Part shown: positions 1 through 64,000 of the stretch, in pieces
Numbering within the stretch: position 1 is the first letter of the stretch
Layout of the letters: each line of letters starts with the position of its first letter
NCBI GenBank assembly: GCA_900095095.1
Contig: FMBT01000305.1
Coordinates: forward strand, 485,115-549,114
DNA length: 64,000 bases
Source of the DNA: Fragilariopsis cylindrus CCMP1102
Taxonomy: Eukaryota; Bacillariophyta; Bacillariophyceae; Bacillariales; Bacillariaceae
Direction of reading: 5' to 3'
Notes under the pieces: generated by a model
What the model saw: only the letters and a program-made list of their open reading frames with translations
Database searches by the model: none
Told to the model about the DNA's origin: nothing
Program-made: the position numbers and the translations under genes

Positions 1-420
1 TAACATTTGTCTCTTAGCTCTTTTCATTTTTGGTTTACTTCCATTTCTAGACGTCACATCCACATCCACCGCGCCAGATGCAGTTTCAGCTTGAGATTCA
101 ACTACTCCTTGATGCGAAGCTGATGAGGGACTACTACTACTAGTGGTACTAGTATGCGAAGAATCGCGATTGTCCTCTAATTGCGGCTGGATCAAATCCG
201 CTTCTTGTTCCGAAACTTTGGAAGGTTGTAGTTGTGGTGATTCACTACTATTCACTACTTGATCTGGATCTTGTTGTTCTTGTTCAAGATTCTTCTTAAG
301 ATTGAAAACTTGCAATGCGGAAGAAAGAGCTGATGGATTGATTTCACCAACTTCAGCACTGCTTTGTATGGCGTTATCAGCAGGAGCATGACTAACAGGA
401 CTAAGCGCAGGAGTTGTCAT
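1..420 (-). CDS. N-terminal part of an unknown disordered protein (runs off the window)
   Basis: An open frame runs on the minus strand from an ATG at 420 to the window edge, 140 codons with no stop. The visible part is rich in Ser, Gln, Glu and Pro with no recognisable fold, and ends in a basic, possibly nuclear-localising stretch (KPKMKRAKR). The ATG lies just downstream, in gene sense, of a TG/CA microsatellite. I do not recognise the family. Length without a stop, and Ser/Gln-rich composition like the confident genes here, are the only support. It could be the first exon of a longer gene. Confidence 0.5.
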   Translation of the reverse strand, partial: MTTPALSPVSHAPADNAIQSSAEVGEINPSALSSALQVFNLKKNLEQEQQDPDQVVNSSESPQLQPSKVSEQEADLIQPQLEDNRDSSHTSTTSSSSPSSASHQGVVESQAETASGAVDVDVTSRNGSKPKMKRAKRQML

Positions 421-422
421 TA

Positions 423-424
<2 letters not shown>

Positions 425-454
<30 letters not shown>
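425..454. repeat. (TG)15 dinucleotide microsatellite
   Basis: Fifteen uninterrupted TG units lie immediately upstream of the ATG of the minus-strand gene, so they would fall in its 5' UTR or core promoter. Confidence 0.95.
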
Positions 455-457
<3 letters not shown>

Positions 458-1365
458 CCTATCTTATTTCAACGTGTATTCCACTCGCTATAATATGCCG
501 CTAGTCAAGATCAATGATAAAATTTCGATAGATAGAGACGTATGTTCAATGTGCCACTCTAATACTTTTGATTTTGATAATAGTTTATTCAGCAGCAGCG
601 TCTGTTGGCTGTGTGTGGGTTGTGATGAAAGCAACGAATAACAAGTTAGGTACCGGTATGATATTCATTATTCACTCTTTCACAAGATGAGCCTCTATTT
701 TCAATTTTGACCTGCTGAACAGCTCTCCTTTCTATTGTACTGTAAAAGTCCTAACTTACTTGTATTTGACGCATTGCTTTATTTTTTGTGAGGTACTGGA
801 ACAGCTTCATTATTAAACTAAGAAAACTTTGTCAGCAATTCATAATATTACACACATTTGCATACTCAAGTATTAGTGTCTAGTGAGCGTAGGCAGAAGG
901 ACACATTTGCATCAAATCCTCCTAGCAATGTTGTCTACTTTCTTCTGAATAATTCTTACCAAGTGCGTAGTATATAGTATGGGTACACTACACCTTTTGT
1001 GGTGATTCTACCTATATTCCCATGGCTCACTGGTTCTCCTTTCTTGGGGGGTTTATGAGTGTTATAGATGAGTTTCTTATTCTCTTCTTTTCTTAAGTTA
1101 CACTACAGGCCAGCAGCGTGCTAAATTAATTCCGAGCGAAACTATTTCTATGAACAACATAATGATTTTATGAACAACATAATGATTTCTAATATACTAT
1201 GTTTGTGCTTGCTGCTGGTCTAAAGTCAAAAGTGATAGGTAAAGCAAATTATTAGAATGACCAATGATCAAATTGTAGGAAGGGACACATTACTTGTGGT
1301 AAACCAAGTTCAAAAAGTTTCATTATCAGCCATAACTACGGTGATACAAACACTCTTCTGTATCC
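455..1365. other. Intergenic stretch without a supported gene
   Basis: AT-rich sequence upstream of the first gene and downstream of the methyltransferase gene, both on minus. The short ORFs here have no coding character. The only structure seen is a perfect 20-bp tandem duplication at 1149-1188. Confidence 0.7.
1149..1188. repeat. Perfect 20-bp tandem duplication
   Basis: Two adjacent identical copies (1149-1168 and 1169-1188) of a unit containing TGAACAACATAATG. Confidence 0.9.
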
Positions 1366-2658
1366 TTACGTTCGTGCAACAATGTATACTGACTTTCGTT
1401 CGTTGTTCCAGTTGTTTGCTTGGTGTTTATTTTTATTTTTGTGGCTGTTTTTTTTAGATTTGTTGTTCTCATTTTTTGTATCATCTTCGTGGTTGTTCTT
1501 TAGATCAGTCTCTTCTAAAAGTACATGACTTCGTTGTATACTTGTTTTGAGCAAATTGCAATAGGATAAGAAGGGTCGTTCTTCTTCTCGTTTTAAAAAG
1601 ACATCCGATACGTCTAAAATTAATTGAGGTGGTAGAATTAATTGAGGCTTCCCAGTGGATTGTGTAGATGGACAATTCGCTTTTACATGTCCGTGCTCAC
1701 CACATTTCCAACAACACTCGTTAGTAGCGTTGCTACTACTATTATCATCATCATCATCATCATCCTCATGAGAAAGAATTGCAAGAGCTTGATCTCCCCG
1801 AGTCACAGGACGAATTATGTTGGCATTTTTCTTCTCTCCTCGTCCTACTTTTCCTCGCAACATAGCGGCATCACGTCGTATTTTTGCAATATTCCGATTT
1901 TCACGTTCCTCCGGTGTCTCGTATTGACGTATCTCGATAGTACTGCTTTTCTTTTTGTTGTTTATTACTAAATTATTTGATCTCAATTTTTTTGATGGTC
2001 GTATCACTGATCGGGGTAAGCAACACGGTGCTAACACCAAAAATGGACAAATCGTGGGTCCTAATGCATTCACGATCCCAATACACGTTGGACTAAGTGT
2101 CTTGCAAAGATGAATCCCAACAACTGCTAAAATAGGAGGAGAATTAATAACATTCAAAGTAGTAGTTGTTGTTGTTGATATTGAGGATGAAAATGATTCA
2201 TCTTCATTATCATATTTTTCTTCCGATTGATGTTGTTGTTGCTGTACTACTACTTGTACTTCTTGTGATAAACGATCTACCATGGTATCGATTTCATGTA
2301 GGTTACATCTGGACCAACATTCGATGATCGGTCGTCGATTATTATTTGTGATTGCTGCTGCATTATTATTATTATAATTGTTGGTCGCATCCACATGATT
2401 CCATTTCAAATCAGTATCATTGTCTAACATAATTATTTTACGAACATGATAATTACAATTATTGTATCCTCTGTCGTTGTCATCGTTGTCATCGTCGTCA
2501 TCGTTATCATCGTCGGAAATTGTATTTTCTTGTCGTTGCTGTTGAAATACGTAGGAACACAATAAAGAAAATACACCTTTTCCACAACACGCATCCACGA
2601 TAATTACCTCTTTTTGCGTTGCTGATGTTGTTGTTGTTGTTGTTGTTGTTGTTCCTTC

Positions 2659-2697
<39 letters not shown>

Positions 2698-3309
2698 CGA
2701 CGACGATGACAACGACGACGACGATAAGAATAATTCTCGTTGGAGGAAATGGAGAGCTAAAATTGCTTCTTCAATTTCATGTAATAATGTTGATTTATTT
2801 AATATACCTTGCCATTCTTGTTTACCAGCATGTTGTTTGCCCAATGTACGTAAAATTGATATGACGGTACGAATTAATGTCTTGGATGCAGGATATAAGT
2901 AATACGACGAGGATGATGACGTGGTATTGTTATTGTTATTGTTATCATCATCATCATCATCATCATCGTTATTGTCATTAATAGACTGTTCGAGGCGATC
3001 GGCAGCTGTCCATACATGCCAGACACTAGCACTACTCGTACTTGCACTATTCGTATAGGTTGTTATTGAATCTTCTGGAATCGTTGATAAGCTTGGGCTA
3101 GTCGTCGCACTACTGTCGTTTTTATCATCGTCACGGTAATAGTCGCTGCTGCTGGAATAGATTGTTGGTATCCTACTGACGGAGGTAGAACGATAAATTA
3201 TAGAGGAAGAAGGAAACGAAAGAGTTTCTTCCACGATCTCAAATACTACTAAAACCAACAGTAACAGCTGTAATCGAACAGCATAGTAGTTCGTGCTGCC
3301 CGTCGTCAT
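1366..3309 (-). CDS. SAM-dependent methyltransferase-like protein with CCHC zinc knuckle
   Basis: A single open frame of 647 codons from the ATG at 3309. An upstream in-frame ATG at 3399 is possible, but the later start puts a hydrophobic signal-like segment (LQLLLLVLVV) near the N-terminus. Around residue 240 is VDACCGKGVFS, a glycine-rich SAM-binding motif I. Around residue 400 is GIHLCKTLSP followed by LVLAPCCLP, the arrangement of the Methyltransf_32 type (PF13679) related to TRM13-like RNA methyltransferases. Near residues 531-547 is a CCHC knuckle (C-x2-C-x4-H-x4-C) suggesting nucleic-acid binding. Long Asp, Asn and Ser runs separate these elements, and the tail is Lys/Asn-rich. An RNA substrate is plausible but inferred. 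The signal-like N-terminus could mean ER or plastid routing. No intron is needed. Confidence 0.7.
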
Positions 3310-4051
3310 AATAGTTTCACCACAGATAAAAGCCGATGCCCGAATTTGGAACCAAACATAGATTGATTGATTTGAACAGACTACGCAATCTATCTTCACG
3401 CTGCAGTAAGTTTAGAGGGTTTGAAAGGGAATACGGATGCTGTTTTTATTGTGTGTATGAAGGATGAACCATTTGCTTTCCATGAAGTCGACAGTAATCA
3501 TTGGATACTATGCTTGGATGATGGAATTAGATGCTGAAATCTTTTTGCGTACAAGCAATACAGTAGCAGTTTGAGGCCATCATATATCAATCAGATATTT
3601 GATTTGGCTGTGACGCACGACTGAGAAAATATAGGATAACCGCGGCCCCCCAAAAGAAAGTCTGGCGCGAACCTCAAACCACCGCCCGCCATACTCACCG
3701 TAAGTTACTGTATTAAGCGCGCCTAGATAATTACAGCATTCCAGTAATAGTGGCTGCTACTAGGAGTATTTAGCAGCACTGTAGCAGCATCAACAACACC
3801 AACAATATACATCATCCACGACTTTTCTCACAGCCTGATCTGATTGAATACGTTTTGCGAAAGGAAGTAATGATAGACCAGTTAAAGCAACTCCAAAGCA
3901 TACAACCTAATAAATTAATCAGACTGTAAGAGAGATTGGCTAACAAAAGGTAGCGACTAGATAGTTCTGCGGAACACATCCAGAACTGTACAAGCGTCAA
4001 ACCATATCTTGTGTTCGGAGGATCGTGCATGCAACGACGATCATATAAATT
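3310..4051. promoter_or_regulatory. Shared 5' region between divergent genes
   Basis: 742 bp between the methyltransferase start (minus) and the BRWD-like start (plus). It must hold both promoters. It has a GC-rich patch around 3640-3690 in otherwise AT-rich DNA. I see no convincing TATA box and no ORF that is more than a shadow. Confidence 0.5.
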
Positions 4052-7000
4052 ATGAATACATCCACTCCAGCTGCTGCGGGTTCTAGCAACAATGGTGATG
4101 ATGGTGATGATACTACGATGGAGGGTAACAACAATCAGATTAGTCAAGATCTTCCCTTTCTTGTTACTCATTGGTTGGCAAATTACAACAAAAATAATGG
4201 TAACGGCAACAATAACGAGGAAACAACAATGACAGCATCGACGACCACTACTACGACGACGAACACTTTGGCTGTCGATGACGACCTCCAACAAACAATG
4301 CAACGTCGTGCTGAGGCTATGGCGAAGATACGAAAAGCAACATCCGAGATAGCCTCCGCATTTGCTAGCTTAGGTGCATTTGGTACTACTACTCGGGTAC
4401 GTGTCAACAAACCTCTCCACCATAGAATCGTTTTTCTCTATTTTTTCGTTCCCTTCCGTTTTTCATATATATATCGACTCGACTCACATCTTTACTTGTC
4501 GTCGTTTTTCCTCGTTTGGTTTTACTCCTATCTCTTTCATTCAATCAATCAATCAATCAATCATGTACAATACAACATATATAGCCATCTCTTCAATCAT
4601 CATCGTCCTATTATCATCAATCGGTTTCTGAAAACCGTACATTTAGTGATTTAAATCGAATGCATTCAGGACTGATTCCATCCCATTTGGAACATTTAGC
4701 TCAATCGGTGGTATTCAATAACATTACCGCGAATACAACTGCTATGGAAGAGGCTCACACCAATTATCTGATTCGAGCTAATAGTACTGGAGAATCATTA
4801 CGGAATAAACAATTACAATTGCAGTCGTCCTCGGGAGGAGGAGCGATGTCGTCAACAACGACTGAAGTTGGAGGTATCGGACTAAGTGTTCAAGAGGCAA
4901 TCATTCTAGACAACGCGGATGATGACGAAATAAATAATGTGATAGTAGATACGGAACAATCTTCCATTCTTCAAAATCCAACGTTGATTGATTCTTCACT
5001 TCGACAACAACCACAATACGGGAAAGATACGAATATCACCACCAATAATAACGAGGTGACCACCATGATGACGATGGTCCAAGCAGAACGTGATACAGAT
5101 CAACTACCGAGTATAGATATCAAAGCAACACATTGGGATATTGCACATCAAACAGCTGACACAATGCGTGAATTTCTTACTCTTCGAGAAAAAGTCCGAT
5201 CGACTGATTATGAAATCCGTTCGTTGGAGGCATCGATGTCCCTACAACAAGATAAGATGACTATGCTCAATCAAAGAATCAATGATATTGCTACTGGTGC
5301 TGGAACTGGTGCTGGAACTGAAAAGAAGAATGATACAACTACAACAATAACAATAACAACAACAATAATGACAGCTACAGAAAAACTTGAAAAGACAGAA
5401 CAATGTAAAGTCCGTCAACAGGAATCTGGTCGTGTTATTTGTCAGTTACAACGAAAGCTTTCTGATCTAATCACTAATCAAAATTCACGTAGAGTAGAAT
5501 TGATCCATCTTGAAAAGAAAGCTCGAACTTTGAATAAGAAACGTCAAAGTGTGGTACAGGCATTCCGTGACCCATTTACATCTTGGAAGGGAGAGTTGGC
5601 GAAGGGTAGTCGTGTGGGAGGTTGTGTCACTTTACAATCTATTATTGGACGGGAACAGGGATTGTCTCGAGCGCGTCTATCACGATATCATTCTCGATCG
5701 AATCAATCCAGAGGTCAAAATCCTGTTCATTTTTTAGAACTCCGAAAGAATCTAGTATCGACACGATTATCTCATGCTGTCACAATCAACACGCATATGA
5801 ATTATCCCGTGTATTGTCTTCGTTTCGATCGAACGGGACGATACTTTATTACAGGTGCCGATGATTTCTTATTAAAAGTGTTCTATCTTGGCGCAGGCCA
5901 GTCGTGTCGAACTACCGATCGAAGAAGTCGTCAATTACGATGTAATTATGGAGCAAATTTCCGAGGTGCAGTTTTGGTTTGTACCTTGCGAGGACATGCG
6001 GGCGTTATTAATGATATTGATGTTTCGTGGGACAATTGTTTTTTAGCAACAGCCTCAGATGATGGGGATGTTCGCGTTTGGGGATTAAAGACTGGTTGTC
6101 CTATTGCGATACTGAGGGGACATAAGGGAGGGGCCAATATGGTTTCCTGGTCTACTTTAACTCCATATAGACTAGTTTCTACTGGATCGGATGGTTTTGC
6201 GAGGGTTTGGGATGTCCGTGAAGCATGCTTGAAAAGATACAGCAACATTGTCAGCCAACGCGAAGAATATAATAGTCGACTTACCAACGAGGAAAAAAAG
6301 GCTCAAATGGATTGTCAGAAGAAAGATAGTCACAATAAAGCATTATCTGAAATAAGTGCCCAGACGAAATCTTTATCTTCTACTACTACTGCCGATATGG
6401 ACGGTGTTGTGACGGCTCCTTCAGTAGAAAGCTTGGAGCCGCCTGTACCTCCACCACTCCCGCTTCCTGGTACGGTACCAACAGCTGTTGCAGGTAACCT
6501 CTCTGAGCCAGCTAGTGGTGACGGCGTTGAATTGGTTTCTGAGAACAATATCGGTAACGAAAGCATTCCACCCGACGATGATGGCATTGTAGTTCCACCT
6601 CTACCTGCCGGCATTATAGTTCCACCTTTACCTGCCGCGGTACCACCATTGGGTCAAGGAGCAGATGGTGGAAACCAAGTAAATCAAAATGCTGGCCCTG
6701 GAGGTCAAGATGCAGAAACTGCGCCTGGCCAATTCGTATTTAACGACTTAATCGATGAAGGAGTCAAATTGTTGTCAAAATACCAACACGGTTCAATCCA
6801 GGAAGAGCATCATGGGCCTGGTACACGATCACGAAGAGGAGCTATAAATGTCATTTGCGTTGCTCGATGCCCACTTGGAAAGCAATTTGTTACTGGATCC
6901 GATGATGCAATATGTCGTGTCTGGGAGGATTTCGATGACAGCTCCGTCGAAATCATCGACGGACGATTAAATAATAATAATAGCAACAAAATGAACCTAG

Positions 7001-10000
7001 ACACTTTTCTAAAAAGTGCGAGGCCTTCACGGTCAGGGATAGAGAGCAAGCCTTTGCTTAAGCTTATGGGGCATGTCAGCACAATAACTGATCTTGCATA
7101 CTCTAATGCCGGTGATAGAATCCTCAGTGCCAGTCAGAGTGATGGCGTAGTTCGTTTGTGGAATATCGGAATAGCAGCTTTAGCAGGATCTGGTGACAAA
7201 AGTGTCTTCAAAGATAAAAGAGTTACTCAAATTGTAATCAAACTGACCAATCCATTCTCTAAGCAACCCTCGCAACCAACTCGAAGAAGGAAAGGAAGCG
7301 CTGCTAGAAACGCGAGTTCAAAAGTATGTTGTGACGTGGCAGTTTGGACACATGATGATTCCTATATTATAACATCTCAATGTGTACTTATTAAGGAAAA
7401 TAAAAGGCCTATTCAGCCTGGATCGCAGTTTCTATGCTTGTGGGATTCTAAGTCTGGACAATGTTTAATTGGTATCTCTGGAGCCCATACTCTAAATTGC
7501 CAAGTAGTTATCCCCCATCCAATGGACGCATCAATTTTCTGTACAGGGTCGATTGATGGAACTGTCAAAGTTTGGGACTGGACTCAAGGAAAATGCATAT
7601 TTTCTCACCGCAACAAAGTTGAACTCGGCCCGCCAGATCCAAAAAAGCCAAGCTTTGCTGGCTATCTGGATGGATCGTTTAGTCCAGACGGTAGTGCCAT
7701 TGTTCTCACAGACGAATGTGGTCAAATCACTGTCTTAGACTCTATCTCAAAAGAAGATAACCCCCCAAATAGCGGTAACTCCTTGAAATGGATGCGTGAA
7801 CAGTATTTCGCCAATGACTACTACGATTTGGCTTATGACAGGTACGTGTGACGGAATATGTTTGTTTTTGCTTTTTTGCCTTATTTCATAATTTGTCATC
7901 GAATACGAATCCACTTATCTGTATGTACTTTTATAAATCTAATCCCTTTTTTCTTTCTCCCCTTGATTTGAATCCATGATTCTAGAAACGGATACTGTAT
8001 TGAGAGAGGTTCGGGAAGGCCTCCTCACCTGGCACCAAAGAGTGCAAGATGTGCTCACAATGGGACTCCATGCTCAGAAGATGTAAACGAAACGTATAAA
8101 AAGTTGGTCGGCCCTTCACCTTTACCAAAAACTTCATGTACATGGCATCGCGAACAGATTAGAGCGAATCGTGTATCTCGGGTTGGATCAACTCCTCTCT
8201 CGCCTGATCAAGGGCCATCTGTACGTATTATAGTTCGCGAATTTGATCCTCTATCAACTATTATCATCAGAGGTGTCGATCACACTGGAGATCAAACCGA
8301 AAGTTCCAACCAGCGACGTCGAAATGCACCCGCATTTGGAACTTCTGGTTATTCACAAGGAGCAGAAAGGAATGAAGAATCTGCTACCTCGCCTACACGT
8401 CCGCTGGAGTCGGCGAACTATCGCTACTTGGACTACGATGATTTGATACAAAGAGAGGGAGATCCCGACAATGACGAACCAGAGTCAGACGATGAAGAAT
8501 TCGAACCTGTAGCAGCAAGACGCGCCAGACGTGATGTCAATGGTGAAAACGAATCAGACGACGATGACGACGACGACGATAATCTTAGTGTAGACTCCAG
8601 AAATAACCGCCACCGTAGTAGACAACAAAACCAAGCGTCGTCTAGCAGGGGGACAACCGAAGAACGTAGAGTCCGGGCTCAAAGACGTGCACGCAGCAGC
8701 AACAACAACACCGACTTCGTTGAGATCGATTCTGATGATGATATGATTGCTCAATTTGTAAGCATAAATAAGACAGCAACAGGCCCGTTTTTGAGGGATT
8801 ACACGCTCAATGGACATTATTGGCAGTTGAAAAGTCGCGCAGACGCTGCGAGGGTTCGCCGCAAGTGGTTGCAGAGAGAAGATAGCGACTCTTCTTACTT
8901 TGGAAGAAAGGTATTCACACCCCAAATGGGCGATTCGGTTGTTTACATTCCTCGAGCGCACTTCGAAACAATAAAAGAATGTCCCAGTTTGTCACCACCA
9001 TGGCAAAGCTGGCCAACAAGCGCGGTGTGGCCGGTAGTCAGATGCTTCGTCCGAGGTGTCCGATATCGGTTTCCGTATGAAGACTACTTCCGAGGTAGGC
9101 AACAAACAAAATGCAGTAGTATTGTTACCATATTGACTCTAGAAGTAACGGGTATCCCAGAGTTATCCGAAGATAGAGAATTCCCATGGCCAAAACCATC
9201 GTTCATTGAGCCAGCAAGACCGTTCGTATTTGAACTCAGTGTATTTGAAAACACAAGTTGCGAATATGTTATCTCGGAGACGCTATATACTTCTCGTATA
9301 TCATCACTGGAGAATCATATCCGGTCACGGAGCGAGGGTGTGTTTGGTCTGGAAGTTGATTTGTACTACGAGCAAGAACGTCATGGAGAGGATCTAGAAT
9401 TGCAAGCATGGCCTGCAACAATTGAGGAGATTTTACCAGACGAAGGTCATTCAGATGTCCACCTTCAAGGAAGTGGATACGGTGTCGTGCAAGTATGGGA
9501 CGGGGCAGAAGAGAACAGAGATTCGGTCAGTCCTTGGGAACTTAATACTGATGGTGCAGATCTTGCTCGTCCTTGCATGACCATGGAAGAGAATAAATCT
9601 GTACTTACGGAATTGAATCGTCTGCTTCGAAAGAACAATATTGCCAATCATCTTAGTTTGCCTGTCGATCAAGAACGGTATTTTGACTATGCAAATATGG
9701 TTGAAATTCCAATGGATATGATGTTTGTGAAACGCAGACTAGCCGCAAACTATTATGGGTCAAACCTTGGAGTTGCTGCTGATTTGCGTCTCATTCGGGA
9801 TAATTGCATAAAATACAACACGACCGAAAACGAAATGTCAGAAATCGCTTCGACAATGTGCAACGAATTCGAAGCGAACGTTCTTTCAGATGATGAGCGT
9901 TTGCAAATGATCTCAGAAGAAGACTTCGACAAGATACAGACTGAACAATCCCAGGGACGACAAGTCTCAAGGATGCGAATTCAGCTAAGTTCACGGAGAA

Positions 10001-11535
10001 TTCAAGAAGCTTCTCAAGCAGTTGCATCAAGCGGAGGTAGGTATACTCTGAGGAACAGAACGGGAACATCGTCTCTGGAGAATTTACCTGCCCCGGAAAA
10101 TAATGCCACAACCCAAAGACGACGGAGCCGAAGAGAAGTCAACAATGAGGTACAAAATGCACGAAGTCGAGGGAGGAATGAAGAGACAGAGGTTCTTGGC
10201 CAAATGTCTAGGTTGCGAAGACGTGGTGGTGCTACTGATGGTGGTAGGGAAGCAAGAGCACAGATGCGAACACAAAGAAACGAAAACGATTTCTTTCCTA
10301 ACGAAGAAACTCGCAGAGGTCAACGTAGACAGCCTTTACCTGAAAGTCCCGATAGTGGAAATCGTAGAAGTACTCGGGCACGAAATAATGTTGACGAAAA
10401 TAGACTTGATCCTCACCAACCACCTAGGTACAACGATGATAATGACGACGAATTTGAGGAGGAGGTTGCTAACACGGCTTCCGCATCAAGAACGACAAGA
10501 CGTAGCTCTAGAGGTTCTGCTTCCCACAACGAAGAAAATGACGATCAAGCTGCAGTAGATAGAGATGTAGCTACAGCAAGTGGTCGTGTTGGTAGACCAG
10601 CAAGGCGTACCAGCAGTCGAGCTCGTGAAGAAGAATCGGATGGCGAATCCGATGAAGAGATGAATTCTGAAAATGAGCAGTATCACAAAAATTCGGATGC
10701 CGAAAGTCAATACTCGGGTGCTTCATCTGAAGAAAGTGATTTGGAAGGTAACGATACTCCACCCCCAGCGGCAAAACGAAGACGGTCGTCTCCTCGATCG
10801 AATAGAAATATATACGTCGCTTCTTCTCAGCCAGCGGCGGAGTCTTCTGGAAGGCGTTCGAGTAGGGGAAGTGCATCACAAAGAACGTCATACGAGGAAG
10901 TTGAATCAGACGAAGAACAATATGCTGGTAGCGACTCAGAAGAATCCAATGGTGTAGATGCATATCCTACTAGAAAATCGGGTAGAAACAGTAAAAATAC
11001 TGATTATCATTCTCTATCCGAATCCGATCAGGAGGAAAGTGAAGAAGAAGAAATGTCGCCTCCGCAGAGGACTGCTAGTAAGAGGAAAAGATCAAGCAAA
11101 CCGTCGCCGAAAAACAAGAAGGCGAAAGAAGGTCCAGCGCAACTCCCAGATCTTAAGCAATGGCCTGATATCGAAGTTGGTGATATCACAATGGTCGCAA
11201 ACGAAATACTGAGAAGAATAGCAGACAATGACCAACTCGAAACCTTCGCAAAACCTGTCTTGGAAGCGCATCCAGAAATCACCGACGTGTACTTATCTGT
11301 GGTCGTAACGCCTATGGATCTCCGAACGATTGAAGAAGAGAAACTCCATTACTACAATTCCATTCATATGTTGCAAGATGATTTGATCCTTATGTTTAGA
11401 AATTGTTGCACATTCAATGCACCTAACACTGAGTTTTGGATTATTGCAAAAGTTCTTTGGGAGGATATTAATCAGATATTTTTTGATTCTTGCCACGCAT
11501 TTGGCGTTCTCCTTCCACGAAACTGGAAGCCATGA
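4052..11535 (+). CDS. WD40 and double-bromodomain protein of the BRWD/PHIP family
   Basis: One gene in three exons: 4052-4396, about 4585-7841 and 7986-11535, giving 2383 residues. Intron 2 (7842-7985, phase 2) is firm: splicing restores the family sequence EQYF.NDYY.L..DRNGY. The intron 1 acceptor (AG at 4583-4584, phase 0) is tentative. It keeps the frame and adds a segment (NRTFSDL) matching the family N-terminus. WD repeats occur in two blocks (about residues 517-663 and 867-1167), separated by a 200-residue Pro/acidic insert. Bromodomain 1 (about 1730-1835) shows PVD, PMDM and NCIKYN. Bromodomain 2 (about 2259-2375) shows TPMDL and NCCTFN. Between them lies an acidic Arg/Ser-rich linker. 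Animal relatives read acetylated histones and act as CUL4 substrate receptors; a nuclear chromatin role is inferred. The protein is longer than typical animal members because of its low-complexity linkers. Confidence 0.9.
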
Positions 11536-11691
11536 GTAGATAAGAATTAAGAGAATTGAAGGCAACGTTTATATATTTATAAAGAATATAAAATACAAAA
11601 CTGGGAAATCAAAACTAAACTAAAAATTACACTATTCAACAATGGTATATTAATATAATATGACATTACTTTACAAAGTTTTGCTTTTCAA
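11536..11691. other. Short convergent 3' intergenic region
   Basis: 156 bp of AT-rich DNA between two converging stop codons; it must contain both 3' UTRs. No further element seen. Confidence 0.6.
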
Positions 11692-13500
11692 TTAGTCCAG
11701 CTCACGAAGCTCCATTGGTGCACCACTCTCGTTTGATGATTGCTCTTGCACCGATGCTACCCTCTCTACTCCCATTTCAGTATCGATGAATGGTTCAGCT
11801 GGTACAATACTATTATCACTGTTATAAATGATAGTCGGGGAAGGTGAGATCGCTGTGGTTGTAGCCCCCGCACTACTATTATCCACAAGCCCTACAAAGT
11901 CGTGTCCAGAATCATCAATACCGTCTGAAGGTACCTCTGATATGCCAAAAATTGCAAGTCCCAAACAAAGAAGTATGATCCCACCCGCAAATAAAAATGG
12001 ACTGATAATCCATAACGATGAAAACCCAGCACCTTGTAATTTACCAACAAATAAAAACATCAGGATTAATAAGAATCCTTGTGTACAACATTTACTACAT
12101 AATTTTGATCCACCATCTAGAACCTGTGCTTTGAGTTCTTCCCTTTCTTCTTCGGTAAGTTCTGACTGGGGACCTCCTCCTGCTGATGCTCCAGCTGTTC
12201 CAGTAGCCGCCGCCGCTGCCGTTGCTATAGTTGCCTCAGGAGTTGCTGCATCATCTACCCCAACCGATCCATAATTGTTATTATTATTGTTGTTATTACT
12301 AGCGCCTCCTTCCTCATTGGAGGATGACGATACTCCAAATAGACTTGGATCTTTTTCAGCTGCCATCAGTTGAACTTCTGCAAATGTTTGATAATTTGTA
12401 ACACAAATACAAAATGTCATAATCCAAAATGGTGTAAATACTAACCACCAATTCAAATTAACGGAGGATACATCAAGTTGGACCACTAAAATAACTAAAA
12501 ATAGAATCCGAAATAAACATTTCATTATATCTTTGCGTGCTTTTGCTTTTAATTTTTGTGCTGCCTCAAAATCAGGACTCGTCGTTGATGGAACCACTGA
12601 ATATCGTTTACCAATTAATTTCTTTTCTTCTGTTGTAAATTCCACAAATGGTTTACCCATGGCTGTTTCTAAATCATCAATTGTCACAATTCGTAATCGT
12701 GCTAATGGCCATTTTTTAACTAATGTTGTTATCTCCCATAAATATAATGGAATAAATACATATACCCAATTGCAAACCACTAAATTATCTAATTTCATTG
12801 CCACTAATAATTCCACAAAGAATAATAACATAAATCTCACTAAACTAAATATACGTCGTTTCATCGGCAGGGGATCAACCCATTCTTCTTCGGGGACATG
12901 ATCAGGACGTTGGATTTTCCCCATCATAATAACTCTTGAATGATAAAATAATACAAATAAATTCCAAAACCATAATGGAATAAGTGTTGCCATCCATGAT
13001 GCGTCATCACCTAATGTACCATCCACATGTAAACAAATTGATATTGGTAATAGTAATACAGTCACTGCCAATCCAACAAATATAGCAAAGATCTTAGATC
13101 TGTCGATAATACTGGATTTTGCAAAATTATGTGCCAGTTCTTGTGGATCCATGGAAAATGGTTCCTCAATCCATTTCATGCCACGTTCACCAATCGCGTC
13201 ATATGTTTCACGCTTATGTGGATCCGATAAAATTTCATAGGCTTCCTTCATTCTGGTAAATTTTGCTTGCAGTTCTTCTGTTACTACCTCACCACGTTGT
13301 GCTAATTTATCCGGATGCATTTGTAATGATTGACGTTTATACGCTTTTTTAATTTCCTCTGGTGTCGCATCTCTTTCTATATCAAGTAACTGATAAAAGT
13401 TGGAATTATTATTGTCGCCCGAAGAAGACGATGATGAAGAACCATCACCTCCAAGGAACGACTTACAACAGCAGAGAAAAAAGGCTAGATCGTATCTCAT
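11692..13500 (-). CDS. Membrane J-protein (DnaJ domain plus multispanning TMEM185-like region)
   Basis: A 602-residue open frame from the ATG at 13500, no intron. A J domain spans about residues 35-105, with the HPD signature at about 61 (QMHPDK) and the helix IV pattern YEILSDPHKRETYD. About eight hydrophobic segments follow, with a recurring motif of Trp, a hydrophobic stretch, Pro, then Trp or Phe (WMATLIPLWFW, WVYVFIPLYLW, WWLVFTPFWIM), as in Tmemb_185A-type proteins. A low-complexity loop lies at about 390-440, and the tail is soluble and acidic. J domains stimulate Hsp70 ATPase; here it would recruit Hsp70 to a membrane, likely ER, though no targeting signal identifies which. Its start is 599 bp from the start of the divergent SDR gene, with an 11-bp minisatellite between. 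Confidence 0.85.
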   Translation of the reverse strand: MRYDLAFFLCCCKSFLGGDGSSSSSSSGDNNNSNFYQLLDIERDATPEEIKKAYKRQSLQMHPDKLAQRGEVVTEELQAKFTRMKEAYEILSDPHKRETYDAIGERGMKWIEEPFSMDPQELAHNFAKSSIIDRSKIFAIFVGLAVTVLLLPISICLHVDGTLGDDASWMATLIPLWFWNLFVLFYHSRVIMMGKIQRPDHVPEEEWVDPLPMKRRIFSLVRFMLLFFVELLVAMKLDNLVVCNWVYVFIPLYLWEITTLVKKWPLARLRIVTIDDLETAMGKPFVEFTTEEKKLIGKRYSVVPSTTSPDFEAAQKLKAKARKDIMKCLFRILFLVILVVQLDVSSVNLNWWLVFTPFWIMTFCICVTNYQTFAEVQLMAAEKDPSLFGVSSSSNEEGGASNNNNNNNNYGSVGVDDAATPEATIATAAAAATGTAGASAGGGPQSELTEEEREELKAQVLDGGSKLCSKCCTQGFLLILMFLFVGKLQGAGFSSLWIISPFLFAGGIILLCLGLAIFGISEVPSDGIDDSGHDFVGLVDNSSAGATTTAISPSPTIIYNSDNSIVPAEPFIDTEMGVERVASVQEQSSNESGAPMELRELD

Positions 13501-13521
13501 ACTTTCTTTCTTTCTTTTTCC

Positions 13522-13627
13522 TACTCAGTTTATACTCAGTTTATACTCAGTTTATACTCAGTTTATACTCAGTTTATACTCAGTTTATACTCAGTTTATA
13601 CTCAGTTTATACTCAGTTTATACTCAG
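13522..13627. repeat. 11-bp minisatellite (TTTATACTCAG, nine full copies)
   Basis: TTTATACTCAG is repeated head to tail nine times at 13529-13627, preceded by a partial copy. The copies are essentially identical, implying recent expansion or homogenisation. It begins about 20 bp upstream of the J-protein ATG, so it lies in its 5' UTR or core promoter. A TTTC-rich tract (13502-13520) separates it from the ATG. Confidence 0.95.
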
Positions 13628-14099
13628 CTTACAGTTGCTGTTGCTGTTGGTTACTGCTGCCACAGTTTTGTTTTGGGGGTTGCAAAAGTGATACGTGATG
13701 AAGATGATGTTTGTGAGAAAGCAAATGACGAACAGAGGATCAACTAACTTACTCTTGCCCTTCTGTGGGAAAGGAAGTAAGTGTGCTCTCTTATAGAATT
13801 CGATCTAACTTTCTCAACGTTCGAAAGGGTTTATGTGTATTGAAAGAGCGCGTACAAAAGGGCTTATTATACAGTCGGTTGAACTTAAGGGAAAAAGAGA
13901 GTACATGGTAATATAAAATTATGGGGCGTAGATTTATTTTTGTGATTCAATTCATTAATTCATTTTCATTGAAACAAAAAGCACAATATCTTTTATTGTT
14001 ACAAGAAAACATATATCTTTGAAGCATATATCATACGTAACGGCACGGATTGTCTCATCTCTTTGCTTTACGAAACAGACAAAAGAAAAAGAACTAAAA

Positions 14100-15233
14100 A
14101 TGCGATTATTACAAGTATTATGGCCAACAACAATAGGAGTATATTTCTTACTTCTCGCTATTACAATAAGTACTACTGATGGATTGAATATTGCTATCAC
14201 AGGAAGTTCACAGGGGATTGGATTAGAGGCAGCGACACGATTAATCGCGGAGGGACATACTGTCTATCATGCCTGTCGGAATCAAGAACGTGCCAATGTT
14301 GCTCAACAAGAATCTGGTGGTGGGATACCCATGATCTGTGATTTAAATGACTTTACTTCGATCCGTCACTTTGCAGAACAATTAATCAAGAAATCCACAC
14401 CTGAGAATGGTGGTCTGGATGTCTTATGTTTAAATGCTGGAATTGCACCCTCCACAAAATCAATTGTACCAAAATTAACAAAAGATGGATATGAAGAATG
14501 TATTGGTGTGAATCATTTAGGTCATTTCCTATTAGCGAATCTACTCAAAGATCATTTATTACAAGAAAGTAGTAGTAATAGTGGTCGAATTGTGATTACG
14601 GCCTCAAGTGTGCATGATCCGGAAGGACCCGGTGGAGCTGTTGGTGGAAAAGGTGGTGCTACTCTTGGTGATTTATCAGGTCTTGGTATTAATCTTACTA
14701 CTGATCAGAATAATAATTCAGAGGAACTACCAACAATGCCGGATGGATCAATTACCTATGATGGTGGAAAAATTTATAAAGATTCTAAATTATGTAATCT
14801 ACTTTTTATGCGAGAGGCGGTGAAACGTTGGGGAGGAAAAAATGGAAATGACAACGACAAGGATGATGGTTTACAAATACTATCCTTCAATCCTGGTTTT
14901 ATTCCATCCTCTGGTTTATTTCGTGCACCACGTGCAGATAATTGGTTGGGTGCGACAGCCTTTACAATCATTGCAGGAGTCGTTGGATTTGCTGTTCCAA
15001 TTGAAATTGGTGGTGGACGACTCGCATATATGGCAACTGTGAATACTAGTAAGAGCACTTCTAGTACGGACGGAATTATTAAAAATGGTTCTTATTTTTC
15101 TGCTGACGTGAAATCCAAAGGAACAACCATCGAAGATGGGTTTGATGATCAAACTACAATATCTATGGAGGCATCCAATGACGATATTGCCTCTCAATTA
15201 TGGGATATTTCTGCAAAAATTGTTGGGGTTTAA
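14100..15233 (+). CDS. Short-chain dehydrogenase resembling light-dependent protochlorophyllide reductase
   Basis: The ATG at 14100 is chosen because it follows an A-rich leader and places a hydrophobic signal-like segment (VYFLLLAITIS) at the N-terminus. This gives 377 residues. Motifs of classical SDRs are in order: the cofactor loop TGSSQGIG (about residue 34), NAG (about 112), and YKDSK with the catalytic Tyr and Lys (about 226). The YKDSK-x-CN-x-L context is that of the POR branch, and GLFR is also POR-like. True POR has an extra Cys-bearing loop whose presence I cannot confirm, and there is a Gly/Asn-rich insert before the active Tyr. It could be a plastid or ER NADPH-dependent reductase of another substrate. 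Confidence 0.75.
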   Translation: MRLLQVLWPTTIGVYFLLLAITISTTDGLNIAITGSSQGIGLEAATRLIAEGHTVYHACRNQERANVAQQESGGGIPMICDLNDFTSIRHFAEQLIKKSTPENGGLDVLCLNAGIAPSTKSIVPKLTKDGYEECIGVNHLGHFLLANLLKDHLLQESSSNSGRIVITASSVHDPEGPGGAVGGKGGATLGDLSGLGINLTTDQNNNSEELPTMPDGSITYDGGKIYKDSKLCNLLFMREAVKRWGGKNGNDNDKDDGLQILSFNPGFIPSSGLFRAPRADNWLGATAFTIIAGVVGFAVPIEIGGGRLAYMATVNTSKSTSSTDGIIKNGSYFSADVKSKGTTIEDGFDDQTTISMEASNDDIASQLWDISAKIVGV

Positions 15234-15562
15234 TTTTAAAAGGGAAATGAAATGAAATGAAACGAATCGAATCATCGAATCAATATTGCTGATTTCTTTG
15301 TTCTTGGTAGTGTATTATTCCCATTCACTGTCAATGATGGATTGAGAGGTGAGTTTTCACGTTGGACTTTTGGTAGTTGTAAGATACACATACATACTAT
15401 TATTATCACTATAAAATATTGCTCAAAAACTGAGTATCTATGATACAAGTCTATACTACTGACTTGTTGTTGTCAATGTATACCATTAAAAAAAACACAG
15501 TAGGAGCGTGCTGTGTCTTCCGTTAGTAGGTCAGTCGTGCACAAAACTAATCAAATAAATAA
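15234..15562. other. Convergent 3' intergenic region
   Basis: AT-rich DNA between the ends of the SDR gene and the unknown minus-strand gene. No ORF or structured element noted. Confidence 0.6.
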
Positions 15563-17242
15563 TTAGAAAGGTCTTTGCTCAGCAGCAGTAGTAGCAGCAG
15601 CAGCAATTTGCTCCTCCTCCTCTTCTACTACTATTGGTGGTTGTTGCTTATCATTATTATCTTTGTTAATAATGTTGTTCTCGAACGTCCATGCTTCGTC
15701 GTGCTTGTCTGCCTCTCTCGTTAGTAAAACAATCTCCTCACTTTTCTCTTCATAAGCTTTCTTCGTCAAAATCGTTCTGCATATTGTAACTGTAATCTAT
15801 TATCTATGTGTTGCTTTCCTCTACTATGATCAACATGTACTAGTAGTAAAATTGAACATCTCATACTCGAATACATTATTATGGATTGTACTAGTTGTTA
15901 GTACTTGAAGTAGTATGATTGTTTGTTGTTTGTTGATAGTTTTGTGGATGTACGAGTCGTGCACGCCAATTCAATATTCAATATCTCTATTGATGAGTTT
16001 AGTGCTACATAGCGTCAAGTTGGAATGGTTGACTATCGTTCCAAATCTTTCGAACCACTGATAGATGTAAGTACGGAGAAAGTTCTTTTCTATTTGGCAC
16101 TTTTTCTGTGCCGTCGTCGACATCGTCGTCGTCATCGAAGCTTTCGTTTTCTTCTTCATTTGCAAGTGATTCTTCTTGATGACGATAAAAAATATCATCC
16201 TCTGCCATAGAAATTATTGACGACGATCTCGTCGTTTCCTTTTGTTCTCCATTATTACTACTGCTATTACTAGAAGAATCATCATTTTCTTAGCTTATTT
16301 TATGCTGAAATTGAGCATCCGACTTACTATAATTATCATTATCACTATCAATAACTGTCGTCAGGAGTGGATGCGTCTTCCAAAAAAACCCAAGTAGTAC
16401 AGGCGTGCGTATCGTTACTGGGGCGATAGCAGCAGTTACTTTGTTGTTTCTTGTAATGCCGCTGTTGCTGTTGCTGTTGCTACTGCTATTACGCTTTTGT
16501 TGCTGCAAGTAATACTTATATTTTGCAGTACTGATTGATTTATAATGGTTGTTGTTGTTGTTGTTGTTATCAGAAGATAATGATGAATTGTTGTTGGAAG
16601 GTAGTATGAATGATGAAACAGTAGTCGACGTAGTAATGAAAGATGTGGTATCGTCAATAATGTTCTCATCCACTTCTGATGACGTCGATGGCGATGGTTT
16701 ATTATTATTAGCAGGAATAGATATCGCCATACCAAAGTTAGTAAGATCAGGAGGAGGAGGAGGAGGAGGTGGACCATGAATATTGCTCGATCTGTTATTG
16801 TCACTATCAAACGGTGATTTAAACCGCCATTTCTTCAAGGTATTTTTTTCTTCGTAGAACGATGACAACCTTCTACTTTCTTCGTCTGTTGGTAGTTCTG
16901 GAATTTGTAATTGAACCTGCTTTTCCTGCTCCTGCTGTCGTTGATTAGGTACATGACAATCCTGTTGGTCATGGAGCATATGATTATTCATGGTTTTTGT
17001 TGTTGTTCTTGTCATATCATAATTGGCAAAGTCTGATTCAGTTGCATTATCGATTATACCTTGCACTCTTGCTGTTCGATCTATTTGAGGAGAATCGTGG
17101 TCATAATTACTTTCGTAATAATAATGATCATTACCATCAGTTGGACTTAATGTATCTCCCAAAGATAAACTATGATGAAGGATTTGTCTCATTTCGTTGT
17201 CATCGTTAAAAAGGTCGTCGCTGTAGATATCATTGTTGACAT

Positions 17243-17273
<31 letters not shown>

Positions 17274-17472
17274 CAATGATTTATTGCAATTGGAGTTTCA
17301 TTCGAATCATTAGAGAATTGTCGGATTCCTTGTTTGATTAAGGGGTTCAACGGTTGTGTGGATGTAGATGCATCATTATGATTATGATTATGATTATCAT
17401 CATCATTATATTTTTTCTCTTCTGCAACGTATGGGTTTACAATATTGCCTTTGTCATCAACAATAACGTCGC

Positions 17473-17506
<34 letters not shown>

Positions 17507-18103
17507 TTCGTTAGTATCATCTGTGAATATTACAAGGTCGTCCACGCTGTCATTGGGAGGTAGTTGTTGTTGCTGTTGTTGTTGTTGTTCTGAATACATC
17601 ACAATAGTATTATTTGTTTCTTCATCTGGGTTGATTGCCCTTTTACCCCAAATAAATGCTTTATCAAGCGTATCGTATGATCCATTATCCAATTCAAAAT
17701 TGGCTGTGAAATTTCCAAAACGAACTGCACCACCATCATTGTCGTCGTTGCTGTCGTCTAGTTTTTGTTTTTGTTTCTGTTGCTGTTGCTCTTTTTTTCT
17801 TCTCTTCTCCTCCTCGTCGTCCTTCTTATAGCCAAAGTTGTCGTAAACATACCTGTTATTATTATTGTTATTATTATTGTTATTGTTAGCATCATCAGTG
17901 GCACGCGAAGAGCATTGTAAGGCTTTAATTGCAGATACAGCAATATTCTTCTTCTTTTGATAATTCCTTCTTTTATTGTCTCTAACTCTGTTAATTTCGA
18001 TACTAATAGCATCACTTCCTGGTAAAATGCGGTTGCGATGAAGCAATGAATCATTCTTGTCAACAACAACATCTGCTGGACATGTGTTGGACGAACGCAC
18101 CAT
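15563..18103 (-). CDS. Unknown low-complexity protein, multi-segment gene with broken frame
   Basis: The ATG at 18103 opens a frame to about 17283, rich in Asn, Gln and Asp tracts. A shift by one base near the GAC/GAT repeat (17255-17300) moves reading into a second frame running to an in-frame TAA at 16290-16292. The same frame continues to about 16009 after that stop. An intron 15777-16008 (donor GTAGCA, phase-matched acceptor CAG) would join the last exon, 15563-15776. The C-terminal part (LSVVRKIWNDSQPF, EEIVLLTREADKHDEAW) has normal composition and is the most protein-like. I do not recognise the family. The two breaks may be base-calling errors in low-complexity DNA, an unseen intron (a GTAAGT lies just before the TAA) or real inactivation. 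Confidence 0.4.
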
Positions 18104-18661
18104 TTTCTGTCTATACTACTGTAGTACTTCGACCACGAATCGAATGAATGAATATCTTTTTCTCTCTCTCTCCAAATTTCGTCCCTCGCACGCCATTCAG
18201 GTTTACGACACTGTTCGACCTCTACTGTCTGAGTCCTTTTGTGTCTTCGAATGCTAAGAATTATGTTACCGGTGTGTAGACGAGACTACTACAAGACGCA
18301 CCTCTATCTTTCTGTCATTGTTCGATGTATTATTTATGGCGTTTCTTTGTTTTTTGTTGTTGACGTTTTTGTCGATTGATTCATTTTTTTCGCGACATAT
18401 TCAACAGTAACCATATAGCAGCAGCAAAGCAATCTAAAAAACTATATAAAATTGGACCTATAATAAATATTACTGGTGCTACTTATTAATAATCGTCCTT
18501 TCTTCACTTAACTTGTTGCTTTATAGATAAATTACTTAGTTAAAATTACATTATTCTTTTTCATCCCTATTCTACTTTACAATAATCAATATGATAATGG
18601 TGTATATCACCAACCCCATCCTTTCTTTTGATGTGCACTTTCTATTGCACCAGTATAGTTA
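18104..18661. other. Intergenic region between two minus-strand genes
   Basis: AT-rich stretch holding the promoter of the unknown gene and the 3' UTR of the next. No coding signal or repeat worth naming. Confidence 0.6.
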
Positions 18662-21600
18662 TTACGATGAAGAAGATGAAGACATTCGTACGATTGCCAT
18701 CTTATCACTAACAGCTTTAATTTTCTGATTGCAATCGTCCGGAGATCCAGGAGAAGAAAGCTTTCCCATTCTAATTTCTGCAAAAGGCTTTTCGGTAATT
18801 GCAGGTGATGATGTTGGTGTCATCTTTAGAGTAGAATCGAGTGTGTCCTGCGACAAACTAATGCTGAAGGAATGTTTTACTGGATCTATCTCATCGACGA
18901 TGACCTCAGAAACAGCAGGCTTTTCTTTAGATTCGTTAGCTCCCTTAACCCCTTCCTCCTCCTCCTGCTGCTTCGGTTCTTCGTGTAGTCTCTTCCATAC
19001 TCGCCCGAAGAAAGATTTTTGAGAGCCAGTCTTCAAAGCAGCTGTCTGCTCTTTGCGGAGTTTCTTCAGCTCTGCAAGGCTTTCCTTTATCTCTCTTGGG
19101 ATCATTCGGCATTCCATCATATGGGTGTGTACAGAAACAAAATTGGACTCTACCGCGTTCACACTTGACCAGAAGAATTTCCGACTGTCGACTTGACCAG
19201 CGCAGTGCTTGCATTCCACACCAATACAGCCAACATCCTTAAGTCGTCTCTTGTTCCGATCAGCCTCGGTGAAACGACAAGGCTGAACTTGTCCCATTAC
19301 AACATACAAAAATTCAGCAATTTCAGGCTTGTCTTCTGGGAGAACTAGTGGTTTATCCACAGTTGTTACGTTGGATGCAACCTGCGCCAAAATATCTAGC
19401 GAGACAGGTTTCTCTTCCGGAACTGATGGGTCTCGAGAAAATCTAATACCCTTGGTCGTATCAACTAGACCAATCTTTTTCGCCGAAGTAACCCAATACT
19501 GACGCGTAGCAAGGCCTTTGGACCCCTTAGAGCTCTGACTTTGTAACGTCAAGAACTCCTCCCTGACTTCCGTGGGTACCCTTTTGCACTCATTCAAATG
19601 GAATCGTTGGATGTCTGCCACTGATTGATAAATCCGTCCTATCGAGAATGGGAAACATACCGCCCTATTCAAACGCAACTTTGCAGGTATACCCAAACAA
19701 TGGACACATCCTACTCCTACCTGCCCAACAGAGACAGCAAATGTGGTCGGTGTCCTTACTGCGATATCCTCTTCAGTAGCCGAAAAAGCGCACACCTGCT
19801 CGCGTAGGAAACATCGGAGTGGACTCAACGACATTTTGTCATCTGGTAAAGAAAGCGGAACCTTACCTACGAACAGCTCAGACGGGGCGCTAGCTTCACT
19901 TAACGACAGATTGGCAGTTCCCTCGGAAGACGTAGACATAGTCCGATTGATAGAAAAGATTTGCTGGCGTCCTGCGGATCCTTTACTAGAATTCGAAGTG
20001 TTCCCCTTGGAGGAAGCTGTAGAAGGCGTCAATAATTTTCTTGAAGAGGACTGAGGCGATGCTAGAGAGACAGCCCCAATTGGGCCTGGAATATTGCTAT
20101 CAACAATGCGTACTCCTGATGGTCCATCCACCATTCCTAACGTAGAAGCCGCACGAATGAAGTACTGCATCGTAGTTCCAGTGCTCCTGGTGTTATTTGC
20201 TTTCAACGCTGCAAGTGTATCCTTCAAGTTCTGAGGGACAAACTTACAGTGGAGGAAGTGATCCAATTTCATATCAATAACAGTTCGATAGATCCGTTTA
20301 ATCGAAGATGGATAACATACAGCTCTCTTTACACGCTCACTTGATCTAGTTGTATGACGACAATGAATACAACGTAGACCAACTTGTCCGACCGTTACAG
20401 CGTGTTTTCGACCCGGAGCTGGAGCCTCGACATCTTCCATAGTTGCTTGGAATACTTCAACATTTTCTCGAACAATGCAAAGCGTCTCACTCAAAGATAT
20501 CCTATCCTCTGGAAGAGCCAAAAGCTTGACCAGTCCATTTTTGTCTAATCCCCTTCTTCCACCACCGTCTTGCGATCGTTGCTTCGCCATAGTTGATGGT
20601 GTAATAACTCCTCCAATGCCAGCACTGCTGCTTGTTGTTGGCATGGGTGGTGACCCTATTATACCTTCCATTCCATGATGTCGTGGCGGCATATTGCGCA
20701 TCGAAAAATTCATTGGAGAGCGTAGTTCGTTATCAAAGCCTTCACGAGGGAAGTTATCGTTTTCATTCCTCTGTTGTTGCATAATACCATCACCATTGTT
20801 ACCAGCAGACCAAGCTAAATATGGAATCTGAGGTGAAGCATGCTGGTGATCTCCCCATTGTTCTCGCGGGGGTGCATCCCAAGATTGCAGGGGAGCGTCA
20901 TAATGATTTCCCTCCGATGGATACCTTGATCGTGGCGATGGCATGTACGGCGCTTCCGTCCAGTGCGGTGCAACACCGTTATTCGCTGGACCATCACGCC
21001 CACTAGGACTTCTAGAGGACCAAGAACCTGCTAAAGCCGCTGAGCGAGGATCTCGGCGGAGGTAATCCTCACGAGCTTCCCAGGACATAGCTCTATTATT
21101 GAACCAACCACCAGACGGTGAAACACCAAAACTCCCAGTAGTATTAATGCCACTGCTTTCTTCACGACTATCTAGCATTTGATGTTGCTGCTGCTGCTGC
21201 TGCTGCGGCGGTGGCAGCTGCTTTTGATCGTTGTTGGTAATATGAGATCGCGCTGTTACGATATATTCCTTTTCCTTCGTTGGTGATCCCGAAGATCCCT
21301 CTGATCCCGAAGGGCTAGTTTTGCTACGTTTTGGTGGCATAAACTCTTGCGGTAAAGATCTCTCATTGCTGAAACCTCCTCCATCATCAGTGCTTGTTGC
21401 TCCTCCTACTGCTACTCGACCTCCCGGACTAGAGTGATGCCAAAAACTTCGTTTCAGTGGCCCACCTCCCGCTGTTGTTGTGGATCCCATTGACTGTGTT
21501 CGTTCGATGGCAGACGACGGTGGTTCATCGCGAGGACTTGGTGGGACCCTTTCCGAGGAAGAATCAGCTCGCATTACATCACGTGGTGGTAGTCGACTTT

Positions 21601-22420
21601 CGTCTCCCTCCAGCACAGGAGGTAGCTCACGATTATTACTATTATTATTACCACCATAGCTGCTGTTGTAATCGAGTCTACTGTTGTTGTTGTAGTGAGG
21701 AGGAGGTGGTGGTGGTGGAAGCATCGGTGGTGGCGGTTGAAATGATTCCCGTTGTTGTTGTTGTTGTTGTTGCTGTAAGCTTCTGGGGGAACGCATCCCC
21801 ATATCTTGTCCGCCAGGGGGGAGAAATTCTGCCGCCGGAGACGACCGATATTCATCCCGCGATGAATAACTACTTGGATCTCTTTGTTGATTTTGTACAC
21901 CACCAAGATGATACCGACTGGAACCATCTTCTCTTTGTTCTTCTGATTCCATACTGAACGAGTGAGTAACCACCGACCGAACCCCACCAGGATGAGTGGT
22001 AGAACGGGAATGAGCTGCATAATGTTGTTGTGGATAATGCTGCTGATTCGGTGGTTGATGATGATTAGGAGGAAGAGGTGGAGGATACGAAGAGTATCCA
22101 CCGCCTCCGTTACTACTATTCCGATGATGAATAGGTGCACCGCCTGTTGAATGATAGGGTTGTTGTTGTTGCTGTTGCTGCTGGTGTTGTTGTTGTAGTT
22201 GAGCCGGTGGTGGTCGAGGCTTCAGGTAGTACTGTTGTTGATGTTGTTGCTGATGCGGTGAGTGATGATGATGACCCGTACTATCCATCGATGGATTTCG
22301 TTGATGATGATGATGCCGACTCTGGTGTTGTTGATAGCCAGTAGGAGGCTTCGACGGGAATCCTCCTCTCGAACTACCTTCCATCGCTGTATATTCCGTT
22401 GACATGGTTTCCCCTTCCAT
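18662..22420 (-). CDS. Large protein with three copies of a putative CxxC/HxxxxC zinc-binding domain
   Basis: Open frame of 1252 residues from the ATG at 22420, no intron needed. Residues 1 to about 620 are disordered and rich in Gln, Pro, Ser, His and Gly. Three homologous domains follow (about 630-770, 855-993, 1023-1133). Each starts with LP-E/D-D, then a G-x-V/I-G-x-x-C-x-H/K-C element, a conserved aromatic/Pro block (in the first two, AVCYPSSIKRIYRTV and AVCFPFSIGRIYQSV), then H-x4-C followed by V/I-P. The C-x2-C plus H-x4-C spacing is that of a zinc site. The first two domains end in a similar (M)QYF/RQYW-x3-A segment. I know this pattern as a recurrent uncharacterised diatom-type domain but cannot name it; nuclear nucleic-acid binding is a guess. 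The C-terminal tail is Ser-rich. Confidence 0.8.
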   Translation of the reverse strand: MEGETMSTEYTAMEGSSRGGFPSKPPTGYQQHQSRHHHHQRNPSMDSTGHHHHSPHQQQHQQQYYLKPRPPPAQLQQQHQQQQQQQQPYHSTGGAPIHHRNSSNGGGGYSSYPPPLPPNHHQPPNQQHYPQQHYAAHSRSTTHPGGVRSVVTHSFSMESEEQREDGSSRYHLGGVQNQQRDPSSYSSRDEYRSSPAAEFLPPGGQDMGMRSPRSLQQQQQQQQRESFQPPPPMLPPPPPPPHYNNNSRLDYNSSYGGNNNSNNRELPPVLEGDESRLPPRDVMRADSSSERVPPSPRDEPPSSAIERTQSMGSTTTAGGGPLKRSFWHHSSPGGRVAVGGATSTDDGGGFSNERSLPQEFMPPKRSKTSPSGSEGSSGSPTKEKEYIVTARSHITNNDQKQLPPPQQQQQQQHQMLDSREESSGINTTGSFGVSPSGGWFNNRAMSWEAREDYLRRDPRSAALAGSWSSRSPSGRDGPANNGVAPHWTEAPYMPSPRSRYPSEGNHYDAPLQSWDAPPREQWGDHQHASPQIPYLAWSAGNNGDGIMQQQRNENDNFPREGFDNELRSPMNFSMRNMPPRHHGMEGIIGSPPMPTTSSSAGIGGVITPSTMAKQRSQDGGGRRGLDKNGLVKLLALPEDRISLSETLCIVRENVEVFQATMEDVEAPAPGRKHAVTVGQVGLRCIHCRHTTRSSERVKRAVCYPSSIKRIYRTVIDMKLDHFLHCKFVPQNLKDTLAALKANNTRSTGTTMQYFIRAASTLGMVDGPSGVRIVDSNIPGPIGAVSLASPQSSSRKLLTPSTASSKGNTSNSSKGSAGRQQIFSINRTMSTSSEGTANLSLSEASAPSELFVGKVPLSLPDDKMSLSPLRCFLREQVCAFSATEEDIAVRTPTTFAVSVGQVGVGCVHCLGIPAKLRLNRAVCFPFSIGRIYQSVADIQRFHLNECKRVPTEVREEFLTLQSQSSKGSKGLATRQYWVTSAKKIGLVDTTKGIRFSRDPSVPEEKPVSLDILAQVASNVTTVDKPLVLPEDKPEIAEFLYVVMGQVQPCRFTEADRNKRRLKDVGCIGVECKHCAGQVDSRKFFWSSVNAVESNFVSVHTHMMECRMIPREIKESLAELKKLRKEQTAALKTGSQKSFFGRVWKRLHEEPKQQEEEEGVKGANESKEKPAVSEVIVDEIDPVKHSFSISLSQDTLDSTLKMTPTSSPAITEKPFAEIRMGKLSSPGSPDDCNQKIKAVSDKMAIVRMSSSSSS

Positions 22421-23000
22421 TTTGTCTTAGTGTAGTTTAATTTAGTTTAATTTGGTCTAGTTTAGTTTATATCTATATTGTTAGTATCGTCGTTATGAAG
22501 TATAATAGTAGTGATAGATAATCAGTATAAACGGTAAGTTCTCTATTGGCATAAAAGGTATTTTCCCCATTCATTGATATACTAAAATAATAAACATGTG
22601 TCGGTGGGAGCTTCGCGTTGAAAAATAAGTATTTTGTGATATCAGCGATCACACTTTACTCTATTAAAAACACTTCATCTAAGTAAAAATGACATGCTCG
22701 GAAATACGATACATTAAGAGAGTTGAACGTTCTCGCCGTTTTTGTCGACTAGTTTGACTACATTTATGCACGACTGCATTATAGTACGACTCAGATGAGT
22801 CGAGTGACTCACTCAGCAGCATCTTGATTTCTCCATTCTCAAAATGAACTTGATTTTGAGACGATGATGTTCGACTCACTCACTCACTCCAACCGAAGCT
22901 AACAAAAGGAATCAGATCTTATGGATGGATGCAAAAACCGACGTAAATCTTATATATTTCGGGAATGCATAGATTTAATATTGATTGATGGGAAAAAGAA
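22421..23000. promoter_or_regulatory. Divergent 5' region
   Basis: 580 bp between two divergent starts. It begins with a degenerate TTTAGTTTAA-type repeat (about 22432-22470), which would be in the 5' leader of the minus-strand gene. No gene supported. Confidence 0.5.
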
Positions 23001-24767
23001 ATGCGGTTCATTAAGCTAACGGTACAAATTGTTTTCATCTTTTCAATCATCATGGTCGTCGATATCGCGGCTCTGCTCTCTCTAGATCCATCAGGCGCAA
23101 CACCTTCGGGTACTACTAGAACAACAACAAAGTGGCAAGCAAATCTCAATGCTAGCAATAAACTCGCATCATCATCATCATCATCATCGTCGCATCAAGA
23201 AGATAAGAATTTGGCTGCTGATCGCAGCAGTTTTTTGGTTCCCTCTCAAGTCGGGATACCCATGAGATCTCGTCCTCAGAATCAGGAGGCAAAATATAAT
23301 AATAGTAAGAAGAAGAATACTCAAAGCAGCGACAGTATCAACAATGATAATACTCCTACTACTACTATGAGGAATAATAAAAGTTGGAAACAAAAACCAC
23401 GACCTCGTACCGGGAATATACCGGATGTATTTTGGCGGAATATACCAATGGATCATATCCGACAACATCCCTATTTTATTCCCTTACCACTTCCGGAGAA
23501 GATACATCAATTAGAATCGATTGAAGAGGTACGTAATTTTCGACAAGAATCCTGGCAATGGGATGTCTTGCATGATGGAAGAATGACCACATCACAGGCC
23601 GTCGCAGCCTTAGGATTTTTGGAACCATTAGCCGGTGAAATGTTAGGTGTACCGAAAGGATTACGAAGAGGTGGACAAGGTGCGTATCATCGATTACGAA
23701 AACCACTGAAACTTCCGTCCAATTTGGAAGCAATGAATGCGATGTTGTGTGATGGTGGTGCCGGCATGAGTAGGAGTAGTAGTAGTAGTAGTAGTAATAG
23801 TGTCTGCGACAATAATAATAATAACAATGACGATGACAAGAATGACAATGATACTAATAATATTCATTGGACGAAGCAATCACCGAATTATCCATTTGCA
23901 GCGAAGTATATGGTCCCAATCACAGAAGAAGAACATAATAAACGACGGAAAGAAATGAAACAACTAATCAACTCTTCCTCGAGTGGGATACGATTTTCGA
24001 TCCGCATGATATGGGGCAATGTGCAAGAATCGACATCCTTATTAACAGCCTTAAATTATTTTTGGAAATTGGATAATCAAGTTATTATGAAAGAAATTGG
24101 TATGTGTGGTGCTGGATTAGAGATCAATAATACCTCGACGACGGGATTATTATTTGGTGCCACTCCGGATGCAGTGTTATGTCATCCCGATGGTAGTATA
24201 GAAGCCGTCGAAGTGAAGAATCATTGTCCATTCATACCAAATAATTATTATAATGATAAGGACCGTCGTAGTCATACTCGAAAGAAAATTAATAATAATC
24301 ATCGTTTTCGATTAAGTCGACAGGAATTATTACCGAATAATGGAGGACAAGCAACCGTTATGATACACAATATACCACAATTAATGATGGAAATGTTATG
24401 TATTGGAGATGACTGTAAATCGGCTATTATGGTCCGACAATCCGCCATGACTGGTTCCTTAATATTACGACTACATCGTGATGATGACTGGATTAAGGAA
24501 ATGTTATATTGGTTAAATCGTTTTAATGAAGATTATGTACAGAAAGAAATACTACCACCGACAAACTTTTTCCATAAAAGTATGAATGAATCAACATCAT
24601 CATCAATAGTAGATGATGATGCTGATCAACTTCGATACAAAGAATTTTTAAATTTTACGAAACGAATTGAAAAAGATAATGTTGAATTACTTCAGCATGT
24701 ACCAAATCGTGATATTCAAAGAGCAACCGGCAAATTTCGTGAATCTATGGACTTATTTTTGGACTGA
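23001..24767 (+). CDS. YqaJ-like PD-(D/E)xK nuclease homologue with N-terminal signal peptide
   Basis: ATG at 23001, 588 residues, no intron. A hydrophobic segment right after the start (TVQIVFIFSIIMVVDIAALL) looks like a signal peptide or anchor, followed by a Ser/Asn-rich linker. The conserved part shows WG-x2-QES (about residue 337), then GATPDAVL (about 385) and EAVEVKN (about 402). This is the Asp ... Glu-x-Lys spacing of the PD-(D/E)xK active site as found in YqaJ/lambda-exonuclease-type proteins, and a late GGQA-x10-QLMMEM segment also fits. Bacterial and viral relatives resect DNA ends during recombination. The presequence suggests an organelle (plastid) location. An acidic poly-Asp/Asn insert at about 270-290 would loop out. 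The domain call is by motif only; substrate and activity are unknown. Confidence 0.65.
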   Translation: MRFIKLTVQIVFIFSIIMVVDIAALLSLDPSGATPSGTTRTTTKWQANLNASNKLASSSSSSSSHQEDKNLAADRSSFLVPSQVGIPMRSRPQNQEAKYNNSKKKNTQSSDSINNDNTPTTTMRNNKSWKQKPRPRTGNIPDVFWRNIPMDHIRQHPYFIPLPLPEKIHQLESIEEVRNFRQESWQWDVLHDGRMTTSQAVAALGFLEPLAGEMLGVPKGLRRGGQGAYHRLRKPLKLPSNLEAMNAMLCDGGAGMSRSSSSSSSNSVCDNNNNNNDDDKNDNDTNNIHWTKQSPNYPFAAKYMVPITEEEHNKRRKEMKQLINSSSSGIRFSIRMIWGNVQESTSLLTALNYFWKLDNQVIMKEIGMCGAGLEINNTSTTGLLFGATPDAVLCHPDGSIEAVEVKNHCPFIPNNYYNDKDRRSHTRKKINNNHRFRLSRQELLPNNGGQATVMIHNIPQLMMEMLCIGDDCKSAIMVRQSAMTGSLILRLHRDDDWIKEMLYWLNRFNEDYVQKEILPPTNFFHKSMNESTSSSIVDDDADQLRYKEFLNFTKRIEKDNVELLQHVPNRDIQRATGKFRESMDLFLD

Positions 24768-24950
24768 AATCAAGAAATCAAGAATAGGGTTATTGATAAT
24801 AAACGATAGTAAAAACAAGGTCGTAAAAATAAAGAAACCCACTACTACAAGGCAAATCCCTAACTATTAGTTATAGAATAATACACGAACGGTTTTTGTT
24901 TTCTCTTCTTCTCGTAATTCTATTATTATCTATCTGATACTATTCAAATA

Positions 24951-25502
24951 CTACACACTGGTTGTCGTAGGCTTAGGTGCTGCCGCTTCAGCATTTTCTT
25001 TTCCTCTTTCTCCAAGTCGTCCTGTTTCTCCTTTATCAAGTTGTTCATATGTTTGTCCCATAGCAAGAGCTGCCGCATCTTGACGTTCTCCTGGTAACAG
25101 TTGTTGTGCCATTAAATACGTCGCATATACTTCTGATTCAGTAAGATCTTCTGTATCTAATTTAAGTTGTGACAACGCCGGTCCGATATCTGTTTGTGCT
25201 GGATAACCGGCCATCCCTATCACTTCAAATGTTTTACTACACGCTTCGGGTATACTTAAGACATCACATAAGATTTTAGCAACATCATTACGATTAATTC
25301 TACCAACAGCAACATCACCCTGTGAAAAAATAGGTCGAGCACCTTCGGGCCAATCATCATTCAATCCGCATGGTCGTACGATACAATAATTATTATTGAT
25401 TTGTCCTTCTCCAACTCCTTCCATTTCCACCTCACGTAATTTTTGTTCACTTTCTGCTTTAATATCTAAAATACCGAACGGATTGAGACGTACAATATTT
25501 AG
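24951..25502 (-). CDS. C-terminal half of a split NmrA-like SDR gene
   Basis: The minus-strand frame is open from 25502 down to the stop at 24951. It reads through IVRLNPFGILDIKAESEQKL and then YCIVRPCGLND, the conserved second half of an atypical NAD(P)-binding SDR (NmrA/NAD(P)H-binding type). Its first residues continue exactly where the N-terminal half (27289-28023) stops. There is no ATG in this frame before the conserved region, and tandem stops lie just upstream, so it is not an independent gene. The C-terminus is Ala/Pro/Thr-rich. Between the halves lies 1.8 kb of unrelated DNA. Confidence 0.7.
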   Translation of the reverse strand, partial: LNIVRLNPFGILDIKAESEQKLREVEMEGVGEGQINNNYCIVRPCGLNDDWPEGARPIFSQGDVAVGRINRNDVAKILCDVLSIPEACSKTFEVIGMAGYPAQTDIGPALSQLKLDTEDLTESEVYATYLMAQQLLPGERQDAAALAMGQTYEQLDKGETGRLGERGKENAEAAAPKPTTTSV

Positions 25503-25643
25503 TTATTAGTATTCAATCTCTTTTTTGTTTTGTTTTTGTTTTTGACACGATTTTTTGTGATTACCACTGCTTTCGATCTTATGTAGAAAGTGTACTGAAA
25601 TCGTCTGTCTTTGTGAGTAAAAGATTTGATGGTTAATTTTGTC

Positions 25644-25731
25644 ATTGGATTTTGTAACTTCACAAAACACTATCTCGACGTCGACGCATTGGATTTTGTA
25701 ACAACACATCACACTATCTCGATGTCGACGC
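25644..25731. repeat. Two 44-bp tandem copies
   Basis: 25644-25687 and 25688-25731 share ATTGGATTTTGTAAC at the start and a TCGACGC end, with a few mismatches. A second short tandem family built on ATTCAGTAACGTAGTCAGC follows at about 25733-25810. Confidence 0.85.
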
Positions 25732-26022
25732 ATTCAACATTCAGTAACGTAGTCAGCATTCAGTGACGTATTCCGTAACGTATTCAGTAACGTAGTCAGC
25801 ATTCAGTGTGTGTGAGGTGTACAAGGTATGTAAAGGAAATCGAGAACGAAAGTATTGATCTTCTTCTCACAAAAACAACATTCTCACAAATGCAAAAACA
25901 ATCACACCATATATCCTCTATCTCTACATCTCTTTTGTTGGAACCTAACACAACATCATCGGCCGGTGGTGTTGTCCGTTAGTTTGAAAACAGTTGGTTG
26001 TTCGTGTAAGGAAAGTATCGTG

Positions 26023-26737
26023 ATGCATAATAAGACTACCATTGTGATCGAAAATAAGTTGTTGTTGGGAGACGAAAAGTTTATTCCTCCAAGGTCATTT
26101 AATGGAAAAAAGATCAGTGTGGAAAGAAGTCTTCAAATATTGAATGATACAACCAAGGAAGGTAGACGAAACCAAGTAGATAATCTCACATATCACTCAG
26201 GACAAGTACCAACAGAGTTCGATTCAAATCAGTGGGAATACGTAATTAGAGCAAAAGTAAATAGTACATCATCAACAGAATTTGTGCTATCTTCAGATAA
26301 TGATTCAGTGTTGGTACACCATCCCCTAGCCCAAGATGTGGGGAATGACATTCGTAACTTCTCAAAACATGTATTGGGATGTCATGCAGCAGTTCGTGAT
26401 AAGGATTGGGAATATGGAACAATGGTTTCAGCAGGGGATCGTATTGATTACGTTGAAAAGAGAAATCGCCGCTTTCAACAAAGGATTTGAAGATGGACAT
26501 GTGGGAAAGGATGAATACTACAAAAACGTTGCAAAATGGTGTAACAATGTGGAACATTTTGCTAACAAATGGAGTCTTAATCTTGTGCCATTTGATATTC
26601 GTGATGGTTACAATGACTGCATGACCACCATTGGTCGTACAAGTATAATCACATGGCCAAACAAAGTATCTATTCCAACAAGCGAGTTGTCCGATGAAAT
26701 ACGAAACGCGGTATTCCACTCATACACTGACATTTAG
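26023..26737 (+). pseudogene. Unknown ORF with a frameshift, inside the segment that splits the SDR gene
   Basis: The ATG at 26023 opens a frame that stops at 26490. A second frame (to 26737) carries on with similar composition and no gap. The two meet at about 26455-26465 in a GAAAAGAGAAAT stretch, where loss of two bases from a GA repeat would explain the shift. The inferred product is about 240 residues, with NWxYV-like and GRTSIITWPN segments. I recognise no family and see no transposase-like motif. It may be a decayed passenger gene or a sequencing error. Confidence 0.4.
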
Positions 26738-26740
26738 TCA

Positions 26741-27186
26741 ATGCTATATAAATGATAGGTAATACTTTTAATAAATTTAAATCCAGCAAATACGAATAGC
26801 CATAATAATAAATGAAATCTTTCTTACAATGTATACTAGTGTCTCTTTAGTTACAATCACGAACAATTATTCTGGACATGTATCTACTTTTTCGTTGGTC
26901 TTAGTCGCTGTTAGATCAACCTAATTTTCATGGGTGGTCCTTCCTTGTTTCTTCTTTGACGTGATATTTTTTGGAAGTTCGTCATTTCAATTGAGCCCAA
27001 CGCGGTTAGAATTCTTTTCGTGAACGTCTTGATAGAGAACTACTAGTCGATTCACCGATCGGGTAGAATCAACGTCATCTATTACTAAGTACAACCTCCT
27101 GTTGGTAAATGTATGATCATTGTCATGAGTAGTAGTAGTATTATACTATTTTTATGCACTACAACATTACTACTCGTTTACAAACT
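26741..27186. other. AT-rich flank inside the inserted segment
   Basis: Sequence between the frameshifted ORF and the end of the N-terminal SDR fragment's run-on frame. No supported feature. Confidence 0.5.
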
Positions 27187-27288
27187 TTACTTTATGATGA
27201 TCTTGTAATACTTTTCAAGTAAAACATCCACCTTTTCAATTATAAAACAGTCAATAATAATAATCGTAATAATAATAATAGTATACAA

Positions 27289-28023
27289 TACGATACGAAT
27301 ATCAGCACAACCTCTTAATTGTTCCTTCTTCTTTTCATCCCACGATGGACGGGTTATTCCTGCACTACTGAGCATCACTACTTTTGGGTAGTCCGTTTGT
27401 TGTTTTTGTTGCTGCATAATTAATTTTGCTATGATTGGAATCCCAACAATATCAATCGATTGTTTAGAAGATGGTGGCGGTGGCGGTGGCGTAGAGTCAT
27501 CGTTGGAGGCACCATCCTTCGAATCTATTCCAAAAAACGATAGCACCTTCGCAAATATCGATTCATTTTTAGGCGAGTCGTCATTATCTTTGGATTGAGT
27601 TTCATCAGCAAATCCTGTGGCACACCAAATGGTAGCATCACAACCTTCTACGGCCTTCGCAATACTGATCTGATCGGTTAGTATGCATTCTTGTATCGAT
27701 AACATATCATTATCTTCATTTGACGAAAATACTTCTAGCGCCTTTTCCTTATTCCGGACCAAACCAACAACTTCGACCTTTCTTTTTAACAACTCTTCGA
27801 CCACTAAACGACCTGTTTTACCAGTAGCACCAGTCACTGCTACCTTTTTTACTACTTCATTGGTCGGTATCAATGACAATTCAGCATTGTCGTTGTCTTC
27901 GGTGGACGACAACGATGATGAGGTCGATCTGATCGTTACGACAGGGCGGAGAGAAAATCCATCTCCATTAGCAATTATCCATCCCAATAGAGAGATGAGC
28001 GTTAAACTTCTTCCATTCATCAT
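27289..28023 (-). CDS. N-terminal half of a plastid-targeted NmrA-like SDR
   Basis: The ATG at 28023 starts a signal peptide (LTLISLLGWIIA) with Phe near the cleavage point (GDGFSL), the bipartite plastid signal of diatoms. The Rossmann motif TGATGKTGR follows, then VVGLVRN and an ATIWCATG segment, typical of the NmrA/NAD(P)H-binding family. A poly-Pro insert precedes VVMLSSAGITRP. The conserved reading ends at CADIRIV (27289). Beyond that the frame runs into Ile-rich low-complexity sequence and stops at 27187. The rest of the enzyme is encoded 1.8 kb away at 24951-25502. Plastid relatives are structural or assembly factors or reductases; the substrate here is unknown. The gene is probably inactive unless the segment between is spliced out. 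Confidence 0.75.
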
Positions 28024-28130
28024 GATTTAATAGATAATGATATGACGGCGGTAATGATTATGAGCGGTGTGATATGTTTTGCTTGTGATCGGAAATGTAA
28101 GCAAAAAAGGAAAAAACATGCGTCTGATCC

Positions 28131-28382
28131 AAACATGCGAAAGCTACGATGGTACGGGACAAGGACAGACGAAATATCAAGGTGAACCACACAAACATTT
28201 GGAACCAATGCGTCTCGTCTTGACGATTGGAATTTATCAAGGTGCTGTTATCCTCACAACTTTGAAATATCAAGGTTAATACAACAGCTTACCCTTGGAC
28301 TAGAGTCAGTTAATCAGCAAGATTATAAGATACAATTCCAGATCAGAACTGTATCCGCCGAATCTATTGTACGATTTTTATT
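28131..28382 (+). repeat. Left terminal repeat A1
   Basis: 252 bp matching A2 (38042-38293) without indels; the two flanking C bases at 28129-28130 also match. It holds three copies of (A/T)TATCAAGGT at 28174, 28234 and 28267, possible recombinase-binding sites. It ends 10 bp before the gag-like ATG. Confidence 0.95.
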
Positions 28383-28392
28383 CTAGTGTATC

Positions 28393-30705
28393 ATGGACCG
28401 CAATTTTAACATTAATTTTGAGTCGCCTTTGGCCTCGTCAGGCCAGGGCGGGTTCATAGCGGGAGGGGCACTGGCAAATGTGCCGGTGTCTACTCCTAAA
28501 GGTACGTCCGAGGGGGGGGTTTGTGTAACTGGCCTTTGTTCGCTTGTGTTCATTTGTGAAAAAGAGTTGCCGACGAAGTATTGTGGAGGCCAGATCGGAG
28601 GAGAAGGTGGGTCCAAGATGTGCATTAAGCAAAAGGATAAGTGTGATGTTCAATGTCATAAGAAGTTAAAGGCACCGTTCGTTACGCATCGCCAGTCGGC
28701 GTCTGGACAATATGTGTTGATGGGAGTGGGACTTCAACAGGACCAAGCTTACTTGTCACATATAGTTCCAGTGGAATGTTTCAAGGCTGATCAAGAGACC
28801 TACGCCAACGAAAGGCGTACGGTTGATAACTGGGACATGTTCTTCAGATCCATCAAACAGGGTGTGAAAGATAAAGAAGACGTCAGACTTGCGGCAGACG
28901 ATGCTGATGCGATAGCACAGGAGAGAGAATCATCCGGGGGATCGGCATCTCCAAAGAAACGGTCTATCGACCACAGGCTCCTTGAAGAAGAGTATAACAC
29001 CTTCGGTCAATTTGTGAACACACGTTGTATCGAAGATGGAGGTGCAGAGTCTCAGGAAGATATTTCGAACTCGATCGATGATTTGCACGCCCAGATGGGA
29101 TTCTTGACAAAGAAGGTTAAGAAGACAGAAATGAACCAGTTGAGCTATCCGTCTGACCAGACAGATAGGAGTCTAGTAAGTTTGCGAAATTTGGTAGGGA
29201 CCCGTCAAGAAGGAATGGGGCCGCTGTCGGTCATGGAATCAGTACACAATCTGACACAAATCGTGGGAACGAGGAGTGAAGGAGAAGAAGAGAAGTCAGT
29301 GATGCAGCTCCTAGCGGAGCGAAAAACGCAAATGACCGATTCGGAAGTGGAAACGTTCAGAACCCTGGTCGCCATCAATGGATCCGATTTGTCTATACTC
29401 ACGAGCCAATTGGTGTCGCAACTACGCCAAGGAATAAATGACCGATTCAAGGTGCCAGAAGCGTTCTTCGAGCACTGGACTTCGAGGGAGGGACTAACTG
29501 CCAGGCCACAAGTGTACGGAGACAAACTGGCTTCAAAATTAGACATGTTGGAAGCCAAGTTGAATTCGATAGTGGCGGCTGCACCACGTACTCAACAGCA
29601 ATCACATGCTAGGTTTGATTTTCGACTGAATGAACGAGCACCAGAACCAGCTTCGCCATCATATGGAATGGGACTTCAGGGACTTTCGCTAGAACACAAT
29701 CAAGCAGAAGACCAACCTGGGAGTACGGAATCCATGGAGCAGCTCATGGCATCCGTGAGAACGATCCAACATGAGGTAGCGACCATTAAGGAACAATTGG
29801 ATGACACTGTAATCGACGTAGGAGGCGTGCGGTTTAACACGAAGAGGGAATTGCAGGCGTGGTTAAAATTGAACGTTCGAGGACAAGAGGAGAATTTAGT
29901 CAAAGGCAAGACATCGATCCACACTCTTTTTCCAGATGCGTTGGGGTTGATGGGTATGATCTTATTGGATAGCACTCTTGCCGGAGGATCGTTGACAAGG
30001 ACCATGGAGTACAAAGCAATAGCGAAGAAAGCAGGTTACCACGGAGAGGTAGATGCGGCATTCATGGGATCTTTCGACTCGAGTCTCCCGAAGGTATTCG
30101 GAACAGCGAAAGCTGATACTGATTCAAGGATGATACCGATGGCCATGACGCCCCAAAAGTTCGATTCGGGAATACCGTCCACGTCTTTCAAGTCGAAGAT
30201 GAAGAAGGCATTGGACAAACAGGTGAGGAGTCTGAGAGGCCAAGCTGGAGAGCTACTTACGGGAGAGGCAAAGAATGTGGCAAAAGAATGTATAAATGAT
30301 GCACATGGTTTCGTAAACGACTTGATGAATTGGATGACAGTGACCAACATCACCATGAAACAAGAGCACGGAAGTGCAACGGAAACGGACAATTGGAAAT
30401 ATATTTCGCAAGCAGTAAATGCAATCTTTGAAAAGCTAGCAGAAGAACGATATGAGGGAAACTCAGCGACCGAGATTCATGAAATCGTCTGGTCATGTTT
30501 CAAAGGAGGTAAAGCACAAGCAGCGATTTTGGCCAAGGACATATCAGGACACAGTGCAGTAGTGGACGTCTTAAATCAACACTTGCAGGCATCCGCAGTG
30601 ATGAAATCGGAATACACTAAGACAATTGAATTCTTGAAAAAGGAACTGGATGCGGTATCAAAGAAAGCCAATCAGGCACTGACAGCAGCGCAAAAGAAGG
30701 GATGA
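28393..30705 (+). CDS. Gag-like ORF1 of the DIRS-like element
   Basis: 770 residues from the ATG at 28393, just downstream of repeat A1. The N-terminal third has a Cys-rich region (VCVTGLCSLVFIC, then KMCIKQKDKCDVQC) that could bind zinc. The middle is helical and charged. A coiled-coil-like segment (MEQLMASVRTIQHEVATIKE) lies near residue 450. The C-terminus is basic. I assign it as Gag by position only. After the TGA at 30703-30705 the same frame stays open for 33 more charged codons (PAKKKKEKE ... SSTSDPSGS) to a second TGA at 30805. That looks like the true C-terminus, so the first TGA may be a recent nonsense change or be read through. Confidence 0.75.
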   Translation: MDRNFNINFESPLASSGQGGFIAGGALANVPVSTPKGTSEGGVCVTGLCSLVFICEKELPTKYCGGQIGGEGGSKMCIKQKDKCDVQCHKKLKAPFVTHRQSASGQYVLMGVGLQQDQAYLSHIVPVECFKADQETYANERRTVDNWDMFFRSIKQGVKDKEDVRLAADDADAIAQERESSGGSASPKKRSIDHRLLEEEYNTFGQFVNTRCIEDGGAESQEDISNSIDDLHAQMGFLTKKVKKTEMNQLSYPSDQTDRSLVSLRNLVGTRQEGMGPLSVMESVHNLTQIVGTRSEGEEEKSVMQLLAERKTQMTDSEVETFRTLVAINGSDLSILTSQLVSQLRQGINDRFKVPEAFFEHWTSREGLTARPQVYGDKLASKLDMLEAKLNSIVAAAPRTQQQSHARFDFRLNERAPEPASPSYGMGLQGLSLEHNQAEDQPGSTESMEQLMASVRTIQHEVATIKEQLDDTVIDVGGVRFNTKRELQAWLKLNVRGQEENLVKGKTSIHTLFPDALGLMGMILLDSTLAGGSLTRTMEYKAIAKKAGYHGEVDAAFMGSFDSSLPKVFGTAKADTDSRMIPMAMTPQKFDSGIPSTSFKSKMKKALDKQVRSLRGQAGELLTGEAKNVAKECINDAHGFVNDLMNWMTVTNITMKQEHGSATETDNWKYISQAVNAIFEKLAEERYEGNSATEIHEIVWSCFKGGKAQAAILAKDISGHSAVVDVLNQHLQASAVMKSEYTKTIEFLKKELDAVSKKANQALTAAQKKG

Positions 30706-30858
30706 GAACCAAGTCCAGCGAAGAAGAAGAAGGAAAAGGAGCTAGCCGCCGAGAGGCAGAAAAGGGCAAGCGAGGAGAGTAGTACGAGTGATCCTTCAGG
30801 GTCGTGACTTAGATCGGACAGGCCGAGAAGCCAAGACGATTGATCGACAACAGAAGAA

Positions 30859-33800
30859 ATGTATGTGGAAGGAGACAACTACATAGCAGAGCGAGCTGAA
30901 GTATTGCTGATCAAAGCTACAGTAAAGTTAGGAATCATATCGAATCGCTATTCGACATGGATGTGGCACGTCGGTGCGATAGGAAGCGTGCAGTGGATGC
31001 GAAGTCCGAAGCAACCGCGAGGATGTACCAAGCACGATCCTCCATGGATTGGCGATGCGAAGGAAGGGAAAGGCATGACCGATGTAGAAGCGATTTTGGT
31101 ACAAGGCAGTTGGCCTGCTATTGACGATCCTATATGGAGCATGGCTAGCTTGACAGTCGCCGTCCGAGTACACGTGAAACAAAGGAGACGAAGCAAGAAG
31201 GCCAAAGTCACGCTCCCAGATGGATGGGTAGAGAAATGCACATATTCGATACACCATCATGAAGTTGGAGGAGTAACAGATGGAGAGTTTCAGGTGGAGA
31301 TTCGATCTAACAATTGCATGCACGCAATTACTCCGATCGCTCAACCAAGCGTGTCAGGAAAACTGGGTGAAGCTTTGGATAACATGCAATCCGGAAGGGA
31401 TGTGGTTAAACCAGAAAACAACCAAATTAACTCATCGCGTGGGTTATTGGAATGGGGAAATCGAAGTGGAAGGATTCACACTACTTCAATATTTCGGCCA
31501 GGAAGAGGAGTGATTAGATCAATGTTAGCGAAAGAAAAAGCGCGAGTATTAGATTTCCCGGATACACGAACAAATCGAATGATAGAGGATGATTTAAACC
31601 TCTTGATAGAAAACGAAGTACCAGGAAAAGTGATAGTCGCCAGCATGTATTTTCTTACAGCATGGCGAAGGCCGGCCTCCGGCAAAAGGACAAGGGACAC
31701 GACAGCAAGTGAATGTGAAGACAGGAGGACGAAGCGCAATCGAGCGGATCCAGTCAACGCACCCATAGAAGCCGAGGTGTCGGAAGTCGAAGTAAGCACA
31801 GTCGAGGAGGATGCAGAACAAGACGAAAGTGAGGAATACGTTATGGAAAATGGAGAATGGAGTGATCCTAGTAAAGAGCATGACCAAGACAAGGCTACGA
31901 GGTCGGATGGCGCGTCCATCCCGTATCATTTATGGAACGACAGGATAGCCAGTAAGCTGGGGGAATTTTGGAAATCAGCTGACTACAAGAATCCCCCACC
32001 AACTCAAAAGAAAGATGGCAGTCCAGGTCGACGACCCGCTACAACACAACCAAAGTTGAATGTTGACGTCCCGTTGGACAGGTTGAAATTGAACAGGATG
32101 TTGCGAATGTTGAGAAAAGCAGCGTCAAAATATTGGAAACACCTCGTCAAGAAGAGTTTTCATGATTGGTTTGAACGGGTAGGAAAGCAGCATAAGGATC
32201 ACGAAGCGATAAAAGTAGCTGGCGAAGCCTCGGTTGCGAAAGCAGCAGAAACTTCGTGGTGGGAATGGAAACGAGGATCTACTATCTTCTTCTGGAGATG
32301 GCCTCCCGACTACCAAGATGTCGTCAGAGAAGGTCTCCTTCCAATGTTCGATACGGATCCTCCATCCAACAGCGATCGTCAACCACCGTACGACGATGAT
32401 AAAATAAGAGAGCAGGTGAAGAAGAAAGTAGACAGTGTAATGATGAAGGGTTATGTGGATCTGGTAGACATCAAGCAAATCGAGGCGTATATGTATATGT
32501 TTCATGTACCAAAAGGAGATGACATCCGAATGGTATACGATGGTTCCAAGTCTGGATTAAACAATGCGCTGTGGGCACCTTGGTTTAGTTTACCCACCAT
32601 TGACGCCATGTCTAGGTGGGTGATAGCCGGTTCATGGCTGGCAGATAATGATTATGGCGATATGTTCCTCAATTTTCCACTTCACGCCTCATTGCAAAAG
32701 TATTGCGGCATCGACCTCACTCAACTATATCCAAATATGAAAGGGGGAGAAGCCAGCGTGATGGTCGCAAGATGGTTGCGAAACGCCATGGGATTGCGAA
32801 GCTCACCGTATGCGTCGGTCCAAGGAGCGTTGCGGGCGAAACACATCGCACTAGGAGATCCAGCAGATGAGAACAATCCTTTTCAATGGGATAGGGTGAT
32901 TGAAAATCTTCCTGGTACACAGGAATACGATCCTTCACTACCGTGGATCATGAAAATGCGGAGAGATGGAAAATCAGCCTCAGACATTGCACAGTACGTC
33001 GACGATATGAGAATCATAGCAGCTACAAAAGAATTGGCGTGGCAATGCAGCAGTCGAACCGCGAAGACACTGTGTCATTTAGGGTTGCAAGACGCTGCAA
33101 GAAAACGTAGACCTCAAAGTCAGAGACCAGGGGCGTGGGCAGGAGCTACTATAGCCTCAGACGGAGATGTGGTGACAAAAGGCGTAACCCAAGAACGGTG
33201 GAACAAGTTACAGAAGAAGATAAGGTGGATCGCTCACCAAGTCGGACTGAGAGACGAGTTCACGGAGGAAGACGTTGGAGCGGGTAGTCAAGGAGCAGAG
33301 GAGACACCAGAGGGCAAGATACGTTTCAAAACCACAGAACAATACGTGGGGTTCATAGTGTACGTGTCTATGACCTACACAACATTGATCCCTTACCTTA
33401 AGGGAATATACCTCACGTTGAATTCATGGAGGTCTGACCGAGATAAAGAGGGTTGGAAAGAGATGAAACGCAGGCCACAAGTGAACAACAAGAAGTACAA
33501 GAGAGAGAAGGCTCCAAAGTGGGTCGACGTGGTGCCACGGCTGAAGCACGACATGCAAGCGCTATTGGAATTAACGTGTTACAAACATCCACCTGACGTT
33601 CCTATTCGATCAAAGCACAAGCATGCAATGTATTTAGTAGGGGACGCATCAGGAGCTGGATTCGGATCTTCCAGTTGGTTGGAAGGAACCGACGAAGTGC
33701 ATGCGGATTTTGGCAATTGGAGCAAGGCTGTCACGGAAGGAGAATCATCAAACTTTCGTGAGGCAGGAAATTTAGTCATCCGGTTGAAGCGAATGGTTGC

Positions 33801-33909
33801 ATCAGGAGAACTTGCCAAAGGATCGGAAGTTGGGTGTTCACCGACAACATGGTTGCAGAACGCACATACTTTAGAGGATCGTCCAATAATTCAAAACTTC
33901 ATCAATTGA
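30859..33909 (+). CDS. Reverse transcriptase and first part of RNase H (ORF2 of the DIRS-like element)
   Basis: ATG at 30859. The first ~480 residues are poorly conserved, with an acidic stretch at about 310-360. The RT palm follows: FHVPKGDDIRMVYDGSKSG, ALWAPWFSLPTID, DNDYGDMFLNFPL (motif A, about residue 597) and QYVDDMRI (motif C with YVDD, about 711). These wordings are typical of DIRS RTs. RNase H begins with GDASGAGFGSS (about 930), and its Glu follows in NFREAGN. Reading then leaves the domain: at 33829-33833 (GTTGGG) a -1 shift is required to continue into VFTDNM in the next frame. As it stands the protein ends at 33909 with a truncated RNase H. Confidence 0.9.
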   Translation: MYVEGDNYIAERAEVLLIKATVKLGIISNRYSTWMWHVGAIGSVQWMRSPKQPRGCTKHDPPWIGDAKEGKGMTDVEAILVQGSWPAIDDPIWSMASLTVAVRVHVKQRRRSKKAKVTLPDGWVEKCTYSIHHHEVGGVTDGEFQVEIRSNNCMHAITPIAQPSVSGKLGEALDNMQSGRDVVKPENNQINSSRGLLEWGNRSGRIHTTSIFRPGRGVIRSMLAKEKARVLDFPDTRTNRMIEDDLNLLIENEVPGKVIVASMYFLTAWRRPASGKRTRDTTASECEDRRTKRNRADPVNAPIEAEVSEVEVSTVEEDAEQDESEEYVMENGEWSDPSKEHDQDKATRSDGASIPYHLWNDRIASKLGEFWKSADYKNPPPTQKKDGSPGRRPATTQPKLNVDVPLDRLKLNRMLRMLRKAASKYWKHLVKKSFHDWFERVGKQHKDHEAIKVAGEASVAKAAETSWWEWKRGSTIFFWRWPPDYQDVVREGLLPMFDTDPPSNSDRQPPYDDDKIREQVKKKVDSVMMKGYVDLVDIKQIEAYMYMFHVPKGDDIRMVYDGSKSGLNNALWAPWFSLPTIDAMSRWVIAGSWLADNDYGDMFLNFPLHASLQKYCGIDLTQLYPNMKGGEASVMVARWLRNAMGLRSSPYASVQGALRAKHIALGDPADENNPFQWDRVIENLPGTQEYDPSLPWIMKMRRDGKSASDIAQYVDDMRIIAATKELAWQCSSRTAKTLCHLGLQDAARKRRPQSQRPGAWAGATIASDGDVVTKGVTQERWNKLQKKIRWIAHQVGLRDEFTEEDVGAGSQGAEETPEGKIRFKTTEQYVGFIVYVSMTYTTLIPYLKGIYLTLNSWRSDRDKEGWKEMKRRPQVNNKKYKREKAPKWVDVVPRLKHDMQALLELTCYKHPPDVPIRSKHKHAMYLVGDASGAGFGSSSWLEGTDEVHADFGNWSKAVTEGESSNFREAGNLVIRLKRMVASGELAKGSEVGCSPTTWLQNAHTLEDRPIIQNFIN

Positions 33910-34574
33910 TATTGGGATTACGAAAGATGGAAATGGAAGGTGATTTGATAATTCACTTTGTGTGGATCGCGGGAAAAAGAATGATTGCACAAGGGACAGA
34001 TGGATTGTCAAGGGGAGAACTTTCAAGTGGAGTGATGTCGGGAAAAGATTTTCTACCTTACTTACCTCTGAATGAGACCGCCTTCGACAGAGACCCTAAG
34101 CTGAAGAGTCGTATACAGGGATGGCTGGTCACGGACGATTGGAAAGTAGCCACAACGGCCGATTGGTTCCATGGCGTGTTCCAGGATCCTAATGGAGCAT
34201 GGATATGGGCTCCGCCACCTGCGCTGGCCAAGGTTGCGGTGGAGCAAATGTGCGAGGCGAAACACATTTTTCCGAATTCGAAACATGTCTTCGTTTGTCC
34301 GGCATTGATGACAGGGTACTGGCGAAAGCAACTGGGAAAACTGGCCGACACAAGCTTCACAATCAAAGCGACGGAGAATGGGACTTGGGAGAAGGACATG
34401 TTTGAACCACTAACGATTGCTTTTGTTCGCCCCTTATTATCGTCCAGACCTTGGAAAGCAGGAAGACTTAATCGAGTGTCGACGTGGAAAGGAAATTTGC
34501 GTGAAATGCGATGGGACAATCCCCGAGATGTCAGGAATCATATGCGGAAATTTTGGTTGTCGCAAGAACGATAA
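33834..34574 (+). CDS. Second part of RNase H and connector (ORF2 continued, -1 frame)
   Basis: This frame begins at the RNase H motif VFTDNM and continues to GTDGLSRGELSSG, the DIRS RNase H signature. A connector follows with VFVCPALMTGYWRKQL-like and FTIKATENGTW segments, also found at this place in DIRS polyproteins. The first codon shown is GTG, not a real start: the sequence belongs to ORF2 and is reached by a -1 shift at 33831. Because the shift falls inside a catalytic domain it is more likely a one-base deletion than programmed frameshifting. Its 3' end overlaps the recombinase ORF by 158 bp. Confidence 0.85.
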   Translation: MFTDNMVAERTYFRGSSNNSKLHQLILGLRKMEMEGDLIIHFVWIAGKRMIAQGTDGLSRGELSSGVMSGKDFLPYLPLNETAFDRDPKLKSRIQGWLVTDDWKVATTADWFHGVFQDPNGAWIWAPPPALAKVAVEQMCEAKHIFPNSKHVFVCPALMTGYWRKQLGKLADTSFTIKATENGTWEKDMFEPLTIAFVRPLLSSRPWKAGRLNRVSTWKGNLREMRWDNPRDVRNHMRKFWLSQER

Positions 34575-35973
34575 CAAGGAATGCAGAAATGCTTGGCATG
34601 GATCCTGCTTCGTGCAGGACGAACAAGACAAGTTCCCAGTCCTACAGGTGCAGGACCTCGACGATTCACTCATGGACGAGAGCGCTCTCGAGGACGATGA
34701 CCCCATGAGGTTCAAGGAAGCAAGGGAGGGAGACTATCTCATGACTCCTTTTCAATGTCCAGACTGTCATTTCTTCAACATCACTAAAAGGCTGCCAGCA
34801 GCGACCAATTCGATCGATGCTTTGGCTTTGGTGTGTATTAAGAGAGCGACGTTGGATAGTTTTTGGGCAAGAGAAAGATCAACAGTGAATTCAAACAGAT
34901 TGGAGGGCAAGAAGTTTCATTCGAATCAGAGGGAACTAGGTTTCGAAAGAGAGTGTTTGCCTCCAAGGGGACCACATCCACCACGAGACGTGTGGGGCAT
35001 GGCGATCGCCTGCGGCATGTTGATGCGATCCAAGGACCCAGGAAGGAACGCAGCAACCATTCAATACGAGACGTTGAGGAAGCAACGGTCGTTTTACTCC
35101 AACTTTGTACATACGTGCCAAGGAGGAGTAGGATCGACGTTCGTCAAGGATGATGGCACTGGAGCATCGGTGTCCAACTCCAAGACAAATCAACTCTGGT
35201 TTAAAAGGTTTATGATAGGAGTTCATCGGCGGATGGGAGACGTATGGATGCCGGATAGAGCTCTGAGTCAGTACGAACTGAGCAGCAGCTTCGAAGTGTT
35301 AGAAACGAAGTGGAAAACGTTCGAGAATGATCCGGTCGGTAGAAAGAGTGTAAGTACCACAGCGTGTATCCTCATTGCAGGATATTACGCGGCATTACGA
35401 GGAGAGGAAATCAACAGAGTAGACGTAGGTGCAATGCGAAAGCATTGGACGGAGGCGGTCACTCATGAGGCGCATCCACATATTCCATTGATGCTGGCTG
35501 GCACATTCAAAAATGAAATCGGACAGAAATTGTTTTGCCAACCGTTGGTGTCTAAGACAAAAGGAGGAAGAAACATTGAGAAATGGTTCAATCGGTTGTT
35601 GAACATCCAGGGGCAGGAAGGAATGGTCAAGGGACCCATGTTCCTAGGCCGCAACGGAAAGCGCATGTCCATTGCTGAAATGGATGAGTATTTACATGCA
35701 ATTTTGCTGGATGTTCAGAGACAATTTCCACGGGTATTAGCGGATACCGTGAAAGTTTATGAGGAATTCAGTGTCTACAGATCGTTACGACGAGGAGCGA
35801 CATCCGAGGCACAAAATGCACAAATTCCACAAGATGTCATAGAAGCAAACAATCGTTGGAGGAAGCTGTGTAGAGCCAAAGGTCTAACCCCTGGTGGATC
35901 AATGATGGAACGATACACCGATGCCAGAGTGTCAGTACTGGCTCTAACGCGGTTCTCGGCTAATTTGCCATAG
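34417..35973 (+). CDS. Tyrosine recombinase with N-terminal PHD-like finger (ORF3)
   Basis: The open frame overlaps ORF2 and has no ATG before its first domain (the frame's 5' limit is a TTG), so translation probably depends on frameshifting or an alternative start. Residues about 26-130 contain CVKC, GNFGC, ECRNAWHGSC and CPDC, a C4HC3-like PHD pattern. The catalytic part shows AALRGEEI (first Arg, about 326), YRSLRRGATSEA (box II Arg, about 455) and NNRWR, then MMERYTDA with the likely nucleophilic Tyr (about 499). The box II His of classical recombinases is not at its usual place (Arg in RSLRR). Family role: integrates the circular or linear cDNA by site-specific strand exchange. No stop or shift is seen within this ORF. 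Confidence 0.88.
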   Translation: MLLFAPYYRPDLGKQEDLIECRRGKEICVKCDGTIPEMSGIICGNFGCRKNDNKECRNAWHGSCFVQDEQDKFPVLQVQDLDDSLMDESALEDDDPMRFKEAREGDYLMTPFQCPDCHFFNITKRLPAATNSIDALALVCIKRATLDSFWARERSTVNSNRLEGKKFHSNQRELGFERECLPPRGPHPPRDVWGMAIACGMLMRSKDPGRNAATIQYETLRKQRSFYSNFVHTCQGGVGSTFVKDDGTGASVSNSKTNQLWFKRFMIGVHRRMGDVWMPDRALSQYELSSSFEVLETKWKTFENDPVGRKSVSTTACILIAGYYAALRGEEINRVDVGAMRKHWTEAVTHEAHPHIPLMLAGTFKNEIGQKLFCQPLVSKTKGGRNIEKWFNRLLNIQGQEGMVKGPMFLGRNGKRMSIAEMDEYLHAILLDVQRQFPRVLADTVKVYEEFSVYRSLRRGATSEAQNAQIPQDVIEANNRWRKLCRAKGLTPGGSMMERYTDARVSVLALTRFSANLP

Positions 35974-36131
35974 AGCAATACGTGTTTCCAATATTTCAAA
36001 TAAAAGTGATAACTATTATATGTTAAAAAACTATTCTTCTATGATCGTGATTCTGTATCAGTGTCACATTCGAGTTCAATAGCAATTCCTTCATAACATC
36101 CTTTTGTTTGCGATTACGGACAGTCAACCTT

Positions 36132-36911
36132 TTATTCTTGGTCATCCTCGGATTCCTCGTCGTCAGAAAAGCGAGAGGAATCAGAAGAGGAACCTTCGCT
36201 AGAGGAGTCAGAAGAGGAACCGTCGTCGGAAGAACCAGAGCCGCTGGAATTTTGAGACGAATCGGAGCCAGAAGAATACACTACAGGTTCTTTTGGAGGA
36301 GGTACAGGCTTCACGACCAACTCTGCAATGAACTCCGGAGAAAGCTCCCAGGTAAGCTCATTGTTGCCCCCGCTCATAATAACTGCACCGACAGCTACTA
36401 AACGATCCAGGGATGGACCAACCGTATGACACCTAGGCGACAGGCCTGTGTTATCACACCGAATCTGTCGAGACAAAGGTCCCGGACTTGAGATCATGTC
36501 AGTCAACAATTTAACAGCAGGAACAAACAACTTGCGGCGTTTTCGTGACCAGTGCTTCATCTTGTGCCGTTTGAGGAACCTCTTGATAACTTGAGAGTTC
36601 AGACGACGGCCGTCCGCGAGAGTTGACTCGGCATTGTCCAACACCGTTTTGGAATCATTCCGGGAGTCGCGACGTTCGTCCATCTTCGTCCGAAGGAGGT
36701 CACGACTAGTCTCATCATGCAGCAGCTTCGCCTTGTCAGCAGTGATAATTGTTGCAAGTGTAACAAGAGCACTGGAATCCTTCAAGAGCTCGCTCTTCTG
36801 GGAAGCACAACGAGTTGTCGCATCGTTGACGAGGCCCTGCTCGACAGAAGAAGGAACGTCAACGGCATCGATGAGTTCATAGGCAATTGCTTTGGAACCG
36901 TTGTCAACCAT
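36132..36911 (-). CDS. Antisense accessory ORF inside the DIRS-like element
   Basis: 259 residues from the ATG at 36911 (a more upstream frame limit at 36965 adds a hydrophobic leader that looks accidental). It is transcribed towards the recombinase gene, whose stop is 158 bp beyond this ORF's stop. The N-terminal half is helical and charged (ATIITADKAKLLHDETS, LRTKMDERRDS). A basic central region follows (KRFLKRHKMKHWSRKRRK), then a possibly folded part with CDNTGLSPRC, and an acidic Ser/Asp-rich tail. Composition is that of a real, probably nuclear protein, and it is not a shadow of another ORF. I recognise no family. It could be an element-encoded regulator or a captured gene. Confidence 0.6.
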   Translation of the reverse strand: MVDNGSKAIAYELIDAVDVPSSVEQGLVNDATTRCASQKSELLKDSSALVTLATIITADKAKLLHDETSRDLLRTKMDERRDSRNDSKTVLDNAESTLADGRRLNSQVIKRFLKRHKMKHWSRKRRKLFVPAVKLLTDMISSPGPLSRQIRCDNTGLSPRCHTVGPSLDRLVAVGAVIMSGGNNELTWELSPEFIAELVVKPVPPPKEPVVYSSGSDSSQNSSGSGSSDDGSSSDSSSEGSSSDSSRFSDDEESEDDQE

Positions 36912-36965
36912 TTTGAAGTTAGAAAGCGAAAAGAATTGGAAACGATAATACAGGAGAAGTAGCAA

Positions 36966-37580
36966 ACAAATCGAAAGTTGGCTTTCGAATGTAGTTTGTT
37001 TTGAGATTGTGAGAAAAAGGAAAGGAGGAAAATTACGATGAAGGAAGTAGGAAACAGGCCATGGAAAATCCCGGGTGCTGTCCTATCACCCAGTATCGGA
37101 GTGGTTTACGAAATTGGTTCTAAACATGAAACGGAATGATCACTGTCCAGGTAGAAAAGGAAACGAACAGGAAAAAAACGGATAAGACACGTTTTGAAAA
37201 GATTTTGTGAAGAGCGTGGAATGAAATAAAAGAAATTCACATTGTTTCAGTCACACGCTCGACCAAAAGGAAGTTAAGGAAAGGAGAGAGCCGATCGTGG
37301 AGCGCGCGCCATGCCGCGACAAGGAATAGATGCGACACGTTGAAAAACAGAGAGAAGGGCGAGCGAAGAAATAATTTCGATTACAAAATAAGGAAAAGGG
37401 AAACAAAAGACGAGTTTTTGTTATCGGGTTGGCAAGACACCGAGTGCATTAAAAACGCACTAAAGTCTTACCAATGTGGATCATGCACCAGGCTTTGGAA
37501 TACTGAAAGAGGCTGACTCCTTGATCAGGTATGAGTTACCGGATGGTGCACGATTTGATGAAGTATAAATGTCGGGAGGG
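36966..37580. other. Internal non-coding region of the DIRS-like element
   Basis: 615 bp between the antisense ORF start and repeat B1. No ORF. It must contain the antisense ORF's promoter if that gene is expressed from the element. Confidence 0.6.
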
Positions 37581-38041
37581 GGATTGAGATGATTTTGGAT
37601 TCGTTCAAAGGATTCTAGTTTTACTAAACTTGACGAAACTGATCTGTTCCGAAGCTAGATTGAAATTGAATGATTGAACGGATTAGGCATCCGATTGGTG
37701 ATTTAATGACGAGGACGAGGACTACCTCTCCTTGTCAAAGCTGGCCCTGCGGGGAAGGTTGTATTTATACAGCCGGGGGCTTTTCAAATATATCTACTTT
37801 GACAACACTATCTTTGACGAAATGCTTTAGACAGAAAGACTGGCATCTTTCTGGAAACTATTGTCTGTTTTTAACAGATGGCGATTTTTGGCGACTCCGG
37901 TCGCCGGGCAGACCCCCCCTTTCTAAAGGTGAACACTAGTGTACACTTTCCGGTATTAAATAATTCTAATCAATTAAAGTTCAAGTTAATATATTTGTGC
38001 GTGTGAAACACCTTGTAATTCATCTAACAAAATCCTGTGCC
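37581..38041 (+). repeat. Split direct repeat B1
   Basis: 461 bp, same length as and apparently identical to B2. Contains a perfect 6-bp-stem hairpin GGCGACTCCGGTCGCC (37890-37905) and an 89-codon ORF that exists only because it lies in the repeat. It abuts A2 directly. Confidence 0.95.
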
Positions 38042-38293
38042 AAACATGCGAAAGCTACGATGGTACGGGACAAGGACAGACGAAATATCAAGGTGAACCA
38101 CACAAACATTTGGAACCAATGCGTCTCGTCTTGACGATTGGAATTTATCAAGGTGCTGTTATCCTCACAACTTTGAAATATCAAGGTTAATACAACAGCT
38201 TACCCTTGGACTAGAGTCAGTTAATCAGCAAGATTATAAGATACAATTCCAGATCAGAACTGTATCCGCCGAATCTATTGTACGATTTTTATT
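38042..38293 (+). repeat. Split direct repeat A2
   Basis: Copy of A1, 9911 bp further on, with the three TATCAAGGT sites. Followed by an 18-bp C-rich spacer before B2. Confidence 0.95.
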
Positions 38294-38311
38294 TTCCCGC
38301 CCACCCACCCT

Positions 38312-38772
38312 GGATTGAGATGATTTTGGATTCGTTCAAAGGATTCTAGTTTTACTAAACTTGACGAAACTGATCTGTTCCGAAGCTAGATTGAAATTGA
38401 ATGATTGAACGGATTAGGCATCCGATTGGTGATTTAATGACGAGGACGAGGACTACCTCTCCTTGTCAAAGCTGGCCCTGCGGGGAAGGTTGTATTTATA
38501 CAGCCGGGGGCTTTTCAAATATATCTACTTTGACAACACTATCTTTGACGAAATGCTTTAGACAGAAAGACTGGCATCTTTCTGGAAACTATTGTCTGTT
38601 TTTAACAGATGGCGATTTTTGGCGACTCCGGTCGCCGGGCAGACCCCCCCTTTCTAAAGGTGAACACTAGTGTACACTTTCCGGTATTAAATAATTCTAA
38701 TCAATTAAAGTTCAAGTTAATATATTTGTGCGTGTGAAACACCTTGTAATTCATCTAACAAAATCCTGTGCC
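38312..38772 (+). repeat. Right terminal repeat B2
   Basis: Copy of B1, offset by 731 bp; hairpin copy at 38621-38636. Ends with CTGTGCC, which is the right end of the element. Confidence 0.95.
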
Positions 38773-39099
38773 TGACTGCTTCGTGGCTGACACGCGCGAC
38801 TCGACTGAATCACATGTTACAGTACAGCCAGTTATGAATCAAACTCAACGAAGCAAATATCGCACGACAAACAATTATTGTTGCTACTAGTGGTACCAAT
38901 AGTAATATAGACTATTTCAAGCAGAATTGAGTCTAGTAATATTCCTATTGAGTTCCAGGTAAGAAATATTGATTCCAAACTGTTATGAGTTATATGTATA
39001 ATATGTATTTTAATATATCCAATCGACCAACTTTATTTATCCCCCATTGTTTTCACTAATTCTCTTCTTACATGTAATCATTAATAATACTGTAAACAA
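38773..39099. other. 3' flank of the element
   Basis: Host AT-rich sequence between the element and the stop of the NF-YC-like gene. No feature seen. Confidence 0.6.
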
Positions 39100-40864
39100 T
39101 TAGATTACGTCTACCAAAAAGTCAAAAATATCCGTCTTTTGAATGGCCTCACGAATATCTTCCTTTTGCAATGTTCTTCGTTTGTGCAACTGTGAATAAT
39201 TCCAACTGCGGATGCTTAAATCCAAAATGAAGAGCTCACAGGCCTTGGCAAAAAGGACCGGTGCCTCAGCGGAGATCATTCGAACATCCTCATCGGATTT
39301 CATGATACGCTTGATACGGGCTAGTGGTAGATCATTGTGTGTCTTGAAGTCTTGTTCAGTCTGCCCCTTCAGTTCTTGAACAGATTGGAGTTGTTCCTTC
39401 CAAAATTTATCAAGATTGCCGTTAAGTTGGGCTAAAAATTGAGGACTCGATGAAGAAGGAGCCGGGGCTGAAGTGACGAGACCATCAACTTGTATAGTAT
39501 CCATGGGAACTCCTCCTACCGTAACTAATGGACTTGTCACCGGACGGGCAATAGGTACAGATGTGAGACGAGAAGATCCCATTACTGGATTTGGAACACT
39601 AGACGTCGTTGCTACCGGTCTAGCGACAACGCGACTTGCAGGTTGTCGGGGGGCAGCTTTTGGAGTTTCTTTAGGAGTCTCGTCGCCTTTGTAAATGCCG
39701 GCTGCAATCTGCGCCTGAGTGTGAGCATGAACCAGAGCTTGAGCTGCGTATTAATTAAGTAACGATTGAAAACGTAAAAACAGAAAATTTTAAGGTAAGT
39801 AAAAAGAAAAAAAGTCAACAGGAAGGAAACGAGTTATCCTTACGGAAGAGAAAAGCTAAGCTGGTGGGAGAAAAGGACCTCGGAAGAATCAGCGAAATGG
39901 TAATATGTCTGTCATATGGTTTCAGAGAATGAGATTCGATTAGTTATCGTCATCGGTGTTCTCCTCTTCTCCCCGTTCGCTTCGCTCTCTATAAAAATTG
40001 GAAACTGTACATTTTGTACTATACATACCTTGAAGTTGGATCTGGGTTTGGATTTGTTGGGGAGTTCCTTGAGATTTCCTGGCATGGACAATAGCTTGTG
40101 CTTGAATCTGACTTAATGCATGAATCTGGCTCTGATTCATAGGAACAAGACCATCTCCTCGAGATTTGGCGGCGGCTACCACAGCCTGAGCTTGAGCTGC
40201 CGCTTGTACCATAGCCTGAGCTTGAGCCTTTAAGAAGCATTTGAAAATTGCGTGCGCGAATGATTGAGCGAAGAGAGCGAAATAAGTTAGCAAAACTGCT
40301 CACAGAGCGAATGACAAACCAATGACAGTCGTTTTGATATCCAAACAAAGTTGCATTCCACAACGAGACAATGCGTCTCGTTATTATCTTCGAGGGACAG
40401 TCTAAGGAGATTGAAACTATAATAGGACAATCAATAATTTGTTGTTACAGTAGTTAACTTACCTGGATCTGTTCGGGAGTAATGTTAGCCTGTTGTCCAC
40501 GAGCGGCTGCCGCTTGGAGTTGTGCTTGGAGTTGTTGTTGTAACTGCTGTTGAATTTGCTGTTGCAACTGAGACTTTTGTTGTAGAGTAGTTGCGGGTTT
40601 CTTGGCAACCGGTGCAGGTGCTGCCACAGCTGGTCTCTTTTTCGTAACATCAACGGTTTGGTTTATAGTAGTAACCGCCGGCGATAAGCCGCTAGAAGAA
40701 ATTACTGATGCATTTGTAGTCGTTGTGTTGGTAGTAGAAGAAGGAAGGGCAGGAAATTTTGCGGGTTCCACCTTTATTCCTGGTGCAGTCACCGCGGCTT
40801 GTTGTTTACCTACTTCATTGTTGGTGCTTACTTTATCCGGTTCAGTTTTTATGGATGGATCCAT
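39100..40864 (-). CDS. NF-YC / HAP5-like CCAAT-binding factor subunit
   Basis: Three exons: 40463-40864, 40029-40227 and 39100-39743. The introns (40228-40462, phase 0; 39744-40028, phase 1) have GTAAGT and GTATGT donors and AG acceptors. The product is 414 residues. The last ~85 residues are a histone fold with the NF-YC signature: LPLARIKRIMKSDEDV, ISAEAPVLFAKACELFI, and a C-terminal LQKEDIREAI helix. Before it is a long Gln/Ala/Pro-rich region, typical of NF-YC activation domains. Family role: pairs with NF-YB, then NF-YA, to bind CCAAT boxes in the nucleus. The animal/plant trimer contacts (KSDEDVRMI, RRTLQ) are present, favouring NF-YC over NC2-alpha/DRAP1 or CHRAC. The start divergently faces enolase. 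Confidence 0.88.
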
Positions 40865-41460
40865 GATTTGATTTGATTTACTAGTACACTTTTTTCTAAG
40901 TTTTACGGTAACGTAAATCTGGCGATTGCTTTGTTTTGATTGTGGGTTTAATTGTGTCTGTTATGTGTTGGAGTGAAAAGGTTGTCTTCAAAGCGCTCCT
41001 CTGCTGCCAAATGGAGGCAAAGCATACATTTTGTGTTATTATTTTGTTCACGACAATGACAGAGGGAGTCAGTCAGTCAGAATTGAGGTATGTACGTACA
41101 TATTACGGACGTGCTCAAATTCTGAGGACGAAGTACGGACGCTAAAAATGAAAATTATAATTAAATTTTCATTAAAATACGGTTGACAACAAACGGAACA
41201 ATTCTCATTTTTTTCGTGGATACAGTAAGTTAGCACGAAAAAATCTTTGTGTGATGTCATTATTTTTTTAGAAAATGCCTCCGTGGTTCCCGATCGTAGA
41301 ATTATTGTAATTGCAACCAACTTCCAGTCCTTTCTAGTTATGGGATCTTCAGTCTAAAATGTACCGTCACATCGTCGATGACAAGAATAACTTCTAATAT
41401 AACATCCATAATTTCTTTTTCTGAAACTAAGTAATAGTACAATATTATTATTATCTTATC
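40865..41460. promoter_or_regulatory. Divergent 5' region of NF-YC-like and enolase genes
   Basis: 596 bp holding two promoters. It contains a GTCA repeat (about 41068) and no supported ORF. Confidence 0.5.
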
Positions 41461-43052
41461 ATGTTGACGACAGCCTCCCGTACTATTACCAGTAAGGTTA
41501 CCACCAATGGCGCATCAAAGCGTATGATGTCTGCCATCACTGGCGTTCATGCACGTGAAATTATCGATTCTCGTGGTAACCCAACTGTTGAGGTTGATAT
41601 GACCACAGCACAGGGAACATTCACCGCCAGTGTCCCATCCGGTGCTTCTACCGGTATTTACGAGGCACATGAACTTCGTGATGGTGGAAAACGATACCTA
41701 GGAAAGGGTTGTATGCAGGCTGTTGAAAACGTTAACACCGTCCTAGCCGATGCCGTCATGGGAATGGATTCCGCTGATCAACGTGCTATTGACGACGTTA
41801 TGCTTAAACTTGATGGAACTCATAACAAGGCCAACCTTGGAGCGAATGCCATTCTTGGTAGTAAGTTTAAACTAATCGGTGTCTAGTTTTTTTTTAAAAT
41901 GAACATGTCTCTATGCAACCAATTGTTTTTGTCCTTATTTGAGCGTGTATTTTGATTTTACTTTGGACGGACAATCCTACCAAAGAATTTTCGTTCGTTC
42001 GTACTTTAAAAGTGAAATCAAGGTATTCTCATTAATCAATTTTTTTTATATTTCCTTCTTTTTTTCTGTTAGTTTCTCTTGCTGCATCCAAGGCTGGAGC
42101 TGGTGCACAAGGCATTCCTTTGTGGAAACATTATGCCGAAGTTGCTGGCAACCCTATCCCTGAAACTATGCCAGTCCCATGTTTCAATGTTATCAACGGA
42201 GGTGACCATGCTGGAAACGCACTTGCCTTTCAAGAATTTTTCGTCATTCCCACTGGTGCATCATCATTTGCTGAATCTATGGAAATTGGTTGTGAAACCT
42301 TCCACGCACTTAAGAGTGTCATCAAGGCCAAATTCGGTGGTGACGCTACCTTGATTGGAGATGAGGGTGGTTTCGCTCCTCCATGTGACGTCGAATCTGG
42401 TTTGGATATGATTATGGAGGCAGCTGAAAAGGCAGGTTATCTTGATAAGATTTCTGTTGGTTTGGATGTTGCCAGTTCCGAATTCAAGGTTGATGGAAAG
42501 GATCAATACGATTTGGACTTCAAGTCCCCAGGAGCCACTGATCCATCCATGTTATTATCAGGAGATGAGATGGTTGCATTTTACCAAAAGCTCATTGCTG
42601 CTTATCCTATTGTTACCATCGAAGATCCTTTCGACCAAGATGATTGGGATAACTGGGACAAAATCACAGCCGCTACTGACATTCAAATTGTTGGTGATGA
42701 TCTTACCGTTACCAACCCAACAAAGATCCAAGAGGCCATTGACAGGAAATCATGCAACTGCTTGCTACTAAAGGTTAACCAAATTGGAACCATTTCAGAA
42801 TCGATCGATGCTGTTAAGCTTTCCAAGCAAAATGGATGGGGTGTCATGACGTCTCATCGTTCTGGAGAGACCGAAGATAATTACATTGCTGATTTGGCTG
42901 TTGGTCTTGGTACCGGTCAAATCAAGACCGGTGCACCATGCCGTGGTGAACGTACCGCTAAGTACAATCAATTGTTGCGTATCGATGCTCAATTAGGTGC
43001 CTCTGCCATCTACCCGGGAAGTAACTTCCGTAAAACTGCATGGATGGCATAA
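41461..43052 (+). CDS. Enolase with mitochondrial-type presequence
   Basis: Two exons, 41461-41860 and 42073-43052. The intron 41861-42072 (GTAAGT ... TTAG, phase 1) restores the enolase string [14 protein letters not shown]. The product is 459 residues, about 25 longer than cytosolic enolases. The extra N-terminus ([21 protein letters not shown], positions 1-21) is rich in Thr, Ser, Arg and Lys without acids, like a mitochondrial transit peptide. Then come [15 protein letters not shown], the substrate loop SGASTG, metal ligands in GDDLTVTNP, and the catalytic SHRSGETED near residue 393. Reaction: 2-phosphoglycerate to phosphoenolpyruvate with Mg2+. Diatoms are known to run lower glycolysis in mitochondria, which fits. 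It ends tail to tail with the plastid aldolase gene. Confidence 0.96.
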
Positions 43053-43886
43053 ACAATCATCTGAAATGGATATTATTATATAGAATCTTTTTTTAAATTT
43101 AATTTTTGCCTACATCCCTGTCATAAACATGACTCTATTTTGTTGTTAGTTTAAGTGATGAAATTAGAATCTACAGTATTTTATTTCGCACATACTACTG
43201 TAGTACTAAGTTTTGTTGAAATGCAACTGTAGCTGTACAACGGTAGTCCGATGAACCATGCTAACTATGGCAATAATTTGCCTTTCCCGCGACGTGCGTG
43301 CTTTAGATTTCCTCGTTAATATACCCGCCAGCGATATCTATATTTTTTTTTCTAACGAAAGCTTAGTTAAACAGTTTGACACCAAATAATGCTTGACAAC
43401 GTACGTATTGTTCCATACAACCGTGTTGATCATATAATATAACCAATTATAGAAAACGGGGACTAAGAATTCTACCAAACCAAAACTTAGTGATCGCACG
43501 TAAATTCTGTGTGTTTAAAATGATAGTAGAATCAGGGGTAATAATTTATTACCCCTGAGTAGAATATAGTATTGTGTTGCTTGAATTGTTGAGTAATGTA
43601 AATTAAAGTCTAGTTTTAGTAGTGGTATAGTACGCTATTATGTACTCATCGCTCGATGCGCTCGGCCTAAGACTATTCTAATAAAACAAAGGAACGAAAA
43701 GATGGCACACGACATTTCCTGACAAATATCATCTCTTTTTTCAGGAAAATCTGTTCCAGCAAAAGTCAAATTTTACGGAATGAAATTATGCGCATTTTAT
43801 CGTCTCATATCCATACAGTATTGTGAACACGATGGTGAAGTCTATATATGAATTCGGAATGTGTGTTGGAAGGAAAAATTAATGGC
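43053..43886. other. Convergent intergenic region with a perfect palindrome
   Basis: 834 bp, AT-rich, between enolase and aldolase stops. The only notable element is the hairpin at 43532-43558. Confidence 0.7.
43532..43558. repeat. Perfect 13-bp-arm palindrome flanked by 8-bp direct repeats
   Basis: Arms TCAGGGGTAATAA and TTATTACCCCTGA are separated by one T. The octamer AGTAGAAT occurs on both sides (43525-43532 and 43558-43565), overlapping the palindrome ends by one base. It could be a 3'-end hairpin or the footprint of a tiny transposon. Confidence 0.85.
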
Positions 43887-45298
43887 TTAGTTAAGGACGT
43901 TCACGCACTTAAGATCTTCGGCGGCCTTACAAAGACGGGCAGCCATTGATTCTTCTGCGGCACGAAGACTCATACGAGGATCGTAGTATTTCTTGTTTGG
44001 CTTGTCATCTCCGTCAGGGTTTCCGATTTGTCCTTGAAGGTAATCGTGATGTTTGGCTTCGTATGCTCTGATTCCGTCCCAGAATGCCCATTGAGTATCA
44101 GTATCGATGTTCATCTTGATGACACCAGCTTCAATGGCGTATTGGATATCCTTAACGGATGAACCAGATCCACCGTGGAAAACAAATTTCATTGCTTTGT
44201 CATTACCGTCTCCGAGTTTCTCGGCGAAGTATTTTTGGGTGTTGTGAAGAATGACTGGTTGAAGATCAACATTTCCAGGTGCGTAAACACCGTGGACGTT
44301 ACCGAATGAGGCAGCGCAAGTGAAGGCGGCGTTAGGGACTTGGGAAAGTTGTTCGTATGCGTACCATACTTCTTCAGGTTGTGTGTAAAGACGATCGTTA
44401 TCGATGTCAGTGTTGTCAACTCCATCTTCTTCACCTCCAGTGACACCAAGTTCGAACTCGAGTAAGATATCAAGTTTGGCGAATTTTTCCATGTATTCCT
44501 TGCAGATACCGATGTTCTCTTCGAGAGGTTCCTCGGAAAGATCAAGCATGTGGGAAGAGAAAAGAGGGTAACCCTTTTCCTTGTAAAATTCTTCGTTGGC
44601 CTTGACCAAACCGTCCATCCAAGGCAACCAAGCCTTTTGGCAATGGTCCGTGTGAAGAATGACAGGGACACCGTAAAGGGCGGCGACTTCGTGTACATGC
44701 TTGGCGGCAGAAACACATCCAGCGATGGAGGCTTGGTCGTCAGTATCATCAGCGGCCTTTCCGGCAATGAAGAAACCTCCTCCCTTGGAGAAAGTAACGA
44801 TGATAGGTCCACCGTACTTCTTGGCGGCTTCCATACAAGAGTTGATGGAACTGTGTCCAACAACATTTACACCGGGGATGGCAAATCCAGCCTCCTTGGC
44901 GTGATCAAGAAGATCAACAAGGGCTTGTCCTGTGACAACACCTGGCTTGACGGAAGCAGGCAATTTAGCGAATGCCTGTCGTCGTTGTCGTTTTCAAAGA
45001 AAATCAAATGAAGCGGAAAAGATGGAGGAAGGAAAGAAAAACCATAGAAATTGGGGTTAGAATCAAATCAATCAATCAATAGAAACACCTAGTTACAACT
45101 ATGTAGTTTTGCATCCAACACTACGGTTCAGTAAGTAAAACAATAATCGTCTCCAACAGTAAAATGATAATAACGCACCTTGGTCTCAGTGGCAGCTTCA
45201 GTTGCCATACTAAGTGGCGAAACACCACGGTTGAAGTTGGCTCCTGGTGTGAAGGCAGCCGCAGGGGCGAGCATAAGGAAGGCAGTAGAAAGTTTCAT
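43887..45298 (-). CDS. Plastid class II fructose-bisphosphate aldolase
   Basis: Two exons: 45179-45298 (40 codons) and 43887-44975. The intron 44976-45178 has donor GTGCGT and acceptor CAG, phase 0. Product of 402 residues. Exon 1 encodes only the bipartite plastid signal: a hydrophobic signal peptide ending APAAAFTPG (ASAFAP-type site, Phe at +1) and a Ser/Asn/Thr-rich transit region. The mature enzyme has zinc ligands in HTDHC (about residue 150), then ELGVTGGEEDG, and late GGSGSS and NIDTDTQWAF motifs, as in the longer class II aldolases of bacteria, fungi and algae. It cleaves or forms fructose-1,6-bisphosphate (Calvin cycle, gluconeogenesis). The intron exactly separating targeting and enzyme parts suggests exon-wise acquisition of the presequence. 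It shares a 622-bp divergent 5' region with the next gene. Confidence 0.96.
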
Positions 45299-45920
45299 TT
45301 TTGCTATTGTTTAATTTAAAATATTTAAATACAAAGTCGTCTTTCTTTGGTGTTGTGAGAACAAGGACAGTAACGAAAAGAAAAAATCGAGATACCGTAC
45401 AATTCTAGATTCTTTCACTTCTCATACAAAACGAAGGTGATTTTTTTCGAAGTTTAACACGCGCCCGAGATGTGGCGTATTGAAGAGATGACGTACTTCC
45501 ACTATTTTAAATGAAAATTCACGTGGGGAACACGCGTTATCACGTTCGTTCGTGGTGTCGTCACACATCATCTTCCTCTTTTACGACATCTTCGTCATAC
45601 ACCCAGTTCTTTTTTTCTCACGAAAGCCCTAAACTCAATAAATCCCCTTATATTTTGCGCGGGTATGAACGACTGAGAAACGCATGCGTGTCCAAGCAAA
45701 AAATGAGAAGAGCAGATTTTTAGTCACGCTTTCAGTCCCTTGTGTATTATTGACGTCTTGTCTTCCATCCGTCGAATTTCTCTTTCTACTAAATATCTTA
45801 AAAGCATTCTCAAGTGCTGAACTCCAAACGATGGTAAAACAACGAAAATACTTCTACAACGATCATCACACACATCTTCTGTCTTTGTACCTTCTATTGT
45901 AGCACGCAGCAACATACAAC
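45299..45920. promoter_or_regulatory. Divergent 5' region of aldolase and Arc1-like genes
   Basis: 622 bp. Pyrimidine-rich patches near both starts; no ORF supported. Confidence 0.5.
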
Positions 45921-47264
45921 ATGAAAGTCACCGCTTCCAGTGCTATCCTCACTCTATCTGTGTCCGACGCGACACTGAATGATGATCCACTCCTCCAACT
46001 TGTTATTGAGGTGGCATCTTCTCTCCAATTAACTGTAAAAAAATCGAAAAAGGCTCAACTTGGTTTAGAACTTCTCAGTGGATTTAAATTAACACAAAGA
46101 AATTCCATTATCCGTTGCTTATGTGGAATGGGTTTACATAATGCACTCGATGGATCGCCGTATTACTTGATGGGAGGTCATGCAACACCTGCTTCGGCTT
46201 CACCTTACCATGCTACAGCATTAGCGTCTATTACCGGTTGGATGAGCTTAGCGGATCAAGTTAAGAAGGGTGAATCATCAACAGCAGAAGATGTATTGGA
46301 ACCACTTAATTCTCATCTACAAACACGATCATTTTTAGTAGAAAGTCCGTCCATGACAATTGCTGACGTCGATTTGGCGGTAGTATTAGTTCGTTCAACA
46401 ACACTTTTCGAAGATATTCCTTCTTATCCTAACGTCCATCGATGGATATTATCTGTACAAGAAAAACTTAAACTTGATCATGGTATATCTTTATCATCAA
46501 AGTCTGTTGTACCGTCTATTTCTAATAGTCATGGACCACCCGTTTTCTTCTATGGTAATGAATCGAACGTTGCTATTCCAAAGGCGCAAGTTGCCGCTGC
46601 CGCCAATAAGAATAAAGGAGGAACAACGACCGAAGCAAATAATACTGACGGAAAGGACAATCAACAACAACCGAAAGGAGGAAAACTAACCAAACAACAA
46701 AAGAAAGAAGCCGCCGCCAAGCAACCAAAACAGAAACAACAACAACAACCCGCTGCTCCTGCTGCTGACTTCGACGTATCTGCTCTTGATATTCGTGTTG
46801 GTAAAATTGTTAAGGTATGGCCTCATCCGGAATCTGTGAAATTATTTTGTGAAGAAATTGATGTCGGTGAAGATGTTCCTCGTCAAATTGCAAGTGGACT
46901 ACGTCCATTTTATGAAACATCTGATCTAGAAGGACGTCGTGTAGTTGTTTTATGTAATTTAAAAGCACGAAAGTTGGTTGGTTTTGCAAGTCATGGAATG
47001 GTATTATGTGCATCCAATGCTGATCATACCGCTGTTGAATGTATGGAGCCACCAGAAGATGCTGAAATCGGTCAACGAGTTACATTCGAGGGATACACTG
47101 AGGGTGAACCAGAACCGGAAAATAAAATTGGAAAGAAAAAAATCTTTGAAAAAGTTTCACCTGATCTTAAAACTGATGCTAACGGTATTTGTGTTTGGAA
47201 AGGTGCTGTTAGTATTCCTAGTATTAAAGCAAGTAAGGGTATGCCAGACGCTCAAGTGTCGTAG
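45921..47264 (+). CDS. Arc1p/AIMP1-like tRNA-binding protein
   Basis: ATG at 45921, 447 residues, no intron. The C-terminal part (about 280-447) is an EMAPII/Trbp111-type OB fold: FDVSALDIRVGKIVKVWPHP, then LFCEEIDVGE, RQIASGLRPFY, VVVLCNLKARKLVGFASHGMVL-type core and a PDLKTDANGICVW end. It is preceded by a Lys/Gln linker (KLTKQQKKEAAAKQ) that in relatives adds tRNA affinity. The N-terminal ~200 residues resemble a GST C-terminal-like helical domain as in yeast Arc1p and AIMP1, used to dock onto Met- or Glu-tRNA synthetases. Role by family: cytosolic cofactor presenting tRNA to synthetases. Ser at the Met-Val-Leu core is normal. No free-standing methionyl-tRNA synthetase signature (HIGH, KMSKS) is present. 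Confidence 0.9.
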   Translation: MKVTASSAILTLSVSDATLNDDPLLQLVIEVASSLQLTVKKSKKAQLGLELLSGFKLTQRNSIIRCLCGMGLHNALDGSPYYLMGGHATPASASPYHATALASITGWMSLADQVKKGESSTAEDVLEPLNSHLQTRSFLVESPSMTIADVDLAVVLVRSTTLFEDIPSYPNVHRWILSVQEKLKLDHGISLSSKSVVPSISNSHGPPVFFYGNESNVAIPKAQVAAAANKNKGGTTTEANNTDGKDNQQQPKGGKLTKQQKKEAAAKQPKQKQQQQPAAPAADFDVSALDIRVGKIVKVWPHPESVKLFCEEIDVGEDVPRQIASGLRPFYETSDLEGRRVVVLCNLKARKLVGFASHGMVLCASNADHTAVECMEPPEDAEIGQRVTFEGYTEGEPEPENKIGKKKIFEKVSPDLKTDANGICVWKGAVSIPSIKASKGMPDAQVS

Positions 47265-49169
47265 GAATCCTTACTACTTCAATAAGTTCAGCAGCAGCGA
47301 TACAGTACACAGTGCTCAATATGCAGTAAGTTTATTAAAGTTATGTAGTAGTAAAATAAAAGAATGATGAACAATATTGCATAAGCAGAAGCGACTTTTA
47401 TTTTCCTTTGCTATCTAGTGCTGGTAATACAATTAGTTTTAGCGTAGCGCCGACAGACTAAATTTCTCTATTATCAGATAGACTACTTTGAGCTAGAGAA
47501 CCAACACTATTTCTGTTTGCAAAAAAAATTACCAGATTCACAACTGTTGTTCAATGTTGCTTGCTTACTTCATCTGAAACAATGCTATCTATTCATTTAT
47601 GATACAGTAGTTAAAATTCTGTAGCATACAGCTATGTTCTCTTTCTCCACATGTGATTCCTGTTGCATCCTTTTTTGGACTATGCATATCTAGCAAAGAA
47701 AGAAATAAGGCAGGCGTGATAATGGTGGAACAAGATATCTCAATAAGAGAGCACTTTTTTCTGGGGGCAATAGTACCTGAATACTTATAGAAAATGACAG
47801 CTTTTGGTGTATGTGTTGTTGTGAATGGAATGAAACTTACTGAACAAACATTCATTGGATTTTTGTTGATACAGTTGCAACAGGTTCAATCCCAGTTTGT
47901 TTCTTGGCTATTGACTATGGTGTTTTTGTTGAGGTCAAATATACCTGCTGATAATGGGTCCTCTTCTAAGGCTCTAACATTGATAGGTTATACTGTATCT
48001 TACTACTTTATCTACTACTCTATTGTTCAGATTGCAGTCCTCCTATCTTATGCACCTCTTGTGGGAATCTGAAAATTTGTCTGCCATCCCTCCCTCTACA
48101 CCCTAACAGAAAACAAATAATACAACCAAATGTTTCCTCTATACATTTCCTAATAAGTTTGTAATAAACAGATCAATGGAGGTACGGTTGAATGAATTCT
48201 CACTGCCAAGTTGATGTGAACAGTTATCCATTCAATTCTAATATTGCACATATTGCACGCAGTCTGAATCTGTCAGGAATAATCCAGATCCAATTGGATG
48301 GAACATGCCATGCTTTAAAAGGGGATCCATTACCAATGGGCATGTCTGGCATGTTTTTGATGATGTGAAGATCATATCATGTGTCTTAGAATTGGCTCCC
48401 ACCAAATAAATAACAGCCACCTCACATCACATTATCTTGATGTCATGAATTTATTGTAGGTCCATTGTAATTCAATCAATAGATCAATTGGTTGTACATT
48501 CACAAGAATAGACAATATTGGAGAATTTACACACTTTTTATTGTGTAAAATACGTGTTGCTTCTGACAGCACTACTATAAGTACCAAAAATTTACATTAT
48601 TGTGAACAGGTGGCAAAAAATACCAGAGCAGTGGTCCATAATGGTGTGAAAACAAACTAAGTTGCAGTGGTTCAATTCCCTGCGTCAGCAAGTATGTGTT
48701 CTTCTTCTTCCAATTCTGATTGATGTTTTAGTTTCTGATGCTTGGATGGTACAAGTACACTGCACTGTAACAATGAATTTTCTCTTCTTTAAGGTGTAAA
48801 CCTTCTGTCCGTGCCCAGTCCAACAAGGAGCAAACAAACTACCCTCTCTCTCTCTCTCTTACTACCCCTAAAAATGAGACCCCCTTTACTACCCCTAAAA
48901 TCGACCCCTCCAGACAACTTTTAATCAAATTCGTCAACTGTTTACCCAATTGTTTTTCCTACATGCGCCCCCCTATACCAGCACTCAAAGATGTGAAGTA
49001 ACAAAAATCACATAACTTTATTACATCCTCCTACAATAAAATACACCCAACATACATTCTCATAGTACACGTGCACTGATGCAGTGGAAGCGGAATCCCC
49101 TCCTTAGGGATTTGTATAAGAATTAGATAGTAAATTTTAGGAATTTCAATGGATATTACAACAACAACA

Positions 49170-49705
49170 ATACCAAACGGATCAACAAACTGCAACAACA
49201 ATCAACAACAACAAAGAGATCTCAAAGAATGCCACCCTCTCATCCCTCTCCTCACTCCCAAAGCCTATTGCGCTGATTGAAGGAAGCATATTCCACAAAC
49301 ATACTAAACACTGAAACAATACTGATAATATCAGAGCTGGTGCCGCCTCTCTACAGCTATCTTTGATTAAGATACCCGGATCAATTAAATTCAATTTCGA
49401 ATTGAAATCTACCAGTTCCATCAAGGAAAAACAGGAATGAATTTAAAGACGCAAAGTATTGATGTAAAGATGCTACAGAATGCTGCCAGTCCCTGCTCAA
49501 AGCAGAGATGAAAGTTGATGTTGAATTAGAACTTACCGAAGAAAATAGAAACAAAGAACACTTTTGTATTGCTACTTCTCAACTAGCTGAAGCATCCATC
49601 AAAAATGATCCCAACACTCCATGTGACCCTAAGTCAATTCAAACACTAGTCTACAGTAGTGTCCTGCCGACAAAGAGTACAACAAACATCGAACAAAGAA
49701 TCTGA
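49170..49705 (+). pseudogene. Possible decayed coding remnant
   Basis: Protein-like strings appear in successive frames: LPKPIALIEGSIFHKH, then after a stop GAASLQLSLIKIPGS, then in another frame ATECCQSLLKAEMKVDVELELTEENRN. The last runs to a stop at 49705 through an ATG at 49508. Composition is like a real helical protein broken by stops and shifts. No family recognised. Weak evidence. Confidence 0.2.
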
Positions 49706-49950
49706 TTTAGAATTCCCGGAACTAGGAGACCTACTAGTAGTGGATTCTAAAATTGATTACATAATAGACTAAACAGCAGTTTTTTTCTGCCTGGTCAAGG
49801 AGACAAATTTTCACTTGTATTTACTCTTCGCGCAATAAAAATATTTTTGCTTAATGATGCTTAATGATGACCAATCGTTAAGCAATCATTTAGGACCCTT
49901 AACGATGATCATTAAGTGATATTAATGAACTAACAAGAATCAACCTAACT

Positions 49951-50244
49951 GCACGTGTAGTGTATTGGGCGAAGTAGATTCGTCATTTTATGAAAGATGT
50001 GTATAGGCATGTATTTAAAATCAAAAAACAAAACAAATTTTCTAATCAACGATGTTTTTGAGTTTTTTGTGGATGACGCGTAATACGGGACCTTTGCACG
50101 TGCAGTGTATTGGGCGAAGTAGATTCGTCATTTTATGACAGATGTGCATCAGCATGTATTTATAGTCAAAAAACAAAACAAATTTTCTAATCAACGATGT
50201 TTTTGAGGTTTTTGTGCTGACGCGTAATACGCGACCTTTGTACG
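49951..50244. repeat. Tandem duplication with 145-bp period
   Basis: Copy 1 at 49951-50095 and copy 2 from 50096 share GCACGTG, TGTATTGGGCGAAGTAGATT and ACGCGTAATAC with scattered substitutions. The divergence shows it is not recent. Confidence 0.9.
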
Positions 50245-50729
50245 TTGACTAATTGCACATTTCGCACGAACCACGTCTGTTGACAGTGATGTTCTTTTTG
50301 TTCTTTATGGCCATAAATAAACCGAGTGAAATTACCGGTAAAAGAAGAACGGTATTTAAGGTATCATTCTAACTGTGAAACTACTTTACTGAATAATTAA
50401 ACGCAATTTTAATGCTTTTTGTAATTACTGCAGCTGCTAGAAGTAATAACGACATTGCACGCGGAAATAAGAAGAATTCTTTGTATCCACAACACGTTAT
50501 TGTTGCCAACCTCGGTTGATCCACGCGTATCGCACTGTTCTTTCTTTTTCATTATCATTACGGCAGACAATTGTTTTTGTTTGATTGATGTATCGTTGTT
50601 TCAAAAGACACAAAGCCTTTCACAATAATACTGTAGCGTCTTCTATTACATACCCTATTCAGTGTTACAGTGATAGAAAGCCAAGACCAACAGTGCATAT
50701 AATTAACCGGTACTTGAATTATCTAAGCT

Positions 50730-53091
50730 ATGATCCTATACAACGAAGACATGATGGCATCATCTCACCAGAAACCTATAATACACTCTATTCCAGTTGC
50801 TCGTTACAGCTATATGCAGCATCGACAAGAACCACCCCATTTCCCATACAACCAGCAACAACCAGAAGCAGCAACAAGAACAGCTGGTGGTGCCTCATCA
50901 CCTTCTCGTTCTATTCGTGTAAAATCGAATCCTTATCAGCAGCAGCAACAACATGATCATTTACGTGCTGCACAACAGAACCATCCTCATCGTCATCAGC
51001 ATCAGCATCATCATCTCTCGCACCCAGCGGGTGGTAAATATAAGAATCAAGAAGCAATCCAAGAGCTCGAACGAAACCTAGTCACGGTTATATCACAGCG
51101 ACAACGACAGCAACTGCAGCTGCAGCTGCAGCAACAGCAGTTTCAACCACCTCAGTCGTCGTCCAAGCCTTCGCCTTCGCCATCCCGTTCTGCTGGTCCT
51201 GGACGGCAGCAACAGGATGATCAGGGTAAACAATTTCAGACTGTTCTTGAGCCATCCTCCCCATCGACTTCATCATCGTATCAAAGAGATCAACGTGGAA
51301 TGGCTGAAGATCAAGCCAAGATGCTTGCTCAGTATCAACATTTCTTTGGATCTCAACATCCATCACCTAACACTCCTTGTCCCTCTACTAGCACAACAGA
51401 AGACAATACGACCAAAATGAACGATGGCAGTGGCAGTAAGAGCAACAGCAACGATAACACGAATAATGATGATTCGAAACGTTTATCGACTTCGCCATCG
51501 TCGCATTCACTTTCGTCGTTAATGCTGTCGTCGTCATCACCGAACGATAGATCATTAAGTCCAATAAGTCGGTTGTTTGCATTGGGGAGTGAGGTTCGAC
51601 CCCTCGTAGCAACAAGTTGCAGTACTACTAATCAAACAGATAATGATCTAATGATGAATACGCTGTTTCATTCCGAACTCAAGATGAGTAGAACCGACGA
51701 TGATAAGGATAAGAAAACCGAATCAGATGTAAGTTATTCACTTTAGTGTTTGTGTTATAATGACTTTATCAGATTTATAGTTTTAACATTCAGCTCACAA
51801 TTATTGTTTCATCAATGGCTTTGACGTTATCTTTCATTTGTGTCTTTCTTTCTATTTCTCTCTCTTGTACATCACAAACCAGCAGGGACCTGTAACCCTC
51901 AACAAGCAAACAATAGATCAGAAACCGGACCAGAATAAATGCAAGGGTGCTACTGTTCGTTCGCGTACCCCTCGAAAGATTTCAGAATCAGAAGAACTAT
52001 CTCAAACAAAAACAACGCCACCTAACAAGAAGAAGAAAAAATCACCGTCAAAACAGAAAAAGCTGGTGCGAAAAGAGGAGAGAGGAGGAGAAGGACCTAT
52101 TAAACGGAAACTACGCCGTCCAGGAAAACAACAGAAGAAAAGAAGAAAGAAGAAGTCAAAAGGAGGAGATGGACAAGAAGAAGATCCATCTATTGAAGAG
52201 CAGATCTCGACTCTACCAGCTACCATAATGGCACCCTCTGTCTTAGCTAGTATTGTAATGGGTGAGCAGCAGCAGAACTACAATCATCCTCATCCTCATC
52301 CTCACCACCAGAAGCAGCAGCAGCAGCAGCATAACCCCTTAACAACTGTTCGTGATGCTGACGTAGAAGCACATCAGGTAGTGTCTCCCTCAAAGACTTT
52401 TCAAGATATTTTAAAACGAAATGGTTACGATAAGATGTATCCAATCGATACAGAAGAGACTGAATATGATGCTGCTCCCTCGCCGTTACAATTGGCATCA
52501 TACGGAACGTATCTTGTTTGGGCTGTCCAAACATCGAATGTTGAATTACTTGGTAAACTTTTAGACTGTGGTCTATCACCTAATCCATGTAACCAATTCC
52601 GTGATACCATCCTTGGTGATTTAGTTTGTAAGCAAAGCAATGTACCTATTTATATATGTTTCGTGGATGAATTCAATGCCGACATCCAAGTTGTTGATGG
52701 GTTTGGTCGAGCTCCATTACATCATTGCTGCTGGTCACATAATTTATGTAAGGAAATCGTTACTGATATTCTACAAAAAGATCCAGCGCAAATATTCTTG
52801 AAAGACAAACATGGCAAAACTCCATTAGACTACGTCCGGCCTGACACATACGAAGATTGGAATGCTTTCCTATTGGATGTTTCCGATACGTACTGGCCCG
52901 TAGATAGCGAACTTCCTGCTCTAGTCTCACCTAGGGATCGACGACCAAATGGTAATCAGGTAGATCCACCCAATGCATTAAGTCCTTTGTTGGCAGCAAG
53001 TGTTTCGTCAGGATTAATCACACCTGAAAATGCGATTGCCAACATGAAGAGGGGCCGCGCAGTTCCAACTACTACTGGTAGTAAGAAGTAA
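50730..53091 (+). CDS. Ankyrin-repeat-type protein with Gln/His-rich N-terminus
   Basis: Two exons: 50730-51728 and 51886-53091 (734 residues). Intron 51729-51885 (GTAAGT donor, phase 0) ends in CAGCAG, so an acceptor 3 bp earlier would add one Gln. The first ~500 residues are low complexity (poly-Gln, His, Ser), and a strongly basic Lys tract (PNKKKKKSPSKQKK) looks nuclear. The conserved part starts at FQDILKRNGYDKMYPIDTEE. It contains ankyrin-like units: LVWAVQTSNVELLGKLLDCGLSPN, then FGRAPLHHCCW and DKHGKTPLDYVRPDTY. It resembles a family expanded in diatoms whose function I cannot name; protein-protein binding is implied. The start ATG at 50730 is the first in frame; one at 50751 is also possible. 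Confidence 0.8.
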
Positions 53092-53834
53092 ATACATTTT
53101 CGATTGTACGGGAAATAAGAAACAAAGCAAGCATAAACAAATCAAATAGTTGTTGGTGAACACTTAATTTACTATCTTGAAAACTATACTATAGTACACG
53201 GTGTATTATATGTACTGTACTTGCCAGTATACGGGACTATATTTAGGAAAATTTCTCTGGAGCAGCGTAAGGAAGTTTATCTATTTCGGGAGAATATGAT
53301 ATAATATATGAGATAGTATTCATGAACTAGTAACCACTGTAATCAATAGTATTCATTAACTACTATAGTCTATAATCTCTGTATAAAAGGTATTCACAGC
53401 AATTTGTTTGTCCTATTCGCATTATTTGTATGTAAGGGAAAATTCGCAGTGAATAGCTCTCACTAAAGTTGTTGATCCCTCGTTTTGGTAGAGATGATGC
53501 CAAGGCGGCCTTTAGCTTGTCTCGCGAACATCATCTACAGAGTATCTAGTTTTTGTGGCTTTATTTACATTCTTAGCAGGCTTACTTGCTTGCTGCTTGC
53601 TGTAGTTTAAAGTAGTAAGAGAGTGGGCTTTTGAGTTAATAGCGAACTCATTCACTCTTTCTGCAAGCAGGTCTCGAATCAAATCTACTATGGCGTCTTC
53701 ATTTAACTGCGAAACTTTTGCTTTTTTGGTTCTTTACAAACTATTCTCTTTTTTCTCCTTCCCTTCCCGTCCCCCATTTAAGTAATATTATAGCATAGCA
53801 TAGCATAGCATAGCATAGCATAGGACTAGCATAA
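53092..53834. other. Convergent intergenic region with TAGCA microsatellite
   Basis: No gene. Six TAGCA units stand at 53791-53820, about 15 bp from the next gene's stop. Confidence 0.7.
53791..53820. repeat. (TAGCA)6 microsatellite
   Basis: Perfect 5-bp unit repeated six times, followed by TAG; lies in the 3' UTR of the minus-strand gene. Confidence 0.95.
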
Positions 53835-55016
53835 TCATTGGTAGTAGTTATTACTATTGTATGGATCCAATAGTTTCCGAACATCTTCTTCTAAGGTTGA
53901 TGCAATTTTTTCCAGATTCTCACGTTCTTCATCATCATCCATTAAGTCGCATTCTTCATCACTATTATCATTCATGTGGATCTTTATACTACTTATCCTT
54001 TTTCTTCTTTTTCCATTCCTTTTATTATTTTGTTTCCGCCGCCCTCGTTTTCGAAGTGTCAGTTGATCAATTAATGGATTCGTCCGACAAGACGATTCTA
54101 ATATTTTCATACATGTTTGTGCTACTATATCCTGTTCGGTCCAACCATCGTCATACTCATACTCATCATCCTCATCCTCATCGTCATCATTGTGTTGTGT
54201 TCTGGTATTACTTTTTTTTTGCTTTCGTGTATTTCGTTCTAATGTGGAACGTTGATAATATTTATCCCAAACTTGATCATAGGACATACCTTCAATTTGA
54301 AATCTACCATATTTTTTATATTGTCGATATCCATCATAAAAATTTGCTAACCATCGTGCCGGTACATGGCAACGTTCTCTTGCATACAACTTCGCTGCCT
54401 TCCGAGCCTCAAATGCTAACGGAGCTAATTCTTCTGGACGAACATCCACATCTAATACTAATTCACAAACAGCTGTTGGTAATAATGATTTATATAATTT
54501 TCTGGTGGTTGGTATATCCAAGTCACCAAAGAACTTGTTTTGATTCGAACCAAATGTTTCTCTTAATCCATCCAATGTTGCATATCGAGTTGCCCATTCT
54601 GCTTTTCGTCGTTGATATTCTTCATTGTCTAATGGTAAAGCTTTTCTTCTTCTTCTTTTTCTTTGTAGTCTTCTATTTCTGATATGTTCTAGTCGTTTAT
54701 GCTTTCTGTTAGGTACGAGTATATTCCAAAGAGAACGACGGCGCGAGTCAGTAGTATCCGTTGGGGAGGAACTTATATACGGTTGTTCAGTTATAGCACC
54801 ACTATAGACGCCAACGGCAGCGATTGATGATGGTGTTGTTGATGTACTTCTTCTCGATGATACGCGTTGTTGTTGAAATGAATCCGTGGCGGAAGAAATA
54901 GAGAACAATAAAAGGAGACATAAGACGAAAGAACGACGGAATATAGGTACCGGCAAAACCTTGTTTATTTTCGTCCTCATGCTATGATTATTATTATTAC
55001 TAATGGTTGTGTACAT
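53835..55016 (-). CDS. Unknown signal-peptide protein with basic and acidic tracts
   Basis: ATG at 55016, 393 residues, no intron. A hydrophobic signal (SFVLCLLLLFSISSATDSF) lies at about 29-47, with Phe close behind, compatible with ER or plastid import. A Ser/Thr transit-like stretch follows, then a conserved-looking RRRSLWNILVPNRK and a strongly basic RRLQRKRRRRKALPL block. The core, EWATRYATLDGLRETFG ... DLDIPTTRKLYKSLLP ... RPEELAPLAFEARKAAKLYARERC, is helical. Acidic (DDDEDEDDEYEYDD) and basic tracts fill the C-terminus. I do not know the family. A truncated relative of its N-terminal region lies on the opposite strand at 57483-57821. Confidence 0.75.
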   Translation of the reverse strand: MYTTISNNNNHSMRTKINKVLPVPIFRRSFVLCLLLLFSISSATDSFQQQRVSSRRSTSTTPSSIAAVGVYSGAITEQPYISSSPTDTTDSRRRSLWNILVPNRKHKRLEHIRNRRLQRKRRRRKALPLDNEEYQRRKAEWATRYATLDGLRETFGSNQNKFFGDLDIPTTRKLYKSLLPTAVCELVLDVDVRPEELAPLAFEARKAAKLYARERCHVPARWLANFYDGYRQYKKYGRFQIEGMSYDQVWDKYYQRSTLERNTRKQKKSNTRTQHNDDDEDEDDEYEYDDGWTEQDIVAQTCMKILESSCRTNPLIDQLTLRKRGRRKQNNKRNGKRRKRISSIKIHMNDNSDEECDLMDDDEERENLEKIASTLEEDVRKLLDPYNSNNYYQ

Positions 55017-55830
55017 TGTTGCTTAATCTAGACGTTTCTTTTTATGTACTATTGTTGCTTAATCTAAACGTTCTTTTTATGTACTGAATAGTATTACTTT
55101 ACTATGAATTATTAGTAACACTTATCCGTAGTATTGTGAATATTGAATAATGAATGCGTCAATCAAATAGTGATGCCTAGTTTCTGATTGACTATGTTCG
55201 GCTGATGTTTGTCCCTTATTTTGACTGTACAGTAGTCGTGTTATCGTTGCTTGGCGCGGAATTGATGTGTTTCTTCTGCCGTCTTCTTCCGCACTTTAAC
55301 AAACTGTGCGAACTGCAACGAGGAGAATCTATCCGCGAACCTCAATACCTCATTGGACGAAAACTGCTGGCGTGTTATTGGTTATCAAAGTGAGGAGGAT
55401 TATGATTGAACTTCAAACCCGTGCGTACTAAGTAGATACTGACACTCTTGTTTTTTGGCGCACGCGCAAAAAATGAAATTGTGTTACGACTGGAACAATC
55501 TCACCGCAGCACCCATTTTATTTTGTGGAAAGCATAAGTTTTTCAAATCATTTAACTTATGACGATAGGACGATCATGATGTAAATCGTAAATCCCAACT
55601 CATACAGTATCTCAGTAACTTGTCATACTATCGCTGCCTACAAGTAATGCAAACCTAACAAGAAGTAGCTACTAATTTTGTTCCATTCAAATACACCCAA
55701 CAAATAATTTCAGTGTGTACGAATAACCGAGTTGGTGGTGCTCATCAAAGATTACGAGTTCATGCTTCGAGCCGAGGGTGTATTTATTTTCAAATTTTCA
55801 CAACAAATCCATATAAACAACCAAAAAAAA
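55017..55830. promoter_or_regulatory. Divergent 5' region
   Basis: 814 bp between the unknown gene and the methyltransferase gene. It begins with a short imperfect duplication (GTTGCTTAATCTA...CGTT at about 55018 and 55053). No gene supported. Confidence 0.5.
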
Positions 55831-56002
55831 ATGGCGTGGTCTATATCGAAATCGAAATCAAAATTCTGCCTATTCATCCTTTCGGTGGTGATATGCAGTA
55901 CTGCCCGATACGGTGGTCAGTCATCAGCATTTACAGCTAACACTCATAAACTACTACAACAGCAACAACAACAACGATCGATCAGTAGTGTTAGCCGGTC
56001 AG

Positions 56003-56033
<31 letters not shown>

Positions 56034-57369
56034 CAATTCAAGCGAAACAAAAACGATGGCATCATCATCACCACCACCGTCATCCGATATTGATGCAATT
56101 CGTGAGCAAGCAGCCTTCTACATCAAAAATAAACAATTATCTCAAGCTCTTGAAGCGTATGATAATATTCTCTTTCTCCTTCCTAAGTCTTCCTTGGGTG
56201 TTATAAAAGATGTGTCCTTTCAACGTGCATTCTGCCTATCACAAATGGGATATGTAGATGAGGCAATACATGGATTTCAAACTATCATGACAATGAAGAA
56301 CAACAAACATGATGATGATGATGACACCACCACCACCACCAAAACGCAGAATCAGGAGAATCAGCAAAAAAAGCGGCGGCCGTCGAAAACAGAAATCAAT
56401 CTTGCCAATATAATGTTAGAAGGGCGCGGAAAAAAATCTTCCGCACTTGAAATATATCAACGCTGTGGTATAGAGAGTCCCATGGTTATCTTATCAGGTA
56501 TTTGTCTTGATTCACTGGGTCGTCATCAGGAGGCTAGAGAATGTTATCAACATGCTTTAATGCTGAAAGGAGGTGATAGCGATTATGAAGCCATGATTCA
56601 CTTATGTATCAATGACTTTCGTCGTTTGAATACGGATGATGAATCGGATAATAGAAGCACCGACGACAGTATAGAAGAAGACGTAAGGAAAAATATGGAA
56701 CACATGCTTGAGAAGGTAGAAAGGTCGCAACATTCTTCTCACATTGCAACTAGTTGGAAATACATTCAACAACAACAACAACAACAACAACAAATATGGT
56801 CCTCACCATCAGTTCATTACTTTACATATGATATGATGCAAATGGCAATGCAACACGCTGACTTAGAAGATGGTCTAGTTTTAGAATTTGGTGTCTATTA
56901 TGGCAAAACTATTCGTATGATGGCAGAATATTTTCCCAAAGATACCACCACCATTCACGGATTTGACACTTTTGAAGGATTACCGAGTGACTGGTTCAAT
57001 AACAAGAAGGGCTCGTATTCGACACAAGGAACTATTCCATCTGCACCAGACAATGTTAAATTTTACAAGGGTCTCTTCTCAGAGACGTTGCCAGTTTTTC
57101 TAAAGGAACAACCTACCACGGATCGTAGTCCTATAAGGTTAATGAATATTGATTGTGACATGTATGAATCCACGAAGGATGTATTTGATTTAGTAGGTTC
57201 AAGAGTGGTACCCGGCACCATTATCGTCTTCGATGAATATATTGGAAACCCAAATTGGAAAAAAGATGAATATAAAGCCTTCCAAGAAGCCACTATCAAG
57301 TATGGGTGGAACTATGAGTACATTGGAATTTCCATGGTGTCCCAACAAGCTATTGTTAAGATTATATAA
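55831..57369 (+). CDS. TylF-type methyltransferase with N-terminal TPR-like region and plastid-type signal
   Basis: The ATG at 55831 is chosen because it follows an A-rich leader and starts a signal peptide (KFCLFILSVVICSTA) ending near GGQSSAFTA, an ASAF-like cleavage site. This gives 512 residues. After a poly-Thr linker, residues about 85-270 contain TPR-like helices (AFYIKNKQLSQALEAYDNIL, AFCLSQMGYVDEAIHGF, CLDSLGRHQEARECYQHAL). The C-terminal ~160 residues are a class I methyltransferase of the TylF/macrocin-O type: LEFGVYYGKTIR (SAM motif, about 352), IHGFDTFEGLP, IDCDMYESTKD and IIVFDEYIGNP. Relatives methylate sugars or small molecules and bind a metal through such Asp residues. The substrate is unknown. 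Plastid location is inferred. Confidence 0.85.
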
Positions 57370-57482
57370 CAGAATGTGATATACTACGTTGTTGCGTGTA
57401 CTATAACCTTTACTCTCTATATTATATCCAAATTGTTAACTCATCTACGTAACTTTACCATGGCCTTCACACTTCACGATGA

Positions 57483-57821
57483 CATCAATACAGTCAAAGC
57501 TATAATAGTAATAAGAATCTACTAAGGTTACTCCATACACAATCATCAGTAAGAATAAGAAGAACGTTAACAACCACCACCGCTGCCGTTAGCGTTTATC
57601 GTGGTGCTACTACTGTAGATTCTTTAACAAAAACTGAAACGTATTTAAGTTCCTCCCTAATGAATCATGACATCCATAATCGTGACATCGTTATCAACAA
57701 TCATGGACGTCGTCGTCGTCCGCTTTGGTATATATTCGTACCTGATAAAACGCAACGGCGAGAACAACAACGACGACGGCGACGAAGAAAAGCTTTGCCA
57801 GTAGGCCAAAAACAACACTAA
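57483..57821 (+). pseudogene. Truncated paralogue of the 53.8-55.0 kb gene
   Basis: The frame is open from after a TGA at 57480 to the TAA at 57819-57821, with no suitable ATG. Its translation follows the N-terminal region of the minus-strand neighbour: AAVSVYRGATT against AAVGVYSGAIT, RRRRPLWYIFVPDK against SRRRSLWNILVPNR, and RRRRRRKALPV against KRRRRKALPL, in the same order and similar spacing. Similarity ends just before the stop. The signal peptide and the helical core are missing. An inverted partial duplication that has decayed is the simplest reading. Confidence 0.7.
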
Positions 57822-58196
57822 ATACAATCTGAAAGTACTAAATACTGAACGCAATCAATGTCATCCGATTTTGATGGTATAATAATTTTACCAAATTGAT
57901 TATTTCATTAGACTTTAAACATAAATCCTACTCCCTACTATTATCATATTATGGTACGTTTATCCTCTCTCTTTTTGATATTCAGCAGACAGCTAGACTG
58001 AATAGTGGGATGCTTCTTCTATCACTATCACTAGGGACAAAAACTATCGATCGACACAAAATTCACAATATTAAAACACCATTCGATAGTAATATTTCTG
58101 GATATTGAGGAATGAATGAATCAATCAACTGCTTTACATGTAAAGACCTATCATTGGAAACCGCCATTATTTGCTAGCTTAGCATGTTTGCTTTAT
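57822..58196. other. Intergenic region without feature
   Basis: AT-rich, only short ORFs. Confidence 0.6.
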
Positions 58197-58866
58197 TTAT
58201 TGAACACGGTAGCCCAGTTCCTTTAGAGCTTCACTCATTTCAGCATTTTGTTGTTGCAATTGGTATACATCATTATAATATTGACTGTATAACGCTTTCT
58301 GTTCTTCCTTGTGCCTAGCATTCAATTTTTTTTCTTTCCTTTGAGCATGGATTTTCCCTCCCATAACCCATCCGACTCCTGTTCCTATTAGAATCTTACC
58401 CCAACCAAATGGTCTTTTGAAGGAGGGGAAAGCAATAGTATGTCAAATCAAATCAAATCAAATCAAATCAAATCCAGCAACAACAACAACAACAACATCA
58501 ACACGAGTGAGGAAATTCGAAATACATTTCAAATTGGAGACAAGAACGAAAAGGATATGTGAGAGAACACTGGTTGCAAAAAATTGACGGATTTGAAACT
58601 TCAAAGAAGTATGTTACTCTCTCTCGACCGTTTTCAATTCCGAACAAAAAACCAAGAAAAATTGACATTTCAACTACTCACGCTTTACCGGCTTCCTTAA
58701 TTTGTTGCTGTCGGGCATAATCAGCGTAAAGACCGTCTTGAGAATAACCCTCATCTTGTCCATACTCATTATATTGTTGATCCTGTGCACTTGTTGTACT
58801 AGTACAGGCTAGCATAAATACAGTGGCAATCGCCAGTAAAAGTCGTCTTGATCTCAACATCATCAT
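58197..58866 (-). CDS. Small signal-peptide protein with one membrane-like segment
   Basis: Two exons: 58682-58866 and 58197-58413. The intron 58414-58681 has a GTGAGT donor and a phase-matched AAAAG acceptor. Product of 133 residues. Signal peptide RLLLAIATVFMLACTSTTSA, cut before QDQQ. A Tyr/Gln/Asp-rich stretch follows, then KAPFGWGKILIGTGVGWVMGGK, a short Gly-rich hydrophobic segment created across the splice junction, and a charged helix (HAQRKEKKLNARHKEEQKALYSQYYNDVYQL) with a C-terminal amphipathic end. Three consecutive Met codons make the exact start uncertain by two residues. No known family; an endomembrane or plastid-membrane small protein is likely. The intron contains CAAAT and CAA repeats. 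Confidence 0.7.
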
Positions 58867-59496
58867 CGTCGTCGTAAGCTTTTACGGTATTATTATTATT
58901 TTATTGCTTAGATTTGTTGTGTTGTGCGTGATTGTGAAGCAAGAACTACTCGATACACTTGTGTCAAAATTCAAAAATCGGATCTCAGTGTTTGAGATTC
59001 AGTTACACGTGGAATTTATCAGTAGCAAAATATAAAAAAATCGAATTCAGATTTCCTGCACCCTCAACACAATTATTATTATTATGCTGAATGCTGGTAA
59101 CAATGTAGAACAGGTCCTACAAATCGCAACTGCTACAATTTTTAAAGAACCAGAAGTAACCAAATTATGTTCCAATTTTGTCGTTACCATTGAAAGTCTT
59201 ACGTATATTGATCGAGTAAGAAGAAAGCATTCATTAGCGAAAATCCTGTCTTTCATCTCTTTATAGATTTAGCGCCTCCCTGTATTGGTATTGTGACTTT
59301 GACGATTTCTGCTACAGTAGAGAAGTTGCAGATCTAGGTTTTAGTACTGGGGCCAACGTAACGTTTAACTGCCTGATACGCATCGAAACTGAACTGAACA
59401 ACAAATCCAGCGGGCACTGTAATTCGATAGAAAAAACAATCTCACAAGGAAACATACTTTTAAAAAAGAAAGAAAGAAAGAAAGAAAGAAAAAAAA
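58867..59496. promoter_or_regulatory. Divergent 5' region with a possible small ORF
   Basis: 630 bp between two divergent starts. An ATG ORF at 59084-59266 (60 codons, MLNAGNNVEQVLQIATATIF at its start) looks more protein-like than average and contains a GTAAGA donor, but there is no family match, so I do not call it. An AAAG repeat (about 59463-59490) directly precedes the next ATG. Confidence 0.45.
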
Positions 59497-60378
59497 ATGA
59501 CATTGTCACCCCCAAGAACAATCCGTGGTGAAAGTCTTATTATGGCGAGCAACAATAGTAGTAGCAGTAGTATGTCAACAACAAATAATCAAAACAATCA
59601 CGCACCCGACACACCAACACGTAGTAGTCGTGTCTACGACAAGGAAGATGATAGTAATAACAGTAATAGTAATCGTTCACGTATCAATTCTCGTGATATC
59701 ACACGTACGTATAGTGGATTATTTGGTAATCCGGAGGGGGATATGCTAGGTTTCGAATTGGCACGGAATGAACATACAGATTGGCTCGAACGTGGTGGGT
59801 TTCTTTTATTGGGTACATATGTTGGTAGCATTTGTATCTTTCAGCTGATTGTATTGGCTGTTTTAGATTCGTACGATAATTCCGGTGCTGCCGCAGCAGG
59901 TAGTAGTAATGGCAGTATTATACCATTGCATTGGAGTTGGACTGTCACGAATGCCGTGCATTGTTTAGTGACAACAATTTATCTACATTGGGTAAAGGGT
60001 AGTATGTTTGACGAACATGGTGAATTGGCCGCTATGACATTATGGGAACAATTGGAAGGTCGGAGTCAAATACTGAATGTCAAACGAACACTATTTATCG
60101 TTCCGACCGTCTTATGCTATGCGGCATGTCATTTTTCAAAATATTCTTATATTGTTTGTTTTTCCAATGTCATTTTATGGATAGTACATATGATGGGAAA
60201 ACTACCTATAATGAACGGTGTACGGATATTCGGTATAAATCAAACCACAGGAATTGATGACAATTATGAATACAAAAACAATAACAATAATAATGACGAT
60301 CGTCACGTTGCAGCAAGACGACGAAGACGACGGGGGCAACAACAACAACAACAACAACGTGGAGATAAACAAGATTGA
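59497..60378 (+). CDS. ORMDL-family (Orm) sphingolipid-synthesis regulator
   Basis: ATG at 59497 after an A-rich leader, 293 residues, no intron. The N-terminal ~80 residues are Ser/Asn-rich. Then comes the family core: NEHTDWLERGGFLLLG, a first hydrophobic hairpin, WTVTNAVHCLVTTIYLHWVKGS, MTLWEQLEG, a second hydrophobic pair (IVPTVLCYAACHFS) and the diagnostic KLPIMNGVRIFGIN. Orm proteins sit in the ER membrane and restrain serine palmitoyltransferase when sphingolipids are plentiful. In yeast, phosphorylation of an N-terminal Ser-rich region relieves this; the Ser-rich N-terminus here is longer than in animal ORMDLs and could play the same part (inference). The C-terminus is Asn/Arg/Gln low complexity. 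Confidence 0.88.
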   Translation: MTLSPPRTIRGESLIMASNNSSSSSMSTTNNQNNHAPDTPTRSSRVYDKEDDSNNSNSNRSRINSRDITRTYSGLFGNPEGDMLGFELARNEHTDWLERGGFLLLGTYVGSICIFQLIVLAVLDSYDNSGAAAAGSSNGSIIPLHWSWTVTNAVHCLVTTIYLHWVKGSMFDEHGELAAMTLWEQLEGRSQILNVKRTLFIVPTVLCYAACHFSKYSYIVCFSNVILWIVHMMGKLPIMNGVRIFGINQTTGIDDNYEYKNNNNNNDDRHVAARRRRRRGQQQQQQQRGDKQD

Positions 60379-61583
60379 GTATACTCTATCTGAATATATT
60401 GCACATTATTTTGTTATGATATTATATAAGGGGATTGATTCAATCCATTCAGACATCATAAGTGCGATTAAGGCGACCGTCGATATTGATTATGATTTCT
60501 AAAAGAACGTCTATTCTACGATTATTTGCTACTTGGGAACATATCGATGGCTTCCCTATATATTTTATCTACCTTCCTCTGTTGCATTGCAGAACAATAT
60601 GATGCGAAAATGATTTAATTCGATATGTAATCTGCTGTATGCGGTACGTGCGGTATAAATTCAGAAATGTTGGATGATAGCTTGGTTTGGACATTTGAGG
60701 AAGGGAAACGTGAGACAAAAATAAATAAATTATGCATTGAAGGTGTGACATATAATAGTACTTGCGGATTGAATGAAAACAAGGAGAAACACCCTCCCAT
60801 AGTGATTATTAAATGTATGTATTGACCGTTTTTCGTCAAGAACGAAAGTAACGAAATGAACGATGCAAAAATAATGCCGCTCCGCTATTATTATACTATT
60901 AATATATTTAAGATATCTGGCCGAACTTAATTTTTCATCTTGTAAAAATAAAGGGTCGTACGGTATGTAACAGTAGCTACATTTTAAATCCATGATCTTT
61001 ATTTCAATTTCATAATTTACTTGAACAATTTTACGACAATTTTCCATTCCCATGTTCCCTCTACTGTATATGCATGCGTACGATATTATACATGCACTCT
61101 ACTTTCATAAAATGATATTGGTTGTCCTTAAGTACAGTAGTTATAAGATGTATTCTTTCTAGCCGTTTGTTTTGTCCTCCAGGTCAAAGAACATAATAAT
61201 ATGAAAAATAGTAACGTAAAAGCTTGTTCAAAACCCTTGTCCTTTAATCAACCAAATATTTCTCTCCCCTAAATCAACCAAATACCCCTCCCCTCCCTTA
61301 AATTACCAAGCCTTGATATGTATGTAAAAGAATTTAACAGTATTTTAACGTCTAGAGTCAAGAAGTCATTTTGTGTGCTTCTTGTCGTGGTGACTGGTTT
61401 TTCAAAAAAACCTTATTTCAAACCGTTATTATTGGCGTACAGTACAGTACAATACTTCACTACTACAACGGCATCTTCATTCCTGGGCTCACACTTCAAG
61501 ACTTTATTAATTGCGAGTTAGCTTCGACAAAACTACACTACAACCACCATCAACTTTATCTTTCAAAATAATTCAGCAACAAA
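60379..61583. other. Intergenic 1.2 kb without a supported gene
   Basis: AT-rich; holds the ORMDL 3' UTR and the cofilin promoter. CCCCT-rich strings near 61260-61310 are the only departure in composition. Confidence 0.6.
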
Positions 61584-62482
61584 ATGGTAAGGTGCAATTG
61601 ACGACATTCGAGTACTAGTAGTACTGCGTATCATGCTGTTGATCGGCGGAGATCGTCGATAGTCTTTTGGGTTAATTTTTGAATTTTCAGTCGTATTGTA
61701 ATATCTGTGCGTTTCTTTAATGCTCCGAGTGTTCATATTTAAAGTGAAACCTTTTCGGCACTTGGTCCCGAACCAGTTGAGAAAGTACTGTACCGACCTT
61801 GAGGTTTGTCACGGGGTCTTAGCACCTCGAAAATGGCACATCTTCATAGTAATAGTGCCTATGATCGAGTTGTAAAGCGTCGTAGTAAATACTGGTAGAA
61901 GACGTGACCTATCGTCGTTCAATACAAGGAGATGGGCATTGACATGTGGGTCATACACATACAATACACTTCGTTCAATTAAATTACCCGGTTTATCTTC
62001 CAGTAACACTCACTCCTCGTCGTCTTTCTTTTACAAAATAAAATAAAATATAAAAACTACAGAGCAGCGGTGTGGCAGTAGAAGATGAAATTGGAGAAAA
62101 ATTCCAGGATTTTAAACTCCAAAAATCACCCATCCGATACTACGTATACAAAATTGAAAACAAGAAGACGATCGTGATTGCTAGTTCTGGTGAACGAAGT
62201 GCAACCTATGCTGATTTTGTGAAAGATTTACCGGAAAATGAACCCCGATACGGATTAATTGATTTGGATTTTGAAACAAAGGATGGTCGTCCAACCTCGA
62301 AACTTGTTTTTATTTCATGGGTTCCCGATACTGCCTCAGTTAGAGAAAAAATGCTTTACTCTTCCTCAAAGGAATCGATCAAAGCCGCATTGAATGGTGT
62401 TGGTATCCATATTAACGCCACAGATTCAGCTGAATTGGATCTAGATGATTCTATTTTACCTGTAGTGAAGAAATTCGCTTAA
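61584..62482 (+). CDS. ADF/cofilin actin-depolymerising factor
   Basis: Exon 1 contributes only the ATG (61584-61586). The intron 61587-62062 (GTAAGG ... CTACAG) follows directly, and exon 2 (62063-62482) gives the rest. Product of 140 residues, normal for the family. It begins MSSGVAVEDE, the conserved N-terminus whose Ser controls actin binding in animals and plants. Further family marks are FQDFKLQK, a Y-x-V/I-Y-K-I-E strand, the RYGLIDLDFET core, and the actin-binding long helix VREKMLYSSSKESIKAAL, followed by the LNGVGIHI G/F-site strand. It severs and depolymerises actin filaments in the cytoplasm. Splicing right after the start codon also occurs in animal and plant cofilin genes. Confidence 0.95.
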
Positions 62483-63819
62483 AAGACAGAAAGAGAGTTA
62501 TTTAGATGAAGATATATTGATACAATTATTTGAGAAAGAAAAGAAGAAAACTACGAATAGATGCGCCCGGGAGGGAAATGTTGTATGAGGTATATACGTG
62601 AATAATATTTTTACTTACTGTATAATGTTTTTGAGTGTTGATTATATATATACACCCGTATTTTATTTTTTCGTCCACTGGAAATAGCGCTGTTGACGAA
62701 GAATGAAAACGAAAAACATGATAGAGAATCTTATTGGGAAAACTTCCAAAATTTCTATCTAAATCATTTTTGTATGATAATAATATGTAATGTACGAGCC
62801 GAAAAATATTTTTAAAGCAACTATGAAATTTATTTGTATTCCTTATCTTTTTTTCTTATATTAGCAACTAGGTCAGTTTCTTTCGAGAAAGACGTCGTCC
62901 AATTCTTTTTCAAGATATGTGTGTGACTGTGACTGTGACTGTGATTGTAATGTATGCTGTAAATTGTATTGCTTGCATTTTTTGCTGTAGGTGGTTCCAC
63001 TGGAAAAAGTCAAGTATGCCACCAAAAAAAGTGTCATGAGTCGAGTGCAATAATGAAAAAATGTACTGTACTGTACTATATATGATGTAATCCAGCATCG
63101 ATGTTCCGGAAAAGCTCCTAAAATCGTGATCTGAAAATAGTGTGCTCCAAAGACAAAGAAAAAAACTGGTAATTTGCAGCAAGAGTCAGTTTGACATATG
63201 ATGATGATAACCTTCAACAACAACAGCTGCTTTTTTAATACTTCATGTTGTGCATATGATATTGTGTTTCATGAAAAAACAGCAACTATAATATATCATT
63301 GTGTCAGATCCAAATTTCCATTTACATGAGCAGTAATGGGTATGGAACAGAATAACAAATCGTGATGTTGTGTATGCTAGTCCAACTGAAAAATAGTATA
63401 GTGCAGAACAAAAAACAAGAAATATATTTAGGTGGTGCTGAGACCAATTTTGTTCAGTTAATTCTACACTAAAATATCAGTGCTATTCTAGGCACAAATG
63501 ACACATACAACAGTCTATTTGAGGGGTATAACATATGACTTTTTACTAGGTATCTTCCAACTAGCTAGGGCTATGCATGCATGGTACAAGACTAAAACAA
63601 ATTGATAAATAGACAATAAATCTGAGATATTGTCATAACTAACTGTACGCAGGACGGACACGACTCACTCGACTCTCGTGACTCACTTTTCCTAATTTAC
63701 CTCCTTACTAAAGAGTCGCTACACTTTGTTAGTACTACTGCCGACAATGAACTCGTAACTAAGTGCAACGTCTAGCGTAACAAATAAATTTAAAATAATT
63801 TTAAAAAAAGTATTTCACC
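62483..63819. other. Intergenic 1.3 kb with short TGTGAC and TACTG repeats
   Basis: No gene supported on either strand. (TGTGAC)n-like repeat at about 62920-62945 and TACTG repeats at about 63063-63077. Confidence 0.6.
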
Positions 63820-64000
63820 ATGGTATCAATTAACGTAGCAGAATTATCTGCCTGTCAAAAGGAGGAACTTATTGCTTCATTGTCCTGTCTTGTTGCCAAA
63901 GGTGGTGAAATTACATCAGAAACACTACAAGCAGTTGCAACCGCGTCTGGAAACACCTTACCAGCTGGTTTGGCAGCACTTTTCGCGAATGTTGTTTTCA
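63820..64000 (+). CDS. 60S acidic ribosomal protein P1-like, N-terminal part (runs off the window)
   Basis: ATG at 63820 in a CACCATGG context, open for 60 codons to the window edge. It reads EELIASLSCLVAKGGEITSETLQAV-type helices, then ASGN and LAALFANVVF. This has the helix pattern and length of the dimerisation domain of eukaryotic P1 stalk proteins (LA..Y..LIL.D....IT..KI..L..A.G......W..LFA). P1/P2 dimers form the ribosomal stalk that recruits elongation factors. The acidic C-terminal tail that would confirm it lies outside the window. Confidence 0.6.
   Translation, partial: MVSINVAELSACQKEELIASLSCLVAKGGEITSETLQAVATASGNTLPAGLAALFANVVF

Follow-up and report, generated by a model that had tools for sequence, protein, structure and literature searches.

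A probable DIRS-order retrotransposon with split direct repeats, recently mobile in the alga Fragilariopsis cylindrus

The window analysed here, a stretch of 64,000 nucleotides from Fragilariopsis cylindrus CCMP1102, contains at positions 28131-38772 a 10.6-kb element whose parts, according to repeat alignment, are arranged in the order A1-ORFs-B1-A2-B2. The left terminal repeat A1 (28131..28382) and its internal partner A2 (38042..38293) are 252 bp long, while B1 (37581..38041) and the right terminal repeat B2 (38312..38772) measure 461 bp; all four are given on the plus strand. Alignment revealed no mismatch in either pair (0/252 between A1 and A2, 0/461 between B1 and B2), and the repeat lengths and ends described in the original prediction proved exact to the base. 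Its description of the element as complete holds for the repeats and the ends, but not for the reading frames, which are interrupted in the window copy. The internal B1/A2 joint is the same joint that both element ends would form in a circle.

A2 and B2 are separated by an 18-nt spacer, TTCCCGCCCACCCACCCT (38294..38311), with a G-quadruplex motif on the minus strand, the only such motif found within the 64-kb window. The same 18 letters are present in five other contigs (C529, C210, C565, C462 and the solo copy of C99), and the A2/B2 junction contains a 36-nt identical block that holds the motif. A hairpin, GGCGAC-loop-GTCGCC, lies at 38621 inside B2 and is also found in C529. No inverted repeat of at least 30 bp was detected in 27500-39500, and nothing in that interval reached the gathering score of an Rfam family. 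A tRNA primer at the A2/B2 joint was considered and discarded: a T-arm/acceptor pattern gave 15 genome matches, compared with 6 for the reversed control; the two best-looking matches turned out to be copies of a single repeat, and ARAGORN recognised no tRNA in it; the remaining 13 were judged from the printed matches alone.

Four open reading frames are found in the sense orientation. ORF1 (28393..30705, plus strand, 770 aa) occupies the Gag position and lacks a recognised domain; its N-terminal C..C..C..H pattern is shared with an ORF1 on contig C414, with which it has 33.5% identity over 704 codons. ORF2 (30859..33909, plus strand, 1016 aa) encodes a divergent reverse transcriptase (RT) and the first part of RNase H. 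ORF3 (33834..34574, plus strand) contains the rest of RNase H (TDN ... DGLSRG) followed by a conserved region. ORF4 (34414..35973, plus strand, stop to stop) lies in the +1 frame relative to ORF3, with which it shares about 157 nt, and carries a zinc-finger-like Cys/His cluster followed by a region resembling a tyrosine recombinase (YR). The coding frame shifts within RNase H in the window copy, and C210 has the same change. In a diverged family represented by C529, ORF2 and ORF3 form one frame, with RT and RNase H in a single frame of 1240 aa; the Pol and YR frames of C529 are open, and its ORF1 is split. When the window element was compared with this family, pN was low (0.28 for ORF2, 0.21 for YR) against a saturated pS; because of that saturation, dN/dS ratios are withheld.

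The RT core (32371..33144, plus strand; SDRQPPY ... DNDYGDMFLNF ... YVDD ... GAWAG) was located by motif positions and by the PADLOC RT model. The YVDD box lies at 32992, and the RNase H boxes GDASGAG, ESSNFREA, TDN and DGLSRG follow in order, so that the RT and RNase H motifs claimed earlier are indeed present. Three of the four sequences submitted matched the PADLOC model (E 0.0061, 0.02 and 0.022); the alignment covers residues 95-288 of the translation of 32242-33834, and the ORF2 match has E 0.02. Neither Pfam nor NCBIfam yielded a family for RT, RNase H or YR, a single-sequence PDB search with RT/RNase H gave no match, and the predicted RT structure has a mean pLDDT of 35.7. Profile methods pick up the RT only at the limit of detection, and the enzymes have diverged too far for standard protein libraries to recognise them. 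Grouping of the RT with Ty3, Copia or LINE lineages, which would have contradicted the original prediction, was not seen: the only signals are weak, one to a general RT model and another, around YVDD, to a retroviral RT (E 1.1), the nearest among solved RTs.

The call of ORF4 as a putative tyrosine recombinase is made at motif level only. The boxes LRGEE, RSLRRGAT and NNRW and the tyrosine lie at residues 326, 455, 479 and 497, respectively, and are kept in the window and in C529. The exception is the Lys-containing box, which reads SKTKGGR in the window and STTNAGR in C529; in addition, both families have Arg where HxxR calls for His. When scored with a profile built from nine YRs of bacteria and phages, the ORF4 region reached −1.4 bits, less than the best shuffles, and the C529 sequence received no score; a YR ORF of the same genome reached 32 bits. 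Pairwise YR comparisons were no better than shuffles, save that of the window sequence with FimE, and the YR motif expression was also matched in 74 of 20,000 shuffles. PDB profile searches with YR and ORF3 gave irrelevant matches only (E 1.9 and 2.1), and PHROGs returned one family without function for two of three YR sequences (E 0.14). The recombinase motifs of the original prediction are present as boxes, but with Arg in place of His in HxxR, the Lys box not kept in C529 and a profile score that shuffles surpass.

On the minus strand, an antisense ORF (36132..36911, 259 aa from its ATG) encodes a long predicted helix, a conserved C-terminal part and an acidic, Ser-rich tail. The mean pLDDT of the protein model is 53.2, and about 70 for the long helix alone. 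Position and open frame are kept in both families; at the same time, this is the fastest-changing ORF (pN 0.57). Relatives of the protein exist outside the element: one is an ORF in three copies, on C46, C88 and C164, and another is joined to a MYND finger within a 684-aa frame. The antisense gene kept in two families and the 36-nt A2/B2 block with its G-quadruplex motif are new here.

The A1-ORFs-B1-A2-B2 layout is repeated on C210 and C565, and its 3' part on C462. In C529 the layout is the same, with ORF2 57% and YR 67% identical to those of the window, and both the B1-A2-spacer-B2 right end and the half left end are as in the window element; C99 carries a solo A-spacer-B. As the arrangement is found on several contigs, it is not a local assembly artefact, the other outcome that could have undone the original prediction. 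Within C210, C565, C462 and C529 the paired repeats differ at 0-1 positions, single gaps aside. C499 is a diverged homologous locus without the insert, and no target-site duplication is seen there, which is a DIRS-order trait. A search for further copies and empty sites, proposed at the outset, thus yielded both. All five distinct 5' flanks have C before A, and all six distinct 3' flanks have CC where B2 ends. Over the 462-499 bp compared, C210, C565 and C478 have an identical 5' flank, yet the sequences 3' of the element differ among C210, C565 and C462; C210 and C565 both end 3508 bp upstream of A1, and the stop of C478 and the start of C462 fall at adjacent element positions. For these reasons insertions were counted by distinct flanks, and the 5' ends of C210 and C565 were treated as possible misjoins. 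The element is real and recently mobile: the identical repeats, near-identical copies and empty homologous locus bear out the mobility proposed originally. As judged from sequence, the nuclear genome of F. cylindrus carries at least two related families of it. Silicon-transporter genes point to a diatom as the most likely host.

Because of its architecture and motifs, we assign the element to the tyrosine-recombinase retrotransposons of split-direct-repeat type, in the DIRS order, with a probability of roughly 0.85. The copies, the empty homologous locus and the identical repeats likewise support the original proposal of such an element in an alga. In its cycle, the ORF2 enzyme would copy the element RNA into DNA. 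Terminal sequence absent from the RNA would be restored by annealing within the B1-A2 copy, which would close a circle at a B2/A1 joint; this circle might then be inserted by the ORF4 recombinase, through crossover at a core of only C or CC. A +1 frameshift probably extends Pol into the finger-plus-recombinase product, since the conserved finger sequence of C529 lies upstream of the first ATG of the YR frame. The antisense protein, the weakest step, probably binds nucleic acids in an accessory or regulatory role. The blanks in Pfam and NCBIfam, a YR score below shuffles, the His-to-Arg change in HxxR and the absence of the Lys box in C529 are points against this assignment.

Within the order, the chance that the element is PAT-like, its methylase-like domain being inactive, and not Ngaro-like falls just short of even. 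The region that follows RNase H (about 34200-34350, in ORF3) is conserved, and an alignment places it on the NPPY region of Dam proteins of T1 type; in addition, Pol and YR overlap, which is reportedly not usual in Ngaro and Viper (PMC3266345). However, the resemblance to Dam methylases falls short of significance (23 columns, E 0.2, hhalign probability 0.3%), and Dam HMM scores of −1.6 and −2.6 bits lie below the best shuffles.

Somewhat less probable is a recent but extinct family, of the same type but with all copies in the assembly dead. Relative to the window there are 9 indels in C210, 29 in C565, 10 in C478 and 3 in C573 (1.4 kb compared), none of them a multiple of three long; such a reading would also accommodate the RNase H frame change common to the window and C210, and the split ORF1 of C529. 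On the other hand, 32 of the 51 indels fall in homopolymers of at least 3, as expected of long-read error, the paired repeats within copies are identical or nearly so, and the Pol and YR frames of C529 are open.

That the antisense ORF is a captured or decaying host fragment and not a gene of the element seems unlikely: its relatives outside the element and its fast change would fit, but two families share its position and its open frame. Even more doubtful is a separate lineage of YR retrotransposons carrying a conserved antisense nucleic-acid-binding factor, together with a MYND-fused host relative and a role for the quadruplex spacer. If that were true, the host would regulate the element through the 684-aa frame, as a domesticated (or donor) gene, and the quadruplex-forming A2/B2 spacer would take part in strand transfer of the cDNA or in circularisation. 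Very improbable is an LTR retrotransposon whose end was rearranged or nested, with A-spacer-B as the LTR and the left LTR missing its B half: A-spacer-B also occurs alone, as a solo LTR would, and the nearest solved RTs are retroviral, but C529, which repeats both ends, already disfavours it, as do the empty locus without target-site duplication and the lack of an integrase or protease domain in Pfam, although Pfam misses the rest of the element too.

Searches for relatives of the DIRS-order element gave no confirmed one in viral contigs (no pattern match with the C529 Pol; 13 loci with two DNA patterns, best tblastn E 0.07; 29 stretches with the YR alignment and 77 with the RT alignment) or in genome contigs (76 stretches with the RT alignment), collections that hold few eukaryotic sequences and say little on distribution. 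No description of the element was found in the open-access literature, surveyed mostly at title level. As Pfam and NCBIfam annotation finds no RT, RNase H or recombinase here, elements of this kind may go unnoticed in algal genomes even where LTR tools are not the bottleneck. With two families in one genome, a replication cycle that is poorly understood can be approached by comparison: ends, circle joint, spacer and Pol/YR overlap are each open to testing. A candidate case of retrotransposon-host exchange is the antisense gene with its MYND-fused relative.

Among known systems, DIRS1-like elements differ by their inverted terminal repeats and internal complementary region, and Kangaroo by its opposite-strand YR and by internal repeats between methylase and YR: in the window the YR is in sense and the repeats lie downstream. 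The ALOG-type DIRS1-like retroposon of Ectocarpus (PMC3537659) has a stramenopile host, a length of little over 9 kb, a zinc-binding motif at the start of its YR protein and extra fast-evolving ORFs; unlike in the window element, those ORFs lie at the 5' end and the terminal direct repeats measure 159 bp. No ALOG family was found in ORF4 with Pfam at E up to 1, though Pfam also misses the YR. DIRS entries are tabulated for another diatom, Phaeodactylum tricornutum (14 copies, 18,118 bp; PMC5859163). With PAT-like elements (PMC4157794, PMC3266345) the window element shares the split direct repeats A1, B1, A2 and B2; a methylase-like region between RNase H and YR would be a further likeness, though the alignment there is not significant. 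It differs in its sense YR and in the 3' position of its internal repeats. Profiles of the kind that fail here reportedly find the domains of fungal DIRS and Ngaro elements (PMC3783388). Compared with Ngaro of Cafeteria burkhardae (PMC8547959) and Ectocarpus (PMC12477816), the window element is longer (10.6 kb, versus roughly 6 kb in Cafeteria), and is distinguished by the Pol/YR overlap, the antisense ORF and an RT and YR undetected by Pfam. Its A1-[ORFs]-B1A2B2 repeats nevertheless match, B1-A2-B2 following the YR, as do the order of Gag, RT-RNase H and YR and the solo A-B repeats, which are described for Ngaro (PMC8547959).

The element at 28131-38772 of the window is a split-direct-repeat retrotransposon with a putative tyrosine recombinase (YR), and belongs to a divergent algal lineage. 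The four repeats of the original prediction were borne out on alignment: A1 (28131-28382) matches A2 (38042-38293) at 252 of 252 positions, and B1 (37581-38041) matches B2 (38312-38772) at 461 of 461. A1 is followed by the coding region, then by B1, A2, an 18-nt spacer at the A2/B2 boundary (38294-38311) and B2, and no inverted repeat of 30 bp or longer was found in 27500-39500. The left neighbor is an NAD(P)-binding (NmrA-like) ORF on the minus strand (28023-27187), and the right neighbor is a histone-fold (CBF/NF-Y) ORF, also on the minus strand (39582-39100). Because the element lies 107 bp upstream of the NmrA-like ATG (28023-28131), it may affect the promoter of that gene. When ten more long ORFs of the window were scanned with Pfam, six turned out to encode clear domains (WD40, bromodomain, DnaJ, enolase, tRNA-binding domain and methyltransferase), as ordinary nuclear genes do. 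The genome searched, of which the window is a 64-kb piece, comprises 67.9 Mb in 818 contigs; all 27 of its matches to the Pfam silicon-transporter model were above the cut-off, which none of 14 control genomes exceeded. The host is thus presumably an alga that deposits silica, and most likely a diatom.

Further copies were found in this assembly, as the original prediction had proposed to check. DNA searches yielded at least 13 matches when the query was A1 and the beginning of ORF1 (the Gag position), and at least 19 when it was B2. Contigs C210 and C565 carry the full layout; C478 and C462 each hold a part, with the break at element positions 37457/37458; C573 has the 5′ end, at a contig edge; C99 has a solo A-spacer-B unit; and C612 exemplifies older remnants. 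Substitution divergence from the window was 0.29% (C478), 0.57% (C573), 0.63% (C210) and 0.67% (C565), and the paired repeats inside C210, C565, C462 and C529 (a diverged second-family element) show no more than one substitution and one gap per pair. Recent mobility, also predicted originally, is thus well supported by near-identical copies and near-identical paired repeats, a support that does not extend to the competence of any copy. Indels relative to the window numbered 9 in C210, 29 in C565, 10 in C478 and 3 in C573, and 6, 16, 7 and 3 of them, respectively, lie in homopolymers of three or more, so that sequencing error and real decay are not separable in these counts. C210, C565 and C478 have identical 5′ flanks and different 3′ flanks, and two of these contigs stop 3508 bp upstream of A1. 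This pattern is likely to reflect a wrong join made by the assembler at a 10-kb repeat; the alternative would be ectopic recombination.

A search of the same genome with the two window flanks joined (a 500-base query) detected a homologous locus that lacks the element, C499:71925-72404, 81% identical across the whole query; a search for empty sites had been suggested in the original prediction. The alignment crosses the joint with a 3-nt gap, a few changed bases and no duplication; further indels occur nearby, including one of 37 nt on the right side. In all five distinct 5′ flanks (window, C210/C565/C478, C573, C99 and C529/C414) the A repeat is preceded by C, and in four of them by CC; CC is found at the B2 end in all six distinct 3′ flanks (window, C210, C565, C462, C99 and C529). 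The internal B1/A2 joint is that which the two ends of the element would form in a circle. The site without duplication, the end bases and this joint fit insertion of a circle by a recombinase.

Pfam (E up to 1 and up to 10) and NCBIfam (E up to 10) reported neither an RT nor an RNase H nor a recombinase family, and the C529 Pol (RT-RNase H) had no match in PDB. A three-sequence RT profile matched a Moloney-type RT at the YVDD box (E 1.1). A PADLOC RT model matched C529 (E 0.0061), the window (0.02) and C414 (0.022), with no match in P0003, a piece of C279 without the first half of the RT. Boxes that we take to be the RT and RNase H motifs occur in order. Considering the PADLOC matches and the ordered boxes, the RT-RNase H assignment appears sound.

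The case for ORF4 is weaker: its boxes, its position and the architecture of the element point to a tyrosine recombinase. All three sequences of the YR alignment share Arg, RSLRRGAT, NNRW and Tyr; Arg replaces His in the HxxR box, and C529 has not kept the Lys box seen in the window YR. A motif expression picked ORF4 alone among 41 window frames; it also fitted 74 and 86 of 20,000 shuffles and missed 8 of 10 reference YRs. With a profile built from nine bacterial and phage YRs, the window scored −1.4 bits and C529 had no score, compared with 6.2 bits for the best shuffle and 32 bits for a YR ORF found elsewhere in this genome (C60). In pairwise comparison with ten references, scores were within noise, the sole exception being FimE with the window YR (equaled by 4 of 300 shuffles; 83 of 300 for the C529 YR). 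A whole-genome Pfam YR search detected ten other places, none of them in these elements. This other YR family (G000:C60:27705-28007 and nine more places) has 9 of 10 matches above the PF00589 cut-off and frames of up to 420 aa.

C529 is a complete element, with A1/A2 of 279 bp (one mismatch) and B1/B2 of about 479 bp (one gap). C414 is close to it and shares its 5′ flank; its B2 was not found in the stretch examined. C279 and C580 carry stops, and the stretches examined have no such direct repeats. RT and RNase H form a single 1240-aa frame in C529, and a frame change falls within RNase H in the window (ORF2/ORF3) and C210. In both families about 155-157 nt at the end of Pol are shared with the YR frame, which is in +1, and both reading frames are conserved in this overlap. 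Since the first ATG of the C529 YR frame falls after the first part of a zinc-finger-like cluster, YR would be expressed by +1 frameshifting or from a non-AUG start. Codons were compared between the window and C529 (C414 for ORF1). Identity was 33.5% for ORF1 (704 aligned codons, pN 0.47), 56.9% for ORF2 (961, pN 0.28), 67.3% for YR (456, pN 0.21) and 22.1% for an antisense ORF (213, pN 0.57), with saturated pS (0.78-0.81) in all four. The low pN relative to pS suggests that Pol and YR are under purifying selection. By contrast with these two, ORF1 and the antisense gene evolve rapidly.

The antisense ORF runs leftward from 36911 to 36132 (259 codons from the ATG, 316 stop to stop). C478, C210 and C565 have it too, as do C529 (E 3.7e-6) and C414 (E 5.3e-6), where it occupies the corresponding antisense position. 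The C-terminal pattern of its product is, in our judgment, reminiscent of a winged helix; the structure model is usable for a long helix only. A 27-bp tandem repeat (36174-36239) encodes an acidic Ser-rich tail, absent from the C529, C46 and C91 relatives. Outside the element, family ORFs listed as 100% identical lie at C46:183140-183841, C88:729453-730154 and C164:495623-496321, with no RT on these contigs among the matches listed; these may represent alleles, a host gene or a non-autonomous element. A 684-aa frame (635 aa read) at G000:C91:892798-894700 combines a Pfam MYND finger (E 6.5e-9) with a C-terminal part related to the antisense protein; this part has 58% identity with the C46 protein, 41% with its C529 counterpart and 26% with that of the window. 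The frame may be a host gene, either domesticated or the donor.

Between the two families, A2-spacer-B2 units agree in 420 of 788 aligned columns, yet a 36-nt block at the spacer, including its 18 letters, is identical. Its minus strand reads GGGTGGGTGGGCGGG, and it is the only (G3+N1-7)x4 match both in the 64-kb window and in the C529 element. A B2 hairpin is kept in both families, in a stretch that folds better than 194 of 200 shuffles. We tentatively propose that the spacer may act in cDNA strand transfer or in forming the ends of the element.

As for known systems, the conserved stretch that follows RNase H can be aligned with the NPPY region of T1-type Dam methylases, and lies where a methylase-like domain is expected in DIRS/PAT elements. 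The alignment is, however, not significant: hhalign gave a probability of 0.3% (E 0.2), and the HMM scores did not reach those of the best shuffles. The element may be PAT-like or Ngaro-like. DIRS1-like and Kangaroo placements were rejected, as the repeat layout or YR strand departs from their definitions in PMC4157794 and PMC3266345. Altogether, the element is known in kind; its sequences (as far as the searches reach), its antisense accessory gene and its conserved spacer are new.
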